A DNA stretch of 46,745 nt from a virus. A program made the translations under genes and the position numbers. This document shows positions 1-46,745 of this stretch, in pieces. The notes under the pieces were generated by a model, which made no database searches, was not told the origin of the DNA, and saw only the letters and a list, made by a program, of their open reading frames with translations. Every line of letters starts with the position of its first letter. The stretch's first letter is position 1. The stretch lies in IMG/VR virus record IMGVR_UViG_3300050015_001029, positions 1 to 46,745 of that record; one strand, given 5' to 3'.

Positions 1-63
1 GTTCTTAATACATTATAATGATTACACATTTTTAATTACAGTATTAAAACATAGTTAAAAAAT
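1..63 (+). other. AT-rich leader at window edge
   Basis: Short AT-rich sequence before the first gene. No Shine-Dalgarno sequence is visible; the first ATG follows an A-rich run. The upstream gene lies outside the window, so this may be an intergenic spacer or the 3' end of a leader. Confidence 0.3.
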
Positions 64-318
64 ATGTCAAAAATCTGGAAAATATTTAAAGCAATATCAA
101 AAGGATATGCTCTTTGGTTCTGGTACTATTTTTATAAACCATATAGAAATAAAATGGAAGCTGAAGCAAAAAGAAAAATCGAAATTTGCAAAAAATGCAA
201 TCATCTTGACCAAAATATCCAAAGATGTAATTTATGCGGGTGTTTTATGACAATCAAAGTAAAATCGGCAAAAAATGAGGATTGCTATGATGGGAGATGG
301 GGAATTGATAATAAATAA
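64..318 (+). CDS. small zinc-ribbon protein
   Basis: An 84-residue protein. It has an aromatic, basic N-terminal half (WFWYYFYKPYR around residues 18-29) and a four-cysteine knuckle in the second half: CKKC at about 42-45, CNLCGC at about 55-60, plus a later Cys near 73. The paired CxxC motifs suggest a structural zinc site. It sits 25 nt upstream of the neck gene and reads the same way, so it may be co-transcribed with the head and tail genes. Short zinc-ribbon proteins of this kind are common in tailed phages without a known role. I do not recognise a specific family and assign no function. Confidence 0.6.
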   Translation: MSKIWKIFKAISKGYALWFWYYFYKPYRNKMEAEAKRKIEICKKCNHLDQNIQRCNLCGCFMTIKVKSAKNEDCYDGRWGIDNK

Positions 319-343
319 TATATAAAGAAATGAATTTATTATA

Positions 344-2011
344 ATGGCAGATTATGTTAATCCTTTTGGGGAACCTATAAAGGGAGCAATTCCAAGCCAG
401 CAAGTAGCTGTTCCTGGTGCACTTCAAATAAATGTTCCTGCAGATATTAATAGTCTTTTTAATCCTAACCTTGCTCTTACAGCTTTACAAACTTATAATA
501 GTTTGAATAGTGCTGCTAATCAAATGTTTGGAATTGAGGCAGTGTGGTTTAGAGCAGTTCCTCAACAAAGATCTAAAGATGTTATTTTCCAGGAATATAC
601 TCTTTCCTGTGTTGATGATAAACCAATATGCGTTAAAGTAATGATAGGTCCTAACGGATTTCCAGATAGTAAATATCAATTTGATTTAATGGGACTTGAA
701 TATGAAGTTCCTACTCAACTAGAAATTGATAAAAAATATTGGGAATCAATGGTAGGATTCGGAACAGCTCCTCAAAAGAAAGATATTGTTTATCTTCCTC
801 TTCCAAATAAACTTTATCAGGTTGAAAGTTCTTATCTTAAAAGAGGATTTCTAGAACAAGAAACAACTTGGATAATTAACCTTAGAAAATATCAAACAGA
901 AGCTTCTAGAAGAGAAGGAGATGCTCTTAAAGAAACTATTGATAAGTATACTGTTGGAGAAGCAGAATTATTCGGAGAAGCAATTGCAAATAATATTGAA
1001 AAACTTACAGATAAAAAACAAATGTCTCCTTTTAATTCAACATCTCAAGATAAATTTAAAACTCTTGATTCGAGTTTAACTTTAAAAATTCTAAATTATA
1101 ATTTAGATATTCATGGAATTATTGCTGCTCAATCGATTTATGATATGAAAAGCTCGGGGGATTTCAATGCAGTTCATTACTTAAATTCTTCAGATTATAT
1201 TACTAAATCCGATGATAGAGCTGTAACTGCTTGGATTATGCCAAGAATTATTGATAAAAAAGAATATGAGGTTAAATTAATTGAAGCAAAAAATATTGGT
1301 ACAATTACTGTTCCTGCAAATTATGAAATAACTATTGGCGGGGCTAAGCGTTTTGTTATGAATGACACTTTTATTATTTCTCGTCCTGGCGCACTTAATT
1401 TTTATGCAAAAGTAATTGATGATACTGATTCCGTTACTGGAAAATACTATTGCAAAATCGATACCGATGTAATAACCTATCTAAAATCGGTTAATTCTTC
1501 TTGGACAAGCATGAAGAATTATAAAATGAAAATTCAAGAACCCATAACTCTTATAGACGGAACCGATGAACTCTTAACTCATAAATTAGAAGTACTAGTT
1601 TCTGCAAATCAATATATAAAAATTATTTATGGTTCTCAAGAACATGTTATTTCAATGGATACAAGAATGCTAGATAATTCCTGGTATGGTGTTGTAGTTA
1701 ATATAGGAAATACTTGGGGTCAATATAATGTTTATGTTTGGAAACCTAGTGTTTCCGGAACTGGGGATAAACTAACCAAGGTATTTTATAAAACAATTGA
1801 TTTTATTCCTGAAGAAGTAGCTGTAAGTGAATATACTCTCAATCGTTCTGATTCTTATATGACAAATATTCGTTTATTTAAAACGACTATCGAAGAGGAA
1901 AAACAACCTTTTGAATTACTATCGTATTTTTCAAAAGATGCAGATCAAGCTATTGTGCTGGACTCGGCAGATTTACGTTTTACCGCTCCTTACGTCTCTA
2001 AACAACGCTAA
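344..2011 (+). CDS. gp14-like neck (head-tail connector) protein, enlarged
   Basis: A 555-residue protein directly ahead of the terminase pair, where T4 gene 14 lies. Residues about 60-190 recall T4 gp14: an initial segment resembling GVECYYVPRE (here FGIEAVWFRAVPQQ), a W/F..MVGFG turn, and DIVYLPLPNKLYQVE, which parallels the T4 stretch DLIYFPMDNSLFEIN. T4 gp14 is about 256 residues and helps close the filled head and join the tail. This copy carries roughly 300 extra C-terminal residues rich in beta-type sequence, perhaps decoration or Ig-like domains. The assignment depends on context plus remembered motifs, not a search. No gp15 homologue lies between this gene and gene 16, unlike T4. Confidence 0.55.
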   Translation: MADYVNPFGEPIKGAIPSQQVAVPGALQINVPADINSLFNPNLALTALQTYNSLNSAANQMFGIEAVWFRAVPQQRSKDVIFQEYTLSCVDDKPICVKVMIGPNGFPDSKYQFDLMGLEYEVPTQLEIDKKYWESMVGFGTAPQKKDIVYLPLPNKLYQVESSYLKRGFLEQETTWIINLRKYQTEASRREGDALKETIDKYTVGEAELFGEAIANNIEKLTDKKQMSPFNSTSQDKFKTLDSSLTLKILNYNLDIHGIIAAQSIYDMKSSGDFNAVHYLNSSDYITKSDDRAVTAWIMPRIIDKKEYEVKLIEAKNIGTITVPANYEITIGGAKRFVMNDTFIISRPGALNFYAKVIDDTDSVTGKYYCKIDTDVITYLKSVNSSWTSMKNYKMKIQEPITLIDGTDELLTHKLEVLVSANQYIKIIYGSQEHVISMDTRMLDNSWYGVVVNIGNTWGQYNVYVWKPSVSGTGDKLTKVFYKTIDFIPEEVAVSEYTLNRSDSYMTNIRLFKTTIEEEKQPFELLSYFSKDADQAIVLDSADLRFTAPYVSKQR

Positions 2012-2030
2012 CTGATTAAAAACCAATTAT

Positions 2031-2747
2031 ATGAAAGCAAATGATATGAAAGATGAACTTCAAAAAATGATCGACGCAGCTGATGATCGTTTAGATAAAA
2101 ATGTAGTTCCCCCTTCAAATGCTGTTCCTGAATTAATGATGGAACCTAGATTTACTATGGATTTTAGAAAGCTTCATAAAAAGTGTGATGGCGAAGCTAA
2201 AAAAATGATTAAAAATGCTACGGGATTTATGCTCTCGGATGATACTGTAAAAAACAATCCATATATGAAAAATAAAATGCAAGTGGATGTTGTATCACTT
2301 TCGAGTATGCTTTATCAATTGAAGGTAAATGAAATGATGCAGGAAACTCTCATGGAGGAGGTCCGTGCCGGCGCGACACACAATCGCAATTTTGAGGTCT
2401 TTGGTCAACTAAGCAAGACCATCGGCGAGTTAAATAAACAACTCCTACAGACCGTAGAGGCCATAAAATCAACCTACAAGGATATTAGATTTGATGTTAA
2501 AGAAAAAGAGAACGAATTAAGAGCTATTGGACCAGGCCAAAATGGAATGATAAGAAATGATCGAGGTCTTGTTGCATTAGGAACAAAAGAACTTATTCGA
2601 GAGACTAAAAAATTAAAAAGTCCAAATATGGGGGCAATTCAGGATGTTGAAGAGATACCAGTAGAAATAATACTCTTACCATTGGATCCCAGTATACTTG
2701 CAGAAACAATACCTACATTTATAGAAATGCCATTAACAACATTATAA
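2031..2747 (+). CDS. 16: terminase small subunit, gp16-like
   Basis: A 238-residue, mostly helical protein that ends 1 nt before the large terminase start. Its central part (about residues 85-165) aligns by eye with T4 gp16: RNFEVFGQLSKTIGELNKQL against [21 protein letters not shown], the helical hairpin that forms the gp16 oligomer. T4 gp16 is 164 residues, so there are longer tails here. Its role would be to recognise or regulate viral DNA and stimulate the gp17 ATPase during headful packaging. The codons for the conserved core (about 2341-2465) are strikingly GC-rich compared with the flanks; this is described separately. Identity is well supported by position between gp14-like and gp17. 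Confidence 0.7.
   Translation: MKANDMKDELQKMIDAADDRLDKNVVPPSNAVPELMMEPRFTMDFRKLHKKCDGEAKKMIKNATGFMLSDDTVKNNPYMKNKMQVDVVSLSSMLYQLKVNEMMQETLMEEVRAGATHNRNFEVFGQLSKTIGELNKQLLQTVEAIKSTYKDIRFDVKEKENELRAIGPGQNGMIRNDRGLVALGTKELIRETKKLKSPNMGAIQDVEEIPVEIILLPLDPSILAETIPTFIEMPLTTL
2341..2465 (+). other. GC-rich patch inside gene 16
   Basis: Counting bases gives about 55% GC for 2341-2400 and 45% for 2401-2460, in a window of roughly 30% GC. Codon choice also changes: CGT and CGC for Arg, GCC/GCG, GGC, GTC and CTC appear, while neighbours use AGA, GCT, GGA and CTT. It includes the run GTCCGTGCCGGCGCG. The patch falls on the conserved core of the small terminase. It could be a recombined segment or a DNA-level signal such as a packaging site; T4 gene 16 is reported to contain pac-like sequence. 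Confidence 0.6.
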
Positions 2748-2748
2748 A

Positions 2749-4701
2749 ATGTCACACAATTTAATATGGACTACAGAAATAGTCAACCAAACTTTAAGCC
2801 AACTTCGATTTGGATCCGATGTTGATCTTGATTGTTTTCATCAAAGAGATCCGGAATTAAAAGCAGATAATGTTCTTTTCCAATTAACCAAAGAAGAAGA
2901 AGAAGAATTTATTAAATGCTCTCAAAATATAGATTATTTTGTTGAAACCTATTGTCAATTTCTAACTGACTACGGAAGGCAAACAGTTAAATTAAGAGAA
3001 TTTCAAAAAGAGATTCTTAATACCCTCGGAGATGAAATATGGCTTGAAGATCTTGAGGATCTAGGACCAAGTGTTAGAAATTATATTTTAATGGCAGCTC
3101 GACAGACAGGTAAGACTACTACTATTGCTGCTTTTTTTGCTTGGTATCTTTGCTTTCATACAGATAGAAATCTTCTTATTCTTGCTAATAAACAACAAAC
3201 AACTACAGAAATTGTAGCTAAGGTAGTTTATGTTTTTCGAGGTCTTCCTTTCTTTATGAAACCAGGTATAAAACGAATCGGGGCTTTAGGATTAAACCTC
3301 GATAATGGATGTATGTTAACATCTCAAGCAACTACAAAAACAGCAGCTATTGGTTTTGCAATCCATGTATTATACATTGATGAATTTGCCCACATTAACC
3401 AGAAATTAGCTCGTTCTTTCTGGAGATCTGTTTATCCTACTCTTTCTAGTTCTAGAGTTTCTCAATGTATCATTTCTTCTACCCCTGATGGCGTTGATAA
3501 CTTATTCTATGAAATTTGGGATAAAGCAAATAAAGGTATAAATAGTTTTATTTGGAAACGAGTTGATTATTGGGAAGTTCCTGGTCATGATGATGCTTGG
3601 GCTGAACAAGAAAAAGCTAATTTTGGGGAAGAGGAATTTGCTCAAGAATACGAACTTTCATTTGATAGAAAATCCAATCTTCTTTTATCGGGATCCGATC
3701 TTGCTTGGATCAGAAGAATATCTACAAAATATAAATATCGAGAATTAGAAAAAACCGGATTGGATGAAATGGTTTATAGGGATCTTTTAAAATGGCATCC
3801 GGATTTTGATCCTAATGGGGATATTGATTCAAGGATTGTTCGATTTATACTTTCTAATGATATTGCTGAAGGTAAAGAAGATGAAGAGGATAAGGATAAT
3901 GATTTTAATGTTACAACTATTTGGGCTGTTGAACCCAAATCTAGAGCTAAATTAAGAAAATTAAGAAAAGATGAAAGAGTTATAAAAAATTTATTCAGAA
4001 TAAGGCAGGTGGGGGTATTTAGAGATAATATGGGGGATGAAGAAGTAATGGCTCATGTAAATAAAGCTATCGCTTTTGATCAACTACCTAAAGATTCTTT
4101 TAGATGGTTAATAGAAATGAATTTTAATGGAAAAGCTTATTTAAGTAAGCTTATGGAACATGAGGAATATGAAGATGCTTATGTTATGCGTTCATATCAT
4201 ACAGCTCCTGTTCCGGGAGAAAGGCATCCAAGAAAAAAAGCAGGATTTAAAGTTACATCAAATAAAGAATATTTCTGTAAATTAGGAAAAAAGCTTATTT
4301 CTCAAAAAACTATTATTCCCAATGAAAAAGAAACTTTAGCAGAATTTGGATCTTTCGGAAAAGTTAAAAATAGTTATAAAGGAATAGCAAAACATGATGA
4401 TATTGCTATGTCAACTCTTAATTTATCAAGATTTTATGAAGAATCTGAATATGCTGATTGGTTATATGATTTTTTGGATCAAATGCCAACATCTGATCTA
4501 AAAAGTTATATGTTACAGATTATTCAGGAACCAGCAGATTCAAAAGAAGAAATGAATGATAATCAATTCAAAGCTTTTTATGAACAACCAGAAAAAGCTG
4601 CTAGTGAGCAAGAAGCAATTAAACAAATATGGACTTCTCATGGAAAAGGTAGTAGTTCTAAATATCCTGGTATGGGAACCCCCTGGTCTACAAAAAGATG
4701 A
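2749..4701 (+). CDS. 17: terminase large subunit, gp17-like ATPase-nuclease
   Basis: A 650-residue packaging motor. N-terminal ATPase: the Q-motif region LREFQKEIL (about 82-90), Walker A ARQTGKTT (about 117-124), Walker B LYIDE (about 208-212) and coupling motif SSTPDG (about 243-248). The C-terminal RNase-H-type nuclease shows SNDIAEGKEDEEDKDNDF (about residue 366 on) and, near the end, KHDDIAMS, a metal-binding Asp pair like that of T4 gp17. T4 gp17 is 610 residues, so length agrees. It would translocate DNA into the prohead through the portal and cut concatemers. The start lies 1 nt after the small subunit stop, implying translational coupling. No Shine-Dalgarno sequence precedes the ATG. 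Confidence 0.95.
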   Translation: MSHNLIWTTEIVNQTLSQLRFGSDVDLDCFHQRDPELKADNVLFQLTKEEEEEFIKCSQNIDYFVETYCQFLTDYGRQTVKLREFQKEILNTLGDEIWLEDLEDLGPSVRNYILMAARQTGKTTTIAAFFAWYLCFHTDRNLLILANKQQTTTEIVAKVVYVFRGLPFFMKPGIKRIGALGLNLDNGCMLTSQATTKTAAIGFAIHVLYIDEFAHINQKLARSFWRSVYPTLSSSRVSQCIISSTPDGVDNLFYEIWDKANKGINSFIWKRVDYWEVPGHDDAWAEQEKANFGEEEFAQEYELSFDRKSNLLLSGSDLAWIRRISTKYKYRELEKTGLDEMVYRDLLKWHPDFDPNGDIDSRIVRFILSNDIAEGKEDEEDKDNDFNVTTIWAVEPKSRAKLRKLRKDERVIKNLFRIRQVGVFRDNMGDEEVMAHVNKAIAFDQLPKDSFRWLIEMNFNGKAYLSKLMEHEEYEDAYVMRSYHTAPVPGERHPRKKAGFKVTSNKEYFCKLGKKLISQKTIIPNEKETLAEFGSFGKVKNSYKGIAKHDDIAMSTLNLSRFYEESEYADWLYDFLDQMPTSDLKSYMLQIIQEPADSKEEMNDNQFKAFYEQPEKAASEQEAIKQIWTSHGKGSSSKYPGMGTPWSTKR

Positions 4702-4746
4702 GTCTGCTCAGTTCAGGTAAAAGCCAAATCATGAATAGAAGTTTTT

Positions 4747-4764
4747 TGATATATAAATAAAAGA
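4747..4764 (+). promoter_or_regulatory. T4-type late promoter before tail sheath
   Basis: Exact TATAAATA at 4752-4759 inside GATATATAAATAAAAG, in the 139-nt gap between gp17 and gp18. This is the T4 late-promoter consensus. A weaker AATAAATAA copy lies near 4812. The start codon of gp18 is about 80 nt downstream. Confidence 0.6.
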
Positions 4765-4840
4765 CATTATTTGAATAAGTCGGAAAGTAGTTTTTTAGTA
4801 ATTTTCTGGTGAATAAATAATAAAAATAAATGAAATAAAT

Positions 4841-7312
4841 ATGGCAAAACTTTCTTTAGATCTATCCCAATTTAAAGCTGCTGGCGTTTATACAGTCGAA
4901 GTAGATCAGTCTGAAAGAATTACGGTTTCTACTCAATCATTAAGATTAGTGGTTGGATTCTCAAAAATAGGTCCATTTAATGCTCCTACATTCATTCGTT
5001 CCACAAGAGACCGTATCAGATTTTTTGGTGATATAGACAAAAAGTTAGAGAAAAAAGGATCTTTCTTTCAAAGATCAATAGATACCTGCTTACTTCAAGC
5101 ACCCGTATTTGCTCTTAATCTTCTTAATGTTGGTAATGATGCTTCTACAGAATCTACTGGATTCGCTTCTCTATCAATAAACTGTGCTTCTAGTAATATA
5201 GGAATTAATACAGATCAATATATTAATTTCTTTAATAGAGAAAGATTTTGGAAAGCAGATTCCGATTATCTATTAGGGGTTGCAGGAAATGCAGAAAATG
5301 TTTCCGGTGCTAATGGTATTCAAAATACTTCTCTTTTGCAAATTGCAAATGTTGGAACAAAAACTATTTCAGTTATTATAAGAAAAGCCGTTGGACTTCA
5401 AGGTTATAGTGTTACTGCTAAAAATTGGTATGGTTCTGATACAAACATTCCTTATGAGTGGATTCGTCCTTCTGATTTAATGAAAGATTATTTTATTCAA
5501 GTTATAGCTATTGAAGGTAACTGGACAAATTATAATAACCTATCAACCGATCCATTTTTCTCAGCTTATTTTAATTCTAAAGGTGTTATACCTTCGAAAT
5601 TAAATGAATTCATTAGTCTTCCTAATGTAAGTTTAATTGGATCCTGGATTGGAACATTTATTCCAGAATTTAGAGATCAAATGGGGGCTAATCAGAATAT
5701 TGAGGATATTATTAATGCTTCAACCCCTCTTACGGGGATTTTAGTAAACGTTAACCAAGATGCTCTTGATCAGCTTAATTGGGATGAAATTTCCCAGCAA
5801 TGGAAAAGTGGAGATGGAACTACAACAGGTGGGGCTTCTCATTTGGTAGATCTTGTCGGTCACGGGCTTATAGATTTAACAACAGGCGATGTTTCAAGAG
5901 GATTTTTAAGTTATGGTATTGATGTATCTCAAAATGTTATTCATAACCAACTACATATTCAGCTTATTGGAACTACAGGTCAAAAATTCTCACTCGCTGT
6001 AGATGCTTCTAATTTACAAACATCACTTACAATAGGAACTTTTCTTAAAAAGGATGGTTCTGTAAATGGAGGATCAGGGGTAACTTATATCACTTCTAAG
6101 ATATATGATGTTTCTGCTTATGTTTATGAAACGGCAGAACCTATTTATCATTATTCAGCAACCATAAGTCCATCAGAAGCTTATATTCAAAAACCAATAG
6201 ATGATGCTTCTGTAACTACAGCATATAAATTTTTACCGCTTGATGGACTTCATTTAACCTCTAATCATCTTCCTGGATATACCACATCGGGTGCACCAGG
6301 TGTTGAAGCTGGTATTGAAAAAGTTTACTCAATGCTTGAAGATGAAGGTATTCTAAGAGGATTAACCAATCCAGATATGATCAACTTCAGATATGTTGTA
6401 GATACAATGGCTTATGGCTTACAACCTAATCTTGGGGGAAAAGTTTATCTTTCAAGACTTGCTAAGAAAAGAGGCAAATGCACTGCTATTTTAAGTGCAC
6501 CTGCAATAGCTCAGTTTGCATCAAGTCAGGATCCTTATTTCTGCGATATGTTTATTTCAGGAACAGATCCTAAACCAATATTTAGTACAGAGTATATCCC
6601 TGTAGGAGGTAATCCAGATTTACCAAGAAGCTTTAGATTCACTCTTCCAGATGAAGACAATGGATCTAAATTTACCGGGGTATTTGGACCATTTCTTACC
6701 TATACAGAAAATGATAAAACTATTTCAGTTCCACCAGCTGCGGATATCTCAAACAGCTTTGTAAGAAAATTCCTAGGGGGGGATCCATATGCCATCGTTG
6801 CTAATAAAAATGGTATCGTTTCTAATCCTAATTTAGCTGGAGTTGAATATATGGTTGATGCTCAAGATAGAAGCTATCTAGAACCATTTGGATATAATTC
6901 TATCGTTCAAAGAACTTCAACAGGGGAAATACTTATTTATGCTAACAGAACAGCTTTTCAAACTGTAAAGAGTGATTACAACTATTTACATGTTAGGGAG
7001 CTTTTAAATACAATTGAATTACAAGTTGAAGAAGTTCTAAAGAATTTTGTATTTGATTTCAATAATCCTGTAACTAGACTTACGATTGTTAATGCAATTA
7101 CTCCAATTCTTCAAAGTATCCAGGATGCTGGAGCTCTTACCCAATATGAAATTGTAATGGATGAGTCAAACAACACCCCTGATATTGTTGATGAAGGATT
7201 TGCTATTATTGATATTGGAGTTTGGGTTACTAAAGGAATGGAAAAAATCATTCAAAGAATTACAGTATACAAAACCGGTGGATCTAGCTCAGGTAGCTTT
7301 AGTTCACTTTAA
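4841..7312 (+). CDS. 18: contractile tail sheath protein, gp18-like
   Basis: An 823-residue protein between the large terminase and the tail tube, exactly as in T4. The N-terminus (SQFKAAGVYTVEVDQSERI) matches the sheath pattern in which the first strands name the protein as joining a neighbouring subunit. The C-terminal third (about 610-815: YLSRLAKKRGKCTAIL, then VLKNFVFDFNNPVTRLTI and IQRITVYKTGG) resembles the conserved sheath C-terminal domain. T4 gp18 is 659 residues; the extra length is probably a surface-exposed insertion in the middle (about 180-480). It polymerises around the tail tube and contracts at infection. Confidence 0.9.
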   Translation: MAKLSLDLSQFKAAGVYTVEVDQSERITVSTQSLRLVVGFSKIGPFNAPTFIRSTRDRIRFFGDIDKKLEKKGSFFQRSIDTCLLQAPVFALNLLNVGNDASTESTGFASLSINCASSNIGINTDQYINFFNRERFWKADSDYLLGVAGNAENVSGANGIQNTSLLQIANVGTKTISVIIRKAVGLQGYSVTAKNWYGSDTNIPYEWIRPSDLMKDYFIQVIAIEGNWTNYNNLSTDPFFSAYFNSKGVIPSKLNEFISLPNVSLIGSWIGTFIPEFRDQMGANQNIEDIINASTPLTGILVNVNQDALDQLNWDEISQQWKSGDGTTTGGASHLVDLVGHGLIDLTTGDVSRGFLSYGIDVSQNVIHNQLHIQLIGTTGQKFSLAVDASNLQTSLTIGTFLKKDGSVNGGSGVTYITSKIYDVSAYVYETAEPIYHYSATISPSEAYIQKPIDDASVTTAYKFLPLDGLHLTSNHLPGYTTSGAPGVEAGIEKVYSMLEDEGILRGLTNPDMINFRYVVDTMAYGLQPNLGGKVYLSRLAKKRGKCTAILSAPAIAQFASSQDPYFCDMFISGTDPKPIFSTEYIPVGGNPDLPRSFRFTLPDEDNGSKFTGVFGPFLTYTENDKTISVPPAADISNSFVRKFLGGDPYAIVANKNGIVSNPNLAGVEYMVDAQDRSYLEPFGYNSIVQRTSTGEILIYANRTAFQTVKSDYNYLHVRELLNTIELQVEEVLKNFVFDFNNPVTRLTIVNAITPILQSIQDAGALTQYEIVMDESNNTPDIVDEGFAIIDIGVWVTKGMEKIIQRITVYKTGGSSSGSFSSL

Positions 7313-7343
7313 TGGAGAATAAATAAAATAAAAGTATCGCGAG

Positions 7344-7943
7344 ATGGCAGAAAATTTTAAATCGCAAGGAACATTCGGTATACCTCACTGGAGAAGTTCA
7401 AGAGCTGCACAAGAACTCTATGAACCGTTATATTTGAACTTATTTACAGTTCAGATCTCTCTTCCAGTTGGTGTCGGTTCTACAGAAGAGAACACGAATC
7501 TTTTACTTGAAAATATTATAAGTATTGGGGGTCTAGAATCAAATTCATTCCCAACAACTCCTCAGCAGCAGAATTATAAGTGGGCTGGAAGAAGATTTGC
7601 TGGATCCAAACCTGATAAGACCACGATGGACGTTGCACTCGCCTTTGAAGTTAACTTAAATCGTACTCCAAGTGCTTATGTTCTAAAAACTCTCAGAAAA
7701 TGGAATGATCTAGTTTATGATCCTCTTACAGGTAGAACAGGTATTAAAGCTGATTACGTAGCTCCTTGGGCATTAATAACCCTATATGATAGAGCTAATA
7801 ATCCTTACTGGCAATGGAAACTTTATAATTTATTTCCAATTACTCCTCTTAACGTTCCTGAAATTGCTTATATGAGTGAAGAGATTTATCGAATCGAAGG
7901 ATATACACTTGCCTGCGACAGCTGGGACGAAACAATTGTTTAA
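7344..7943 (+). CDS. 19: tail tube protein, gp19-like
   Basis: A 199-residue protein 31 nt after the sheath gene; T4 gp19 is 163 residues. Features typical of the tube fold are a hydrophobic central strand pattern, KPDKTTMDVALAFEVNLNRTP (start), a W..LVYDPLTGRTG loop (T4 has IHNPITGVRN at the same place) and a late WKLYNLFPITPLNVPEI strand. It forms the hexameric inner tube through which DNA passes. The upstream spacer contains GAATAAATAAAATAAAAG, a weak match to the late promoter. Gene order 16-17-18-19 strongly supports the call. Confidence 0.85.
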   Translation: MAENFKSQGTFGIPHWRSSRAAQELYEPLYLNLFTVQISLPVGVGSTEENTNLLLENIISIGGLESNSFPTTPQQQNYKWAGRRFAGSKPDKTTMDVALAFEVNLNRTPSAYVLKTLRKWNDLVYDPLTGRTGIKADYVAPWALITLYDRANNPYWQWKLYNLFPITPLNVPEIAYMSEEIYRIEGYTLACDSWDETIV

Positions 7944-7961
7944 AAATAAATATTAAAGAAT

Positions 7962-8153
7962 ATGGAAGCAGCAAAATTAGTATCTGAAAGTTTAGAGGAA
8001 TTTCAAGAAATAACTGAAAAGCTTAAGGGAAAACAATATAAAATAGATGCCGATAAAAATAAGAAAATTACTCCTAATGATTTCACAATTCTTAGAGGAG
8101 AAAAAAAACCACCAAAAAGGGTAACGGATAAAGATGAAAATAAAAAGGTTTAA
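7962..8153 (+). CDS. small tagged protein with an EF-hand-like loop
   Basis: A 63-residue protein starting LVSESLEEFQ, one of the recurring tags in this window (see findings). Residues about 29-40 read DADKNKKITPND, which fits a 12-residue EF-hand loop (Asp 1, Asp 3, Asn 5, Ile 8, Asp 12), followed by FTILRG. The remainder is lysine-rich and probably disordered. SLEE matches the L-x-E cut motif of the T4 prohead protease, so it could be an internal head protein; that is inference. Its end overlaps the next gene by 20 nt in another frame. Confidence 0.5.
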   Translation: MEAAKLVSESLEEFQEITEKLKGKQYKIDADKNKKITPNDFTILRGEKKPPKRVTDKDENKKV

Positions 8154-8454
8154 TTGGTTTCTTGATTTAATTTGTCAAGAAACAGTTGAAGCAATTACTT
8201 TATGCCCTTTTGGAATTTATATTCGTGCTGAAATCCCTGATATGATAGTAGTTCAACATGAGCAAATACACTGGAAACAACAAATAGAGATGTTGGTAAT
8301 ACCATTTTATATTTGGTATGGAATAGAAACTTTATTAAGAGGATATAATAAAATTTCATTTGAACAGGAGGCTTATAAAAATGAAAATAATACAAATTAT
8401 TTAAAAATACGCAAGCATTATGCTTGGATAAAATATCTAAAAAGAGTATTATGA
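8134..8454 (+). CDS. zincin-like small protein (HExxH)
   Basis: A 106-residue protein with a metalloprotease-type helix VVQHEQIHWKQQ (HEQIH at about residues 43-47), followed by a hydrophobic helix (MLVIPFYIWYGIETLL) and then FEQEAYKNE, which could supply the third, downstream acidic zinc ligand. This arrangement is seen in small uncharacterised zincin-like proteins of Bacteroidota and their phages. Substrate unknown. It overlaps the preceding tagged gene by 20 nt and ends at a clear terminator, so the two probably share a transcript. Confidence 0.5.
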   Translation: MKIKRFNWFLDLICQETVEAITLCPFGIYIRAEIPDMIVVQHEQIHWKQQIEMLVIPFYIWYGIETLLRGYNKISFEQEAYKNENNTNYLKIRKHYAWIKYLKRVL

Positions 8455-8479
8455 GGGAATTTAATTCCCTCTTTTTTTG
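8453..8479 (+). terminator. rho-independent terminator
   Basis: GAGGGAAT, a three-base loop, ATTCCCTC, then seven T. It closes the tail-tube side operon at the stop codon of the HExxH gene and is followed at once by a promoter-like element. Confidence 0.85.
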
Positions 8480-8522
8480 TTTAAAACTATTGAGTTTTGG
8501 TGTATAATATATAGATAAATTG
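8472..8522 (+). promoter_or_regulatory. recurring promoter-like element, copy 1
   Basis: GTTTAAAACTATTGAG..., then GTATAATATATAGATAAATTG, directly after a terminator and just before the Cys-rich peptide gene. An almost identical block lies at 9637-9687, and shorter relatives occur elsewhere. Conservation between two otherwise unrelated spacers suggests a non-late phage promoter. The TATAAT is a plausible -10 element; I cannot place the -35 with certainty. Confidence 0.55.
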
Positions 8523-8533
8523 ATCAATCGAAT

Positions 8534-8665
8534 ATGAAAAAGAAAGAAATTTACGAAAAACCTACGCTTGTTAAGATAGAGAAAATGGTCTTTATGTTCG
8601 AACCCTATAAGAAAAGATCTAAGCTGACATGTAGACAATGTTCGGGGTGTCATGGATGTAGATAA
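8534..8665 (+). CDS. 43-residue peptide with C-terminal CxxCxxCxxC
   Basis: ATG at 8534, stop at 8663-8665; no larger overlapping gene explains it. The N-terminal part is MKKKEIYEKPTLVKIEKM and the C-terminal part is LTCRQCSGCHGCR, with Cys at 33, 36, 39 and 42 in perfect CxxC spacing. The layout (charged YxKPxLxK leader-like part, short Cys-rich core) recalls precursors of ribosomally made modified peptides, and a methyltransferase starts 14 nt downstream. It could equally be a tiny metal-binding protein. A promoter-like element lies 12 nt upstream, which supports expression. Function is not assigned. Confidence 0.5.
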   Translation: MKKKEIYEKPTLVKIEKMVFMFEPYKKRSKLTCRQCSGCHGCR

Positions 8666-8679
8666 AATTTTTAGAGAAG

Positions 8680-9396
8680 ATGAAAGTCGTAAGAGAAAAT
8701 TTATTTGAAGAATTAATTCATTATAAGGAAAGATCCAAAGAAGAAAAGGAAATTATAAATCATTTAGACAAAAAGCTAGAGTCCAAAGACTGGAAAGAAT
8801 CTTATGCTGAAAATGATGATCACTGGACAAAAGATATGAAACCCTCTCCCCTTGCATTTGAATTAATGAAAGATTTAAAGCGTGCAGATAAAAAAAATGC
8901 AGATATACTTGAGATTGGAATCGGAAACGGAAGAGACAGCATATTCTTTGCAAAGAAAGGGCACAATGTTACCGGAATTGATATAGCCGAAGCTGCAGTT
9001 AAAATTGCAAAGAAAAATATTAAGAAAACTAAAAATGTAAAATTTGAAGTTGGAAAAGCTGAAAAATTAAAATATGAAGATGAATCTTTTGACGCAGTTT
9101 ATTCTATTGCTGCTTTGCATTCTTCTATAATATATGATACCTTTGCTGAAATCTATAGAGTATTAAAGCCCAAAGGAATTGCTAAATTGTATTTGTATAC
9201 AAAAACAAAAGCTGGAAAAAAATGGATGATTTATTGGGATACAGATGAAATAAAAAGTGCAGCAAAAGAAACTGGTTTTAATATTGAAAAATTTAGAATC
9301 GGACATAATATTGATAAAATTGAAGTTCCAAATATTGAAGGAGAGATCGAACAAGAATCATATTTAGCTATTATGACATTTAAGAAGAAAAATTAA
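8680..9396 (+). CDS. class I SAM-dependent methyltransferase
   Basis: A 238-residue protein with a Rossmann-type methyltransferase core. Motif I is DILEIGIGNGRDSIFFA (about 75-91), the acidic residue after strand 2 is in VTGIDIAEAAV (about 97-107), and the post-motif region is FDAVYSIAALHS (about 137-148), then YRVLKPKGIAKLYLY. No DNA-methylase catalytic motif (DPPY/NPPY or PCQ) is visible, so a small-molecule, peptide or RNA substrate is more likely. The first 50 residues are a charged helical extension. It follows the Cys-rich peptide gene by 14 nt, and the two probably share the promoter at 8472-8522. Confidence 0.8.
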   Translation: MKVVRENLFEELIHYKERSKEEKEIINHLDKKLESKDWKESYAENDDHWTKDMKPSPLAFELMKDLKRADKKNADILEIGIGNGRDSIFFAKKGHNVTGIDIAEAAVKIAKKNIKKTKNVKFEVGKAEKLKYEDESFDAVYSIAALHSSIIYDTFAEIYRVLKPKGIAKLYLYTKTKAGKKWMIYWDTDEIKSAAKETGFNIEKFRIGHNIDKIEVPNIEGEIEQESYLAIMTFKKKN

Positions 9397-9405
9397 TTTA
9401 AATAT

Positions 9406-9630
9406 ATGGAAAAAAATAAATTGGTTTTTGAAAGTTTAGAAGAATTTCAAAATACCGGATGGGATAAATGGCTAAAGGAATTTCGAAAAATTCTGGAAGA
9501 AGAACATTTATTTGCGGATATAATAGTAGACGATATGATTGAATATAACGAAAAAGAATTATTTAATTTATACGATTTAGGTATAGATCCGGAGCAAGCA
9601 TCAGAGCTATATGTGGACGGAAAAATTTAA
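9406..9630 (+). CDS. small tagged acidic protein
   Basis: A 74-residue protein beginning KLVFESLEEFQ, nearly the same tag as in the gene at 7962. The body is helical and acidic (WDKWLKEFRKILEEEHLF, then DPEQASELYVDGKI). No known domain recognised. It starts 9 nt after the methyltransferase gene and ends just before a promoter-like element, so it closes that small operon. SLEE offers a possible prohead-protease site. Confidence 0.55.
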   Translation: MEKNKLVFESLEEFQNTGWDKWLKEFRKILEEEHLFADIIVDDMIEYNEKELFNLYDLGIDPEQASELYVDGKI

Positions 9631-9633
9631 ACT

Positions 9634-9687
9634 TTTTGTTTAAAACTATCAGGTTTTTTGGCGTATAATAATATATAGATAAATTGT
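9634..9687 (+). promoter_or_regulatory. recurring promoter-like element, copy 2
   Basis: GTTTAAAACTATCAGG..., then GCGTATAATAATATATAG and GATAAATTG. It matches 8479-8522 over nearly its full length with small indels. It lies 16 nt upstream of the gp26-like gene. Confidence 0.55.
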
Positions 9688-9702
9688 ATAAAATTTATAA
9701 TT

Positions 9703-10632
9703 ATGCCAGACAATATTAATGAAGAAAAATTAAAAGAATTTGTTGAATCAAAAGAAGGACAAATCGGTCCTCCAATAACTCCAATACCAGGAGGAGCTAT
9801 TCCAATTCCATTTGCACAATCAAGGGATCCCCAAAATGAGTTAGGATGGGAAAGATTAAAAATAACAGATCTCCCGACTCAAGGATTATTTTATCCTGAA
9901 GGAACGGAAATAATTATTAGATCCGCCACGGCCAATGAAATAAGGCACTGGTCGACTCTCAATGAAGATGATCTTTTCCTCTTAGATGACATGCTAAATT
10001 ATGTTCTTGAAAGATGTTGCAATGTTAAATATCCGAATAATAAATTATCTTCTTGGAGAGATCTAAAAGAAGTTGATCGTTTTTATCTTATTCTTGCAAT
10101 TAGAGAAAGAACATTTGTAAAAGGGGAAAATAAACTTCAAGCAAAAGTTTCCGAAACATCTAAAATTGATGTTGTAAAAGACATGGTTAACTATATTACT
10201 TTTGATGATAGAATTATGAAATATTATTCTCCAGAAGAAAGATGTATTGTTTTACCATTTTTAAATGGCAAAAAACTTCGAGTTCATCTCCCATGCACAG
10301 GAGTTACTAATTGGCTAAAACAATATATCAATCGAAAAAGACAACAAGGAGAATCCTTTGATGAGGATTTCATTAGCTATGCACCATTTGTTATTGGAGA
10401 CTGGAGAGGTTTAAATGATGCTTCTTATGAAAAAGCTGTAATGGAATCAAATAACTGGTCTGCTCTTGAGATCTCCCTTCTAACAGAAACTAAAAAAATA
10501 TTTTCGGAAGCTATTAACCCAGTCCTTAAATATAAAGATGAAAACGGAGGTGAGCGGGTTATCCCGCTAAACTTTCAGGGAGGGATTAAATCTATTTTCC
10601 TTATTTCAGATCCGTTTTCACAGTTGGGTTAA
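9703..10632 (+). CDS. 26: baseplate hub protein, gp26-like
   Basis: A 309-residue protein. Residues about 53-80 read LKITDLPTQGLFYPEG, then IIIRSATANEIRHWS. This fits the T4 baseplate hub family (gp26 type), where LPSKGxFYP is followed by IxIRPLTVxE. T4 gp26 is 208 residues. A Pro-rich disordered head (PPITPIPGGAIPIP) precedes the domain. In T4, gp26 helps assemble the baseplate hub together with gp51, gp27, gp28 and gp29; here the next open frame looks gp51-like and the following gene looks like a tape measure, so the order is kept. The last 60 nt overlap another open frame, suggesting a frameshift product (see findings). Confidence 0.7.
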   Translation: MPDNINEEKLKEFVESKEGQIGPPITPIPGGAIPIPFAQSRDPQNELGWERLKITDLPTQGLFYPEGTEIIIRSATANEIRHWSTLNEDDLFLLDDMLNYVLERCCNVKYPNNKLSSWRDLKEVDRFYLILAIRERTFVKGENKLQAKVSETSKIDVVKDMVNYITFDDRIMKYYSPEERCIVLPFLNGKKLRVHLPCTGVTNWLKQYINRKRQQGESFDEDFISYAPFVIGDWRGLNDASYEKAVMESNNWSALEISLLTETKKIFSEAINPVLKYKDENGGERVIPLNFQGGIKSIFLISDPFSQLG

Positions 10633-10687
10633 AATTGAATTTATTTTTGCTAATAGATTTCATATTGCTCCTGTTGATATTCTACCC

Positions 10688-10864
10688 ATGGAATTTTACG
10701 AGATTGAATATATGCTCGAAGAATTAGAGGAATTTAATAAAGAAGAGGAAAAGCGATATAAAAAGGAAGAGCAAGAAATGAAAAAGGCTCAGTCCTCAAA
10801 AGCTAAAACAGATTATGGGGGATTCAAAGTCCCTAAAGTTAATATACCAAGGCCAAAATTTTAA
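10688..10864 (+). CDS. gp51-like hub assembly partner, probably frameshift-expressed
   Basis: The frame is open from 10571 to the stop at 10862-10864, but its first ATG is at 10688, giving 58 residues. The sequence before this ATG looks like real protein (WVKIEFIFANRFHIAPVDIL leading into PMEFYEIEYML), so the full product probably starts upstream: by a +1 shift from the gp26-like gene, which overlaps it by about 60 nt, or from a non-ATG start. The W..F.F...F.I.P.DI..M.FYE.EYM pattern followed by a charged Glu/Lys-rich tail is typical of tail and baseplate assembly chaperones. Position fits T4 gene 51. The coordinates given are the conservative ATG form. Confidence 0.5.
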   Translation: MEFYEIEYMLEELEEFNKEEEKRYKKEEQEMKKAQSSKAKTDYGGFKVPKVNIPRPKF

Positions 10865-10893
10865 AATGCTCCTCTTCGGAGCATTTTCTTTTT
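10863..10893 (+). terminator. rho-independent terminator
   Basis: AAAATGCTCC, loop TCTTC, GGAGCATTTT, then a CTTTTT run. It ends the gp26/gp51 transcript, overlapping the last bases of the gp51-like frame. Confidence 0.85.
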
Positions 10894-10900
10894 GCAAAAG

Positions 10901-10914
10901 ATATATAAATAAAA
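10901..10914 (+). promoter_or_regulatory. T4-type late promoter before tape measure
   Basis: Exact TATAAATA at 10904-10911 within ATATATAAATAAAA. The next ATG is only 14 nt after the element, so the message would have a very short leader. Confidence 0.65.
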
Positions 10915-10924
10915 CCTGTAGATA

Positions 10925-13525
10925 ATGCTTCAAGCTAATGAACTTTTATATGGAATCCTAAAAACTCTTGGTAAGATTGAAACCAATACTCGAGGGGGAA
11001 AGGGCGGAACAACTGGTGGAGCAAAAGAGGGGGTAGCAGGAGGTATAAAGGACAAGATTTCTATATTATCTAATTTGGGGCCTTCATTAATGGCTTTTGG
11101 TAGAGTTAAACCCAAAGATATAAAAAGCTTTTTTAAATTCATTGAAGGGTTTCTGGAACTGGGTAAGAAGGCTAGGGGAACAGGAGTTGAACTTTTATCA
11201 AAATCACTAAATATTCTAGGTCAAGGCCTTCCAGGGCTTGCTACAGGATTGGATGCTTTAGGCAAAATAAAACTAAAACAAGTTGAAAGAGCTATTTATA
11301 GTTTAAGATTGCTCTATGATTTTATGGAGGAAAAAGGAAACGCCTCAAGCACAGCAAAAGTTAATCGAGCTGTAAAAACTTTTGAAAAAATAGGAACTTC
11401 TCTTCAAAAAATCTCCAAACCAATAAAAGATATTTCTTTAGGATTTGCTTATCTAGGAATAGGAATTCTTGCATTTGCAGGATCGTTATTACTTACAGCA
11501 ATGCTTCTTAAATTATCTAAGCCAACAGATGTTCTTATATTCTTAGGGATTACAGTTCTTGCATTCCTTGTAATGTTTGGAATGCTTGCTTTAGCTAATA
11601 GATTTATTAAAACAGGAACAAAAACTATTGCAGATATGGGGCTGGGATTGGCCGCATTATCTTTGGGAATTGTTTCCTTTGCTTTAACTCTTTATCTTTT
11701 ACCAAAAATTTTAGGAAGCGAATCTGGCGGAAGTATTGCAAAAAGTCTACTTCTTATGGTAGGAATAATTGCCGCAATGGCTTTAATGTTTACTATTCTC
11801 AGTTACATGGAACCCGTAACTAAAAAGGGTTTTATTTCTATTCTTTGGATGACAGCGGGATTAATGGTATTTAGTCTAGCAATATTAGGAATGGCAGAAG
11901 TGGCTAAACTATTATCTCAAGGAGGATTAAGTGCCGTAGGAAAATCTAAGGAAGAAAAGGATGAAGGCAAAAAAGCTATTATAGGTGGTTTAGGACTGAT
12001 GGGTCTTATTGTATTAGCTTCTATAGCCTTATTTGCTATATTAGGAATTCCGGGATTTTCGGAATTAATAAAATCAGGAGCTATTACAATGATGCTCATG
12101 GGAGCTGCTTTAATAGTAATGGCTTTAAGTTTAAGTCAGTTAGTTAAAGTTGGTAAAGAATTACAAGGAGATGATATTGGAACTGTATTAACTCATCTTA
12201 TTGGTGGAACTATTGATGGATTTTTAGGAGGATTAGCTTCTCTTTCAGAAGGTAAAAAAGGACTTCCCGGACTTGCCGCTTTCATGAAAAACAGTGCTAA
12301 GATATTTGCTGGTGTTGCTGTTTTAATGTCTATGTCTTTAGCTCTTTCAATGTTTGCTATGGCTGTATCTGCTTTCGCTGAACTTGAAAATATGAGAATT
12401 ATCGAAAGTTATGATAAAAATGGAAAACCTATATTTGGAGAAAAAGTTAATCTCACAAAAGTAGCCGATAATATTTCATATTCTATTAGCACATTCCTTA
12501 CAGCTCTCTTAAATTCAACTGATAAACTTACCAAAGAAAAAGCTGTTGCGATTCGAAAAATGGGAAGAGCTCTTACAGGAAGAAGAGGAATTCTTTCAGC
12601 AGTTATCCAGTTTGCTGATGCAATGAAAATATATGCTCAATTCGGAGAAAAAAATGAAATTGGATATGTAGATTACGACGACAAAGGTAACGAGATTCAT
12701 AAAAAAGTTTCAGCTGATATTGTTGTTAAAAACATGATTGGAACTTTTCTTTATTTTACAAAAACATTATTTTCTAGTTCCGAAGAAGAATTTGGGGATG
12801 GAGAAGAAGCTGGAATATCAGGCAAGCAAAAAAGACGAATGAAGAGAATGTCCAAAGCTCTTAGTGGAAGAAATGGTATTCTTGGTGCGGTTGTTCAATT
12901 TGCAGAAGTGCTTTCTCTATTTTCTCAGTTTGGGCCAAATAATGAGATTCCTCTTATGGATAAGGATGGAAAACCTGTTATGGAAAACGGAAAAGTGAAA
13001 ACTATGTCCATGGATCTTATTTCTCAAAATATTGTTAAAGCTCTGACGACTTTTTCGGATACATTAGCAGGGGGATTAGAAAATACTAAGCCAAAAGATG
13101 CTAAAAAAGCTATTGCAAAATATAGCGGTATTATTGAAGAACTTTCAAAATTTTCAGAATCCCTATCTGGTTTAGAAAAAGCAAACGAAACGATTGCAAA
13201 TCTTGCAAAATCTATAAGTGATCTTTCGGTAAGTTTAGATGGATTTGATCAAACTAAATTATCTAAATTAGCTGCTATATCTATAAGTGCAGGTGGACCT
13301 GCACCAGTTGCAGGAGGGCCTACTGGAGGGTCAACAGCAGAAAAACTCCAAGAAAAAACTAAAACTATCAAAGAAGCATCTGCTGTAAATCCAAACTGGG
13401 ATATTATTTCCGCACAAATAGGAGAATCGGTAGGGTCTCAACTTCTCGATGCTATGAAGAAAGGTCAAGTAAAATTTGAATTTAGCCCATCATCACCAGG
13501 AAAAGGCGTTTTATCTTTTGATTAA
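10925..13525 (+). CDS. tape-measure-like tail protein (gp29-type)
   Basis: An 866-residue protein with a Gly-rich start (TRGGKGGTTGG), then amphipathic helices and a long middle section with about seven very hydrophobic segments (roughly 170-440, for example GFAYLGIGILAFAGSLLLTAM). It is followed by repeated helical blocks in which KMGRALTGRRGILSAVIQFAD (start at about 542) and KRMSKALSGRNGILGAVVQF (about 640) are clearly related internal repeats. Large size, hydrophobic helices and repeats suit a tape measure that spans the tail lumen and is ejected into the host membrane. It follows the gp26/gp51-like genes, as gp29 does in T4-type hubs, though no sequence match to gp29 itself is claimed. 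Confidence 0.6.
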   Translation: MLQANELLYGILKTLGKIETNTRGGKGGTTGGAKEGVAGGIKDKISILSNLGPSLMAFGRVKPKDIKSFFKFIEGFLELGKKARGTGVELLSKSLNILGQGLPGLATGLDALGKIKLKQVERAIYSLRLLYDFMEEKGNASSTAKVNRAVKTFEKIGTSLQKISKPIKDISLGFAYLGIGILAFAGSLLLTAMLLKLSKPTDVLIFLGITVLAFLVMFGMLALANRFIKTGTKTIADMGLGLAALSLGIVSFALTLYLLPKILGSESGGSIAKSLLLMVGIIAAMALMFTILSYMEPVTKKGFISILWMTAGLMVFSLAILGMAEVAKLLSQGGLSAVGKSKEEKDEGKKAIIGGLGLMGLIVLASIALFAILGIPGFSELIKSGAITMMLMGAALIVMALSLSQLVKVGKELQGDDIGTVLTHLIGGTIDGFLGGLASLSEGKKGLPGLAAFMKNSAKIFAGVAVLMSMSLALSMFAMAVSAFAELENMRIIESYDKNGKPIFGEKVNLTKVADNISYSISTFLTALLNSTDKLTKEKAVAIRKMGRALTGRRGILSAVIQFADAMKIYAQFGEKNEIGYVDYDDKGNEIHKKVSADIVVKNMIGTFLYFTKTLFSSSEEEFGDGEEAGISGKQKRRMKRMSKALSGRNGILGAVVQFAEVLSLFSQFGPNNEIPLMDKDGKPVMENGKVKTMSMDLISQNIVKALTTFSDTLAGGLENTKPKDAKKAIAKYSGIIEELSKFSESLSGLEKANETIANLAKSISDLSVSLDGFDQTKLSKLAAISISAGGPAPVAGGPTGGSTAEKLQEKTKTIKEASAVNPNWDIISAQIGESVGSQLLDAMKKGQVKFEFSPSSPGKGVLSFD

Positions 13526-13567
13526 ACAAAACTCTCATTCAGTTTTTTCCTATAAAGAATAAAATAC

Positions 13568-14620
13568 ATGAAGCAGTATTTAGATTTATTACAGAACATT
13601 CTTGACAATGGCGTTGAGAAAGAGTCGGGTCGTACTAATATGCCGAATACTATAGGAATATCTCATGGTGTTATTCAAATGGATATGGCAGTGGGGTTTC
13701 CTCTCCTCACTACTAAAAAAATGTTTCTCAAAGGAATAATTCACGAACTTCTCTGGTTCTTAAGAGGAGACACAAACATCAAATATCTTGTAGATAATAA
13801 CGTTAACATCTGGTCATCAGACGCTTACAGATGGTATCAAAAACAAATGTCACATCATACTGCGCAATGTACTTTTGAAGAGTTTGTTCAATTAATAAAA
13901 GATGGTACATTGATGACAGATAAACCTGATTATTCTCTTGGTGATCTCGGAAAGGTTTATGGTTACCAATGGAGGAACCAGAACGGTGTCGACCAAGTAA
14001 AGGATGTGATCGAGGGACTTCGAGATAATCCATATAGTCGTTATCATATTATAGATGCTTGGAACAAATCAGACTTCAAAGATATGGCGCTTCCACCTTG
14101 TCACTTATTGTATCAATTTATTGTACGTCCTTTAACGCAAAGAGAACGTATTGATTGGTGGTTCAATAATAAAAAACCTAACAGAGATGTTGTTGATTCT
14201 TTTGATGAATATTCGGAAGAAGAAAAATTAGCATATTTAGACAAGTATGTTCCTAAATTTTATCTCGATCTCAATATGTATCAACGTTCATGTGACAGCG
14301 CCTGCGGGATCCCGTTTAACTTGGCGTCAATGTCTCTTCTTTTAGAAATATTTTCTAAAGCGTCTAATATGATACCTGGAGTCGCAACATGGATAGGTGG
14401 AGATACGCACATATATGTTAATCATGTCGAAACTGTAAAGGAACAAATTAAAAGAACTCCATATAAACTCCCTACAATAAAGATTTTGAAGGACATCAAA
14501 ACATTAGACGATATACTTGCTTTAACTGTAAATGATTTTGAATTGAAAGATTATCAAAGTCACGGAAAACTAACTTATGAACTATTTGTTGGATTAAAGG
14601 CAAATCCTAAAAAAGTATAA
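13568..14620 (+). CDS. thyA: thymidylate synthase ThyA
   Basis: A 350-residue folate-dependent dTMP synthase, slightly longer than the usual 264-290. Visible motifs: N-terminal RTNMPNTIGISHG, TTKKMFLKGIIHELLWFLRG, catalytic Cys178 in ALPPCHLLYQF, the YQRSCDSACGIPFNLAS dUMP-binding stretch (about 238-254) and GDTHIYVNH. An insertion at about 188-225 (RERIDWWFNNKKPNRD) accounts for the extra length. It would raise dTTP for phage DNA synthesis. The downstream region carries a second, diverged copy of its last ~82 residues and two GIY-YIG endonuclease genes, so this locus is a homing hot spot. In T4 the td gene is itself interrupted by a GIY-YIG intron; no intron is seen inside this gene. Confidence 0.95.
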   Translation: MKQYLDLLQNILDNGVEKESGRTNMPNTIGISHGVIQMDMAVGFPLLTTKKMFLKGIIHELLWFLRGDTNIKYLVDNNVNIWSSDAYRWYQKQMSHHTAQCTFEEFVQLIKDGTLMTDKPDYSLGDLGKVYGYQWRNQNGVDQVKDVIEGLRDNPYSRYHIIDAWNKSDFKDMALPPCHLLYQFIVRPLTQRERIDWWFNNKKPNRDVVDSFDEYSEEEKLAYLDKYVPKFYLDLNMYQRSCDSACGIPFNLASMSLLLEIFSKASNMIPGVATWIGGDTHIYVNHVETVKEQIKRTPYKLPTIKILKDIKTLDDILALTVNDFELKDYQSHGKLTYELFVGLKANPKKV

Positions 14621-14646
14621 TGAATATATAGAATAAACATACTACT

Positions 14647-15474
14647 ATGGATATTGTTTATTTGATTACTGATACATTAACGGATTTAAAATATTTAGGT
14701 TCAAAGAAAAATTGGAAAGGAGAAAATACTTATTGGGGTTCTCCTAACTGTAAAAACAAAAGATATAAAAAATATGAATTACAACAAGAATGGAAGCGTA
14801 ATTTAAAATCAAGATTAGAAACGTTTAAATTTGAAGTAATTGATTCATATGAAAATATACCTCATAAAGAACTTTTAGAAATTGAGTTATATTATCAATA
14901 TAAATTAGATGTTGTAAAATCTATGGAATATGTAAACGCAGGATTCGCTAAAAAAGGATTTTGTGGAGATACAATGAGTATTTTAACTGAAGAAGGAAGA
15001 AAAGAAAGAATTGAACATATATCAAAAGGTTTAAAAGAAAGTATTTCGAAATTAACTGATGAAGAAAGAATTAAAAAATATGGACAATTTGGTGAAGATA
15101 ATGGAAGTTATGGAAGAAAATGGTCAGATGAAAGACGAAAACATTTTTCGGAATCACAACAAATAGTTATGAATATTCCTGAAATTAACAATAAATTAAG
15201 AAAGAAAAAATTTGATAGTAGTAAAATGGGAAAATATGATAAGAATGGAGAAAATAATCCATTCTTTGGAAAACACCATAGTGAAGAAACAAAGAAACAA
15301 AATAGTGAGAAACACTTAGGAATAAAACCAGTGAATATGAAAAGAGTTCAAATTGGTGATAAAGAATTTGAAAGTTTAGCGTCAGCGTCTATAGAAACTG
15401 GAATAAAATATACAACCATCTGGCACAGAATAAAATCAAATAATGAAAAATACAAACAATATAATTATGTTTAA
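14647..15474 (+). CDS. GIY-YIG homing endonuclease with NUMOD modules
   Basis: A 275-residue protein placed 26 nt after thyA. The N-terminal GIY-YIG-like core is degenerate: VYLITDTLTDLKYLGS (about 4-19), with conserved YWGS and a Glu-rich helix later. NUMOD3-type motifs follow (GEDNGSYGRKWSDERRKHFSES; GENNPFFGKHHSEETKKQ begins near 200), then a C-terminal NUMOD1-like DNA-binding part (DKEFESLASASIETGIKYTTI, about 240-260). These proteins cleave DNA at cognate sites and spread their own gene. It is free-standing rather than in a recognisable intron. Confidence 0.8.
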   Translation: MDIVYLITDTLTDLKYLGSKKNWKGENTYWGSPNCKNKRYKKYELQQEWKRNLKSRLETFKFEVIDSYENIPHKELLEIELYYQYKLDVVKSMEYVNAGFAKKGFCGDTMSILTEEGRKERIEHISKGLKESISKLTDEERIKKYGQFGEDNGSYGRKWSDERRKHFSESQQIVMNIPEINNKLRKKKFDSSKMGKYDKNGENNPFFGKHHSEETKKQNSEKHLGIKPVNMKRVQIGDKEFESLASASIETGIKYTTIWHRIKSNNEKYKQYNYV

Positions 15475-15476
15475 AT

Positions 15477-15836
15477 ATGGAAAGAACAATTAAATTTAGA
15501 GCGTGGGACGAAAGTAATAAAATCATGCACGAAGACTTTCAATTCATTCGTTCAGGAGAAGAAGGTAACGATTGGATAGTGTTTACATCTGATAAACAAA
15601 CTCTTAAAGATAATCAACATCCGTTAGAAAATCCGTACTTTCAACAACAATTGAAAATAATGGAATGGACAGGAATAGAAAACATTTTTGAAGGAGACAT
15701 TGTTTCGTTGGGTGACATTGATAGTCAAGGCGTAGTTAAATATGATGAAGACAGATTTTATGTTGATTATGGAACTACGCATACAAGAGTGAGTAAAAAT
15801 CACAAAGTATTGGGAAATATTTACGAAAAAAACTGA
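15477..15836 (+). CDS. YopX-family protein
   Basis: A 119-residue protein matching the YopX pattern: IKFRAWDESNKIM at the start, IMEWTGIENIFEGDIVSLG in the middle (about 61-78) and HKVLGNIYE at the end. YopX proteins are widespread in phages of Firmicutes and Bacteroidota with no settled function. It begins 2 nt after the homing endonuclease stop and sits inside the mobile cluster between the two thyA 3' ends, so it may have arrived with that insertion. Confidence 0.8.
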   Translation: MERTIKFRAWDESNKIMHEDFQFIRSGEEGNDWIVFTSDKQTLKDNQHPLENPYFQQQLKIMEWTGIENIFEGDIVSLGDIDSQGVVKYDEDRFYVDYGTTHTRVSKNHKVLGNIYEKN

Positions 15837-15841
15837 ATAAC

Positions 15842-16051
15842 GTGAGTGGAGAAGTAGAATTTGGAAAATGTGATTATTGTGGTAAAGAAGGTCCTATGAA
15901 TAGGAAATATTTTCATTATCCTATAAAATGTGAATGTCATTCACCTCAACATTTTGAAATAAGATGGCACTGTAACGATTGTTTTCCTATAGAACCAGAG
16001 ACAACAAAACTAACAGTTAGAACAGAAGTATTAACACATATGAAATCATAA
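15842..16051 (+). CDS. small Cys-rich zinc-binding protein (GTG start)
   Basis: A 69-residue protein read from GTG at 15842. Cysteines occur as CDYCGKEG (about 10-17), CECHSPQH (about 30-37) and WHCNDCFP (about 43-50), a probable zinc ribbon. The stop overlaps the first base of the thyA-like fragment that follows. No family is recognised. It is part of the cluster between the two thyA 3' ends. Confidence 0.5.
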   Translation: MSGEVEFGKCDYCGKEGPMNRKYFHYPIKCECHSPQHFEIRWHCNDCFPIEPETTKLTVRTEVLTHMKS

Positions 16052-16308
16052 TATTTGCAAAAGCTTCCAATATGATTCCGGGTGTTGCGACTTGGATTGG
16101 TGGAGACACACATTTATATGTAGATCACTTAGATGTAGCTAAAGAACAGATTAAAAGGGAAATTTTCAAATTACCTGAATTAAAGATTAATAAAGAATTA
16201 AAAACTCTTGACGACATTCTTAATTTAATTATAGATGATTTTGAATTAATTGGTTACGAAAGTCATGAAAAAATTAAAGCCGAATTACATACAGGATATA
16301 AAAAATAA
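16051..16308 (+). pseudogene. second, diverged thyA C-terminal fragment
   Basis: From 16051 the frame reads IFAKASNMIPGVATWIGGDT and continues to the end of a ThyA-like C-terminus. Against residues 261-342 of the intact ThyA, about two thirds of positions are identical by eye, but the DNA differs at most third codon positions, so this is not a recent copy. An ATG at 16072 could give a 78-residue product, which lacks the active-site Cys and cannot be an enzyme alone. It is likely a remnant of another thyA allele brought in by homing or recombination. A GIY-YIG gene follows 2 nt later, repeating the thyA-end/endonuclease arrangement at 14620-14647. Confidence 0.8.
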
Positions 16309-16310
16309 GC

Positions 16311-17042
16311 ATGCATCATTATTGTTATATAATTACTAATATAATAACTAATCAACAATATATTGGAGATAGATCCTGTATTTGTGAACCAGAAATAGAT
16401 AATTATTTAGGTAGCGGTTTGGATCTCAAAAAAGCACAAAAAGAATATGGAATTAAAAATTTTAAAAAAGAAATTTTACAAAAATTTAATGATAGAAGAA
16501 ATGCTTCTTTATCTCAAAGAAAATATATAAATTTTTTTAAAACCCACATTTCTCAAGGTGGATATAATATAAGTTGGACAGGAGGAACAAATAACGGGGG
16601 AGGTCATTCTATAGAAACGAAATCCAAAATGAGTGAACACGGAAAAGGAAAACATTCAAATTCTTGGCCCATTTTTAATAGGATTCATAAAAAAGGAAAA
16701 ACCTATCAAGAACAAATGATTGAAATATATGGAGAAAATGAAGGAATAAATAAAACTATTGAATATAAAGAAAAAATAAGCAAAACCTCTTTAGGATCCA
16801 AAAATGGTATGTTTAATAAAGGTTTTTTATTAGAGGGATCCAAAAATGGTATGTTTGGCCAAATTTCTCCAATGAGAAATAAAAAAGTATCAGAAGAAAC
16901 TAGAATAAGCATGGGTAAATCTAAATTAGGAAAAAAACGAAATACCCGGCTATGTCCTTATTGTAATAAAAATATCGCCTATGGAAATTATACACGGTGG
17001 CACGGGGAGAATTGTAAACAAAAAAAATTAAATTATGTCTAG
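16311..17042 (+). CDS. GIY-YIG homing endonuclease with C-terminal zinc motif
   Basis: A 243-residue protein. The GIY-YIG core is YCYIITNIITNQQYIGDRS (about 4-22) followed by YLGSGLDLKKAQKEYG and a later AxLSQRKYINFFK. The middle has NUMOD3-type repeats, including a duplicated GSKNGMF unit whose DNA (a 21-nt block at about 16795 and again at about 16837) is exactly repeated. The C-terminus carries CPYCNKNIAYGNYTRWHGENC, a CxxC...HxxxC zinc module that reappears in the remnant at 39476-39745. The gene overlaps the glycosyltransferase start by 8 nt. Confidence 0.85.
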   Translation: MHHYCYIITNIITNQQYIGDRSCICEPEIDNYLGSGLDLKKAQKEYGIKNFKKEILQKFNDRRNASLSQRKYINFFKTHISQGGYNISWTGGTNNGGGHSIETKSKMSEHGKGKHSNSWPIFNRIHKKGKTYQEQMIEIYGENEGINKTIEYKEKISKTSLGSKNGMFNKGFLLEGSKNGMFGQISPMRNKKVSEETRISMGKSKLGKKRNTRLCPYCNKNIAYGNYTRWHGENCKQKKLNYV

Positions 17043-17907
17043 AGTAATGAAATTGGCGTTTAATATTAATGCTTTTGATGCTAGTGAACTTTTATTTGAT
17101 TTAATTTCTCAAATAAGGGATCAGGTAGATTGGGTATCAGCAATCTGGCAAAAAAAATCTTATTGGAAAAATCCTATGGATCCTAAAGATATGGAAGAAC
17201 TTCAGCATCTTAAATCTATAGGTATTATTGATGAGTTAATTGAATTTAAACCAAATTGGCTAAAACCTTCTAGAGAACAAGAAACAGATAAAAGAAATAT
17301 GGGTATTGAATTGGCAAGGCAAAAAGGTTTTACTCATGTGATTTCTGCAGATGCAGATGAATACTATGATGCTGAGCAATTTAGAAATGCTAAAAATATA
17401 ATTAATGAAAAAGGATGGCCGATTACATATTGGAGTTATGTTAATTATTTTAGGGATTTAGAACATTATTTAGTTTATCCTTTTAGACCATTTGTTCCTG
17501 GAATTCATTCAACTTTCTTTACATATACATTTAATGGTCCTGCTCCTGGTCCAACAGATCCAACCAGAAGAATTATGAATCCTCTGAATATAGGAACTTA
17601 TGTTTTTGAAGACAATGAAATCAGAATGCAACATCTTGCATGGATTCGAAAGAATATTAGGAAAAAATTAGAGAATTGGTCAGCTAAAGATCATTTTGAT
17701 CCAAATCTCATTAATAAAGCTGTTAAACAATTTGAAAATTGGAAGGAAGGAGATTCAGCAATTATGTTATTTAATGTACCTTCTAACGAAGTGGTAGTCA
17801 AACGATTAGAAAAAAGAATCACATCTATAAAAATTCCCTGGGTAGAAGCAGAAATGGAAAGATGGAAAACAAAACAAATAGAAAATGCAAAAAAAGAGGC
17901 TAAATAA
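17035..17907 (+). CDS. glycosyltransferase-like protein
   Basis: A 290-residue protein with a GT-A-like outline: an opening strand KLAFNINAFDASELLFDLIS, a helix containing EQETDKRNMGIELARQKGFTHV (start about 83), then ISADADEYYDAEQF, where DADEYY (about 104-109) looks like the DxD metal/nucleotide-sugar site. Later aromatic segments (YWSYVNYFRDLEHYLVYP) may bind the acceptor. Phage enzymes of this class modify DNA bases, virion proteins or host surface sugars; the target is not evident. The start overlaps the preceding endonuclease gene by 8 nt, and a bidirectional terminator closes the gene. Confidence 0.65.
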   Translation: MSRVMKLAFNINAFDASELLFDLISQIRDQVDWVSAIWQKKSYWKNPMDPKDMEELQHLKSIGIIDELIEFKPNWLKPSREQETDKRNMGIELARQKGFTHVISADADEYYDAEQFRNAKNIINEKGWPITYWSYVNYFRDLEHYLVYPFRPFVPGIHSTFFTYTFNGPAPGPTDPTRRIMNPLNIGTYVFEDNEIRMQHLAWIRKNIRKKLENWSAKDHFDPNLINKAVKQFENWKEGDSAIMLFNVPSNEVVVKRLEKRITSIKIPWVEAEMERWKTKQIENAKKEAK

Positions 17908-17925
17908 AGCCCCTTTTAGTTTTTA
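17891..17925. terminator. bidirectional terminator between convergent genes
   Basis: AAAAGAGGC, loop TAAATAAA, GCCCCTTTT (one mismatch), followed by T-rich sequence on the plus strand and A-rich sequence before it. It separates the plus-strand glycosyltransferase and the minus-strand gene ending at 17923. Confidence 0.65.
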
Positions 17926-18669
17926 TTCAAATTCGTATCCTTCTAAAATATTATCATACTCAGAATATTCTTGTATAGCTTTGATAAAGTCTTCTTTAGT
18001 ATAACCGGATCTGGTAATAATTATAATTGTTCCTGATTCTTCAGAACTTTTAACTTCACAATATGCATTGCCATCTAATTCATTAACAGCATCTTCCATA
18101 GCTTGGCGACCTCTTGCATAAGCCCAATCCCCGGATCCTCCGATATAATCATACCTAATAATAATTGTTTCTTCATTTGATCCTTCTAAAATTAAAAAAG
18201 GACCAACTGATTCAGGAACAAATGATTCCCCAACAATATCTCTATCAAGGGTTGTTAAACCTGGCTGTCTTTCATTTTGAATAAGCTCTATTGAAGTAGG
18301 ATCTACCTTTTCTGTTTGCCCAGTTTTTGGATTTAAAATTTCATAATGAATAATATTTCCATCAGTATCTTCCTTAGCAGAAATTATTTTACCTTGAATC
18401 CATTTTTTTGTTTCTAAAGATTTTGCTTTAGCTTCAACCCCAATATGAACATATTTTTCATCACTTTGTGTAGTTGGAGGAGTTTGCAATGCTTGATTTA
18501 AATCTTTAACATCATAGGTATACATCAAATTTGGACCTCCCTTATTAGCAGAGCTTTGGCCAAAGCCAACTCCCCTACCGGGATTACCATAGTTAGCACC
18601 ACCGCCATAAACAGCATAGCCTGCTCCGCCAAATTCATTAAGTGTTTCTTGTATTGTTTTTGCTCTCAT
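17923..18669 (-). CDS. tagged protein with Gly-rich N-terminus
   Basis: A 248-residue protein starting MRAKTIQETLNEFGG. TLNE followed by F fits the L-x-E motif that the T4 prohead protease cuts and resembles the SLNEG/WLNES tags elsewhere. A Gly/Asn/Tyr-rich low-complexity stretch follows (about 14-45), then a KOW- or SH3-like section (KWIQGKIISAKEDTDGNIIH, about 90-109), then IIIRYDYIGGSGDWAYARGRQ and an alternating beta segment (SGTIIIITRSG). No family recognised. It lies 12 nt downstream of the large virion-type gene on the same strand. Confidence 0.55.
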   Translation of the reverse strand: MRAKTIQETLNEFGGAGYAVYGGGANYGNPGRGVGFGQSSANKGGPNLMYTYDVKDLNQALQTPPTTQSDEKYVHIGVEAKAKSLETKKWIQGKIISAKEDTDGNIIHYEILNPKTGQTEKVDPTSIELIQNERQPGLTTLDRDIVGESFVPESVGPFLILEGSNEETIIIRYDYIGGSGDWAYARGRQAMEDAVNELDGNAYCEVKSSEESGTIIIITRSGYTKEDFIKAIQEYSEYDNILEGYEFE

Positions 18670-18681
18670 AAACTATTTATC

Positions 18682-20268
18682 TTATACAATTGTCATATAT
18701 TCTAGCTGAACAGGAAAATCATGAGGATTATAAGCATAAAATCCATCAATTAGATTTGTTGTATCACTATAATCAGGAGTAGCTAACCAAATATAAATTT
18801 CTCCGATTTTCTGCCAATCCTCATTATCCGTAATCCATTGAAGATAAGTCCCTGCACTCATTACTGTGGATGAATCTACATTCATTCCAACTTCAACTGT
18901 TTTAATAGCAGATTTATAATAAGTCGAAGTATCAAATATAGTAATAATTCCAAGACTTTCATCTATAGTAATAATTTTACATGTATCAAAATTTATCAAA
19001 GAATTTTCATCATATTTACAATTATATAAGATAGAATCATGAATAGAAACATCTAATAAAAATGAACTAAAAATTGATGTATCCTGGATATCAACATTCG
19101 AAAGAGAACTATCATTAATTATAGAATTTTGTATTATAACTCTATTTGCGAAGATTAGGTTATTTTGATTAATCCTTGTATTTTCTAAAACGGATGTTAC
19201 TATAACTGCTGAATTTAATATGTCACATCCTTCAAGAGAAGAATCTGTAATACTCCCTCCGGTAAATGAACAACTAACATCATATTCATTTATAATAGCA
19301 TCACTAATGCTTATATTTTGATGAGTTATAGAAGCATCCCCAGTGAAAGGGCCAAAAGAGAAATTAAAAATTCTTTCTTGAATAGCAATAAAATTAACAC
19401 TAATATCAACAGGTTCATACATTGTTACAATATCCGGAACATGGCTAACATAAATCCATTCATCATATACCGATAGCGGACGAGGATCCGAAGGATTCGT
19501 AGAAGTATAAACAGGGGAAGTAGGATAAATGGAAGGATAATTAACTGCCGGGGTAATAATAGGAGGATAAGTAATCTTCATAACAATTCCTTGCATAGCT
19601 GAATTAGGATACTTAGCATAAAGAGCCATTCTTGAAAGATTCTCATCAAGAGTAAAAATTCGGGAAAATCCCAAATTTTGAAATGGCGAAAGAGGATTCT
19701 CTAAGGTATCTATAAGAGTTAATTTAGCATTGAAAATATTAAAATCCCATCCTTGTTGAGTTCCTGTAAAAGTTAAATCACTAGGATCATACGAAGAAGT
19801 TATTTTAGATTGAATATTTAAAAGAGCTTCATTAAGAGCTGCATCAATGCTAGTATTATTAGTATAATTAGCAGATGCTTCGAGATTATAATAATAATAT
19901 CTAAAATTTTGATAAAATCCTATTGAAAGATCTACAGTCATAAAATAAGGTTGTAGAGCTATCGAAGCATCCCCAAAATCAGGCAATTCAAAAGACTGAG
20001 ATCTATAGTTTAGTCCTTTTGCTAATCCTTGGATAAAAGTTACTTCTCCGGGTTGAAGAATTTTCCTATTAGAAGTAAATGAATCAACAGGGATTTTTAT
20101 ATTTCCAAAATTAATACTCTCAAGAATGTTACCATTTTGGGTAATTGCAATAGATTTATCTCCTAAAAATTCTAAATTCGTTCCTCCTCCACCAGTTCCT
20201 TCACATACTGAAAGATTAGGATTTACATAATTATTGGCAGGATTATTGAATACGTCAGTTATAGCCAT
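18682..20268 (-). CDS. probable virion fibre or baseplate protein with beta-helix repeats
   Basis: A 528-residue protein with no signal peptide. The N-terminal half is beta-rich and aromatic (FYQNFRYYYYNLEASANY at about 118-135). From about residue 325 to 420 it shows short repeats of the pentapeptide/beta-helix kind, for example SITDSSLEGCDILNSAVI and NSIINDSSLSNVDIQDTSI, consistent with a right-handed quadrilateral helix. The C-terminal 90 residues (YLQWITDNEDWQKIGEIYIW) look like a separate globular tip. Composition suits a tail fibre or other surface protein of the virion. It is read away from the plus-strand tail genes and has AATAAATAAATAAAAT upstream, possibly a late promoter. Confidence 0.5.
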   Translation of the reverse strand: MAITDVFNNPANNYVNPNLSVCEGTGGGGTNLEFLGDKSIAITQNGNILESINFGNIKIPVDSFTSNRKILQPGEVTFIQGLAKGLNYRSQSFELPDFGDASIALQPYFMTVDLSIGFYQNFRYYYYNLEASANYTNNTSIDAALNEALLNIQSKITSSYDPSDLTFTGTQQGWDFNIFNAKLTLIDTLENPLSPFQNLGFSRIFTLDENLSRMALYAKYPNSAMQGIVMKITYPPIITPAVNYPSIYPTSPVYTSTNPSDPRPLSVYDEWIYVSHVPDIVTMYEPVDISVNFIAIQERIFNFSFGPFTGDASITHQNISISDAIINEYDVSCSFTGGSITDSSLEGCDILNSAVIVTSVLENTRINQNNLIFANRVIIQNSIINDSSLSNVDIQDTSIFSSFLLDVSIHDSILYNCKYDENSLINFDTCKIITIDESLGIITIFDTSTYYKSAIKTVEVGMNVDSSTVMSAGTYLQWITDNEDWQKIGEIYIWLATPDYSDTTNLIDGFYAYNPHDFPVQLEYMTIV

Positions 20269-20346
20269 TATCTTAGCTTATTATTTTATTTATTTATTCA
20301 AGATTAAATCCGGAAGAATAGATTTTTAAAGAAACTTACTACATTT

Positions 20347-20396
20347 GATTTAAAAAGAAAAATCCCCTAAGCATGGATTAATATGTTTAGGGGATT
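20347..20396 (-). terminator. terminator for minus-strand membrane-protein operon
   Basis: On the minus strand: AATCCCCTAA, a 16-nt loop, TTAGGGGATT (10-bp perfect stem), then TTTCTTTTT. It lies about 60 nt beyond the stop of the frameshifted extension at 20456. Confidence 0.85.
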
Positions 20397-20455
20397 AAAA
20401 TTTAGTAGGCGTGTTCCTATAAGTTTAGACAAGGTATTTTTATCTCTCTTTAGTA

Positions 20456-20758
20456 TTAGATTTTATCCCAATTTAATCTATTTTCTGGAACAGGTATTCC
20501 AAATTTATCAATTTTCATTTTTTGTTTAGGAACAACTTTTGCATCAATAATTTCTACTCCATCTATAATAATAGATGAAACATATTCTTCTATTTTCCTT
20601 TCTTCTTTAGCTTTTTTTTCGGAATCTTCTTTTTTGATTCTGTCAATAAGCTCTTTTCCCGGGGAGGGCTTATTAAGTTCTTCGATAGGATTTGTTTCCT
20701 GTTCTGGAGCGAGCTCTGTTTTTTCCTCGATGTCTGTGCTCGCTCCTTCGCTTTTTTT
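20456..20758 (-). other. -1 frame extension of the membrane protein after an A7 slip
   Basis: On the minus strand the gene crosses TCAAAAAAAGCG (A7 at 20758-20752). The zero frame continues only into a lysine-rich tail ending at 20590. The -1 frame stays open to a TAA at 20458-20456. It keeps the acidic, Glu/Pro-rich style of the upstream part (SEGASTDIEEKTELAPEQE) and ends in a more folded piece (SSIIIDGVEIIDAKVV, then FGIPVPENRLNWDK). This looks like the authentic C-terminus, reached by programmed -1 frameshifting or lost by a one-base homopolymer indel. Confidence 0.6.
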
Positions 20759-21990
20759 GACTCTTCGGGTTTATCTATTTTCGGAGAGAAAAATTTACCA
20801 AAATGATAAATATCTCCATTTGAATCAATATATTCTTTTTTAAGATGCCATCCTCTAGTTTTTGTAAAAGGTATTTTTTCTCCAAGTTCTCTTCTAGTAG
20901 CTGCTCCAACTTCTTTTAAAGCTTTTTTAGATATAATTACCTTAATTTCAGGTTTCTCCTCTGGTGGAAGGGAAACCGGAATTTGAATAATTTCGGCCTT
21001 AACTATTTTGGTTTCAGAAGGAAGATTTAGTTCGGGAGTTAAAGATTCTACTTCCCTATCCAAATCATCATTTTGTTCCTTCTCCTGAATTTTTTCCTGA
21101 CTTTCTTTTTCATAAAGTTCCATCTCTTCAACAATCTCATCTATCATTTTTTGACCTCCAGAAGGTTTATCAGATACAGGAAATTTGACTAAAGAATCCT
21201 CAAATTCCTTATTAGCTTGAGCTTGAGTTTTTAAATCAATTTGTAGGGGTTCTTCAATAATCTGTATTCCCCCTTCTCCGAGTTTTGGATGATTTTCTAA
21301 ATCTGATGCCTTCCCTACAACATTTTCAAGAACCTTTTCTTTTAATATTTCTAACTGATCCTCTCTTGATGGAATATCTGCTGGAATATCTGAAATTATA
21401 TTTATATCTTCGGGTTTTTCAGATTCAATCTTTCCATAAATTTTAAATTCTTCAGCTACATCTTTTGGTTTTATTGCCAAAGGATCTATTGCATCCTCCT
21501 CTTCCGACATCAATTTTATATTCTGAGCAACTAAAGCAGTCATACCTAAAGCAACTATTGGAAGTAAAGCTCCTGCAATCCAAGAAATAATAACTTGATA
21601 CATTTCAGGATTTGCTGCTTGAACCCCAAATAAAATTGATTTTTGCCAATAAATATAATCCGTATTACCCGAATTAGCCATAAATTTAAATGAGGCATAA
21701 ACGTTAGCCGTTACCTGTAATGCAGTTAATAAAAACATTAATGCCCAAGGCAAAAACTTATCTTTATTTCGAGTCATTAATATCGAAAATAATACTGATG
21801 CTTGCCCAATTTCATAAGTTAAACCAAGAAGTATTGCTAGACCTATTGAATTTGCTAATCCGAAAAATGTAATAGAGTGTAATGTTGATACAAAACCTAC
21901 ACATAGATATAAAAGTGCAAATGCAATAATAAGTCCCAAATAAAGACCCTTGTGTGTAATTTTAAAATTTTTTAAGTTAAATAGTTTCAT
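20590..21990 (-). CDS. multi-pass membrane protein with long charged cytoplasmic tail
   Basis: A 466-residue zero-frame product. The first 165 residues contain about four membrane helices (GLYLGLIIAFALLYLCVGFV; LANSIGLAILLGLTYEIG; WALMFLLTALQVTANVY; IISWIAGALLPIVALGMTAL). The remaining 300 residues are a hydrophilic tail rich in Glu, Lys and Pro, probably disordered. A small folded motif, KKALKEVGAATRRELGEKIP then GWHLKKEYIDSNGDIYHFGKFF, lies near 355-400. The real C-terminus probably lies in the -1 frame down to 20456. No family recognised; a phage membrane or host-takeover protein is possible. It is the last gene of a three-gene minus-strand run. Confidence 0.65.
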   Translation of the reverse strand: MKLFNLKNFKITHKGLYLGLIIAFALLYLCVGFVSTLHSITFFGLANSIGLAILLGLTYEIGQASVLFSILMTRNKDKFLPWALMFLLTALQVTANVYASFKFMANSGNTDYIYWQKSILFGVQAANPEMYQVIISWIAGALLPIVALGMTALVAQNIKLMSEEEDAIDPLAIKPKDVAEEFKIYGKIESEKPEDINIISDIPADIPSREDQLEILKEKVLENVVGKASDLENHPKLGEGGIQIIEEPLQIDLKTQAQANKEFEDSLVKFPVSDKPSGGQKMIDEIVEEMELYEKESQEKIQEKEQNDDLDREVESLTPELNLPSETKIVKAEIIQIPVSLPPEEKPEIKVIISKKALKEVGAATRRELGEKIPFTKTRGWHLKKEYIDSNGDIYHFGKFFSPKIDKPEESKKAKERAQTSRKKQSSLQNRKQILSKNLISPPREKSLLTESKKKIPKKKLKKKGK

Positions 21991-21995
21991 GTTTA

Positions 21996-22298
21996 TTATT
22001 TTATTTCATTTTTGCATTTATTTTGCCATTCAGTATAAAGTTTATGTATTTCTATTTCATGCTGCTCAATAATTGGTCTATATTCATCACCAGTCTTCCA
22101 ACATTCAACACAATAAACTATTCTGTAATCCCCTCCTGCCTCTTCTTCATGACCTATACATTTTTCGCATAAATCTTTTTTACAATATAAACAATAAGCT
22201 TTACTACAAGCTAATCCAATTTTTATTTGAGATCCGCAGATATCACAGAATTTATGTTTTTCAATAACTTCTTTTAATATTTTTGTTTCTTTATTCAA
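21996..22298 (-). CDS. zinc-finger protein
   Basis: A 100-residue protein with CDICGSQIKIGLACSKAYC (about 18-36), LYCKKDLCEKCIGHEEE (about 37-53) and VYCVECW (about 61-67). This dense Cys/His pattern resembles a treble-clef or RING/FYVE-like double zinc site. The gene overlaps the upstream coiled-coil gene by 8 nt and ends 5 nt before the membrane-protein start, so all three are probably co-translated. Partner and role unknown. Confidence 0.6.
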   Translation of the reverse strand: MNKETKILKEVIEKHKFCDICGSQIKIGLACSKAYCLYCKKDLCEKCIGHEEEAGGDYRIVYCVECWKTGDEYRPIIEQHEIEIHKLYTEWQNKCKNEIK

Positions 22299-22635
22299 TT
22301 TTTTTATCTTTTATTTCTTCAGCACCTTTAACGGTAATTGTTGTATTAGATTTAATTTTTTCAACAGCGCTTTGAACAGCACTAGCCCTATCATTTGCAG
22401 CTTTTGTTTGCTCCTTAGCTAATTTAAGTTCAAAGTTAATTTTTTTAATACTATCCTGAGAATTAGTATATAGATTTTTTAATGAATCAATTTGTTCGAT
22501 GTATTGATTAGCTCCCATATCTAATTTCATTTTTCTATTACAGCTTTGAGTAGTTTTAAATAGAAAAAGAAATAAAAGAGCTAAAGCAAACCATTTCATA
22601 TTTTTAGAAAAAAATTGCTCTGGGGTTGTCGCCAT
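22291..22635 (-). CDS. single-pass membrane protein with coiled coil
   Basis: A 114-residue protein: short N-terminal tail, one membrane helix (WFALALLFLFLF, about 15-26), then a long amphipathic coiled coil (ANQYIEQIDSLKNLYTNSQ to about residue 95) and a polar end. This outline matches inner-membrane spanins of Gram-negative phages, but no partner outer-membrane lipoprotein overlaps it and the lysozyme gene is 7 kb away, so spanin is only one possibility. It is first in the three-gene minus-strand unit that follows the promoter-like element near 22681-22697. Confidence 0.5.
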   Translation of the reverse strand: MATTPEQFFSKNMKWFALALLFLFLFKTTQSCNRKMKLDMGANQYIEQIDSLKNLYTNSQDSIKKINFELKLAKEQTKAANDRASAVQSAVEKIKSNTTITVKGAEEIKDKKIE

Positions 22636-22674
22636 AATTTAATGTTTCTTTATATATTTATATTAATGACATCA

Positions 22675-22697
22675 TTCATCCTATCTTATACAAAAAT
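22675..22697 (-). promoter_or_regulatory. recurring promoter-like element (minus strand)
   Basis: On the minus strand TTTTTGTATAAGATAGGATG, directly after a terminator stem. It resembles the TTTTTG...TATAATAAGATAAAT elements at 29173 and 38390. It would drive the membrane-protein operon starting at 22635. Confidence 0.4.
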
Positions 22698-22722
22698 AGG
22701 GGATCCTAGTTTTCGAATCCCC
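22691..22722 (-). terminator. terminator after truncated PEGA gene
   Basis: On the minus strand GGGGAT, a 12-nt loop, ATCCCC, then TATTTTTG. The stop codon of the 74-residue PEGA gene lies in the loop. Confidence 0.65.
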
Positions 22723-22930
22723 TTCTTTGTTTTGATAATTTTTTATTTATTTTGCTACTTCCAACCGGGACCCCATTAACTTCTTTTACATCAACACCTT
22801 GTTTATTATCATCAAGGTATACAGAGATTCCGGTCAATTCCGAAAAGACTTTAAGTGTACCAGTTTTCGTTTGACCAAACGAAGAAAGGGTTAAAACCAC
22901 TAATAATAAAAAGGTTACTAATTTTTTCAT
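22706..22930 (-). pseudogene. truncated PEGA-domain secreted protein
   Basis: A 74-residue product with a signal peptide (KLVTFLLLVVLTLSSFGQ) and the start of a PEGA-type domain: KTGTLKVFSELTGISVYLDD, then NGVPVGS. It closely parallels the first 62 residues of the next gene upstream (KTGTLKIFTEVNGTTLYLDD, DVPIGS), then breaks off into a basic tail (KINKKLSKQRRG). It appears to be a tandem duplicate that lost its C-terminal part. It may still be expressed as a small exported peptide. Confidence 0.6.
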
Positions 22931-22941
22931 AAATTTAATTT

Positions 22942-23943
22942 TTAATATTGATAATTGTTAATTTTGATTTTTTTGTCATGCGCTTCTTTTAATAAAGGGG
23001 CATATTCATATCCTACACCTACTACCATAGCTTTTGTATATGCTATCATTAAAGTTGCTACGTTTCCATTTGAAATTATCCAAGCTGTTTTTATAGTAGC
23101 CTGATGTTTTTTTATCGCTTCAACTTCACGTCCATCCCCATCTTTATATCCTCCAGCGAAATCTCTTTGAATTGTTGTAGGTTGTCCATAAGTGGATAAT
23201 AGCGTTTCATTTATTTCATTATAGTCCGATACTGGTATGCTGAGTTTATCAACTTTCTGTTGAGCTAAGTCAATAGCAACATATCCTACAATAATATTAA
23301 ATAATTTATCATCGAGTAATCGAATTTCAAGAAAAAATGGTTTCTGAGTATTATCATCCATAGAGAAGGTTACAAATCCTTTACCCTGACCAATATTTAT
23401 GCCACCAAGTTGATTAATTATGAGATTACTTGCATCTGCTCTATTCATTCCCCAAGTTAATCCGAAAATATCATCCATACTTGAAGATAATTTTCCATCT
23501 ACCTGGCCTATATTAATGACTTGACCAATATCAATCAACAGTTCTTCTTTAGATACGTATGACTCAGGTTTGTCCGTAGGTGGATCAATCTTAAAAGAAT
23601 TAGGATTATAAGTAACCACCCCTGTATTTTCTACTGGTTTTATAATTGGTTTTCCACCCATTTTGTTACTAACTCCCTTAATAAGAACAGTAGTGACATC
23701 ACCAATTTTTATTTCAACGATTTCACTATAAATAGCAGTACCGTTTGATAAAGCTTTAAGATAATGGCTTCCTATAGGTACATCCGTTATTATTTTTATG
23801 CCATCCTCCTGTTTTACATCATCAAGATATAAAGTGGTACCATTTACTTCGGTAAAAATTTTAAGTGTGCCTGTTTTGGGTTGACCAAATAAGACAGACA
23901 CACTTAATAATACCAATGTTAAAAAACTTAATGTTTTTCTCAT
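22942..23943 (-). CDS. secreted PEGA-domain protein
   Basis: A 333-residue protein. Signal peptide at 1-20 (TLSFLTLVLLSVSVLFGQ). PEGA-type domain at about 23-90: GTLKIFTEVNGTTLYLDD, then ITDVPIGSHYLKAL and a closing IVEIKIGDVTTVLI. After a Pro-rich linker, a second domain (about 155-333) has FGLTWGMNRADASNLIINQL, DDKLFNIIVGY and a Tyr/Gly-containing end; this part resembles host periplasmic proteins of unknown role. PEGA domains are common in surface proteins of Bacteroidota. It probably acts in the periplasm or on the cell surface. Its presence in a phage suggests acquisition from a host. Confidence 0.65.
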   Translation of the reverse strand: MRKTLSFLTLVLLSVSVLFGQPKTGTLKIFTEVNGTTLYLDDVKQEDGIKIITDVPIGSHYLKALSNGTAIYSEIVEIKIGDVTTVLIKGVSNKMGGKPIIKPVENTGVVTYNPNSFKIDPPTDKPESYVSKEELLIDIGQVINIGQVDGKLSSSMDDIFGLTWGMNRADASNLIINQLGGINIGQGKGFVTFSMDDNTQKPFFLEIRLLDDKLFNIIVGYVAIDLAQQKVDKLSIPVSDYNEINETLLSTYGQPTTIQRDFAGGYKDGDGREVEAIKKHQATIKTAWIISNGNVATLMIAYTKAMVVGVGYEYAPLLKEAHDKKIKINNYQY

Positions 23944-23956
23944 TTGTTTTTAAAAA

Positions 23957-24313
23957 TTACTTACATGATGAACATGAAGAATAACCAGCTGCATGGCATG
24001 CATTGGAACTTGAATAACAATGATTACCTCCTCTCCAAGGCGTACTACCACTGCAACCATTATTGCAACCACCGCCACCGCTACCACCGCCACCAGTACA
24101 GCAATATACTCCAGCTACACCTGAGCTGCAACCAGAACCCCCGCTATGTGATGGGGAACCACCACCAGGACAAGAATAACAGCTGCCATCGTTTCCGGCT
24201 AATTCGCCAGAACCACATACAGGCTCACATCCAACAAGACCCCAAATAGTAAATACTGCTAATATCAGTGCTAAACTAAATGGCATTAAAATTTTTAAGA
24301 ATTTCGTTTTCAT
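23957..24313 (-). CDS. Cys/Gly-rich lipoprotein
   Basis: A 118-residue protein with a hydrophobic signal sequence and lipobox (IWGLVGC, lipidated Cys at about 29). The mature part is almost entirely Gly, Ser and Cys: CGSGELAGNDGSCYSC, VYCCTGGGGSGGGGC, CNNGCSGS and a final ACHAAGYSSCSSC. There are 13 Cys in total, 12 after the lipidated one, enough for six disulfides. It lies next to a MauE/DoxX-thioredoxin gene, so that protein may form or isomerise its disulfides. It may be a cell-surface knottin-like protein; function unknown. No internal frame problem was seen. Confidence 0.6.
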   Translation of the reverse strand: MKTKFLKILMPFSLALILAVFTIWGLVGCEPVCGSGELAGNDGSCYSCPGGGSPSHSGGSGCSSGVAGVYCCTGGGGSGGGGCNNGCSGSTPWRGGNHCYSSSNACHAAGYSSCSSCK

Positions 24314-24337
24314 TTTTTGATTTTTTTAGTTATTTGT

Positions 24338-25270
24338 TTATTTTTTATTTATATTTGCTATTACACTTTCAAATACGAAAGGAGATGAGAGTTGTCCGGT
24401 AGAAACCTCTTTAATCGTATCATGCTCTACATAAAATGCTGTCGGATATGTAAATGTTAATTTATCCATTGCATCAGAACTTAATATTGTAACAGGAAAA
24501 TCCTGTTTAAATTTATCTTCAAAAATAAGTCTATCTTTATCATTTCCAATTGTAAATATTATAACACTATCAACAACATTAGTTTTAATAAAACTTCTTA
24601 AATTTTCAATTGAATTCCAGCAATAGGGACACGTGTATGAAAAACAAAAAATTAAATATGTGCTGTCTTTTGATGCTTGAACATATTTGTTAAATTCTGT
24701 AGTTTTGATATTTTGATCTTTCATTTTCATTTCAGGTCCTTCACCAATAATAAAGCTAGTTGAGTGTACAAACAATGGAGAACTCGTAGTTTTACCGGTT
24801 ATAAAGCCAAAAACAATTAATGATAATATAAGTATATATTTTTTCCAGTTAGGGGTAAATGACTTTTCATCTGGATATAATAGCCATACCCCAAATGCCA
24901 TTATTATTAATAGAATATTACGAATAAATGAAAATAAAGGTGGAAAATTTGTATTTTTAATAGTACCAAAACATCCACAATCATTAACACCATGCGCAAA
25001 ATGTGCATAAGCAAATAATCCTGTAAAAACAACCAACATGCTCAAAGATATTATTGAATCTCTTCGAGGATTAATCAATAGGATTAATGAAAATCCTAAT
25101 AATATTTCAAATAGGATAATTACTGGAGCTAAAGGTGCAAATAATCCTAGTCCATATTGACCAATGAGAGCAGTAAATCCTGCAGTATCAATTGCTTTTC
25201 CAAATCCAGAAAGAATAAATACTGCACCAATTATTACAGAATAGATATTTAAGCTTTTCTTTTCAAACAT
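24338..25270 (-). CDS. MauE/DoxX-type membrane protein fused to thioredoxin-like domain
   Basis: About 310 residues from ATG at 25270 (an upstream start at 25306 is possible but overlaps a promoter-like TATGTTTG). The N-terminal part has four membrane helices with SGFGKAIDTAGFTALIGQYG and the redox motif DCGCFG, characteristic of MauE/DoxX redox membrane proteins. The C-terminal part is a periplasmic thioredoxin-like domain with CFSYTCPYCWNSIENL (CPYC active site) and the cis-Pro region FTYPTAFYV. It probably feeds electrons or oxidising power to exported cysteines, with the Cys-rich lipoprotein encoded next to it as an obvious candidate substrate. Such genes are typical of Bacteroidota chromosomes. 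Confidence 0.75.
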   Translation of the reverse strand: MFEKKSLNIYSVIIGAVFILSGFGKAIDTAGFTALIGQYGLGLFAPLAPVIILFEILLGFSLILLINPRRDSIISLSMLVVFTGLFAYAHFAHGVNDCGCFGTIKNTNFPPLFSFIRNILLIIMAFGVWLLYPDEKSFTPNWKKYILILSLIVFGFITGKTTSSPLFVHSTSFIIGEGPEMKMKDQNIKTTEFNKYVQASKDSTYLIFCFSYTCPYCWNSIENLRSFIKTNVVDSVIIFTIGNDKDRLIFEDKFKQDFPVTILSSDAMDKLTFTYPTAFYVEHDTIKEVSTGQLSSPFVFESVIANINKK

Positions 25271-25292
25271 AAATCTTGTTTTAATTATCATG

Positions 25293-25300
25293 CAAACATA
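25293..25300 (-). promoter_or_regulatory. Bacteroidota-type -7 element TAnnTTTG
   Basis: On the minus strand TATGTTTG, 22 nt upstream of the ATG at 25270 and just after a terminator. It matches the TAnnTTTG -7 consensus of the Bacteroidota housekeeping sigma factor; a matching -33 TTTG at correct spacing is not clear. Confidence 0.4.
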
Positions 25301-25303
25301 CAA

Positions 25304-25329
25304 CAAAAAATCCTTATATAAATAAGGAT
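25304..25329 (-). terminator. terminator after the 216-residue minus-strand gene
   Basis: On the minus strand ATCCTTAT, loop TTAT, ATAAGGAT, then TTTTTG. It lies about 35 nt beyond the stop at 25362 and directly before the TATGTTTG element. Confidence 0.75.
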
Positions 25330-25361
25330 CTTCGTTAAAGTTATGTTAAAAATTAACAATC

Positions 25362-26012
25362 TTATTTTTCAAGGTCTGATATTGTAAGATCCCCAACAAC
25401 ATTTCCAAGATCTCCTTGTAAAGGTTTGGCTAGATCTATTTCATCTATTATAGGAGAAGGGTCTTCTCCTGCTGGTTCTAATTCAAGATAAAATCCTTGC
25501 TGCATAGCTGCATACTTATCTTGCAAAAATTGGATTAGTTTAAGTTCTACCCGAGCTTTTTCAAGAGAAATTGAAACTGCTTCCATTAGAGGTAAATAAT
25601 TTTCCCCTTCGGATTCAAAATCCTGAGCTGACTGAAGACCAACTCCCCCTGGATTCATTAAAGAATAATAAACAAACTCAAGAGCCTGATAACCTAATTT
25701 AAGAGGTTCTTTTCCATTCAAAAGAATTTCTGCTGCTCTAAGTTCTTCTTCCAATTTTACAACTCCCATCCAACCATTTTTAGTCCAAAATAATCTATTT
25801 CTTACATAATGAGTAAGATAATCACAAAAACCACGAGCTTTCTCTACAGTACCTATTTCCCAGAGTTTTGTTGGAAAAGTCTTTGAAGCATATTCAAACT
25901 CATATGCAGCCGCTTTGATTTCTTCTTCTGTGGGTTTATTTGGGTTATCTTTGACTGCTTTTTCAAGTTGTTCTTTTAGTTCTTTTACGTTGTTAATTTC
26001 TAGTTCTGCCAT
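25362..26012 (-). CDS. helical protein of unknown function
   Basis: A 216-residue, largely helical, acidic protein with no signal peptide. Noticeable segments: VKELKEQLEKAVKDNPNKP, WEIGTVEKARGFCDYLTHYV (about 52-71), RLFWTKNGWMGVVKLEEEL and a Pro/Asp-rich end (PAGEDPSPIIDEIDL). No family is recognised. It is divergent from the late gene at 26096 and has its own terminator, so it seems to be a single-gene unit. Confidence 0.5.
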   Translation of the reverse strand: MAELEINNVKELKEQLEKAVKDNPNKPTEEEIKAAAYEFEYASKTFPTKLWEIGTVEKARGFCDYLTHYVRNRLFWTKNGWMGVVKLEEELRAAEILLNGKEPLKLGYQALEFVYYSLMNPGGVGLQSAQDFESEGENYLPLMEAVSISLEKARVELKLIQFLQDKYAAMQQGFYLELEPAGEDPSPIIDEIDLAKPLQGDLGNVVGDLTISDLEK

Positions 26013-26070
26013 AATTTTTCTTTATTTTTAAATTATATAGTAGGATCGCAAAAAGGTTTTAATAATTCAA

Positions 26071-26085
26071 AATATATAAATAAAA
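26071..26085 (+). promoter_or_regulatory. T4-type late promoter
   Basis: Exact TATAAATA at 26075-26082 within AATATATAAATAAAAGACAG. The ATG at 26096 is 14 nt downstream, so the message has a very short leader. Confidence 0.65.
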
Positions 26086-26095
26086 GACAGATTTT

Positions 26096-26665
26096 ATGAT
26101 TTTGAACAGTTTGAACAACCTGTTCGTTGTTCAGTTTCCAAAGAATTTCTTTTATCCAGAAATCCATGCTAGATGGACTCCTATCGTTAAGAGATTAAAA
26201 CTTCCTTATGAAAGTATAGAAGATTTTATTAATGCTTCCGTTCAAAATATTACTTTTCCTGCTGTGGAACTTCCTATAGTTGAACAAACCCAATCACAAT
26301 TTAGAATTGCTTATAAAGGGGGGAAAGAACTTGAAGCAGTTCTTGATAAAAATTTAACCATTACATTTAAATTAACTGAAGGCTTTATATCTTATTGGAT
26401 TCTTTTTGAACAAATAGAAAAATTTGTAGAATATTCGGATAGAGTACCATTTTGGCCTCCGATGTTTGTTTCGTTCTTAGACCATCATGGCTTTCAACTT
26501 GTAGAATTTACTTTTACCAAGCTTATTCCTACTGGGTTATCCCAATTCGATATTTCTTATGCGACAACAGCAGCTGAATTTAATACATTTTCAATGAATG
26601 TCAGATATAATAGATATATGATTAGAAGAAATACAGATGACACTCAGGGATCCTTAAATATATAA
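26096..26665 (+). CDS. tail-tube-fold virion protein
   Basis: A 189-residue protein under a late promoter. Its beta pattern follows the tail-tube fold: ITFPAVELPIVEQTQSQ (about 52-68), YKGGKELEAVLDKNLTITFK (about 73-92), a helix EGFISYWILFEQIEKF, and the terminal strands FTFTKLIPTGLSQFDISYAT then EFNTFSMNVRYNRYMI. The pattern TxLxPTxLSxxDxSY..F.V.Y is typical of gp19-like, gp48/gp54-like or tube-initiator proteins. The true tail tube is at 7344, so this is more likely a tube-initiator, tail-terminator or related baseplate component. Confidence 0.5.
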   Translation: MILNSLNNLFVVQFPKNFFYPEIHARWTPIVKRLKLPYESIEDFINASVQNITFPAVELPIVEQTQSQFRIAYKGGKELEAVLDKNLTITFKLTEGFISYWILFEQIEKFVEYSDRVPFWPPMFVSFLDHHGFQLVEFTFTKLIPTGLSQFDISYATTAAEFNTFSMNVRYNRYMIRRNTDDTQGSLNI

Positions 26666-26670
26666 ATAAA
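26657..26670 (+). promoter_or_regulatory. T4-type late promoter
   Basis: Exact TATAAATA at 26661-26668, overlapping the stop of the preceding gene and 24 nt before the next ATG. Confidence 0.55.
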
Positions 26671-26692
26671 AATTAACTTAAATATAAACGAT

Positions 26693-27007
26693 ATGCAAGT
26701 ACTAAAAACAATTCCAGGAGTTCCAGCGATAGCTGAGATCGTAGATTCAGTTTATAGAGTAAATGTTATGTCTATTAACTTTGTAGCTGGTATAGTCTCC
26801 TTTACTGTAACAAGTAGTTATCAAGCTCCCTATAATATGAACAGCGCTGCTACCGCGCCAGTCAGTAGAGAAGTATCATTTGCTGAAATAGCACCATTGC
26901 TATTACCAGCTGACATCCCGGGATTTATTGCAGTTATTCGTCAGTCTCTTGCTTTAGCCATGAATGTGTCTATGACAAAAGTTCCAGAAGATATTTTTGC
27001 AGCGTAA
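26693..27007 (+). CDS. small putative virion protein
   Basis: A 104-residue protein rich in Val, Ala, Pro and Ser, with beta-type segments (VYRVNVMSINFVAGIVSFTV at about 20-39) and a helical end (FIAVIRQSLALAMNVSM). It has no recognised domain. Its own late promoter at 26657 and position after a tube-like gene suggest a structural or assembly role; this is inference from context. Confidence 0.45.
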   Translation: MQVLKTIPGVPAIAEIVDSVYRVNVMSINFVAGIVSFTVTSSYQAPYNMNSAATAPVSREVSFAEIAPLLLPADIPGFIAVIRQSLALAMNVSMTKVPEDIFAA

Positions 27008-27031
27008 TTATGAAATAAAATACATCAATTT

Positions 27032-27403
27032 ATGGAAAAAGAAAATAAATCTAGAATACCTTTAGAGGAATCAAATAATTTTGATTTTCCAACCTATTAT
27101 GATATTAAATATTCTCAATCTTCGAGAATTTTTGAATCAGAGGAAATAAAAGGAATGACTCCGGATCAGATACAGGAAGCCGAAAAAGCCTATTTTCATA
27201 TTTTAGACAAACTAAATAAAGGAGAGGAAGTTGATGAAGGATTTTTAGGTGCTTTAATCGGAGGCGCTGCCGGAGCTCTTGCTGGTCCTTCTATTGGACG
27301 TGCTATTTGTAGAGCTCTCGGAATTTCTGAAGATGGAACTCTTGGAAAACTTTTAACTTCTAGATTAGTTACAACAGCAATAGGAATAGCTTTAGGAAAA
27401 TAA
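27032..27403 (+). CDS. protein with glycine-zipper membrane segment
   Basis: A 123-residue protein. The N-terminal half is charged and contains SRIFESEEIKGM. Residues about 67-100 contain EGFLGALIGGAAGALAGPSI, then GRAICRALG, and the C-terminus is TTAIGIALGK: a glycine zipper likely to insert into membranes or pack helices. VDEG just before the zipper could be a processing point. In T4-type phages similar Gly/Ala helices occur in internal head or ejected proteins. It is followed 2 nt later by a tagged gene. Confidence 0.5.
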   Translation: MEKENKSRIPLEESNNFDFPTYYDIKYSQSSRIFESEEIKGMTPDQIQEAEKAYFHILDKLNKGEEVDEGFLGALIGGAAGALAGPSIGRAICRALGISEDGTLGKLLTSRLVTTAIGIALGK

Positions 27404-27405
27404 AA

Positions 27406-27849
27406 ATGAAAGCCTTAAAAGTATTTGAATCTCTTGACTTCGAAAGAGGAAAAGATCCTATTGATGTAATGGATTTAGGAATCAAATCTTGGTTGCAAAA
27501 TTTTGGTATGAATTATTTCAGATTAGGTCTAAACGGAGAAAGAGGAGAAGCGCAGGAAAAATTTAATAAGATAATGTCTACTATTAAATTTGAAGAAATC
27601 CCTGTAGATACCAAATATTTTCCATTAGAACTTATTTTTGGATATAAAGAAAATGATAGGAAATATAAACAATTTAAATTAGATTATGATTTATATTTAT
27701 CTTGTAAAAACTATCTTTCACCTCCTGAAGTATATTCTGGATATTTAACTGATGAAAAGGGAAACCCTATTGCTAATTCTTTCCCCAGTTCCGTTGGTAA
27801 ACAAGGAATTGAAACTCTTCTTAACCGAATCAATATAAAACATCCTTAA
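27406..27849 (+). CDS. tagged protein (FESLDFERGKDP)
   Basis: A 147-residue protein starting VFESLDFERGKDPIDVMDLG, the full bipartite tag of this phage. The body includes WLQNFGMNYFRLGLNGERG and ELIFGYKENDRKYKQFKLDY without a known domain. It starts 2 nt after the glycine-zipper gene and 12 nt before the RuvC-like gene. Possibly packaged with the DNA; see the tag finding. Confidence 0.55.
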   Translation: MKALKVFESLDFERGKDPIDVMDLGIKSWLQNFGMNYFRLGLNGERGEAQEKFNKIMSTIKFEEIPVDTKYFPLELIFGYKENDRKYKQFKLDYDLYLSCKNYLSPPEVYSGYLTDEKGNPIANSFPSSVGKQGIETLLNRINIKHP

Positions 27850-27861
27850 ATCTTCTAAATA

Positions 27862-28485
27862 ATGAGCCAAATTCTGGGATTTGATTTTTCGATCAATAAA
27901 CCTGCTGCATGCTATTTTAACCATGGAGAATATCATTTCTATTCCTGGCCTTTTGGTCTAAGTGAAAAACTTAAAAAAATCTTTCGCGACGCGGGCGTTA
28001 ATCTTATAGATAGAGTTGATCAAAAATATAAAAACAAGGATTCTTCTGAAAAGATGAGATGGGAAGTTGAAAATGCTATGTATATTTCGGATCTTATTAT
28101 TTGGAGCTTACCTAAGGGAGGATGGATAAATAATTCCCCGATTATATTTGAGGGAATTTCCTATGCTTCAACAGGTAATATGGCTATTCAACTTGGAGGA
28201 TATAAATATATTCTTATGAAAACTCTATATGATGAAGGAGTTCCTTTTGAGAATATGACTACCTATGCTCCGATAACTATAAAGAAAACTGCTGGATGTT
28301 CTCAAAAAGGGAAAACTAAAAAAGATATGATTGATGCCTTTATTCATACCTCTTCGTGTCCTTTAGCACAGACTATATTTTCGAATCCCTCTTTATTTCA
28401 AAAGAAAACAGGAACTTGGATTGAGCATCTTGACGACATCGTAGATGCTTATTGGGCAGTAGAAACTTACTTAGCAAAGAATTAA
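27862..28485 (+). CDS. RuvC-like Holliday-junction nuclease
   Basis: A 207-residue protein with an RNase-H-like arrangement of acidic residues: Asp in LGFDFSINKPA (about 5-15), Glu in PIIFEGISYASTGNMA (about 93-108) and a final Asp pair in EHLDDIVDAYWAVETYL (about 188-204). Between them is IKKTAGCSQKGKTKKDMIDA, where Lys-rich sequence is followed by a helix as in RuvC-type resolvases. It would resolve branched replication intermediates before packaging, a job done in T4 by endonuclease VII (gp49), which is not seen here. Exact family unproven. Confidence 0.6.
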   Translation: MSQILGFDFSINKPAACYFNHGEYHFYSWPFGLSEKLKKIFRDAGVNLIDRVDQKYKNKDSSEKMRWEVENAMYISDLIIWSLPKGGWINNSPIIFEGISYASTGNMAIQLGGYKYILMKTLYDEGVPFENMTTYAPITIKKTAGCSQKGKTKKDMIDAFIHTSSCPLAQTIFSNPSLFQKKTGTWIEHLDDIVDAYWAVETYLAKN

Positions 28486-28902
28486 TTATACTTCTATTGC
28501 CTCCGCTCTTGGCAAATAAATTTTTGAGAATACAACATGCCAACCATCTCGTCCAGGTGCAGCATTGTAAATATATCTTCTTTTATTATATTTTTTAATA
28601 TAATCTATCATTTGAAGTTCCTCTTTCCAATCAAAATATTTTCCAAAAGTAACTTTTCCTTTTAAAAAAGATCTTGCTCTTTTCACAAATTGATAATTTT
28701 TTTCTTCTGGATCTTCATCACTATCATAAAATTCTTTATATTCCTCCTCAGAAAAACTATCAAAAGACGAAATTGCATTTAATATATTACTATCAATCAA
28801 TTTTGGAAGAATAGCTGCATCTCCAATTTCCATGGAAGTTTTAGGATCTTGTCCTCGTTCAAAATTTAAGGATTCTTCAAGGGATTCAGGAATGAGCTTC
28901 AT
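28486..28902 (-). CDS. tagged protein (PESLEESLNFERGQDP)
   Basis: A 138-residue minus-strand protein beginning with IPESLEESLNFERGQDPKTS followed by MEIGD, one of the clearest copies of the bipartite tag. The body is acidic (SFSEEEYKEFYDSDEDPEE), followed by a more folded end with YNAAPGRDGWHVVFSKIYLP. It is convergent with the RuvC-like gene, touching it at the stop codon. Being on the opposite strand shows that the tag is not a local tandem duplication. A late-promoter-like AATAAATAAAG lies upstream. Confidence 0.55.
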   Translation of the reverse strand: MKLIPESLEESLNFERGQDPKTSMEIGDAAILPKLIDSNILNAISSFDSFSEEEYKEFYDSDEDPEEKNYQFVKRARSFLKGKVTFGKYFDWKEELQMIDYIKKYNKRRYIYNAAPGRDGWHVVFSKIYLPRAEAIEV

Positions 28903-28940
28903 TCAGCAAGTTTTTCTTTATTTATTCTTTTTAATTAATG

Positions 28941-29055
28941 AGGATTTTCTTTATAAGAAATGTTTCGAAGAAACACTCTGAATTGGGTACAAATTAAAAG
29001 CTTGTCTTTTAATTTACAGCGAAACGGAGTGAAGCTGTCTTTTTCTTTCTAAAGA
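28941..29055 (+). ncRNA. candidate structured RNA in a divergent spacer
   Basis: The ~300-nt gap 28903-29206 holds no gene. It contains three consecutive inverted repeats: TGTTTC/GAAACA at 28961-28975; a perfect 10-bp AAATTAAAAG/CTTTTAATTT at 28991-29015 with loop CTTGT; and ACAGC/GCTGT at 29016-29038 followed by CTTTTTCTTTC, a terminator-like end. A terminator on the plus strand with no plus-strand gene before it suggests a short transcript of its own. Strand and ends are uncertain, and AT-rich hairpins can arise by chance. Confidence 0.35.
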
Positions 29056-29172
29056 AACTTACTCTCTAATATACTCATTATATAACTCTTTTAGAAATAG
29101 TTTATAACCCCTTGTTAAATTTTAGTTAATTTTTAAGACGTTAAATTCTCGTTAATGAATAATCCTTTAACC

Positions 29173-29197
29173 CTTTTTGCTGTATAATAAGATAAAT
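29173..29197 (+). promoter_or_regulatory. recurring promoter-like element
   Basis: TTTTTGCTGTATAATAAGATAAAT, about 10 nt before the ATG at 29207. It shares TTTTTG, TATAATA and AGATAAAT with the elements at 8472, 9634 and 38390. Confidence 0.5.
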
Positions 29198-29206
29198 ACC
29201 AAAATA

Positions 29207-29542
29207 ATGATAACTATGAATACAGAATCTGCACAAGTCTTTTTGAATAAGATAAAAGATAAAATCAATAAGGGAGAATATGATAAAGAATTAACTGTTC
29301 CTTTTATGAAAAAAGAATCTATTTATGCGTCTGTGAAAGCTCGTGTAACTAAAAAACTTGAAACAGGGGGAACCCCTCTTCTATCAGAAGCTGAAATAAA
29401 AGATGCTATTCAAGATGCAAAAGAAGTTGCTGCAATATCATTAGCTTTATTTTCAAAAGTAGGAATTTTAGAAAAAACAGAAGCTGGCTGGATAGTTACT
29501 TCTAAAGGAGAAAAACTTCTTTCTCATCTTAAGCCCTATTAA
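29207..29542 (+). CDS. small protein with winged-helix-like end
   Basis: About 111 residues from ATG at 29207 (29216 is also possible; a longer form would need a TTG inside the promoter element). Helical body with FLNKIKDKINKGEYDKEL, TPLLSEAEIKDAIQDAKEVA and then ALFSKVGILEKTEAGWIVTS followed by KGEKLL, which resembles the third helix and wing of a winged-helix domain. It may bind DNA or protein. First gene of an apparent operon with the HAD phosphatase and lysozyme. Confidence 0.5.
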   Translation: MITMNTESAQVFLNKIKDKINKGEYDKELTVPFMKKESIYASVKARVTKKLETGGTPLLSEAEIKDAIQDAKEVAAISLALFSKVGILEKTEAGWIVTSKGEKLLSHLKPY

Positions 29543-29544
29543 TA

Positions 29545-29964
29545 TTGAATGAAATTCGTGTAAGCTTTGATTTTGACGGAGTTCTTGAACATATTCCAAA
29601 ACAAGAATATGTTCAAGAACTAATTGAGCGTGGAATTGAAGTATGGATTGTAACCTCTCGTTTTGGAGATCCCGAAAACTACAGATCCTATTATCAAACA
29701 TATACAGATGTTCAACATACTCATAGGGATCTTTATGAAGTAGCTGATAAACTTAAAATTCCTAGGGATAGAATTATTTTTACTAATATGGAAGATAAAT
29801 GGCAAATTATTAAAAATCATAATTTTATCTGGCATATTGATGATGATTGGACTGAAAATAGATTAATTTTAAATAATACCAAAACTAAAGCTATTGATGC
29901 TTTAGGAAGTACCTGGAAAAATAAATGTGAAAGAATATTAAAGCAAATAATGGCGAATAAATAA
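29545..29964 (+). CDS. HAD-superfamily phosphatase (TTG start)
   Basis: A 139-residue protein read from TTG at 29545, 2 nt after the previous stop; the in-frame ATG candidates lie too far inside. HAD motifs: I, VSFDFDGVLEHIP (nucleophile Asp in DFDG, about 7-12); II, VWIVTSRFG (Thr/Ser about 36-38); III, MEDKWQIIK (Lys, about 81-89); IV, WHIDDDW (about 95-101). The short cap suggests a small-substrate or nucleic-acid 3'-phosphatase such as those linked to polynucleotide kinases. Substrate not assigned. Confidence 0.65.
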   Translation: MNEIRVSFDFDGVLEHIPKQEYVQELIERGIEVWIVTSRFGDPENYRSYYQTYTDVQHTHRDLYEVADKLKIPRDRIIFTNMEDKWQIIKNHNFIWHIDDDWTENRLILNNTKTKAIDALGSTWKNKCERILKQIMANK

Positions 29965-29981
29965 AACAAAACCATTATTTT

Positions 29982-30662
29982 ATGTCAACAACAATTTCAC
30001 AAAAACGATTATCCGATCTAAATTGCGTATTAGGTCTTGATTGTTCAAAATATCAAAAAGACATTACCTGGGCATTAGCAAAAGCTGCAGGAGTCCAATT
30101 TGCATTTATAAAAATGACAGAAGGGACTACGGGGCATGAAGATAATATTTATAATCTAAAGGCTAGGGTTCTTGATGCTCAAAAAAATGGAGTTAAAGTT
30201 GGCTATTATCATTTTGCAAGACCAGGTAATTTAGTTGAACCTGAAGCAGATGCTCAGGAAGAAGTCGAAAATGTATTAGCTCATATAGCATTTCTCCCTA
30301 AAGTTCAATTGCCTCTAGTATTAGATATTGAATTATATTCTGATCAAAATATCTGGGATAACAAAGTAGATCATATGAATAGATTCATTACAAGATTTAT
30401 TCAAAAAATAAATGAACAAAATGTCAGAGTTATTTTTTATTCATATAAAAGTTTTACAGATACTAATACTACACCGATATTTGGGTTAGAACCATTATGG
30501 ATCGCAGCATATTTAAATAATTCAGAAATCAGTTTACCAGCAATTCCAAATGGCTGGCTCGAATGGAAAATCTGGCAATTTACCGAAAAGGGAATTATCA
30601 ACGGTTATACAGGGGATATTGATTTAAATGTGATGAAGAAAGGATATTTTGATTTGTTTTAA
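29982..30662 (+). CDS. GH25 muramidase endolysin
   Basis: A 226-residue GH25 lysozyme: VLGLDCSKYQKDITW (catalytic Asp region), FAFIKMTEGTTGHED, VGYYHFARPGN, VLDIELYSD with the DIE catalytic acid (about 112-118), and the final IWQFTEKGIINGYTG followed by DIDLN. It lacks a signal peptide and any cell-wall-binding domain. It cleaves the MurNAc-GlcNAc bond to release progeny, and would require a holin or membrane disruption to reach the wall. No holin is clear next to it. Confidence 0.9.
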   Translation: MSTTISQKRLSDLNCVLGLDCSKYQKDITWALAKAAGVQFAFIKMTEGTTGHEDNIYNLKARVLDAQKNGVKVGYYHFARPGNLVEPEADAQEEVENVLAHIAFLPKVQLPLVLDIELYSDQNIWDNKVDHMNRFITRFIQKINEQNVRVIFYSYKSFTDTNTTPIFGLEPLWIAAYLNNSEISLPAIPNGWLEWKIWQFTEKGIINGYTGDIDLNVMKKGYFDLF

Positions 30663-30695
30663 TAAAAAATCAAATATATAAAATAAAATGCTATT

Positions 30696-30899
30696 ATGGA
30701 AAAACCATTTTTTGAAATTCACAGATCTGTTGCTATTAATATGTTATTAAATGATGATAAAAATCCAACGCGGCATACAAATCTTAAATTAGCTGAATTA
30801 TTAGAGGAAAAATTTCCCAGATATGAAAGATCCTATCTTGTTAAGGAAGATGATTTGCCACTACAAGGTAATAAAATAAATAATGTTTTAGAATTTTAA
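30696..30899 (+). CDS. small hypothetical protein
   Basis: A 67-residue protein (MEKPFFEIHRSVAINML at the start, LAELLEEKFPRYERSYLVKE in the middle). No known domain. The upstream spacer holds ATATATAAAATAAAATG, a one-base-longer relative of the late promoter. It overlaps the GNAT-2H gene by one base. Confidence 0.45.
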   Translation: MEKPFFEIHRSVAINMLLNDDKNPTRHTNLKLAELLEEKFPRYERSYLVKEDDLPLQGNKINNVLEF

Positions 30900-31861
30900 T
30901 GTCTAAGATTACTTATACAAACGAAGTTGTTGCTTCATATTCAGGTCAAACTAATTTAGAATCTGGAATATATCTAGATGGTGAAATTTTGGGTCTTGTT
31001 GAATATGTTATTTATAGCAATGAATTAACGATAAGCCATATATTCATTAGACCGGAATTTAGAAGACAAGGATATGGATCAAGATTAATGAAATATATTC
31101 AGCATGAAAATCCACACTATAAATATAAACCTTCCATGATGACAGATGACGGAGCAGCTTTTAAACATAAAGATCTCCCTTTAGAAAATAAATTTTCTTC
31201 TTTTAATAATTGGTTATCTGAACAAAATGAGGATACCAAAATTAAAAAAGAGGAAGAAGATCCTAAATACGGCTGTATTATGATGGATGCAGACATTAAA
31301 AACTGGAAAGAATATCATATAGCTGGAATAGACGAAGATGATGTTTATTTGAAACCCTATGATGATTCTTACGGATTAGAAGAAAATCCTCATGTAACTA
31401 TTCTTTATGGGGTTCATGAAGAAGAAGTTGATCCTCAGAAAATGGCTGATATGATTGAATATTATATGAAACCAGTTACTGTGACAATTAAGGAAATTGA
31501 TATTTTTCCTGGAAAAGAATATGATGTTGTAAAATATAATATTCCTCTTACGGGTAAGCTTCAAGGATATCGAGATATTTTCTTACAAATTCCTAATACC
31601 CAGGATTTTCCAAAATTTGAACCGCACATGACCATATGTTACGTTAAATCAGGATCTGGCAAGAAGTATAAAGCGACTCTAAGAGAATCATTTCAGGTTA
31701 CATTTACCAAAGGAGTTTATTCTTGGCATTCTAATCTTGAAAAAGACCCTGATAAAACTTCTCGTAAAGTAGTTAATCTAGTAAAAAAAGAACCCGAAAA
31801 AGAGGTTCTACCCCCAAATGTAGAAAGACCAGATGCCTTACCTCCGAATATACAAAAATAG
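30899..31861 (+). CDS. GNAT acetyltransferase - 2H phosphoesterase fusion with internal tag
   Basis: A 320-residue protein. Residues 1-90 look like GNAT: ISHIFIRPEFRRQGYGSRLM (about 46-64) holds the acetyl-CoA loop RRQGYG. Residues 99-108 read FSSFNNWLSEQ, a form of the recurring tag. Residues about 125-285 show two HxT motifs, HVTILYG (His165) and HMTICYV (His243), the signature of 2H phosphoesterases (LigT/CPDase; the T4 anti-CBASS enzyme Acb1 is also in this superfamily). The end is a Pro-rich tail. It may hydrolyse cyclic or 2'-5' linked nucleotides. Acceptor of the GNAT part is unknown. The end overlaps the next gene by 29 nt. Confidence 0.7.
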   Translation: MSKITYTNEVVASYSGQTNLESGIYLDGEILGLVEYVIYSNELTISHIFIRPEFRRQGYGSRLMKYIQHENPHYKYKPSMMTDDGAAFKHKDLPLENKFSSFNNWLSEQNEDTKIKKEEEDPKYGCIMMDADIKNWKEYHIAGIDEDDVYLKPYDDSYGLEENPHVTILYGVHEEEVDPQKMADMIEYYMKPVTVTIKEIDIFPGKEYDVVKYNIPLTGKLQGYRDIFLQIPNTQDFPKFEPHMTICYVKSGSGKKYKATLRESFQVTFTKGVYSWHSNLEKDPDKTSRKVVNLVKKEPEKEVLPPNVERPDALPPNIQK

Positions 31862-33161
31862 GCCTAATGCAATTTTTACTCACTCTGTTTTAAAAGGGGA
31901 TGATCTCTATGAAGTGAATATTGTTTCGGGAGAAAAAATGAGATGGAGATATATTACTAAAGTAGACCCTAAAGCTTATCAAGTAAGCGGAGCTCTTTTA
32001 ACAAAACCTTCTCCTAAAATGATTTCAATTTTTCAGAGAATGCTACAACCTCCTATAAAAGAATCCAAATTTATAGATTTTCAGCAGTGGTTAAATGAGA
32101 GTCGGGATAAAGATTATTTAGCTTGGAGAAGAAATAATGTTACTCTTAGAGGAATAAAAGAATTAGGAAAAGAAAATCAAGTATATGGTTCTTTTGGAAA
32201 AGGCCTTTATAGTGTTCCTCTAGGTAATAAATCCATGGCTAGAGAATATGGCGGACTTTATTATCTTGTAAATGCTAAACCAAAAAATCCTAAGATTGTT
32301 CAAAATTTAAATGATGCTAAGATGTTAATTCAAAAATTAATTAATGATTTTTGTCTGGAAAAAGGAATAAAATATAGCAGAAGTTTTTTTGAAGAAAATA
32401 CAAGTATGGAAAAAGAAATGCTAAATCTTGGCTATGATGGATTAATCATTAAAGGCAGAGAAATGGTAAATTATACTCCTGAAAATGTTAAATATTATCG
32501 AACTGAAAATGAATTATATAATTGTTTTGTTAGAGAAACCACCCAATCCGAAAGTTTTATTAAAAAATTAAATATTGGGGTTAATGAATCTTTAACAAAT
32601 GAAAAATCTGTTTGGAGAAGTGCTAGTCAGGAATGGCTAAAACAGTTTATTGATAAGGGTGGAGTTATTGATCATGGAGATAGATTTATTTCATTTTCTT
32701 TTGATCCAGAATCTGGGGGACAAGATAATTTTGGTGGTAGCGAAATTATAATCGAGTTTAATGAAAAGAAACTTTTAAGACAAGGAGAAAAACAAGGGCT
32801 TGGAGAAGTAAGATATACTGCAGAGTGGATGGAAGAACATCCTGATGTTTGTGGATATATCACAGGCTACAAAACACAAGAAGAATATTTAGAAGATAGA
32901 AGTGATGATGATAATTTTCCTGATGCAAAACAATGGAAAGATGAATATTGGGAAGCAAACATTGAGGATTATGAACAGGAACAGGAAATTGTTCTTAAAC
33001 AATTAAAAGATGAAGAAGGATTAATAAAAGAAATAGTTTTTAATAAACCAGCAGATATAAGTCTTATTAATAAGTTAAAAAGAAGAGGAATTCCTTATCG
33101 AATGGGGGTAGGATTAGAAAATGATCCTCAGAAAAAACTTCAATTTGAATTATTTCAATAA
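31833..33161 (+). CDS. tandem ADP-ribosyltransferase-like protein with tag
   Basis: A 442-residue protein. After a short N-terminal region, the tag FIDFQQWLNESRD lies at about 80-92. Domain 1 (about 95-230) resembles phage polyvalent-protein ARTs: TLRGIK, GSFGKGLYSVP, AREYGGLYYL and LGYDGLIIKGREMVNYTPEN. Domain 2 (about 245-420) shows an R-S-E layout: Arg262 in SVWRSAS, FISFSFDP (Ser287/Ser289 in place of STS) and YEQEQEIVL with E383-x-E385. T4 Alt has the same order (LYRSQ, STS, EMEVIL) and is injected to modify host RNA polymerase. A second tag-like VNESLTNE separates the domains. Start chosen as the first ATG; it overlaps the previous gene by 29 nt. Confidence 0.65.
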   Translation: MPYLRIYKNRPNAIFTHSVLKGDDLYEVNIVSGEKMRWRYITKVDPKAYQVSGALLTKPSPKMISIFQRMLQPPIKESKFIDFQQWLNESRDKDYLAWRRNNVTLRGIKELGKENQVYGSFGKGLYSVPLGNKSMAREYGGLYYLVNAKPKNPKIVQNLNDAKMLIQKLINDFCLEKGIKYSRSFFEENTSMEKEMLNLGYDGLIIKGREMVNYTPENVKYYRTENELYNCFVRETTQSESFIKKLNIGVNESLTNEKSVWRSASQEWLKQFIDKGGVIDHGDRFISFSFDPESGGQDNFGGSEIIIEFNEKKLLRQGEKQGLGEVRYTAEWMEEHPDVCGYITGYKTQEEYLEDRSDDDNFPDAKQWKDEYWEANIEDYEQEQEIVLKQLKDEEGLIKEIVFNKPADISLINKLKRRGIPYRMGVGLENDPQKKLQFELFQ

Positions 33162-33179
33162 TTTTAACGAAACCATAAC

Positions 33180-33208
33180 GGGATAAGAATAAAACTTATC
33201 CCATTTTT
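33180..33208 (+). terminator. rho-independent terminator
   Basis: GGGATAAG, loop AATAAAA, CTTATCCC, then ATTTTTG. It ends the lysozyme-ADP-ribosyltransferase run. Confidence 0.85.
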
Positions 33209-33232
33209 GTGTATATTTGTCAAGATCTATAA
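33203..33232 (+). promoter_or_regulatory. promoter-like element after terminator
   Basis: ATTTTTGTGTATATTTGTC and AGATCTATAA. It contains TATATTTG, a match to the Bacteroidota -7 TAnnTTTG consensus, and begins with TTTTTG like the other recurring elements. The small gene at 33243 starts about 10 nt later. Confidence 0.45.
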
Positions 33233-33242
33233 TTAAAAAAAT

Positions 33243-33416
33243 ATGCAAAATGAAATAATAAAAGAAGAAATTAAGAGGTTAGAAACTGAAGCTAAAAATA
33301 TGAGGGATTTAGCTGAAACTTTGGAATACGATCATCAAAGGGAGACAAAAATAACATTAATAAGGAAAGCTAATATACTTGAGGAATGTGCAAAAGAATT
33401 AATAAAAGAAAAATGA
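33243..33416 (+). CDS. 57-residue coiled-coil peptide
   Basis: ATG at 33243, stop at 33414-33416, overlapping the next ATG by 4 nt (ATGA), which supports translation. The peptide is one charged amphipathic helix: EIIKEEIKRLETEAKNMRDL followed by AETLEY and KANILEECAKELIKEK. It is preceded by a terminator and promoter-like element. No family recognised. Confidence 0.5.
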   Translation: MQNEIIKEEIKRLETEAKNMRDLAETLEYDHQRETKITLIRKANILEECAKELIKEK

Positions 33417-33622
33417 AAAATCCAACCCTAATTTCGGCAGCCCGAATAATTTTAAAGGATCTTCTTAGTAAATGTACTGAAGATCAGCAAATGTTATTTA
33501 AAAGGATGTATTCCCACCAGAATTTAGAATTGCCAATTAATGATGCAGTAGATCAAATGGATCCTGATAAAATGGATTGGGCAATTACACAATGTGAACA
33601 AACGGTAAATAAAAATAAATAA
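33413..33622 (+). CDS. small conserved-looking phage protein
   Basis: A 69-residue protein from ATG at 33413 (an earlier ATG at 33386 lies inside the previous gene and is less likely). Helical, with ISAARIILKDLLSKCTEDQQ and then LFKRMYSH, and DQMDPDKMDWAITQCE. Stop and the next start are 1 nt apart. Function unknown. Confidence 0.5.
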   Translation: MKNPTLISAARIILKDLLSKCTEDQQMLFKRMYSHQNLELPINDAVDQMDPDKMDWAITQCEQTVNKNK

Positions 33623-33623
33623 T

Positions 33624-34490
33624 ATGGGGGGAAATGCTATTCAGGAATCTCGTTCTGTTACATTAGAAGAAGCTTTCAGAACAATTGCATGGATTAAAAA
33701 AGAGGTTTTTCCTAAACTCAAGGTTACCAAAATTGAAGATAAGGATATTGAATTATTGGGATCCTATGGAAAGAAAAAGGAAGAAGAAACTTATGGGGAT
33801 ATTGATATTGCAGTCTTAAATATCCCGGAAATTAACTCTATGCCAAAAAATGTAGAGCTTAATCTTTTGAGTCTTGATCTTGAAAATCTTGGATTTAAAA
33901 CTCATATTAATTATGGATTTAGAATTGTTTCATTTGGCTGTCCTATTTGGGGATTTCTTAATGAAAGGGTTCAAATTGATTTAATGTTATCAACAAATCT
34001 TGATTGGTCGAGATTCATCTATCATTCTCCAGATTTTCGCAAAGAAGAATCTAAATATAAGGGACTTTATAGAAATATTCTTCTTATGGCTCTTATTACT
34101 GAACCTACTAAAGAGATAATCAAAATATCTAAAGATGGGGGGATTGAAGAAATAGAGGTTAATATCTTAAGATATCCATTTGGCATATCTCGTGTAAGAA
34201 AAAATTTCGTAGGTAAAAAAGGATTAGTAAAGAATGGAAAAAATGTTGAAGGCTGGGATTGTTTCATAACAAACGATCCTCAAGAAGTAGTCGATATTAC
34301 TGTTGGAGAAGAGTTTAAACCAAATGATATTGATACATTCGAAAAACTATGGAAGATAGTTATGTCCCCTAATTTTCAGTGGATAAATAAACGAGAAGGC
34401 ATTATTAATCGATTTATTGAATGTATTCTTGAACAGGGACTTATAATTCCAGAAGAAGCAAAAGAACAATATTTTAAAATAATTGCATAA
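33624..34490 (+). CDS. polymerase-beta-fold nucleotidyltransferase
   Basis: A 288-residue protein with a classical nucleotidyltransferase signature: LLGSYGKKKEEETYGDIDIA (about 44-63) with the GS pair and catalytic Asp59/Asp61, and the third Asp in RVQIDLMLS (about 115-123). The rest is helical, with KRYPF-like basic segments. Proteins of this superfamily transfer a nucleotide to RNA, protein or small molecules; a related type recurs in T4-like marine phages beside ligase-like genes. Here it stands at the head of a set with a HxGH-type nucleotidylyltransferase and a ligase-like protein, suggesting a common pathway. Substrate unknown. Confidence 0.7.
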   Translation: MGGNAIQESRSVTLEEAFRTIAWIKKEVFPKLKVTKIEDKDIELLGSYGKKKEEETYGDIDIAVLNIPEINSMPKNVELNLLSLDLENLGFKTHINYGFRIVSFGCPIWGFLNERVQIDLMLSTNLDWSRFIYHSPDFRKEESKYKGLYRNILLMALITEPTKEIIKISKDGGIEEIEVNILRYPFGISRVRKNFVGKKGLVKNGKNVEGWDCFITNDPQEVVDITVGEEFKPNDIDTFEKLWKIVMSPNFQWINKREGIINRFIECILEQGLIIPEEAKEQYFKIIA

Positions 34491-34491
34491 T

Positions 34492-34881
34492 ATGAGCAAA
34501 ATTGTTTTTGAATCTTTAGAACAGTTTGAAGGTAAGGAAATCATTAAACCAGGGGATTTAGTTTATTTTTTATATGATTATACATTAGAAAAAGGCCTTG
34601 CTGAATTTATAGGAAATAAAAATATAAAAATTGCAAAAACAAGATGGGATGATTCGATATATTATAAGCGTGTTCCTATTGAAAAAGTTGTATTATCTGA
34701 TGAAATGATATGTATTGTTTGGGAACGGTGGAAAGGAAAAAATGGTCGGGGAGGATATAGAATAGAAAAAAAATTATATAAAAATCGTCAAAAATTAGCT
34801 AAAGAGTGGCCATATCAGGCTTTAGTATGGGAAGATTTCTTTGGGAAAGAAAGTAATTATATAGATCCACGATTAGAATAA
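34492..34881 (+). CDS. tagged protein (KIVFESLEQFEG)
   Basis: A 129-residue protein from ATG at 34492 (the longer frame needs a TTG inside the previous gene). It begins SKIVFESLEQFEGKE. Directly after, DLVYFLYDYTLEKGLAEFIG and the following strands look like a small beta-barrel (SH3-like) fold; the end is WERWKGKNGRGGYRIEKKLY with a basic surface. It lies 1 nt after the nucleotidyltransferase gene. Possible packaged nucleic-acid-binding protein by inference. Confidence 0.55.
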   Translation: MSKIVFESLEQFEGKEIIKPGDLVYFLYDYTLEKGLAEFIGNKNIKIAKTRWDDSIYYKRVPIEKVVLSDEMICIVWERWKGKNGRGGYRIEKKLYKNRQKLAKEWPYQALVWEDFFGKESNYIDPRLE

Positions 34882-34893
34882 AATAAATTAAAT

Positions 34894-35676
34894 ATGAAAG
34901 ATGTAACAGTATTATTTCCAGGAGGTTTCAAACCATGTACCGGCGGTCACCTTTCTCTAATTCGTCGATATTCAGAACATCCTTCTGTAAAAGAGGTATG
35001 GGTTCTTGTAGGACCTGGTGTTCGAGAGGGAATTAGCCAGCATGTAGCTGTTGAAATACTCGAAAATTTAACAGAAGGAATGCCAAAGGTATTTATACAA
35101 GCAGTTCCTTGGCCATCTCCTGTATTAGCTTGCTATAAAATTGTTGAAGCAGCGGATCCAGGATGTTATGCTCTTGCAGCATCTTCTAAAGAAGAAGAGA
35201 ATGCTAAAAGAATAAAAGATTTTGTTTTTAAGCATTCAAATGAAGGTAAATTTTACCGTCCGGATGTTCAAGTGGTTGAACTACCAATTAACATAGAACC
35301 TAAACTATATGAAGGAAGAACTGATGAAAAAGAAGGAAAACCTATATCAGCTTCTATTCTCAGAGAAGATCTCATTAAAGGGGATTTAAGAAATTTTATA
35401 ACAGCATATCCGGATTTATCTGAAGAACAAGTTTCTTTTATATGGGATACTCTTGAACAATCTATTATTCTACCTGATGTAGAACCATTATCAGAAGCTC
35501 TTAATACTTCAGGAACTCCAACGGTAAGTTCTTCAGGAGGTTATGACAGATCCCAACCTGGATACAATTATAGAAGTCAATTCCCAATTGCAGATTTAAG
35601 TGAAGAAGATGAGGAGGAACCTCTAAAAGATTGGGAATGGAATGAAACAAAGAAAACTTGGACACGAAAAAAATAA
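34894..35676 (+). CDS. HxGH-superfamily nucleotidylyltransferase
   Basis: A 260-residue protein opening with VTVLFPGGFKPCTGGHLSLI; TGGH (residues 16-19) is the T/HxGH nucleotide-binding motif as in CoaD and NadM/NadR-type enzymes. ISASILR at about 151-157 is the second signature (ISxSxxR). The core is about 185 residues; the rest is an acidic, disordered tail ending in DWEWNETKKTW. Likely reaction: adenylyl or cytidylyl transfer to a phosphorylated small molecule, with NMN as one option. In phages such enzymes can rebuild NAD+. Neighbouring nucleotidyltransferase and ligase-like genes fit a nucleotide- or RNA-repair role. Confidence 0.7.
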   Translation: MKDVTVLFPGGFKPCTGGHLSLIRRYSEHPSVKEVWVLVGPGVREGISQHVAVEILENLTEGMPKVFIQAVPWPSPVLACYKIVEAADPGCYALAASSKEEENAKRIKDFVFKHSNEGKFYRPDVQVVELPINIEPKLYEGRTDEKEGKPISASILREDLIKGDLRNFITAYPDLSEEQVSFIWDTLEQSIILPDVEPLSEALNTSGTPTVSSSGGYDRSQPGYNYRSQFPIADLSEEDEEEPLKDWEWNETKKTWTRKK

Positions 35677-35679
35677 TAC

Positions 35680-36861
35680 ATGGCAGGATCAGCTGGACAT
35701 ATTTTATCTCCATGGGAGGATGGGGAATTAACATTTGGACAAATTAGAGAAATAATTACCAGAGCCCTTTCTGGAACTCTTGATAATCCATCAGAAAAAT
35801 TGGATGGGCAAAATATTATGATGACTTATAAAAATGGTCATGTCTATGTTGCTCGTACCCCTAAACAGCTTCGTAATTGTGGAGCTGAAGCTATTCGTTG
35901 GGATCTCATAGGGGAATATATGAAAACCTCAGAATCCAAAGAAGCTTATTCAAAAGCTGCTGAAGATTTACAAACTATTTTATTCTTTATAAAAGAAAAA
36001 AATCTCCAAGATTTCTTTCAAGATGGAAAATATTGGCTAAATATGGAGTTATTAACTCCTTTAATGGAAAATATCATTCCCTATGGCAAAAGTCAACTCA
36101 GAATTCATAATATTCAAGCAGAGGAAGGAATTGCTGATATAGATCTATATTCTTTTATAGAATTTCTTAAAAAAGCTCAGGAAGAAGTTAATTTAGGAAC
36201 TTATGAAATTGATAAAACTAATAGGGTAAATTTTAAAGTTATGGATCCCCAAGAATTTCTCCCAGAACTTGATAATTTGATGTATGAAATGAATTTGGTT
36301 GAAGGAAATTCTATTAAGGATTTTTTAGCAATTGAATTTTGGGAATTTATAAATTTTGAATTTGATAAAATAAATGATCATGATTTTGAATTAATTCAAG
36401 GCCTTATACGAAGATGGGCATATTCTGATAAATCTACTAATATTAAAAAACTTTTATCTGGAAAAAATCCAAAGGTAGTTCAATGGGTAAGGGAAACAGA
36501 TCCTAATATTGAAGATATAAAAACTGAATTTTTAGAACCTATAATTGAATTATTTTCAAAAGTTGGCTCAAAAGTTCTTTTAAATTTAAAAGATATTGCT
36601 TCATCAGATTTTGTTGAAGCTAAAAAATCCATAATTGCCAAAGCTGAAGATGCGATAAATAGGATGAAAGAATACCATGAAAAATCCAAGTTTTTAAAAG
36701 TCCAATATGAAAGATTTCTTAGAGCTGGAGGATTTGACTCAATAGCACCAATAGAAGGGATTGTATTTGAATTCAAGGGAAAACTATTTAAACTTACCGG
36801 AAGTTATCTTCCACTACTTAAAATAATCAGCTTCTTCCGTTTCGGAAGGGATAATAAGTAA
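35680..36861 (+). CDS. ATP-dependent ligase-like protein (DUF6267-type)
   Basis: A 393-residue protein whose ends carry ligase-like motifs: SEKLDGQNIMMTY (KLDG, residues 40-43; motif I, with Lys as the possible adenylated residue), ARTPKQL, NMELLTP (Glu123; motif III-like) and near the C-terminus EGIVFEFKGKLFKLTG (motifs IV-V). The middle is a long helical insertion. The start AGSAGHILSPWEDGELTF resembles a family found in T4-like cyanophages (DUF6267 as I recall it). It could be an RNA ligase or an inactive relative. It starts 3 nt after the nucleotidylyltransferase and overlaps the next gene by one base. Confidence 0.65.
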   Translation: MAGSAGHILSPWEDGELTFGQIREIITRALSGTLDNPSEKLDGQNIMMTYKNGHVYVARTPKQLRNCGAEAIRWDLIGEYMKTSESKEAYSKAAEDLQTILFFIKEKNLQDFFQDGKYWLNMELLTPLMENIIPYGKSQLRIHNIQAEEGIADIDLYSFIEFLKKAQEEVNLGTYEIDKTNRVNFKVMDPQEFLPELDNLMYEMNLVEGNSIKDFLAIEFWEFINFEFDKINDHDFELIQGLIRRWAYSDKSTNIKKLLSGKNPKVVQWVRETDPNIEDIKTEFLEPIIELFSKVGSKVLLNLKDIASSDFVEAKKSIIAKAEDAINRMKEYHEKSKFLKVQYERFLRAGGFDSIAPIEGIVFEFKGKLFKLTGSYLPLLKIISFFRFGRDNK

Positions 36862-37658
36862 TGCAAGCCAAGCAAGTTCATTTTGAAAGGGGAGGAGATC
36901 CTAAAGACGTTATACGAATAGGGGATGTTAAAGGAAGAGCTTTTGCAAGAGCTAAAGTCGAAATTTCTAAAGAAATGGATCGGCTGGTAACTACTTATGG
37001 AGGAACCTCCAGAATTTATGGAATTTATAAAACTCGGGAGCAAGAAGGAATTCGAGGATCCTGGAACCCCGGAAGAGGATATAGATATGTTATTGATTTT
37101 TCTGATACAAATGAAGACTATTTTTATTTCCCAGAAAAATATACTATAGGAGGTGAATGGCGTGGAACTTACGGAGGTAGAAAATCGGCAAGAGAAGCTG
37201 CTGATGAACTTATTGCTCAATGGGGTGGAAAAATATCTGAAGCCCAGAATTTCGAAAGAGGAATGGAACCAAAAAGAGCTATGAAAGTAGGTCATCATAG
37301 AAATGATCTTTTCAATGAAATCAAATCTATGTCTTTTGAAGATGCAACAGAATATTTTCCAGAATTAGGATCAGATACTGATCAAAAAATTTTAATTTTA
37401 GCTGCTCACATGCTTAAAGTTTCTGAAAAAGAAGTTAGAATTGCTATGGATGGGGATGCTCCTATTTATAGCGATAATCCTTTAATGGATGAATATTTAT
37501 CAAGGGATTGGCAATATGGTAAAGAGGATTCTTTAGAATCTACTTATATTGATGGTTCAATTGCAATATTTGATTTAATAGGTTCATCAACAGGAGAGAT
37601 TTATGTTAAAGATAGCAAATCAGACGAATTTCTTTACATCTTAGGAGCTATCAATTAA
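36861..37658 (+). CDS. double-tagged protein (two FERG motifs)
   Basis: A 265-residue protein with two copies of the phage tag: QVHFERGGDPKDVIRIGDV at about 5-23 and EAQNFERGMEPKRAMKVG at about 127-144. Each is followed by a distinct globular part: the first (about 25-120) is Gly/Arg/Tyr-rich (GSWNPGRGYRYVIDFSDTNE), the second (about 145-265) is acidic and helical, ending SDEFLYILGAIN. It looks like two tagged genes fused end to end, which suggests that the tag marks protein starts. No known domain. One-base overlap with the ligase-like gene. Confidence 0.6.
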   Translation: MQAKQVHFERGGDPKDVIRIGDVKGRAFARAKVEISKEMDRLVTTYGGTSRIYGIYKTREQEGIRGSWNPGRGYRYVIDFSDTNEDYFYFPEKYTIGGEWRGTYGGRKSAREAADELIAQWGGKISEAQNFERGMEPKRAMKVGHHRNDLFNEIKSMSFEDATEYFPELGSDTDQKILILAAHMLKVSEKEVRIAMDGDAPIYSDNPLMDEYLSRDWQYGKEDSLESTYIDGSIAIFDLIGSSTGEIYVKDSKSDEFLYILGAIN

Positions 37659-37673
37659 AATAATTATAAAATT

Positions 37674-37997
37674 ATGCTAAAGGAAATTACAAATCAAAAT
37701 TATGATGAAGTAGTTATGAAATCGGGTAAACCTGTTATTGTAGATTTTTGGGCTGAGTGGTGTAGTCCTTGTAAAGTTATTTCTCCTTTAATGGAAGAGC
37801 TTTCAAAAGAATATGAAAAAGAAATAGAAATTGTTAAATGTGATGTAGATAAAAATCCAGAATTATGTAGAAAATTTAATATAAAAAGTATTCCTGCAGT
37901 TTTCTTTATGAAAAAAGGAGAAATTTTTGATAGCAAAATTGGAGCAAGTTCTAAAGCAAATTTTATTAGAAAAATTGAACTTTTTTTAATGTCATGA
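37674..37997 (+). CDS. trxA: thioredoxin
   Basis: A 107-residue thioredoxin of normal length. Active site FWAEWCSPCKVISP (WCSPC in place of WCGPC), conserved Asp in VIVDFW, KCDVDKNPEL and the cis-Pro loop IKSIPAVFFMKKG. Cytoplasmic disulfide reductase; in phages it can donate electrons to ribonucleotide reductase. No reductase gene is seen in the window. It overlaps the next tagged gene by 4 nt. Confidence 0.95.
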   Translation: MLKEITNQNYDEVVMKSGKPVIVDFWAEWCSPCKVISPLMEELSKEYEKEIEIVKCDVDKNPELCRKFNIKSIPAVFFMKKGEIFDSKIGASSKANFIRKIELFLMS

Positions 37998-38335
37998 AAG
38001 CACAATTCGTTAGAGGAAAAGATCCCAAAGATACTTTAAGAATAGGTATAGAATCTATTTTATGGAATGCAAATCTTGAGGAGGATCTTTCTTTTGATGG
38101 GGTTGTTTATCTTGTTGATGACATGAATCAATCCGATGAAGAGCTTTATGAAATGCTAAAGCATCTTATTGAGTTTGGGAGCATAATTAAGAAAGAAGAT
38201 GATAGAATTCTTTATAAAACAGAATTAGGCCCTATTATTTCTGAAGAAAATGATTACGGAGCTGGTTATTTTTGTCATATTTCTTCCTTACCAGAGATAG
38301 AAAAAAGACTTGGAAGAAAAATAAATACAGAATAA
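37994..38335 (+). CDS. tagged protein (FVRGKDPKDTLRIG)
   Basis: A 113-residue protein starting AQFVRGKDPKDTLRIGIES, the second half of the bipartite tag. The body resembles a small winged-helix-like module: YLVDDMNQSDEELYEMLKHL, IEFGSIIKKEDDRILYKTE and a final EIEKRLGRK. It overlaps thioredoxin by 4 nt and is followed by a terminator. Confidence 0.55.
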   Translation: MKAQFVRGKDPKDTLRIGIESILWNANLEEDLSFDGVVYLVDDMNQSDEELYEMLKHLIEFGSIIKKEDDRILYKTELGPIISEENDYGAGYFCHISSLPEIEKRLGRKINTE

Positions 38336-38363
38336 AAATTTAACGAAAAATTAATATGAAAAT

Positions 38364-38395
38364 GAGGCAGGGTTACAAAACTTTGCCTCTTTTTG
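38364..38395 (+). terminator. rho-independent terminator
   Basis: GAGGCA, a 14-nt loop, TGCCTC, TTTTTG. It separates the accessory run from the gp32 gene. Confidence 0.75.
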
Positions 38396-38417
38396 CGGAT
38401 ATATATATAGATAAATA
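38390..38417 (+). promoter_or_regulatory. recurring promoter-like element before gp32
   Basis: TTTTTGCGGATATATATA then TAGATAAATATG, sharing TTTTTG and AGATAAAT with the other copies. It begins in the T-run of the preceding terminator and lies about 60 nt before the gp32 start. Confidence 0.5.
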
Positions 38418-38473
38418 TGCTAAAGGTACCTAAAAAGCTAAATTGTCTAACTAACTAAAATGTCTTATTAATT

Positions 38474-39463
38474 ATGAGTAATGTAGAATCAAACTATGAT
38501 GCATTCTTTACGCCAGGCGTAGAAGCACCAGTAACTCCAGGTAAAAATACCGATGAGTACAATCCAACCGCCGATAAGGGAAAAGGCGGAATATATCAAT
38601 CCATCATTCGATTTATCCCTTGGCATGCAGATCCAAAACACGGTTCAATTCAAGAAAAATGGGTTTCTTATTTAGTAGATCCGGTAACACAGCGTGGTCG
38701 TTATATTGACTGTCCATCCTCTGTTGGAAAGCCTTCACCTCTTCAGGATATTTACTTTAAGCTAAAGAAGAGTGAAAGTGTTCAAATGCAGAAACTTGCA
38801 CAGAATTTCTCTCGAAGACATTCTTATGCTTCTCTTATTCAAGTCATTCGTGATGAAAATAATACTGAAGCAGAAGGAAAGATTATGGTCTTTCGTTATG
38901 GAGTTAAGATCTGGGAAAAAATCAATGCAGAGCTTAAACCAGTTATTGGTGAAGCTCATGATCCATTTGATATACTTGGGGGAAAAGCTTTTGCACTTAT
39001 TATTACCAAAGTTTCGGGCTTTAATAATTATGATCAAAGTAAATTCGCTGATAAGAAAATTCCTCTTTGCCAGCCAAACGCAGATGGAAAACTTATAGCT
39101 ATTACCCCTCAAGGTAACAAAAAAGAAATTTTTGAATGGGTTAAAGCTCAATCCCCAGATCTTTCCAAGTATGCTTACAAGGAATGGGATCAGGACACTT
39201 ATGATTATGTTAACCATGTAATTTTGGCTGTTACAGGAGAGGGTCAGGTTTCGGCTAAATATGCAAACATCGTTAATAAAGATGTTCCAAAGACGGCTCA
39301 GGAACCAATTAAAAATGCGGGTATAACTTCTTCTAATATATCAGTTGATAATCTTGATCTTGGCGGAGGAGATAATCTCGAAATTCCGGATCTTGATCTA
39401 GGTGATATTACCGGTTCTCGTGGAATACAGGGGGATTTGGATGATATTATCGGAAAAATGTAA
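38474..39463 (+). CDS. 32: single-stranded DNA-binding protein, gp32-like
   Basis: A 329-residue gp32 homologue (T4: 301). Matches by eye: GKIMVFRYGVKIWEKINAEL (T4 GKVFKYRFGKKIWDKINAM), VSGFNNYDQSKF (T4 VSGFSNYDESKF) and an acidic C-terminus GDLDDIIGKM (T4 DTDLDDLLNDL) that recruits replication partners. The T4 zinc site (one His and three Cys) is missing: the region has only Cys80 in YIDCPSSVGKP, with no CxxC. It coats ssDNA in replication and recombination. Own promoter-like element; the primase and UvsY/UvsW genes follow. Confidence 0.9.
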   Translation: MSNVESNYDAFFTPGVEAPVTPGKNTDEYNPTADKGKGGIYQSIIRFIPWHADPKHGSIQEKWVSYLVDPVTQRGRYIDCPSSVGKPSPLQDIYFKLKKSESVQMQKLAQNFSRRHSYASLIQVIRDENNTEAEGKIMVFRYGVKIWEKINAELKPVIGEAHDPFDILGGKAFALIITKVSGFNNYDQSKFADKKIPLCQPNADGKLIAITPQGNKKEIFEWVKAQSPDLSKYAYKEWDQDTYDYVNHVILAVTGEGQVSAKYANIVNKDVPKTAQEPIKNAGITSSNISVDNLDLGGGDNLEIPDLDLGDITGSRGIQGDLDDIIGKM

Positions 39464-39475
39464 TCGAAATCTTAA

Positions 39476-39745
39476 TTAGCACTTGAAAATAAATCTAGGG
39501 GAGATGAAGCAATTTGTCTCCCCAAAGATTTTGTTAATTCCATATTCCATTCTGGAAAAATTATATCTGAAAAAACAAAAGATAAACAATCAATAGCACA
39601 TATTGGAGATAAAAATCCTATGTTTGGAAAGCCGGCTTGGGATGCAATAAATAAAATTCGTAAAAAATGCGAATATTGTGGGATTGAAACAAATATAGGA
39701 AATTATGTTAGATGGCATGGAGAAAATTGCAAACATAGAATTTGA
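39476..39745 (+). pseudogene. remnant of a GIY-YIG/NUMOD homing endonuclease
   Basis: The frame is open from after a TAA at 39473-39475 to TGA at 39743-39745 but has no proper start. It encodes IISEKTKDKQSIAHIGDKNP followed by MFGKPAW (NUMOD3-like) and KKCEYCGIETNIGNYVRWHG followed by ENCK, which matches the C-terminal zinc module of the endonuclease at 16311-17042 (CPYCNKN...GNYTRWHGENC). The catalytic GIY-YIG half is absent. It sits between gp32 and primase, and its last ~40 bases overlap the primase start in another frame. Confidence 0.8.
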
Positions 39746-40832
39746 TTTACCAGATTTTCTGACAAATAATAATATGTCTTCTGAAGAATTTGAAGTTATA
39801 TTAGTTTCTTTTACTCAAAAAATAGTGGACAGAAGATTTCCGAATGATATTCAAAAAAGAAAGATAAGAATTCATAAAAATAAGAGAATTACTTTTAGCT
39901 GTCCGATTTGTGGTGATTCTATGCAAAGCTCTTGGAAGCAAAGGGGAAATATTATATTAGAGGGAAAGCACAAATATTATTACAAGTGCTTTAATTGCGG
40001 AGAATTCAAGAGAGTTGATCAATTTTTTAAAGATTTTAAAATAGATCTTAGTTTAGATGTTATCTCCTACATTTCAGATAATAAAGGGGATTTTTATACA
40101 TCAGTTGGAGGTAGATATGATATTTCTCTCCTTTTGGATGTTAGTACCATAGAAAAATATGCCATTGATAGAGAAGAGCTTAAATCGAAATTCAATTTAA
40201 TCGAAGTTAAAGAATCTTCTATATGGTCATGGTTAAATAAAAGATTACAATTTGATGCAAAGAAATTTCTCTACAGTGTTGTAGGAAATTATCTCTTAAT
40301 ATTGAATTTAACACCATCTGGTAAAATCCTAGGATTTCAGAAAAGACCATTTCAATCATTCAAAGGAAGTTCCAGATATCTTACATATAGTTTAACAGGA
40401 ATTTATGAATTATTAAAAAAAGAAGAAAAAGTTCCTGATGAAATTGATACTCTTTCTCAGCTATTCGATATTTGTACAATTAATTTTAATCAATCTGTAA
40501 CTGTCTTTGAAGGACCTATGGATTCTTTCCTCTTTCATAACTCAATTGCAAATGGAGGAGCAAATAAGCATTTTCCATTAGATATACCAAGAAGATATTT
40601 TTATGATGATGATAAAACTGGTCGTAATAATGCTCTAAAAAGAATAGAAGAAGGATATTCTATATTCTTATGGGAAAGATTTAAACATGAATATGGTCTT
40701 CCATTTAAACCAGAGAATGACAAAAAATGGGACCTTAATAATGTCATGCTGTGGTTAAAGAACCAGGGGACTCCTGTTCCAATGTGGGATAAATACTTTA
40801 GTAATGATCCAATGGATGCCATTGATTTATAA
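39705..40832 (+). CDS. 61: DNA primase, gp61-like
   Basis: A 375-residue primase. Zinc-binding domain: FSCPICGDSMQSS (about 65-77) and YYKCFNCGEFKR (about 93-104), four Cys. Toprim region: SVTVFEGPMDSFLFHNSIAN (about 263-282; catalytic Glu in EGPMDS) and RRYFYDDDKTGRNNALKRI (Asp pair). T4 gp61 shows the same EGPIDS and LDNE arrangement and is 342 residues. It lays RNA primers on the lagging strand with the gp41 helicase, which is not in the window. Alternative starts are 39717 and 39774; the first part overlaps an endonuclease remnant. Confidence 0.9.
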   Translation: MLDGMEKIANIEFDLPDFLTNNNMSSEEFEVILVSFTQKIVDRRFPNDIQKRKIRIHKNKRITFSCPICGDSMQSSWKQRGNIILEGKHKYYYKCFNCGEFKRVDQFFKDFKIDLSLDVISYISDNKGDFYTSVGGRYDISLLLDVSTIEKYAIDREELKSKFNLIEVKESSIWSWLNKRLQFDAKKFLYSVVGNYLLILNLTPSGKILGFQKRPFQSFKGSSRYLTYSLTGIYELLKKEEKVPDEIDTLSQLFDICTINFNQSVTVFEGPMDSFLFHNSIANGGANKHFPLDIPRRYFYDDDKTGRNNALKRIEEGYSIFLWERFKHEYGLPFKPENDKKWDLNNVMLWLKNQGTPVPMWDKYFSNDPMDAIDL

Positions 40833-40850
40833 CAATAAATAATTATTAAT

Positions 40851-41033
40851 ATGATAAAAGAAATAAAAGTAAATGGCGGATATTTGGTTAAGTTTATTAA
40901 GCCAAATAAAAAATATCCTGTAGATTACACAATTGCTCAGGATGGAAGAAAAATTATGATACCAACATGGGTAAAAGGAATGGACTTAACAGAATCCCAA
41001 ATATTTACTTTGTTTGAAAGAGAACAGTTATGA
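40851..41033 (+). CDS. small hypothetical protein
   Basis: A 60-residue protein with a beta-hairpin start (IKEIKVNGGYLVKFIKPN) and TIAQDGRKIMIPTWVKGMDL. It lies in the replication block 18 nt after primase and overlaps the next small gene by 4 nt (ATGA). No family recognised. Confidence 0.5.
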   Translation: MIKEIKVNGGYLVKFIKPNKKYPVDYTIAQDGRKIMIPTWVKGMDLTESQIFTLFEREQL

Positions 41034-41197
41034 GAACTGGTATAAAATTTAAATTTAACTTTGATGAAGAAATTCCAAATCTTGATTTGAAACTTTCTCC
41101 GCAAAAGAAAAAGAGTCAAAAAAGCAAAATTATTATTCATAAAAAAATAAAAAATGGAAGAAGAGACAGTTCTACAAACAATTCCGAGCTCTTTTGA
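41030..41197 (+). CDS. small basic protein overlapping uvsY
   Basis: ATG at 41030, TGA at 41195-41197: 55 residues, starting RTGIKFKFNFDEEIPNLDL followed by a very basic stretch (PQKKKSQKSKIIIHKKIKNG). ATGA coupling to the upstream gene supports it, but 44 nt at its end overlap uvsY in another frame. It may be a small nucleic-acid-binding peptide; the expressed end may be trivial. Confidence 0.35.
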   Translation: MRTGIKFKFNFDEEIPNLDLKLSPQKKKSQKSKIIIHKKIKNGRRDSSTNNSELF

Positions 41198-41663
41198 TGA
41201 TTTTATCAAAGAAAATCCTCCGGAAAATAAAGAAAGAGATGATACCATGGAAGTTCGTTTTGCTAAGGAAAGAGCAGAATGGACAGTCAAGGTGAATAAT
41301 ATGTCAATAATGATGAGAAAAATTGTTGATACTGCTGAACTTATGACTTCTCTTTATACAGAAAGACAGCGTGCTGTAGAATATTATTATTATCTTATTT
41401 CATTATTATCTAAGATAAGTAAAACTTACAGAAAGCAATTTAGTGAAAAATATGATTTCTATACTTATAAAACCCAAAAAAGATTCCCTAATGAAAGGGT
41501 TAAAGAAATTCAAATTATGACAGACTTAGCGCCTACAGTTTTCTTAAAAGAGCAAATTGAAAATCATTCCAAATTTATAGATCGAACTATTTCTACTCTT
41601 GATAATATTATTTTTGGAATAAAATCCAGAGTTGAAATAGAACAAATTTTAAGAGGAAAATAA
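41154..41663 (+). CDS. uvsY: recombination mediator UvsY
   Basis: A 169-residue helical protein (T4 UvsY: 137). The C-terminal half aligns by eye with T4: LKEQIENHSKFIDRTISTLD and IIFGIKSRVEIEQILRGK against LDFCSGALDAIKSRGFAIKH...FEAGK, in particular the A/GIKSR motif. A longer N-terminal acidic tail is present. UvsY loads UvsX recombinase on gp32-coated ssDNA. As in T4, uvsW follows, though here a homing endonuclease gene is inserted between them. Confidence 0.75.
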   Translation: MEEETVLQTIPSSFDDFIKENPPENKERDDTMEVRFAKERAEWTVKVNNMSIMMRKIVDTAELMTSLYTERQRAVEYYYYLISLLSKISKTYRKQFSEKYDFYTYKTQKRFPNERVKEIQIMTDLAPTVFLKEQIENHSKFIDRTISTLDNIIFGIKSRVEIEQILRGK

Positions 41664-42373
41664 TGAAAGATTTTTATGTATATTTAACAACTAATTTAAT
41701 CACGGAAAAACAATATATCGGAGATCATTTTATAAATCTAAAAGAAAGAAATTATTATATAGGAAGTGGTCAATTATTTTTAAAATCTGTTAGAAAGCAT
41801 AAAAAATATAATTTTTTTAAAGAGATAATTGAATGGTTCGAAACGCGAGAAGAAGCTTTTAATGCACAAGAAAAATATATAAAAATATTCAATACTTTAG
41901 TTCCTAATGGGTATAATCTAAGTCCGAAAGGGGGATTACTTATTAAAGGAGCTTTATCAGGGGAGTCTTTAATAAAAATGAGAGCTGGAGTTTCCAAATC
42001 AAATAAGGGAATGATTGCATGGAATAAAAACAAAAATTTATCTAAGGAACATAAAAAAAATTTAAGTATAGGTCTAAAAGGTAAAAATAAAGGAAAAATA
42101 TTATCGGAGGAAACCAAAAGAAATATGTCTTTAAATTCCCCAAATAGATCTGGAGATAAAAATCCAATGTATGGAAAAAGTCAAAAAAATGAAACTATCC
42201 TTGAAATAAAAAGAAAAAGATTAAAATATAATAATATTAGTTTATCTAAAGAAACTCTTTTAGAAATAAAAGGATTATATAAAAAAATATCAAATGTGGA
42301 AATTTCTAAGAGATATAATCTAAAATATATGACAGTGAGAAATATAATTAAGGGAAAATATGACTGGATATGA
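41663..42373 (+). CDS. GIY-YIG homing endonuclease between uvsY and uvsW
   Basis: A 236-residue protein. GIY-YIG core: FYVYLTTNLITEKQYIGDHF (about 4-23), YYIGSGQLFLKSVRKHKKYN and NAQEKYIKIFNTL. NUMOD3-type repeats follow (GKNKGKILSEETKRNMSLNS; GDKNPMYGKS) and the end has a helix-turn-helix-like segment (LLEIKGLYKKISNVEISKRY then NLKYMTVRNIIKG). The gene is wedged between uvsY and uvsW with 1-nt and 4-nt overlaps, so it is translated with them without breaking either. Confidence 0.85.
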   Translation: MKDFYVYLTTNLITEKQYIGDHFINLKERNYYIGSGQLFLKSVRKHKKYNFFKEIIEWFETREEAFNAQEKYIKIFNTLVPNGYNLSPKGGLLIKGALSGESLIKMRAGVSKSNKGMIAWNKNKNLSKEHKKNLSIGLKGKNKGKILSEETKRNMSLNSPNRSGDKNPMYGKSQKNETILEIKRKRLKYNNISLSKETLLEIKGLYKKISNVEISKRYNLKYMTVRNIIKGKYDWI

Positions 42374-43911
42374 AATTCAAAATAAGTGAAGATAAAAAAT
42401 TTTTAATTTTAGATGATTGTACAGAATTAGAATACTCTCAACTTGAGTCTAGTTTTACAAAAAAAGTAGATAATTGGTTTATTATAAAGCGTAAGATTCC
42501 GAACTGGGATGGAGAAATTAAATTTATTGATCGTTATAATAGAATTCCGATAGGTCTTTACGGGGAAGTAAGAAATCTCAGTAAAAAATATTTTTTTCCT
42601 CTTTTTATTGATGGTGCTGAGATTCTTACGGATAAAGAATTTACTGAAGAAGATTTTTCAAATTGGAGAAATGATTTTTTTCCAGATCCAGATGAGTTCG
42701 GTTTAAGAGATTATCAAATTGAGGCTTGCTTAAAGGCTCTTAAGTTTCGTTTTTGCATTGAAGAAATATCTACCTCAGGGGGAAAGACTATCATAGCTTA
42801 TGCGATTTTTCGTTATCTTTTTGATAGAAAGAAAATTAAAAAGATGCTTTATGTTGTTCCCAATATTGATTTAGTAACTCAGACTCAGGAAAAATTTTAT
42901 GAATATGAATCGAAGGTAAATGATAACTCCCCACCTTGGAAAAGCCAGTGTGTTTATTCAGGAGCCGGAAAAGAAAAAACTGATGTAGATATTGTTTTTG
43001 GAACTTATCAGAGTTTAGTAAAAAGACCCGTTGAATATTTTGCTCAATTTGATTCTGTTTTAATAGATGAAACTCATCATGCTAAAGCAGATTCTATTAA
43101 AAATATTATTGTTAAATGCTATAATGCTCTATATTATAAAATAGGATTAACAGGAACTCTTCCAAAAGAAGGAACTTGCAGTTCATTTACTATTCAAGCA
43201 TATTTGGGTCCAAAAGTATTTGTTTTAGGATCTTTTGAGCTTATTGAAGCCGGTAATGCAACCCCGGTAAATGTAATATGCATCGAATTAGATTATCTTT
43301 CTTCAGAAAAGAAAAAGGATCTTTATTTATTGAGGGATGTTAAAGCAGATGAAAAAGATGGTGCAAAACTTTTAAACCTTGAAAAAGAACTTGCTAGAAA
43401 TGATAGAAAAAGATTGGTCTATATTTGTGAAATGATAACAAAAACTAAGAAAAATACCCTTGTTTTATTTGCAGATGTTAAACATGAATATGGAAGAAAA
43501 ATTTATGATTGGTTAAGAGAAAATTCAAGTAAGAATGTTTATTATATTGATGGTAATACTAAAATTGTCAATAGGGATTTTTATAAAGAAAAAATGGAGC
43601 ATGAAGAAGATACTGTACTTGTTGCATCTACGGGAACATTTTCAGAAGGAATTGATCTTCCAAATATCCACAATCTTTTCATAACAGAGTCTCATAAATC
43701 AGAAATTATAATCAGACAGATGCTTGGAAGACCAATGAGGTTAAGAGAAGGAAAAGATCAAGTAGTAGTTATAGATTTTAGTGATAACTATTTTTGGAAT
43801 GGTGTAAATCGCTTTCAAAGGAAGAATTATCTCATGAGACATGCTGCAGAAAGAGAAAAAACTTATAAAGATAAGAAATTTCCGTTTAAAAAATTCAAAG
43901 TCCGGCTTTAA
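42370..43911 (+). CDS. uvsW: UvsW-like helicase
   Basis: A 513-residue superfamily-2 helicase (T4 UvsW: 503). Motifs in order: Q-like FGLRDYQIEACL (about 113-124), I STSGGKTIIAYA (about 138-149), Ia VVPNIDLVTQTQ, II VLIDETHHAK (DETH box, about 230-239), III GLTGTLP, V STGTFSEGIDLP and VI IIRQMLGRPMRL. UvsW unwinds D-loops, reverses forks and moves T4 from origin- to recombination-dependent replication. The start codon overlaps the endonuclease stop (ATGA) and a strong terminator follows. Confidence 0.9.
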   Translation: MKFKISEDKKFLILDDCTELEYSQLESSFTKKVDNWFIIKRKIPNWDGEIKFIDRYNRIPIGLYGEVRNLSKKYFFPLFIDGAEILTDKEFTEEDFSNWRNDFFPDPDEFGLRDYQIEACLKALKFRFCIEEISTSGGKTIIAYAIFRYLFDRKKIKKMLYVVPNIDLVTQTQEKFYEYESKVNDNSPPWKSQCVYSGAGKEKTDVDIVFGTYQSLVKRPVEYFAQFDSVLIDETHHAKADSIKNIIVKCYNALYYKIGLTGTLPKEGTCSSFTIQAYLGPKVFVLGSFELIEAGNATPVNVICIELDYLSSEKKKDLYLLRDVKADEKDGAKLLNLEKELARNDRKRLVYICEMITKTKKNTLVLFADVKHEYGRKIYDWLRENSSKNVYYIDGNTKIVNRDFYKEKMEHEEDTVLVASTGTFSEGIDLPNIHNLFITESHKSEIIIRQMLGRPMRLREGKDQVVVIDFSDNYFWNGVNRFQRKNYLMRHAAEREKTYKDKKFPFKKFKVRL

Positions 43912-43924
43912 CCGGACTTTTTTG
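43898..43924 (+). terminator. rho-independent terminator after uvsW
   Basis: AAGTCCGG, loop CTTTAA (contains the stop codon), CCGGACTT, then TTTTT. A GTGAATAAATAA late-promoter-like sequence follows at once. Confidence 0.9.
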
Positions 43925-43938
43925 TGAATAAATAACAT

Positions 43939-44418
43939 ATGAAAGCTAGTTTTGTATCGGAACGTTTAGAGCATTTTCAGCGAGGAAGGGATCCTTATGA
44001 CTCTTTAAACATTGGAGATGTTGAAAAAAGAAAAGTAGTTATAGATGTTTCTAAAAATAAGGAATTAGCCTCTCTCAAAAAATTTGGAATAAAAACCCTT
44101 CTTAAAACTAAAAATGCTCATGGTGGCATTGTCTATATTTGGAATGCTACAGATACAGCTTTTATAGGCATAGGTTATTTAGATGGGAATTGGTCTTTGG
44201 GATTATGGGGAGCCTTTGGAAGTTCCAAAGGTGACAATAGTATAGGAGTTAAAGATGAGACCTGGGATGCATTACTGAATACTTCTGAATTTGAAGATTA
44301 TGTAGATGAAATAAAAGATAATAAGTTTATAGATTCTAGCAATTGGGATTTGCAAACTACCAAAGATATTTATAATTATTTTAATTATAATGTTACAAAA
44401 GGATATCCAAATAAATAA
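43939..44418 (+). CDS. tagged protein (SERLEHFQRGRDP)
   Basis: A 159-residue protein starting SFVSERLEHFQRGRDPYDSL followed by NIGDVEKRK, a full bipartite tag. The body looks folded: KKFGIKTLLKTKNAHGGIVY, WNATDTAFIGIGYLDGNWSL and GLWGAFGSSKGD, alternating hydrophobic strands. No family recognised. It begins a unit after the uvsW terminator, with a weak late-promoter match upstream. Confidence 0.6.
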   Translation: MKASFVSERLEHFQRGRDPYDSLNIGDVEKRKVVIDVSKNKELASLKKFGIKTLLKTKNAHGGIVYIWNATDTAFIGIGYLDGNWSLGLWGAFGSSKGDNSIGVKDETWDALLNTSEFEDYVDEIKDNKFIDSSNWDLQTTKDIYNYFNYNVTKGYPNK

Positions 44419-44425
44419 TATAAAA

Positions 44426-45886
44426 ATGAATAATCCATTAGAAGACCCAGGCGTTATTGTTTTAGAAAATGAACCATCTGATCCCGCAAAGAAACATACC
44501 TATAAAGCTATTATTATAAGAAAACATTCAGATAGTGAAAAATCTTATGAAAGAGGTTTTGATGGTGCTTGGATACTTAAAATTGTAGGAATTTATGATG
44601 AAGGCCCTGATATAACTCCAGGACAATGGTATCTTGATACTCTTTTAGGATATGATGATTATGGTAAAAAGATGGGGGATTTCATCTATATAGATGCTGG
44701 TCAGCATTGGGGCGTAGGAAATATGATTGCAGTTCTTAAAGAAGCTGAAGAAATAGCTTATGGAAAAATGGATGAATCTCTTAATGAAGGAGCTGTTAAA
44801 GAACTTTTATTAAAAGGGCCAGGACAAGAGCCATTTATTAATTGGATATCTCAAAATACCCCTCTTACAATTCCGGTTCTCAGAAATTTTGCAAAAGAAA
44901 ATGAAATGACCCTGACTGAATTGCAAGCTTTAGCTACTCTTTATATGGAAGAAGCTTCAATGGAAGAAATAGAGATATTAGATCATTTAGTTATGACAAT
45001 TATGGAGGGTAAGCAAGAAGGAGAAATAGATGAAGCTTTTGAAGACAAATATGCTCATATTCCAAATCAATTGCGTAATTGGTATCAAAAACCAGAGAAT
45101 CAATCAGGATATAAAGAAGAAAAGGTTAGGATTCCCAGAAAGAAAAAACCTACAAAGAAAGCAATAGAAAAAATGGAAAATCTCGAAGATGAAATAGAGG
45201 GTCTTAGATATGAATTGCAATCTGTTTTAAGTGATCAAAGAAACAGGGATAATGAATCAGAAGAATATAGTTCCGAAATTATTAATACTTATGGAGAAGA
45301 AATTTTAGATCTTTTGAATTCGGGGGTTTCTGATAAAGAAAAAATAGAATTAATGAAGGAATGGAATCTTAATCAAGATGAAAAATCCAAAGAAATTAAA
45401 AAACCCGGGAGCTTAATTCAAGAACATAACTATTATTATAACAATGAACAAGATAAGGAGGAAGGGGAAATAGAAAAACAAATCAAACAAAAAGAAGAGG
45501 AACTTGAAAAGCTTGGAAGCGTATATGAATCTTTGAATGAAGGGGTTTCTCATAGAATCAATTTTAAACGTTTCGAAGAAGAAATACTTAAACCTCTTGC
45601 TGAAGAGTTAGGAGTCGATTTTAAAATAGGTAAGGTAGGCAGAGTCGAATCTATAGGTAAAAGAATTACTGAAAGATATTATGCTATTGGATCTTTAACT
45701 ATTTTAGTTAGAGATATTAAAAGACTTGGTATCTCAGGAGAGGATATTGAACCATGGATTGTAGACCCGAAGAAAACTACAAAAGGCCTCAGATTTGGTT
45801 CAGATTGGGGTTCATATAAAGGATTTAGGGATCAGGTTAAGGATTTTTTAGGGCCAAAAATAGAAAACATAAAAAAGGAGCCTTAA
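44426..45886 (+). CDS. large protein with two internal SLNEG tags
   Basis: A 486-residue protein from ATG at 44426 (an ATG at 44390 lies inside the previous gene). Domain 1 (about 1-110) contains HTYKAIIIRKHSDSEKSYER and TPGQWYLDTLLGYDDYGKKM. Then KMDESLNEGAVKELLL, a helical acidic section, a coiled coil (KAIEKMENLEDEIEGLRYEL), a second VYESLNEGVSHRINFKRFEE, and a final domain (about 390-486) with VDFKIGKVGRVESIGKRITE. The two SLNEG tags separate the domains as linkers. SLNE followed by G fits L-x-E prohead protease cleavage, so the product might be cut into three pieces. Function unknown. Confidence 0.55.
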   Translation: MNNPLEDPGVIVLENEPSDPAKKHTYKAIIIRKHSDSEKSYERGFDGAWILKIVGIYDEGPDITPGQWYLDTLLGYDDYGKKMGDFIYIDAGQHWGVGNMIAVLKEAEEIAYGKMDESLNEGAVKELLLKGPGQEPFINWISQNTPLTIPVLRNFAKENEMTLTELQALATLYMEEASMEEIEILDHLVMTIMEGKQEGEIDEAFEDKYAHIPNQLRNWYQKPENQSGYKEEKVRIPRKKKPTKKAIEKMENLEDEIEGLRYELQSVLSDQRNRDNESEEYSSEIINTYGEEILDLLNSGVSDKEKIELMKEWNLNQDEKSKEIKKPGSLIQEHNYYYNNEQDKEEGEIEKQIKQKEEELEKLGSVYESLNEGVSHRINFKRFEEEILKPLAEELGVDFKIGKVGRVESIGKRITERYYAIGSLTILVRDIKRLGISGEDIEPWIVDPKKTTKGLRFGSDWGSYKGFRDQVKDFLGPKIENIKKEP

Positions 45887-45899
45887 GCTCCTTTTATTA
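45873..45899. terminator. bidirectional terminator
   Basis: AAAAGGAGC, loop CTTAA, GCTCCTTTT, between the convergent genes ending at 45886 and 45897. A/T runs on both sides allow function in either direction. Confidence 0.85.
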
Positions 45900-46709
45900 T
45901 TTTTTACTACTCCGTACCCGGTCAGATCTGATCCATGATAAATTTACATAAACTGTATCATTTATAGGAGCAGGAAAAAGTTGCTGAAAGGTCACCCCTG
46001 AAGAAGCTTCTTGCGAACAAAGAATTACTGAAAGATAGGAATAAATTTTATTATCATTTTGAAATCCGATTTCTAAATATTTATATCCTTCAAATATATA
46101 AGGGTATCTCCAACAAATATATTGTCCCTTTTTAGTGAACCATGTATAATTAGATGAAAATCTTGGATCCCCCTCCCCTTGATAATATTGAAATTTTTTC
46201 AAATAAACACTATCAATTTTCTCAAATACCTTATCAATATAATTCCACCCACCATCAATATTATTTACAATTTTAAAGACAACCCCTGCTGGATCATAAG
46301 TATATTCTTCAATTAAAAGTATATTATTGGTGACAGGCTGAGCACTTATACTTGTTGCTTGTCCTCCTGATGGTGTTTGTAGAAGATTATCAACAGGTTT
46401 CGTATAGCTAATATTTATATTATCGCTAAAGATTATTGCACTTGATAAAAATAAGCAAATCTTTTCATCTTTAATAGTGACTGAATCAATATTTCTGTTT
46501 ACAAAATTAACTTGTACATTAAAAGCAGAAATTTCAGATACTATATTAGCTAAATTCATGCTATATGTCATTTCTATTATAGTAGGTGTTGCATCATTTA
46601 CAATAGATCCGATATAAAGTGGGGTTTCGATATTATCCAGATCTTCAATTTTTTTACAAGATCCGAAACATAAAATAATCAGGGATAAGAATAAAATAGT
46701 AGTTTTCAT
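45897..46709 (-). CDS. Bacteroidota-type lipoprotein with Ig-like domain
   Basis: A 270-residue lipoprotein: signal peptide with lipobox ILCFGSCKK (Cys at about 18). Residues about 35-125 resemble a bacterial SwmB/Ig-like domain: TPTIIEMTYSMNLANI, SVTIKDEKICLFLSSAI, INISYTKPVDNLLQTPSGGQ, ending SAQPVTNN. The C-terminal part has aromatic residues (WFTKKGQYICWRYPYIFEGY) without known fold. Probably exported and outer-membrane anchored in the host. It is like a host surface gene, perhaps altering the infected cell. The AT-rich region 46710-46745 upstream is cut by the window edge. Confidence 0.65.
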   Translation of the reverse strand: MKTTILFLSLIILCFGSCKKIEDLDNIETPLYIGSIVNDATPTIIEMTYSMNLANIVSEISAFNVQVNFVNRNIDSVTIKDEKICLFLSSAIIFSDNINISYTKPVDNLLQTPSGGQATSISAQPVTNNILLIEEYTYDPAGVVFKIVNNIDGGWNYIDKVFEKIDSVYLKKFQYYQGEGDPRFSSNYTWFTKKGQYICWRYPYIFEGYKYLEIGFQNDNKIYSYLSVILCSQEASSGVTFQQLFPAPINDTVYVNLSWIRSDRVRSSKK

Positions 46710-46745
46710 AATTTAATTTTAAATTATTTTTTATTATACAAATAT

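Follow-up and report, generated by a model that had tools for sequence, protein, structure and literature searches.

We propose that a 442-residue protein encoded by a T4-like phage (31833..33161, + strand) is, on balance, probably a head-packaged precursor of two ADP-ribosyltransferase (ART) domains, which is possibly split after LNE89 and VNE252 and injected into the host. The open reading frame lies in a virus record of 46,745 bases (IMGVR_UViG_3300050015_001029), a fragment analysed over its whole length and referred to here as the window, and comprises an N-terminal beta-domain, a tag, ART domain 1, a linker and ART domain 2. Because two putatively NAD-using domains are each preceded by a signal like that which loads proteins into the T4 head, we think it likely that the protein enters the head, is cleaved into two parts and is injected. 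In the mechanism we infer for packaging, cleavage, catalysis and targets, the F..F..WLNE tag, helped by the weaker VNE of the linker, would draw the protein into the prohead core, where a prohead protease of the gp21 type would cut after LNE89 and possibly after VNE252, releasing domains 1 and 2 as separate small proteins. Both would enter the bacterial cell together with the phage DNA and use NAD+ to ADP-ribosylate host molecules, domain 1 acting as an R-Y-E form akin to the polyvalent ARTs and domain 2 as an R-S-E-type ART, and the injected domains would disarm or reprogramme the bacterium. The domains, their key residues, the tag and the protease of relatives, on which this proposal builds, are read from sequence.

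Source Virus and Gene

Matches of window genes to terminase, sheath and neck proteins indicate a T4-like myovirus, with a terminase closest to those of the Lak phages of Prevotella (36-39% identity). The T4-type late promoter TATAAATA occurs at 21 sites in the window, against 11.4 expected, and none of 100 shuffles reached 21. Three window proteins (14647-15474, 16311-17042 and 41663-42373) were judged by eye to be like GIY-YIG homing endonucleases, and several similar proteins, also recognised by eye, are found in locus L038.

The open reading frame and every motif named by an earlier sequence-only reading of this DNA are in place. Its first ATG (31833) has a weak ribosome site and gives a 29-nt overlap with the upstream gene (31833-31861); a later ATG (31938, M36) is preceded by GGGAG, a better ribosome site, and the true start may therefore be M36. 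The tag is internal with either start codon. Residues 1-75 (31833..32057, +) make up a small domain rich in beta-strands, the strands at residues 13-43 being modelled by AlphaFold2 at moderate confidence, and a search of related loci for relatives of this segment was empty. The full protein has no sequence match in Pfam, NCBIfam, PADLOC or PDB and nothing significant in PHROGs, and Foldseek, run with the model of the whole protein, gave nothing informative in PDB and weak matches in BFVD, the top one being named PolyVal ADP-ribosyltransferase.

Domain 1 as a Probable R-Y-E Member of the ART Superfamily

Domain 1 (aa 92-236, 32106..32540, +) carries R106 within NVTLRG, GKGLYS at residues 122-127 and GYDGLIIKGRE at 200-210, and represents a new phage family. 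In IMG/VR, pattern and profile scans recovered about 19 relatives that share 41-64% identity with the window copy and were found in phage only; the sole match in genome_contigs (L032, Moraxella) lies in the region of a helicase gene and was rejected as due to chance. R106, GxGLY126 and E210 (the GRE of GREMVNY) are invariant in 18 relatives, and little or no variation is seen across the family at R106, G122, G124, Y126, G200-G203, GRE 208-210 and V212. None of the 18 members has a significant Pfam match, and neither Pfam nor PHROGs includes the family. Many of the relatives stand alone, at about 165 aa, and have a short tag at the N-terminus; others sit inside proteins of 470 to 1,913 aa, several of them multi-domain, where the partners are, case by case, a CCA-adding-enzyme head domain, a lysozyme, GNAT domains, the Pfam ART-PolyVal domain or a DUF3990 match. 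In L005 the relative lies beside other ARTs within one polypeptide.

When the domain 1 profile was compared with 562 phage proteins, the ART-PolyVal domain of L005 ranked first (E 8.6e-6, well separated) in a match that spans 31 columns only and pairs GREMVNYTPENVKYY with GSEIVIFDPKNIKFI on the E motif. At rank 4 of the 562 stood a protein called PARP by Pfam (6.8e-28), whose GSMFGDGIYFA aligned with YGSFGKGLYSV of domain 1, in register at GxGLY. Since the E-motif and GxGLY alignments both fall on ART landmarks, domain 1 is most likely a member of the ART superfamily with an R-Y-E configuration. Polyvalent ARTs are defined by H-Y-D (PMC5512222), of which domain 1, with R106, Y126 and E210, has only the Y. 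The earlier description of it as a polyvalent-type ART stands as far as profile similarity goes and gives way on standard membership, domain 1 having R and not H on strand 1 and belonging to no Pfam family; the lack of the strand-1 histidine also tells against our packaged-precursor reading.

Two further loci touch on this family. A 51-codon domain 1 remnant, 69% identical, is present in another phage (L001:9998-10177, the same place as L007), apparently left behind after recombination, and in L012 a domain 1 gene has, at a distance of about 4-5 kb, a gene for a phage WGR-PARP protein (L012:11064-12314, - strand; Pfam PARP 7e-28).

Domain 2 and Its Single Relative

Domain 2 (aa 258-442, 32604..33158, +) is ART-like and of the R-S-E type, with R262 in VWRSA, FISFSFD at residues 285-291 and E383-Q-E385 inside EQEQEI (381-386). 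Searching phages, plasmids and viral contigs directly gave nothing or chance-level matches, and syntenic loci were found by anchoring on the neighbouring adenylyltransferase. The one clear relative is a standalone gene in a related phage (L045:2690-3268; E 5.5e-31, 36% identity), which occupies the same slot just upstream of the adenylyltransferase and keeps R262, F285-I-S287-x-S289, ESGGQDxFGG and E383xE385. The motif set of the Alt/VIP2 R-S-E enzymes, in which Arg belongs to strand 1, S-x-S to strand 2 and E-x-E to strand 5, is thus present in domain 2 at the level of motifs, with this one homologue. R262 and E385, on whose conservation the sequence-only reading had staked itself beforehand, are both kept in it, and conservation in the relatives supports its claim of two ART-type domains, each keeping residues of a catalytic type.

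AlphaFold modelled domain 2 with low confidence (mean pLDDT 52, pTM 0.54). Against PDB the model matches Tpt1 best (E 0.04, probability 0.93), and DarT also appears, at ranks 3 and 16; all of these are ART-superfamily proteins, which is a hint, not proof, of an ART-like fold. Domain 2 has no significant sequence similarity to any characterised ART, and in hhalign comparison with 525 targets ModA ranked 16, Alt 264 and ModB 384. The specific tie to T4 Alt that had been suggested is accordingly not borne out, and a sequence-level relationship to Alt, ModA and ModB gained no support, the catalytic R and S segments of ModA being in register at a score within the decoys. Also rejected were a tagged WR..GIYWSWD ART-like family (L004, L028-L031), alike by eye and without hhalign support, and, on inspection, the 218-aa proteins of L028 and L029. 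A single relative, a mean pLDDT of this order and the want of significant similarity to a characterised ART all count against the packaged-precursor reading.

Tag, Linker and Putative Cleavage Sites

The tag FIDFQQWLNE|S (aa 80-90, 32070..32102, +) resembles a capsid-targeting sequence, and a prohead protease may cut after its E89. IPII and IPIII of T4 begin MKTYQEFIAE|A, and FIDFQQWLNE, set against KTYQEFIAE, has the T4 form of an aromatic 10-mer ending in L/I-x-E. The T4 sequence is N-terminal, however, whereas the tag of the target is internal, which weakens our proposal, and a strict N-terminal-only model fails for both tagged genes of the window. Among 1,161 predicted genes of related loci, F..[FW][LI]NE lies within the first 25 residues in seven cases and at another position in one, the target (Fisher p = 1e-7, with partial redundancy, since some matches are orthologues). 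The tag stands at the extreme N-terminus of unrelated enzymes in L034, L035, L038, L039 and L040, examples from L038 being KFTNFKTWLNE|N and MSKFITFKQWLNE|A.

The same signal is seen around the neighbouring enzymes. Orthologues of the adenylyltransferase come in two forms, one starting directly with the enzyme domain (MNK|ITVLFPGG) and one with a prefix of roughly 18 residues before it, and in L030 and L036 the enzyme is fused to an RNA-ligase-like enzyme through the junction YYLNE|SVVSKV, whose YYLNE|S sits where standalone ligase-like proteins have the tag WLNE|AITPTV. In polyvalent relatives [LI]xE precedes 15 of 20 domain starts, compared with 37% of random windows (p = 6e-4); a stricter junction pattern gave p = 3e-7, but was picked after looking. 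The N-terminal recurrence and the match to IPII and IPIII indicate that the packaging-type tag of the sequence-only reading is a genuine signal. The linker VNESLTNE (aa 250-257), which had been noted between the domains, includes VNE252|S (32580..32588, +), a possible second cleavage site, and its VNE (250-252) aligns with INE in MRAHFINE|E, the tag with which the standalone L045 protein begins.

A gp21-type protease (Peptidase_S77) is encoded in five records bearing domain 1, and in the two major capsid proteins inspected from Peptidase_S77 records the propeptide, as judged against T4 gp23, finishes with FLINE|A and YMINE|S respectively. T4 gp21 cleaves after L/I-x-E (PMC9026906), a rule from which VNE departs, and no prohead protease was found in the 46.7-kb window fragment; both points speak against the precursor we propose. 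The domains might instead be ARTs made and used in the infected cell, like T4 ModA and ModB, and left unpackaged, with the tag serving otherwise, for example in tethering the enzymes to a phage structure. The internal position of the tag in both tagged window genes would suit this, as would the RNA-ligase-like and adenylyltransferase genes described below, which could act in the cell, and packaging of the target is itself a deduction from sequence. Yet the tag resembles both the T4 capsid-targeting sequence and the cleavage sites in the major capsid proteins of relatives, and it occurs as a removable N-terminal prefix on unrelated enzymes; we consider use in the infected cell unlikely.

Comparison with Known Systems

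T4 Alt, with the N-terminus MELITELFDE, is a packaged and injected mono-ADP-ribosyltransferase that modifies host RNA polymerase, which may be a candidate target for the present protein as well. The packaged precursor that we favour shares with Alt, ModA and ModB the R, S, E motif layout (in domain 2), a packaging-type signal and a T4-like phage, but it has no significant sequence similarity to them, contains two different ARTs and carries its tag internally. With IPI-IPIII of T4 it shares a short aromatic tag ending in L/I-x-E before unrelated cargo, but the tag is internal, the cargo enzymatic and there are two cargos per chain. Phage polyvalent proteins (ART-PolyVal/Tox-ART-HYD2, PF18760; PMC5512222) likewise have several ART or effector domains per polypeptide and are thought to be injected, and the target, with two distinct ART-type domains and an N-terminal domain in one phage protein, is polyvalent in this sense. 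ART-PolyVal and domain 1 have in common the GYDG..E motif and GxGxY, and domain 1 relatives lie within such proteins in L004, L005 and L006. The target differs in having R for H and E for D at the active positions and in falling below Pfam detection, and the polyvalent relatives of domain 1 differ from published polyvalent proteins in their L/I-x-E sites at junctions.

The double-domain arrangement had been thought unusual, but published polyvalent phage proteins contain several ARTs, in as many as 12 copies (PMC5512222), and ARTs have been argued to be often packaged in myoviruses (PMC9503650); the concept is therefore not new. What is new here is the addition of two ART families that neither Pfam nor PHROGs contains, the mixed ART pair and the evidence for tags at fusion junctions. 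We suggest, more tentatively, that the polyvalent proteins of T4-like phages may be polyproteins, in which tagged enzyme units are fused head to tail and split in the head by the prohead protease, such that one gene would load several injected enzymes and the tag would be a general cassette for any enzyme. If junction cleavage is true, very large polyvalent proteins could pass the narrow portal as separate pieces. F..[FW][LI]NE and similar sequences would also offer a readable signal for spotting injected proteins annotated without function in uncultured T4-like phages.

Neighbouring Genes

The upstream partner gene (30899..31861, +) encodes a GNAT domain, a tag and a 2H phosphoesterase domain (Pfam GNAT 5e-8; 2_5_RNA_ligase2 1e-4, below its cut-off; PHROG 755 5e-8). 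Its internal tag is FSSFNNWLSE|Q (aa 99-109, 31193..31222, +), and its 2H region matches a polyvalent protein of L029 at 1e-26; the 2H phosphoesterase also has weak similarity to Acb1 (anti-CBASS; E 0.0014, below cut-off). Downstream lies an enzyme cassette (33624..36861, +) with a nucleotidyltransferase-like gene, a gene at 34483, an adenylyltransferase (34894) and an RNA-ligase-like gene (35680). The adenylyltransferase has weak matches to NCBIfam adenylyltransferases and is 47% identical to its L030 orthologue; the nucleotidyltransferase-like and RNA-ligase-like names follow from sequence motif only.

The 2H, nucleotidyltransferase-like and ligase-like genes adjoin the target, as would be expected of an RNA-repair kit in which the two domains, like KptA/Tpt1, use NAD+ on RNA and together with these enzymes undo host tRNA cleavage, and the fusion of domain 1 relatives to CCA-adding-enzyme domains and the rank of Tpt1 among PDB matches of the domain 2 model point the same way. 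Tpt1/KptA needs a conserved histidine, however, and the two domain 2 sequences (target and L045) have none in common, their motifs fitting R-S-E instead and the model being of low confidence, and we regard RNA repair as quite unlikely. A further reading, in which at least one of the two domains is an ART fold that has lost catalysis and serves to bind NAD+, ADP-ribose or a host protein, seems highly improbable, since the acid and the Y/R positions are invariant across divergent relatives in a way that would point to catalysis, although strand 1 of domain 1 carries R where H is usual and domain 2 has one known relative.

In L036 the slot upstream of the adenylyltransferase is occupied by two tagged genes (4371-5450 and 5447-6046; MRAKFIYGNILNE and MRARLINE) with the ART-like motifs LYHRS and YYFRG, which gives this slot the look of a hot spot for effectors. 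Otherwise different small proteins of the window (27406-27849; 28486-28902, - strand; 36861-37658; 37994-38335; 43939-44418) share a second recurrent tag at their N-termini, F.RG.DP....IG (for example LNFERGQDPKTSMEIGD), and a matching INE.F..DSDPI.DMGIG tag is found at the N-termini of other proteins in L038 and L040. The 265-aa protein at 36861-37658 carries this second tag in two places (aa 7 and about 132), as though formed by tandem fusion of two tagged units.
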